This document shows, one piece after another, positions 1 through 10,279 of a stretch of 10,279 nt of DNA; position 1 is the stretch's first letter; every line of letters starts with the position of its first letter. The stretch is from the NCBI GenBank assembly GCA_025360985.1, contig JANYBA010000179.1, positions 1 through 10,279 on the forward strand, given 5' to 3'. The notes below the pieces were generated by a model, which saw only the letters and a list, made by a program, of their open reading frames with translations, was not told where the DNA came from and did no database searches. A program made the translations under genes and the position numbers. The DNA is from Gammaproteobacteria bacterium. Lineage in GTDB: Bacteria > Pseudomonadota > Gammaproteobacteria > Xanthomonadales > Xanthomonadaceae.

Positions 1-508
1 GCACTGCGGCGACATGCCGCATCGCGGGATGATGGTTCGGCGCGTACAGGAACGCGAGTCCGGTGTCCGCAAGGCATTGCGCGACTTGCGTCGGGGTCAG
101 TTCGATTTTCGCACCGAGCGCTTCGAGCACATCGGCGCTGCCGGATTTTGACGACACGCTGCGATTGCCGTGCTTGGCAACTTTCGCGCCCGCTGCAGCG
201 ACGACGAACATGCTTGCGGTGGAGATATTGAAGGTCTGCGCGCCATCGCCACCGGTGCCGACGATATCGACCAGGTGTTCGCGATCCGGTACCTCGACCT
301 TCGCTGCGAATTCCCGCATCACGGTCGCGGCAGCGGCGATTTCACCGATGGTTTCCTTCTTCACCCGCAGGCCGATCAGCAGGGCCGCGGTCATCGCCGG
401 CGAAACTTCGCCGCGCATGACCTGGCGCATGAGGTCGACCATTTCGTCGAAGAAGATCTCGCGGTGGACGATGACGCGCTGCAGGGCATCGTGCGGGGTG
501 ATCGCCAT
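1..508 (-). CDS. trpD: Anthranilate phosphoribosyltransferase, N-terminal 169 residues (runs off window)
   Basis: TrpD transfers phosphoribosyl from PRPP to anthranilate, the second step of tryptophan synthesis from chorismate, in the cytoplasm. The visible 169 codons carry the family signatures: the PRPP-binding glycine loop GTGGDG at residues 84-89, NIST at 94-97, and [15 protein letters not shown] at 112-126. The C-terminal half lies beyond position 1, so nothing can be said about the rest. I chose the ATG at 508 because [10 protein letters not shown] matches the usual start of Xanthomonas-type TrpD; an adjacent in-frame ATG at 511 would add one Met. The start overlaps the trpG stop codon, which implies translational coupling to trpG. 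No clear Shine-Dalgarno sequence is visible. Identification is firm. Confidence 0.96.
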
Positions 509-1089
509 CATGGCTGGCCGATGAAATTGCGCAGCAGGTCGTGGCCGTGCTGGGTCAGGATCGATTCGGGATGGAATTGCACGCCTTCGACGGGCAGGGT
601 TTTGTGGCGCAGGCCCATGATCTCGTCGAAGCCGCCGTCGGCGCTCTCGGTCCATGCGGTGATTTCAAGACAATCGGGCAGCGAGTCGCGTTCGACCACC
701 AGCGAGTGGTAACGGGTCGCTTCGAAGTCGTCGGGCAGGCCGGCGAACACGCCTCGGCCGGTATGGCGGATGCGCGAGGTCTTGCCGTGCATGATCGTCC
801 TGGCGCGCACGACCTTGCCGCCGAAGGCCTGGCCGATGCTCTGGTGGCCGAGGCAGACGCCGAGGATCGGCACCTGGCCCGACAGCCTGGCCAGCACTTC
901 AAGCGAGACGCCGGCCTGGTCGGGCGTGCACGGACCGGGCGAGATAACGATGCGCGCGGGCTTGAGCGCGGCGATCTCATCGACCGTCATGGCATCGTTG
1001 CGCACGACTTTCACTTCCTGCCCCAACTCGCCGAAGTACTGGACGAGGTTGTAGGTAAAACTGTCGTAGTTGTCGATCATGAGCAGCAT
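508..1089 (-). CDS. trpG: Anthranilate synthase component II (glutamine amidotransferase)
   Basis: TrpG releases ammonia from glutamine and passes it to TrpE, which makes anthranilate from chorismate. The 193-residue protein is a complete class I amidotransferase: [15 protein letters not shown] at the start, the PGPC oxyanion-region motif at 51-54, nucleophile Cys79 in GVCLGHQ, and the His173/Glu175 pair in QFHPES. The open frame extends upstream to 1134, but the start at 1089 matches the family N-terminus; the longer version would overlap the end of the preceding ATP-grasp gene. The ribosome binding site is weak. It lies 25 bases after the ATP-grasp gene and overlaps trpD. The chemistry is also shared with PabA (folate synthesis), and many bacteria use one protein for both; the trp-operon location favours TrpG. 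Confidence 0.96.
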
Positions 1090-1114
1090 GGTCGTGACTC
1101 TTTTGTTGGCAACA

Positions 1115-2374
1115 TCAGGCGATCCGCCTGACAAATGAGAGGAACCAGGGCGCGAGGCTGAAGCCGAATCTGGGGTTTATTTCGAAGATGCATGGGCGGC
1201 CGTCGACGATCTTGTAGTTGATGCAGCAAAGTCCGTCGAAATCGATCGACCGCAGTATCGCCGCAAACAGGCCCAGGTGATGATTGCGGCAAATCCTCGA
1301 GTAGCTCGCCGCGCAGCCCTTGCCCTTCGTGTGCAGATCGTCCTTGAATACGAACTTGATGCTGATCGCGCAGGCGATTTTCCCGTTCCGGACAAGGATG
1401 TGCGTGGTGTATTCATCCCTGCCGAGGACGAATCGCTGACGAAAATAATCCGGATGGTCCAGCAGCTCGGAATATTCCAGCTCCTGTTCCGCATTCGAGA
1501 CGACGTGGCAATTCGCGGCACACTCGTCCAATCTTTTTTTCAGTATGTAGGGGTAAGGCAGGCGGCCGCCCATTTCCGGTACGCATGCGCCAAAGCCATT
1601 GGCAATAAGTGCCTTGTTCAACAAATGCTTGTCGTCGCACAGGACAATGCTTTCCATGCTCGGGATCGGAATCGGATTGTCGGCGAGCAGCTGGCGCAGG
1701 CCATCGAGTTCAACGAGCTCGGATATCTTCAAAGGCACGACCAGATCGTGGCTGCGGATATTCTCCTGGCTAAGTTCGGCAAAACTCACCTGGTCGCGCG
1801 TGTCCCGAAACGAAGTCCGAAGCAATGCCTCCCACTCAGTCTTCGGAAACAGGATTTTCAGCTTGCGTCGCACGAACCGGCGCGAGCGAAAATTCTCGAG
1901 ATCCAGGAATAGCCGGTTGGTGTTGAGGCCATCCGTTTCGCCATCGGGCGTACGAAACACGTAGTCCGTTTCAAATTTGGTGGTTTTGCTCCTGATCCAA
2001 TCGCTCGCCCGGAGGAAATAACCCTTACCCACCCGGTAGATCGTCAAAAGTAAATAGGCGAACGCGGCAATGGCGACGGACTGCCCAATCAACAGGGCGC
2101 GGCCGTGCCGGAACGACCCCGTCTCCCGCGAAATGACCCAGCTGGCGGCGAGCGCGACAAGCGCCGGCGTTACGGCGATGAACGGCCTGGCCAAAGGCGC
2201 CACGCTGAGGACTTTGCACATCGCGAACGAATAGGCGATGCATGCAGCGACGAGCACGGGAAACACTTGATCGTTCGCCGGCAAGGCAACGGCATGGACG
2301 AACGCCAACCACGCGAACGAAGCGACGATGAATATCTTCAGATCGCGGCGGCGCGTTTTCGTCATGCTGGCCAT
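1115..2374 (-). CDS. Membrane-anchored ATP-grasp domain protein of unknown function, between trpE and trpG
   Basis: I recognise the fold but not the specific enzyme. The 419-residue protein has about four hydrophobic segments (residues 12-31, 35-57, 64-82, 92-113), then a long cytoplasmic part. That part ends in an ATP-grasp module: [14 protein letters not shown] near 247-260, the candidate ATP-binding lysines in YILKK at 276-280, [13 protein letters not shown] at 313-325, and the metal-binding motif [10 protein letters not shown] at 397-406 (Glu398, Asn400). ATP-grasp enzymes typically ligate a carboxylate to an amine or thiol through an acyl-phosphate; the substrate cannot be read here. It starts 18 bases after trpE and stops 25 bases before trpG, so it is probably cotranscribed. 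Its base composition is lower than its neighbours: one 60-base line (1441-1500) is 50% GC against 70% in trpE (3541-3600). This suggests acquisition. The first ATG is used because a stop lies just upstream in frame; the ribosome binding site is poor, and Met4 is an alternative start. Confidence 0.85.
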
Positions 2375-2392
2375 GGCAATATCAAATCACCC

Positions 2393-3883
2393 TCAAAGCC
2401 CGCTCGCCGCTTGCGCCACGGCGCGAAACAGCGCGCGGCCCTTGTTCATGGTCTCGTCCCATTCCGTCGCCGGGTCGGAGTCGTAGACGATGCCGGCGCC
2501 GGCCTGCACGTGCAGGCGGCCGTCCTGGATCACCGCAGTGCGGATGGCGATGGCGGTGTCGGCGTCGCCCCACCAGCCGAGGTAACCGACCGCGCCGGAA
2601 TAGATATTGCGCTTGATCGGTTCCAGCTCGCGGATCACTTCCAGCGCGCGGATCTTCGGCGCGCCCGACACCGTGCCCGCCGGGAACGTCGCCTTGAGCA
2701 CGTCGGCGAATTTCTGGTCGCCGCGCAGCTTTCCCGTGACTTCGGAAACGATGTGCATCACGTGCGAGTAACGCTCGATCACGAATTGCTCGCCGACCTT
2801 GACGCTGCCCGGCTCGGCCACGCGACCGACGTCGTTTCGGCCGAGGTCGATCAGCATCAGGTGCTCGGCGCGTTCCTTGGGATCGGCGAGCAGCTCGGCT
2901 TCCAGCGCGAGGTCCTGCTCGTGGGTCGCGCCGCGCGGACGCGTACCCGCGATCGGCCGAACCGTCACTTCGCCGGCCTGCAGACGCACCAGGATTTCCG
3001 GCGAGCTACCGACCACCTGGGTGCCGCCGAGGTCGAGGAAGTACATGTAGGGCGAAGGATTCATCGCCCGCAGCGCGCGGTAGACGTCCACCGGTCGCGC
3101 CCGGAACGGCACGCTCATGCGCTGGCTGAGCACGACCTGGAAAATATCGCCGGCACGGATGTAATCCTTGGCCGTTTCCACCGCGGCGATGAAACCCTCG
3201 CGGGTGAAGCCGGACACGAAGTCTTCTTCTTTCAGCAGCGAAGGATCGAGAACGTCCGGGTAGGAAGCGCCGGCATGGCGCAATCGATGGACCAGCGCGT
3301 CGAGCCGACGCTGCGCCTTGGCCCAGGCCTGCGGCTCGGAAGGATCCGCGTGCACGATCAGGTACAGGCGGCCCTTGAGGTTGTCGAATACCGCGACTTC
3401 CTCACTGAGCATCAGCAGCGCATCGGGGGTGCCGAGCTGGTCGGGTTTGTGACCCCCGCTCTCAATCAATTCGCGCAGCCGAGGCTCGATCCAGCCAATG
3501 GATTCGAAGCCGAAATAACCGACCAGGCCGCCGGTGAATCCCGGCAGTCCGGGCAGGCGCGGCACTCGAAATTCTTCGCGCAGGCGGTCGATCTCGGCGA
3601 GCGGATCGGCGAGTTCGCGCGCTTCGATGACATCGCCGTGCTCGCGCACTTCCAGCGAGTGACCACGGAACACATACGTGCGTTTGGCCGGCAAGCCGAT
3701 GATCGAATAGCGGCCCCAGCGCTCGCCGCCTTCGACCGATTCGAACAGGTAGGTGTGCGGGCCGTCGGCCAGCTTGAGGTACACCGACAGCGGCGTATCG
3801 AGGTCGGACAGCACTTCGCGCACGACCGGGATACGGTTATGACCGGCGGCGGCGAGCTGTCGGAAGTCGTCGGAAGAGAGCAA
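2393..3883 (-). CDS. trpE: Anthranilate synthase component I
   Basis: TrpE converts chorismate plus ammonia (supplied by TrpG) to anthranilate and pyruvate, the committed and normally Trp-inhibited step. The 496-residue protein has the usual length. The N-terminal domain includes the regulatory-region stretch TYLFESVEGGERWGRYSIIG. The chorismate-binding domain shows IAGTRPRG at 311-318, LADPKERAEHLMLIDLGRND at about 332-351, TFPAGTVSGAPK at 399-410 and QAGAGIVYDSDP at 460-471. The start is uncertain. The frame is open up to a GTG at 3940, but no ATG lies in frame before the conserved N-terminus, and the TTG at 3883 falls exactly where Xanthomonas-type TrpE proteins begin (about seven residues before the conserved FxxLAAxGxNRIPVVREVL). 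No Shine-Dalgarno sequence precedes it. A Trp-codon leader peptide lies about 95 bases upstream, pointing to attenuation. Confidence 0.96.
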   Translation of the reverse strand: MLSSDDFRQLAAAGHNRIPVVREVLSDLDTPLSVYLKLADGPHTYLFESVEGGERWGRYSIIGLPAKRTYVFRGHSLEVREHGDVIEARELADPLAEIDRLREEFRVPRLPGLPGFTGGLVGYFGFESIGWIEPRLRELIESGGHKPDQLGTPDALLMLSEEVAVFDNLKGRLYLIVHADPSEPQAWAKAQRRLDALVHRLRHAGASYPDVLDPSLLKEEDFVSGFTREGFIAAVETAKDYIRAGDIFQVVLSQRMSVPFRARPVDVYRALRAMNPSPYMYFLDLGGTQVVGSSPEILVRLQAGEVTVRPIAGTRPRGATHEQDLALEAELLADPKERAEHLMLIDLGRNDVGRVAEPGSVKVGEQFVIERYSHVMHIVSEVTGKLRGDQKFADVLKATFPAGTVSGAPKIRALEVIRELEPIKRNIYSGAVGYLGWWGDADTAIAIRTAVIQDGRLHVQAGAGIVYDSDPATEWDETMNKGRALFRAVAQAASGL

Positions 3884-3913
3884 GAGTATGGTCCGGGAAT
3901 CGGGAGGGGTAGC

Positions 3914-3956
3914 GCCGAGGCGTCGGCTCGGCCATTGCACTATCGCGACCGCCGAG
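3914..3956 (-). promoter_or_regulatory. Candidate trp attenuator: mutually exclusive RNA hairpins
   Basis: In the transcript, a central GCCGAG (3932-3927) is complementary both to an upstream CTCGGC (3956-3951, 18-base loop) and to a downstream CTCGGC (3919-3914, 7-base loop). Only one six-pair stem can form at a time, as in antiterminator/terminator pairs. A GGCGC within the Trp-codon region can also pair with GCGCC just upstream of the first CTCGGC, so ribosome position could influence the choice. The downstream stem is not followed by a U-run, so a classical intrinsic terminator is not evident. Control could instead be Rho-dependent or act on trpE translation. The pairings are seen; the function is inferred. 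Confidence 0.45.
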
Positions 3957-3978
3957 GCGGGCGCAATGCCACGTCAGT

Positions 3979-4041
3979 TCAGCGCCACCATCGCCAGTTA
4001 AGGCTGGCGAAATCGTGCACTAGGGCGTGTTCCCGGACCAT
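3979..4041 (-). CDS. trpL: trp operon leader peptide (20 residues, three Trp codons)
   Basis: This small frame lies between the PrsW gene and trpE, on the trpE strand. It encodes 20 residues beginning MVREHALVHD and ending NWRWWR, then TGA. Three of its last five codons are TGG; Trp is normally one of the rarest residues, so a run like this immediately upstream of trpE is the hallmark of a leader peptide that senses charged tRNA-Trp through ribosome stalling. The perfect hairpin CGCCAG-CCTTAA-CTGGCG (4009-3992) lies over the first Trp codon. No Shine-Dalgarno sequence precedes the ATG; instead a -10-like TAAAGT ends exactly six bases before it, the spacing expected for a leaderless mRNA. An internal GTG at 4020 is an alternative start. 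Function is inferred from position and codon content. Confidence 0.75.
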   Translation of the reverse strand: MVREHALVHDFASLNWRWWR

Positions 4042-4047
4042 GTCGGC

Positions 4048-4075
4048 ACTTTATCAGGGCCACGCGCCAATGCAA
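4048..4075 (-). promoter_or_regulatory. Putative sigma-70-type promoter of the trp operon
   Basis: Reading the minus strand, TTGCAT (4075-4070) and TAAAGT (4053-4048) resemble -35 and -10 elements separated by 16 bases. Six bases (GCCGAC) follow, then the ATG of the leader peptide, so transcription would begin at or beside that A (about 4041). Both hexamers match consensus in four of six positions. It sits in the only sizeable gap between the PrsW gene and trpE (3884-4105), where a trp promoter is expected. Confidence 0.5.
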
Positions 4076-4105
4076 GCCACAGGCGCAACATGAACCGCGT
4101 GGACA

Positions 4106-5125
4106 TTATTTGCCCAGCATGTACAGCTGCCACAGGTCGCGCCGGCTCATGTGCAGCAAGGGTTTGATGGTGAGCAGGGCGGTCGGGCCGACGCTGCGCT
4201 CGAGATAACGCATTTCCTCGAGTTTCTCGGCGACCTGCGGATCCTCGACGACCTCGATGCCGTTCTCGCGCATCATCAATACGCCCTTGGCGCGCAACGC
4301 CAGTTCCACGTAAATGCGCAGGTAGCACACCAGGTCGGCCACCACCGGGCCGCTGAAACGGCCGCGCAGCCCGTGCAGGTAGCGACCGGTCGGCGATTCG
4401 CTGAACGCGCCGGAATCGAGCATTTCCAGCAATTCGCGATCGTTGTCGAAGCCCTGCCCGATCCAGCCCTCGACCGCGCGCTCGCTGCGCAGGAACACCC
4501 AGTACATCAGCAGCGGCAGCGATACCATCACCAGCATGGTCTCCTGGACCGGCGGCAACATGAAGCTGTTGAACGCCGCGTGGATCAGCACCGCCACGAA
4601 CAGCGGCGGCAGGACCGCGCGCAAATCCATGGCGCCGCGGCGGTCGGTATTGGCCAGCAGCATTGCCGCGAAAATCGCCTGCACGCCGCCGTGCAGGACC
4701 GCCGTGCCGAAACCGCGCACGATCCAGACCGCCACGTGGCTATTGGCCAACTCATTGAGGTAGTAGAGGTTTTCGACCAGCGCAAAGCCGGCGCCGACGG
4801 CGAAGCCAAACACCGAAGCGTCGACCAGGAAGCCGATCCGATGCCGGCGCACCAGCACCAGGATCACCGTTGCCTTGAAAGTTTCCTCGACCAGTGGACC
4901 GCCGTAACGCGAATAAGCGGCGAAATCGAAGCCAGACGCCCGAATCAGCCACGAGTTGGCCAGGAAACTGGCGCCAGCGGCGAGCATGCCGAGAACGATC
5001 ACCAGAACCACGTCGCGCAGCCGCACCAGCTTGTAGCTGTCCAGCAGCATCAGCGTCGCCAGGAAGCAGAGTACCGGCAGCAGGCCGATGCACGCGCGCA
5101 ACAACACCGCCAGCGCCACGATCAC
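4106..5125 (-). CDS. PrsW-family intramembrane metalloprotease
   Basis: The 339-residue membrane protein carries the PrsW pattern in order: GPLVEETFK (Glu80, Glu81, Lys84), GAGFALVENLYY (Glu118, Asn119), a histidine in TAVLHGGVQAIFA (His145), and HAAFNSF (His182, Asn186). Several hydrophobic segments (about 2-28, 38-60, 85-92, 100-122, 138-157, 170-190, 194-211) hold these residues in the membrane, followed by a soluble C-terminal tail of about 125 residues. Bacillus PrsW makes the first cut in the anti-sigma factor RsiW; many PrsW homologues have no known substrate, and none can be assigned here. I use the GTG at 5125: it forms a GTGA overlap with the stop of the preceding metallopeptidase gene and has AAGG four bases upstream. 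The open frame extends further back but only within the neighbouring gene and without hydrophobic or family-like sequence. Confidence 0.85.
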   Translation of the reverse strand: MIVALAVLLRACIGLLPVLCFLATLMLLDSYKLVRLRDVVLVIVLGMLAAGASFLANSWLIRASGFDFAAYSRYGGPLVEETFKATVILVLVRRHRIGFLVDASVFGFAVGAGFALVENLYYLNELANSHVAVWIVRGFGTAVLHGGVQAIFAAMLLANTDRRGAMDLRAVLPPLFVAVLIHAAFNSFMLPPVQETMLVMVSLPLLMYWVFLRSERAVEGWIGQGFDNDRELLEMLDSGAFSESPTGRYLHGLRGRFSGPVVADLVCYLRIYVELALRAKGVLMMRENGIEVVEDPQVAEKLEEMRYLERSVGPTALLTIKPLLHMSRRDLWQLYMLGK

Positions 5126-8070
5126 CGCACCTTGAGTGAAAACAGCCACTCTTCGCCGACTTTGTCGCCGTGCTCGAATCCTCGCGCATAGCCCAGCGAC
5201 ATCGTCATCGGCAAATGATTGAGCACCGAGATGTTGAAATCCAGCTGCAGCCCCGCGTTGGTGTAGGTCCGCCGGCCGCCGGCCAGGCTGTGGTCGACGG
5301 TCAGCGCACCGACGAAAACAGCCGGTCGGATGTAGCTCAGGTAGAACCCGGGGCTGCCGACCGCCTCGAAACGGATCGGCGGGGCGTTCCACTCGAGCAC
5401 CGACTTGAAGAATCGCTGGCCACCGACCGCGTCGATGTCGAATCCCGGAAAGGTCTGGGGCAGGCGGTAGCGCTTGACTTCGCGATTGTCGACGTAGTTG
5501 TTCTGGAACCCGCCGAAGTAGAAGTTGGCGAGGCTGTTGCTGCTCTCGCCATTGGCGCTGCCGGCAGCGTTGTACAGCCAGATCGACGAGTTCTTCAGCG
5601 GCAGCGCGAAGCCGAAGTCGAAGGTCCCGTAGTACTTCGGCACGGTGCCCTCGATGGTATGGTCAACCGTCATGAACACCGACCAGTCGTAGCCCTTCTC
5701 GTGGTCGACGCTGGCCTGGGACCGCCGGGCGTTGCTGAACTCGAGGCCGACCTCGGCGGATTCGAGCTCGCTGACGTTGCTGGCCACGTTCTGGTTGGAC
5801 GGCAGCGTATCGAGTCCGGTGAACTTGCTGACTTTGGCGCTGAAATCGAGCCGCCTGGGATCGTCCAGGATCAAGGACTTCTTGTAACCGAGGCTCAGGG
5901 CATCGCCTTTCCGGCTCCGCTTGGTCGGCCCGAACAGGTCGTAGAAGTCCGCCAGGTTGTGCCAGTACTGCGCGTGCCAGTTCAGCGCCTTGAAATCGAC
6001 GTTGGCGTGGAATTTCTCACTGGAAGGCACGTCGCCCGTGATCGAATAGCTGGTCGCGACGGACAGGTTGTACAGATGCAACGGATCGGCGAAACCGAAC
6101 TGCCAGCCCAACGCCGCCGTGCCCAGGTAACCCTCCAGGATCGGGTAGCGATTGTCCGTGCGCATCTCGTGGAGCGGCACGTACTTGCCCTTGTTGGTCG
6201 TCATGGAATCGAGCGGGACCGCCGCCGGCGATCCCACCTGCCACGATTTGACCACCGGATGCTGCCGCACGATTTCGTTCCCCAGGAACGTGATCGCGCC
6301 GACGTCCGGCAATGGCACCGGGTTGAGCATCATCGGCACGAAACCGGTGCCGGTGTATTCCAGGGCCAACAGCGTTCCATCCGGGCGCGGGATCGGCCGG
6401 AAGAACCCCGTTTCCGCATTGGTGACCGCCTCGATCTTGTTGCTGGCGATCTCGAACCGGAAGATGTTCGAGACGCCCGTGTAGTAGGAACTGCCGTACA
6501 GGAAGCGCCCGTCGGGCGAGAACACGAAGCCTTCGGGCATGGCCACCCCGAAGTCGAACTGCGCCAGGGGTTCGAACACGCCTTTGGAGAGCGCGTCGAT
6601 GGCGAACACGCGCAGGAACTTCCGGCCATCGATCTCTTCCACCGTCGCCGACAGCAGCTTGCCGTCGGGCGATATGTCCAGGTCGTAGAAAACCTGCCCG
6701 TAGGCGGGCTCCTTGACCTGCTTCCAGTCCTTGTACGGGAATGGGCAGCGCACCACCGTCGCGTAGCCGTTCTCGTGGCGCACTCCCCACAACGATCGGT
6801 CCGCCTTGTTGAAGGCGAGGTCGCCGATGCGGGAATCGCGTTGCAGCATGCGCACCGAACCGCTGCCGAGGTCGAGCGCCATCAGGTCGCGGTAGGCGAT
6901 GTTGTCGCTGGTGTAGAAAAACGTCCGCGTGGCCGGATCGAAAGCCGTCGATGCGACCTGGAACTTCCGCGATCCCTTGAGATCGACGAGGCGCGTGAGA
7001 TGGCCATCGGCGAGCGAGACCTTGCCGATGTGGGGAACCACGCCGGGGTACTGAAACCCGCCGATCATCGTGCCGTCGGCTTCGTCGACGTAGGATTTCG
7101 AAATGGACCCGAGCGCCACCGAACTCACCCGATGCCCGACGGTCAGCGGGAACTGCCGCACCTGCTTCAGGTTCGCTTCCTGGAACCCGTGTTCCCAGGC
7201 GATCCACTCGTCCCAGGCCGTCGCCAACGGCTTGCCAAAAACGCGGGCGAACTGGTCGCCGTAGTAGCGATCGCTTTGTTCGTCGCGGCTGAGCCACTGG
7301 ATGACTCGTTCCGGGGAATAGACCAGCGCGAGGTAGCTGAAGAACCGGGTGCCGTACAGGTAGGCATTGGTCGTCGTCTGGAAATCGATTTCCGTTCCCT
7401 CGGAAACCAGGCCCAGTGGCCGGTAGAAGTGCGCGGCGTCGCGCACCATCGCGCGAAAGACCATTTCGTCGTAGCCACCCTGGGCGCGGCCGATTCCGCC
7501 GGACATCCAGGTTTCCATGAATACGGCGGAACCTTCGGTATACCAGCGCGGCGTGCTGTCGCGGGGTGTGGTGAGGTAGTTGTAAAGGATGGTTTCCGGG
7601 TGTTCGTTGGTTACCCAAGGCTTGCCGCCGAAGAATCGCCGCCAGAAACGGTCACGCTGGTTCCACGCATCCAGGGTGGCGATATGGGTGAGCTCGTGGT
7701 TCGCGAGCGAGTAGAAGCGATCGCTGGTGACGAAGGTCTCGAAGGTATGGTTTGCCGGCGAAACTTCGAGCGATACCAGGTTTCGTGGCGAAACTCCCGC
7801 CGAGCCGTTGGCGTAGTCGGTGAAATCGGTGAGGACGACGGTGACTTCTTCGTACGGCTTCCAGTGGTAGATCTTTTCCTGGAACAGCAGGGAATTGATC
7901 AGGCTGCGGGCGGCGTGCGGCGACAGGTAAGTTTGGTTCGGATCCTGGTAGACCAGGCGCAACTCATCGGTCTGCAGCTGGTCCAGGGCCAAGGAATCTG
8001 CGTACGCGGCCTGGCTCCCGAACATCGAGCACGACAACAGCCCGGCTGAGCACGTCGTTACAACCTTCAT
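5122..8070 (-). CDS. Exported zinc-metallopeptidase-like protein with beta-propeller and C-terminal beta-barrel-like region
   Basis: The 982-residue protein starts with a signal peptide (MKVVTTCSAGLLSCSMFGSQ, probable cleavage AYA|DS after residue 24). A zinc-peptidase module follows: HELTH at 125-129 and WYTEGSAVFMETW at 176-188, with Glu179 the likely third ligand. This resembles the peptidase MA-like gluzincin group. Residues about 345-580 hold repeated propeller-type blades, such as ISPDGKLL, FSPDGRFLYG and RPDGTLLALEY. From about 645 to the end the sequence alternates polar and hydrophobic residues with many aromatics and glycines, as in outer-membrane barrels, though the last residue is Arg rather than the usual Phe. 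The ATG at 8070 is preferred over the upstream frame to 8196 because it gives the signal peptide and has GGGGA upstream; the longer version would begin inside the preceding terminator region. It is probably cotranscribed with the PrsW gene. The substrate is unknown. Confidence 0.85.
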   Translation of the reverse strand: MKVVTTCSAGLLSCSMFGSQAAYADSLALDQLQTDELRLVYQDPNQTYLSPHAARSLINSLLFQEKIYHWKPYEEVTVVLTDFTDYANGSAGVSPRNLVSLEVSPANHTFETFVTSDRFYSLANHELTHIATLDAWNQRDRFWRRFFGGKPWVTNEHPETILYNYLTTPRDSTPRWYTEGSAVFMETWMSGGIGRAQGGYDEMVFRAMVRDAAHFYRPLGLVSEGTEIDFQTTTNAYLYGTRFFSYLALVYSPERVIQWLSRDEQSDRYYGDQFARVFGKPLATAWDEWIAWEHGFQEANLKQVRQFPLTVGHRVSSVALGSISKSYVDEADGTMIGGFQYPGVVPHIGKVSLADGHLTRLVDLKGSRKFQVASTAFDPATRTFFYTSDNIAYRDLMALDLGSGSVRMLQRDSRIGDLAFNKADRSLWGVRHENGYATVVRCPFPYKDWKQVKEPAYGQVFYDLDISPDGKLLSATVEEIDGRKFLRVFAIDALSKGVFEPLAQFDFGVAMPEGFVFSPDGRFLYGSSYYTGVSNIFRFEIASNKIEAVTNAETGFFRPIPRPDGTLLALEYTGTGFVPMMLNPVPLPDVGAITFLGNEIVRQHPVVKSWQVGSPAAVPLDSMTTNKGKYVPLHEMRTDNRYPILEGYLGTAALGWQFGFADPLHLYNLSVATSYSITGDVPSSEKFHANVDFKALNWHAQYWHNLADFYDLFGPTKRSRKGDALSLGYKKSLILDDPRRLDFSAKVSKFTGLDTLPSNQNVASNVSELESAEVGLEFSNARRSQASVDHEKGYDWSVFMTVDHTIEGTVPKYYGTFDFGFALPLKNSSIWLYNAAGSANGESSNSLANFYFGGFQNNYVDNREVKRYRLPQTFPGFDIDAVGGQRFFKSVLEWNAPPIRFEAVGSPGFYLSYIRPAVFVGALTVDHSLAGGRRTYTNAGLQLDFNISVLNHLPMTMSLGYARGFEHGDKVGEEWLFSLKVR

Positions 8071-8124
8071 CGCCAATTCCCCATTCGCGAGCGCGGCCGC
8101 GGGCAACCCAGCAAACCTTACATG

Positions 8125-8154
8125 AAAAAAGCCGCCTGCAGCTAGCAGGCGGCT
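8125..8154 (-). terminator. Rho-independent terminator after the repeat-protein gene
   Basis: On the minus strand a ten-pair stem (AGCCGCCTGC / GCAGGCGGCT, 8154-8145 with 8139-8130) with the five-base loop TAGCT runs directly into TTTTTT (8130-8125). This is a textbook intrinsic terminator. It lies about 70 bases after the repeat-protein stop and 54 bases before the metallopeptidase start, so it separates the sigma-factor cluster from the next unit. The outermost stem pair uses the first T of the run. Confidence 0.88.
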
Positions 8155-8184
8155 CGTTCGAACTGGCTGGAATCCTTGTCTAAG

Positions 8185-8204
8185 CCAGTGGTCCAAGCCA
8201 CTGG
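8185..8204 (-). other. Inverted repeat (hairpin) in the 3' untranslated region of the repeat-protein gene
   Basis: CCAGTGG and CCACTGG form a seven-pair stem around a six-base loop, 17 bases after the repeat-protein stop and upstream of the main terminator. No T-run follows, so on its own it is not a terminator. It could protect the 3' end of the mRNA or bind a protein; the sequence does not say which. Confidence 0.45.
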
Positions 8205-8221
8205 TCTAAACCAGGCAAGCC

Positions 8222-8773
8222 TCAGTCGTTGGCGTGCTTGTCGGTCGCGTCGTTGGCCAAGGCCGCACGGAAACCATCGCTCGCCAGCGCCGCGCGGAAG
8301 CCGTCGTTCGCCAAGGCGGCGCGGAAGCCGTCGTTCGCCACGGCGGCGCGGAATCCGTCGTTGGCCAAGGCGGCGCGGAAACCGTCGTTCGCCAGGGCAG
8401 CGCGGAAGCCGTCGTTCGCCAGGGCAGCGCGGAAGCCGTCGTTCGCCAGGGCGGCGCGGAAGCCGTCGTTCGCCAGGGCGGCGCGGAAGCCGTCGTTCGC
8501 CATCAGGGCGCGGAAGCCGTCGCTGGCCATGTAGGCCGAGAGCTTGCGATCGCCCTGGATCATCCGGAATGTGTCGGACTGCAGGAACTTCGCAGTCCCT
8601 TCATCACCGAGAACGACGTCGGAAGCACCGATCGGAGCCGCCTGGTAGCGCTGCGCCGCGACGATGGTGCCGGCGACATCACTGGGCTGTGGCGGGTAGT
8701 TCAAACCGATGTAAGCAACCGCGCCGATGCTGGCGGCGAGACCCAAGAGAGCCAATTTCTTGCTGTTCTTCAT
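8222..8773 (-). CDS. Membrane-anchored or exported protein with ten DGFRAALAN repeats, function unknown
   Basis: I do not recognise a family. From the ATG at 8773 the protein has 183 residues. A short basic start (MKNSKK) precedes a hydrophobic stretch LALLGLAASIGAVAYIGLNY (residues 7-26), which fits an uncleaved signal anchor or a signal peptide. A non-repetitive region (about 27-84) with a degenerate repeat-like SDTFRMIQ follows, then exactly ten 9-residue units of consensus DGFRAALAN (85-174), and a polar tail DATDKHAND. This start is favoured by a strong ribosome binding site (AAGGAAGG, six bases before ATG) and by poor coding character just upstream. The same frame is nevertheless open back to 9148, so the protein could be the C-terminal half of a longer anti-sigma-like protein. 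A strong terminator follows. It probably belongs with the sigma-factor cluster, as a target or an accessory. Confidence 0.65.
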   Translation of the reverse strand: MKNSKKLALLGLAASIGAVAYIGLNYPPQPSDVAGTIVAAQRYQAAPIGASDVVLGDEGTAKFLQSDTFRMIQGDRKLSAYMASDGFRALMANDGFRAALANDGFRAALANDGFRAALANDGFRAALANDGFRAALANDGFRAAVANDGFRAALANDGFRAALASDGFRAALANDATDKHAND

Positions 8774-9148
8774 GACGATCCTTCCTTGTCCGTGGTGCGG
8801 TGATGTTGCCAGAGCGTCCCGTTTGGGCGCTATTGGTACCCCTGTACCTATACCTGAAATCAAGTCGTTTGCAGCCGGTGCATGACTGGAATACGGGTCA
8901 AGGCCCGAAAGGTTGGTCGGTCCGGTGGATTTCGACGGCAGCCCGGCGACAATTCTGTCGTGCAGTGCAGCATCAACCGGCGCCGGCGCCATCCCGGCGA
9001 GCATGGCGCTGACCTTCACCAGGTCGGCATGCAAGGCGGCGGCATCCGGATCGGCAAGCAGGCGCTGGCCGAGCTCGGCGCGCGCGCCGGCGTCGAGTTC
9101 GCCGTCGATTGCGGCGTGGATCAGTTCGAGGGTGCGCGGGTCGACCAT
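8222..9148 (-). CDS. Anti-sigma-factor-like reading frame, open through the repeat protein (alternative long gene model)
   Basis: The ATG at 9148 begins one base after the sigma factor stop (TGACATG) and is preceded by AAGGGAAAG, so it is very likely translated and coupled to the sigma gene. Residues 1-70 (TLELIHAAIDGELDAGARAE and onwards, ending LHDRIVAGLP) resemble the short helical cytoplasmic domain of zinc-less ECF anti-sigma factors. No stop occurs before 8222, so the frame continues through a linker (71-125), the hydrophobic segment and the DGFRAALAN repeats, 308 residues in all. That topology (cytoplasmic sigma-binding domain, one membrane helix, periplasmic sensor) would suit an anti-sigma factor. 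Against it, codons 72-125 have G or C at the third position in only 27 of 54 cases, versus 49 of 59 in codons 2-60, and a strong internal ribosome binding site precedes Met126. A truncated anti-sigma gene reading by chance into the next gene is equally possible. Confidence 0.55.
   Translation of the reverse strand: MVDPRTLELIHAAIDGELDAGARAELGQRLLADPDAAALHADLVKVSAMLAGMAPAPVDAALHDRIVAGLPSKSTGPTNLSGLDPYSSHAPAANDLISGIGTGVPIAPKRDALATSPHHGQGRIVMKNSKKLALLGLAASIGAVAYIGLNYPPQPSDVAGTIVAAQRYQAAPIGASDVVLGDEGTAKFLQSDTFRMIQGDRKLSAYMASDGFRALMANDGFRAALANDGFRAALANDGFRAALANDGFRAALANDGFRAALANDGFRAAVANDGFRAALANDGFRAALASDGFRAALANDATDKHAND
8252..8521 (-). repeat. Tandem array of ten 27-bp coding repeats
   Basis: Ten contiguous 27-base units, in phase with the codons, encode DGFRAALAN with small variations (ALMAN, AAVAN, AALAS). 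Adjacent units are identical at 8387-8413 and 8414-8440, and again at 8441-8467 and 8468-8494, while the outer units have diverged. This is the pattern left by recent unit duplication. There are no spacers, so it is not a CRISPR array. Confidence 0.95.
8835..8848. promoter_or_regulatory. Short inverted repeat upstream of the repeat-protein gene (possible operator)
   Basis: GGTAC-CCCT-GTACC is a perfect five-base inverted repeat about 60 bases upstream of the ATG at 8773; a related GGTATA lies beside it on the minus strand. It falls in the stretch with weak coding character, where a promoter or operator for a separate repeat-protein gene would sit. No convincing -35/-10 pair was found. Such short palindromes also arise by chance. 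Confidence 0.25.
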
Positions 9149-9149
9149 G

Positions 9150-9689
9150 TCAGAGCTTTCCCTTGGCAAGCAGCAAGTCGCGCAGCGCCTGGCGGGCGGT
9201 GAACAGCCGCGATTTCACCGTTTTCACGGCGCAATCCAGGATCTGCGCAATCTCTTCGTAACTGCATTCCTGCACGTGCTTGAGCACGATGACAGTGCGG
9301 TATTCCATCTTGAGCGACATCAGCGCCCGCTGGATGGCGGTATCGGACTGACCCTGCGCGGCCAGGGCATCCGGGCCGCCGTGTTCACTCTCGACATCGT
9401 CGACCAGGGGCTCCGAACGCTGCCGGACCCGCACCAGGTCGACCGCCTCGTTGACCGCGATCCGGTACAGCCAGCTGGAAAAACGCTGGTTCGGATCGAA
9501 CTGGTCGAGGTGTTCGTATGCCTGGAGAAAGGCGGTCTGGGTCACGTCGCTGGCGTCCTCACGGTGGTTCAGGACCCGGTACGCCACCCCGAAGACTTGC
9601 CGCTGGTAGCGGGCAAGCAGGACTTCGAAGGCCCGGCGATCACCGCCCTGGCATTGCTGCACCAGCGCGGCGTCTGAGTCGTCAGTCAT
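9150..9689 (-). CDS. ECF-type RNA polymerase sigma factor (sigma-70 family)
   Basis: This 179-residue protein directs core RNA polymerase to a specific promoter set. Region 2 spans about residues 8-93: DRRAFEVLLARYQRQVFGVA, the EDASDVTQTAFLQAYEHLDQ helix, then RFSSWLYRIAVNEAVDLVR. A short linker (about 94-115) leads to region 4 with the helix-turn-helix SYEEIAQILDCAVKTVKSRL (143-162). This two-domain layout and length are typical of the RpoE-like ECF group; region 3 is absent. I start at the ATG at 9689, which gives the usual MTDDSDAALVQQCQ opening; upstream in-frame sequence is not family-like. No good Shine-Dalgarno sequence is seen. It lies 38 bases after the STAS gene and one base before the anti-sigma-like frame, the common arrangement of an ECF sigma gene with its regulator. 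Confidence 0.95.
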   Translation of the reverse strand: MTDDSDAALVQQCQGGDRRAFEVLLARYQRQVFGVAYRVLNHREDASDVTQTAFLQAYEHLDQFDPNQRFSSWLYRIAVNEAVDLVRVRQRSEPLVDDVESEHGGPDALAAQGQSDTAIQRALMSLKMEYRTVIVLKHVQECSYEEIAQILDCAVKTVKSRLFTARQALRDLLLAKGKL

Positions 9690-9727
9690 GAATACGGGCG
9701 CGAGTGGAAAAGGTTGGTCGCATCGTT

Positions 9728-10024
9728 TCAGCCCGGCGTGCGCTCGACGTCGAAGACCTGGTCGAAACCCGAGAACTTGAAAATGTCGTGGATATGGCTG
9801 TTGACGTTGACCAGCCGCAAACGGCCGCCGCCGGCCATCAGGCGCTTGTGCGCCTTGAGCAGCAGGCCCAGTCCGGCGCTGGAAATGTACTCGAGCCGGC
9901 CGAAATCGAAATCGGCCGGACCGTCGGCCGCGTCCAGGAAGGCCTGAGCCTTCGCGCACTGGGCGGCGTCCAGCCGACCGCTAAATTCGATCCTGCCCTT
10001 CTCGCCAAAGCCGATCTCGAACAT
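9728..10024 (-). CDS. STAS-domain anti-sigma factor antagonist (RsbV/SpoIIAA-like)
   Basis: The 98-residue protein is a single STAS domain. Such proteins switch partners: unphosphorylated, they bind an RsbW-type kinase and free what that kinase holds; phosphorylated, they let go. The signature YISSAGLGLLL is present; alignment with FMDSSGLG of SpoIIAA makes Ser49 the likely phosphorylated residue (Ser48 takes the place of the usual Asp). The C-terminal HIHDIFKFSGFDQVFDV matches the closing helix and strand of the family. The start is fixed by a TGATG overlap with the upstream ATPase gene and a purine-rich GGGGGGG ribosome binding site. The overlap implies that the two proteins work together. 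Confidence 0.92.
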   Translation of the reverse strand: MFEIGFGEKGRIEFSGRLDAAQCAKAQAFLDAADGPADFDFGRLEYISSAGLGLLLKAHKRLMAGGGRLRLVNVNSHIHDIFKFSGFDQVFDVERTPG

Positions 10025-10279
10025 CAGGCACCCCCCCGGTATTTCCTGAACGTGATCAGGCTGCGTCGTCCAGAATAGTCGTAGTCGATGGTGTCCACCA
10101 GCCGACGGATCAGATGCAGGCCCAGCCCGCCGGGTCGGCGCTGCTCGACCGGCAGGTCGATATCGGCGTCGGGCGCCTGGGTCACGTCGAAACGGTCGCT
10201 GTCGGGATCGGCCAGGCGGCAAACCAGCGCGCTCGGCTGGCAGACGATCGTCAGTTCCAGTTCGCCGTCGCCGGTCGGG
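10024..10279 (-). CDS. RsbW-like anti-sigma ATPase/kinase, C-terminal part (starts beyond window)
   Basis: About 84 C-terminal residues are visible. LELTIVCQPSALVCRLADPD fits the strand region with the DxG/DPD ATP-binding loop (RLADPDSDRFD), and PGGLGLHLIRRLVDTIDYDY is the glycine-rich G2 box, closing with GRRSLITFRK. These mark an HATPase_c_2 / RsbW-type histidine-kinase-like ATPase, which phosphorylates a STAS antagonist and binds a sigma factor or another target. The N-box lies upstream of the window, so catalytic competence cannot be judged. The stop overlaps the STAS start by one base. A PP2C phosphatase often accompanies this pair and may lie upstream, outside the view. Confidence 0.88.
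   Translation of the reverse strand, partial: PTGDGELELTIVCQPSALVCRLADPDSDRFDVTQAPDADIDLPVEQRRPGGLGLHLIRRLVDTIDYDYSGRRSLITFRKYRGGA

Follow-up and report, generated by a model that had tools for sequence, protein, structure and literature searches.

The window, by which we mean the whole stretch of 10,279 nt analyzed here, carries trpE on the reverse strand, preceded on the same strand by a short leader ORF, trpL, and by promoter-like elements. The TrpE proteins of relatives align from TTG 3883, which is therefore the likely trpE start; GTG 3940 is a possible alternative in-frame start if the frame is extended. The SD-like motif of the window trpE, GGAC at 3891-3894, is weak and lies just before the inferred start, and GGAC is found at a similar place in four other loci (L003, L004, L006 and L008). 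The genes and sequence elements of the region are as follows.

2393..3883, reverse strand: trpE, anthranilate synthase component I, with Pfam matches to Chorismate_bind and Anth_synt_I_N and a TTG start placed from its homologues
3979..4041, reverse strand: trpL, a leader ORF of 20 codons, MVREHALVHDFASLNWRWWR followed by the stop, with an ATG start, from sequence and family comparison
3985..3996, reverse strand: conserved core TGG CGA TGG TGG (Trp-Arg-Trp-Trp), including the rare Arg codon CGA
4048..4053, reverse strand: -10-like hexamer TAAAGT, 6 nt before the trpL ATG, from sequence and family spacing
4070..4075, reverse strand: weak -35-like hexamer TTGCAT (3/6 consensus), 16 nt upstream of the -10 box, from sequence

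The trpL frame is absent from the annotation. The sequence-only reading had placed a 20-codon frame ending in NWRWWR at 3979-4041 on the trpE strand, with three TGG codons in its final five positions and a stop about 95 bases before trpE, and the sequence agrees exactly on each of these points: the 3' end reads AAC TGG CGA TGG TGG CGC TGA (N W R W W R stop), TGG makes up three of the last five sense codons, and the stop is 95 nt from TTG 3883. When the 223 nt before TTG 3883 were dinucleotide-shuffled, an ORF of 6-60 codons with at least three TGG per five codons appeared in 53 of 20,000 shuffles. Conservation across the family is stronger evidence for trpL than this rarity. The window ORF is a genuine trpL, and it is a short variant of a family-wide element.

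The distribution of this element was assessed in 80 named loci, 30 loci from 61 genomes, 20 further regions, 80 more regions and the window; the last 80 were picked among the matches listed, out of 245 matching genomes in a total of 257. After 32 duplicates were dropped and L001, L002 and L083 excluded, 178 distinct trpE upstream regions were kept. The 9-mer TGGCGATGG occurs in 90 of these, the window included, and served as the main criterion for a trpL-type leader. The resulting leader count is likewise 90 of 178, being the 9-mer matches without L094, which has no leader, and with L003, whose core has diverged and which was added by hand; it is a lower bound, since diverged leaders lacking the 9-mer, such as L039, are missed. 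Leaders were assigned in 49 of the 80 named loci, and the 9-mer was present on either strand in 49 of the 80 regions L133-L212. The genomes concerned include those named Lysobacter, Luteimonas, Pseudoxanthomonas, Stenotrophomonas and Xanthomonas. Seven uncounted regions (L026, L039, L041, L044, L064, L158 and L197) nevertheless have an open frame with a stop inside trpE; L039 has three Trp codons, L026, L041, L044, L064 and L197 have one in the core, and L158 has no clear core.

Within the genus of the window genome, the leader was found in only two of the 25 genomes examined (25 of 27, with G007 and G009 left out): the window genome itself and G008, whose locus L085 has an upstream sequence identical to that of the named locus L003. 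It was not found in the other 23, among them the sister genome G005, where TrpE is 97% identical and an rpe-like ORF, so labeled from a reading of its translation rather than from a database call, directly precedes trpE with no leader. Conservation in related genomes, which the sequence-only reading had put forward as the check on its claim, is therefore seen in much of the wider family (90 of 178 regions) but breaks down within the genus (23 of 25 genomes lack the leader).

The core is nearly invariant at the codon level. The final 170 nt of the 178 upstream regions contain 90 occurrences of TGG-Arg-TGG, and in 89 of them the Arg codon is CGA. By comparison, CGA accounts for 1.8% of the Arg codons of trpE, as counted in those leader-bearing loci for which the full trpE was available.

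A TANNNT box with at least 3/6 matches lies 6-9 nt before the chosen leader start in all 90 leaders. The box-to-start spacing is 6 nt in 49, 7 in 34, 8 in 5 and 9 in 2 of them, a distribution that is partly circular, as the box was searched at 4-9 nt and was also used to choose among in-frame starts. A feature that does not depend on the start choice is a G at the second position upstream of the hexamer, present in 95% of 83 distinct promoters. Near -35, the family profile holds only a T in 67%, 23 bases before the -10 box. Because of the spacing of the -10 box, trpL is probably leaderless, with transcription predicted to begin at or next to the ATG. Beyond the -10 box, the 83 distinct trpL promoters also show A at -6 (64%) and C at -4 (81%) alongside the G at -2 (95%), and these additional conserved bases are perhaps an extended -10 or an operator.

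The leaders differ in where they stop. Seven of the 90 (window, L003, L055, L181, L043, L183 and L050) end shortly past the Trp codons. The other 83 leaders have a frame that continues without a stop until it is within 4 nt of the aligned trpE start, or runs beyond it. The distances from the first Trp codon to the aligned trpE start fall into 12 length classes in these 83 leaders, all in one frame, which is partly trivial because length changes inside trpE keep trpE's own frame. A plain Shine-Dalgarno pattern, sought with no frame filter, is present in 77 of the 83, and in each of these the distance between the first match and the first Trp codon is divisible by three. The leader ends 38 nt past the aligned trpE start (+38) in 74 cases, and there its stop spans a trpE codon ending in T, namely GCT in 69, ACT in 3 and TCT in 2; GCT makes up 1.9% of the Ala codons in trpE, as counted in the 46 of the 74 loci with full trpE. 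A stop at the +38 place also occurs in one (L111) of 16 earlier-stopping leaders and in 10 of 88 regions with no assigned leader, of which seven look like diverged leaders with the frame kept. This pattern of codon use suggests that the stop inside trpE is under selection.

Outside the Trp core, we looked for codon-position bias in the leaders and saw none. Before the core, 35 pairs show 59, 52 and 55 differences at codon positions 1, 2 and 3, and 29 of 129 codon changes are synonymous, with 27% expected per single change; after the core, 32 pairs show 47, 60 and 41 differences, and 22 of 117 changes are synonymous, with 30% expected. As protein-level conservation is absent outside the core, selection seems to act on the path of the ribosome rather than on the peptide. 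A conserved leader peptide was rejected on these grounds and on the absence of any Pfam or NCBIfam match above cut-off for six leader peptides; the one Pfam match to a leader peptide, DUF6202 at E 0.011, is below its cut-off, and a protein search with the 47-aa leader of one relative returned no candidate. The same two observations make it extremely improbable that the peptide acts in trans, for which a precedent exists in the Sinorhizobium meliloti peptide peTrpL, described in a passage of PMC7298713.

Folding of the window leader RNA gave a minimum-energy structure composed of three helices, P1, P2 and P3.

4030..4041, reverse strand: 5' arm of P1, the first 12 nt of trpL and a perfect complement of the trpE ribosome-binding region
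3888..3899, reverse strand: 3' arm of P1, TTCCCGGACCAT, which holds the GGAC at 3891-3894
3991..4010, reverse strand: P2, a 7-bp hairpin (TCGCCAG / CTGGCGA) that includes the first Trp codon and has a counterpart in the 26 relatives of alignment A1
3908..3989, reverse strand: P3, 11 bp, in which GGTGGCGCTGA (3979-3989) pairs with TCGGCGCTACC (3908-3918), with further hairpins enclosed

The 5' arm of P3 covers the second and third Trp codons up to the stop. P1 is a perfect helix of 12 bp, and the longest obtained in 1000 shuffles of the preceding 135 nt had 9 bp; a separate count, in which any 12-bp inverted repeat arose in 66 of 1000 shuffles, was set aside because it includes palindromes unable to form a hairpin. 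The predicted unpaired probability of the trpE ribosome-binding site (RBS) is 0.03, whereas 300 shuffles average 0.53. In L003, the sole other leader found in the genus, the short leader is kept and the fold differs from that of the window. One explanation to be weighed for the window genome is that an ancestral family leader persists there as a decaying remnant that no longer regulates trpE. The shortened ORF, the weak SD and the lack of a leader in 23 of the 25 congeners examined, sister species included, speak for it. Against it, nothing is missing from the core 12-mer, the promoter spacing or any of the three helices, P1 being fully paired over its 12 bp, and we consider decay quite improbable.

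The relatives were modeled in the same terms, with the SD sought in the leader frame for the 83 long-frame leaders. Its median unpaired probability is 0.16 in the native leaders and 0.455 in shuffled ones, the native value being lower in 79 of 83. The partner of the SD (anti-SD) mostly lies 15-25 nt upstream of the first TGG. A ribosome footprint placed at the first Trp codon raises the modeled median to 0.393 (up in 69 leaders, down in 5), whereas a footprint at the leader start gives an SD access of only 0.18 (up in 15, down in 4). When a model ribosome was slid along 52 leaders, the SD was accessible up to the Trp codons and closed 15-18 nt past the first of them, with medians of 0.42 at the first TGG, 0.18 at +18 and 0.18 with no ribosome.

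As different clades use shifted registers, the pairing was assessed by permutation of duplexes. In 52 non-redundant leaders, matched anti-SD:SD duplexes average -13.76 kcal/mol and swapped ones -11.11 kcal/mol (sd 0.35), with none of 5000 permutations reaching the matched value, and 17 divergent representatives gave z = -3.8 (3 of 5000). Controls yielded z = -1.0 for a reversed anti-SD, -1.8 for a reversed SD and +3.3 for a post-Trp segment; a segment 5' of the promoter scored z = -2.0, in keeping with an inflation of these permutation tests by kinship among the sequences. A complement-strand control (z -5.7) is an unfair null, since Watson-Crick pairs survive complementing. By the comparison of matched with swapped duplexes, the anti-SD:SD pairing co-varies between species. 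The Trp-arm hairpin shows little difference (-20.06 matched, -19.86 swapped) because its 5' arm hardly varies.

Column-wise analysis was also performed. Alignment A1, of 26 sequences, has two inner hairpins, one with the first Trp codon and the other with the second and third; 96.2% of cells are paired in the P2 counterpart and 93.6% in a short P3 counterpart, with little two-sided change. For alignment A2 (18 sequences), RNAalifold predicted a single hairpin that spans the Trp codons, without P2, and in neither alignment did the column-wise analysis return the anti-SD helix. Column-wise covariation is modest: the covariation score is higher than in shuffles (1 and 0 of 500 attain it), while pairs with two-sided changes are no more numerous than in shuffles (2 against 2.2 and 5 against 4.4). 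The A1 consensus leaves two bases of the core CGA (3991-3993 in the window) unpaired, but A2 and the window fold pair most or all of it, so base pairing may or may not be the reason for its near invariance.

The hairpins downstream of trpL had been taken in the sequence-only reading as a sign of tRNA-Trp-dependent attenuation. The leader ORF does fit a sensor of Trp-tRNA, but the hairpins look unlike a transcription attenuator, and no terminator was found. Classical ribosome-mediated transcription attenuation would place an antiterminator/terminator switch between trpL and trpE, and several features recall it: the position of the leader and its Trp codon cluster resemble such switches, GC-rich segments 3' of trpL could compete (CTCGGC occurs twice, and either copy can pair with the intervening GCCGAG), and a leaderless trpL with transcription attenuation is documented for S. 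meliloti in part of PMC7298713. A consensus scan of window positions 3800-4200, however, found no terminator-like site, and in 82 of the 83 long-frame relatives no T-run longer than 3 lies in the interval from the Trp codons to the aligned trpE start; a transcription terminator between trpL and trpE was rejected on these two results. Space is also short: the first Trp codon precedes the aligned trpE start by only 58-64 nt in 59 of the 83, and 45-51 nt separate it from the SD in 80, which leaves little room for a switch. A known Rfam leader was likewise rejected: the window and ten relatives have no match at the gathering threshold, and in the window and L019 no Trp leader appears among matches with E values as high as 10. 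We regard transcription attenuation as unlikely and favor reading the downstream structure as a mask over the trpE RBS.

Masking could also be combined with termination, in that the RBS would be closed and Rho would then end the unused trpE message in a C-rich, G-poor stretch before or within trpE. The RNA strand of window 3910-3881 has 14 C and 4 G in 30 nt, and PMC1262725 considers, for the cys leaders of mycobacteria, attenuators that depend on Rho and have no hairpin. In most relatives, however, this stretch contains no stop in the leader frame, so that ribosomes may cover it, and such a combination appears to us rather improbable.

Taken as masking of the trpE RBS, the data, which are computational throughout, lead us to propose, with moderate confidence, that translation of trpL senses charged tRNA-Trp and controls translation of trpE, i.e., translational attenuation. 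In the free leader RNA, P1 would pair an early leader segment with the trpE SD region, while P2 and P3 inside it would hold the Trp codons. With ample Trp, ribosomes would clear the Trp codons, the helices would form, and trpE would be closed. With little Trp, ribosomes would stall at TGG, P2 and P3 would be blocked, the masking segment would be held open, and trpE would be translated. The ORF, its conservation, the promoter spacing, the co-varying pairing and the negative search for a terminator are results of computation; stalling, queueing, the direction of control and the start site are all inferred here.

The way in which a stalled ribosome would reach the mask is predicted to differ between the window and its relatives. 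In most relatives, the stalled ribosome itself would reach the anti-SD. In the window, the SD partner is the very 5' end of trpL, so that opening would require another ribosome to queue or initiate behind the one that has stalled. In the window model, the RBS remains closed (0.03) when one ribosome alone occupies the Trp codons, and it opens (0.65-0.66) with a ribosome on codons 2-9 (partly 10) or with a second one behind the stalled one. Because a single ribosome at the Trp codons leaves P1 closed, queueing, or ribosome loading during transcription, is proposed as the mode of action in the window.

For the family, we tentatively suggest, at a little short of even confidence, a more specific arrangement in which a leaderless ORF serves as the sensor, crosses the trpE SD and start codon in a frame other than that of trpE, and ends within trpE at a site under selection. 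The same ribosomes would sense Trp, hold open or release the SD, and occlude or couple trpE initiation, and the window would represent a shortened variant that is clamped at its 5' end and depends on queueing. If this is true, a switch for amino-acid biosynthesis would be built from overlapping genes instead of a terminator. Textbook Trp attenuation is a transcription switch, and here the same job is apparently done at the level of translation in much of the family. In most members found, the sensor frame overlaps the regulated gene and appears to constrain one trpE codon, which would offer a compact system for leaderless translation, ribosome queueing and overlapping-frame control.

Parts of this arrangement have counterparts elsewhere. 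In erm-type translational attenuators, a ribosome stalled on the leader frees a masked initiation site, as proposed here, but the signal is an antibiotic rather than uncharged tRNA, and the leader ORF is not known to run into the regulated gene. The MS2 coat-lysis overlap likewise has an upstream frame that ends a few tens of nucleotides inside the downstream gene, although these are phage genes and the coupling is to termination, not to amino-acid sensing. According to portions of PMC7298713, the S. meliloti attenuator shares with the window family a short leaderless ORF with Trp codons just before trpE, but control of trpL-trpE(G) there is by transcription termination giving the sRNA rnTrpL, whereas in the window family no terminator is seen and the SD is apparently masked. 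Streptomyces lividans trpL1, as treated in part of PMC8079986, is a leaderless 18-aa leader with three Trp codons before trpE; unlike in the window family, two hairpins and a U-rich stretch with Rho-independent termination are described there. The actinobacterial LEU element before leuA, covered in part of PMC1262725, resembles the proposed mask in that a segment of a biosynthetic leader pairs with the SD of the next gene, but the run of Leu codons is itself the SD partner, with a predicted pseudoknot, whereas in the window family a distinct segment, located upstream of the Trp codons, has this role.

Precedents exist for Trp leaders, for leaderless Trp leaders and for leaders that mask an SD. 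The least expected part is the overlap with a selected stop inside trpE, which is a feature of the relatives and not of the window. Among the matches listed from the open-access literature, no report of a trp leader in Xanthomonadales was found; in the portions covered, PMC2965389 has one Xanthomonas passage, which concerns rpsL, and PMC8632094 does not mention Xanthomonas. For the leader, Rfam gave no match in the window or ten relatives, and Pfam and NCBIfam gave none above cut-off for six leader peptides.

The surroundings of trpE and trpL show some further variation. The upstream neighbor of trpE in the window (4106-5392, reverse strand) is a PrsW-family protease gene, with similar DNA upstream in L007 and L100, and the rpe-like ORF takes this place in the sister genome (L084); the region just 5' of trpE thus differs between close relatives. 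Between trpE and trpG, an ORF at 1115-2374 (reverse strand) has a weak ATP-grasp match just below cut-off, and other sequence is found at its place in L084. Farther away, a gene at 8222-9169 (reverse strand) encodes many near-identical C-terminal repeats of the GFRAALAND type and adjoins an ECF-type sigma factor gene (9150-9959, reverse strand); its product is perhaps a repeat-bearing anti-sigma factor.
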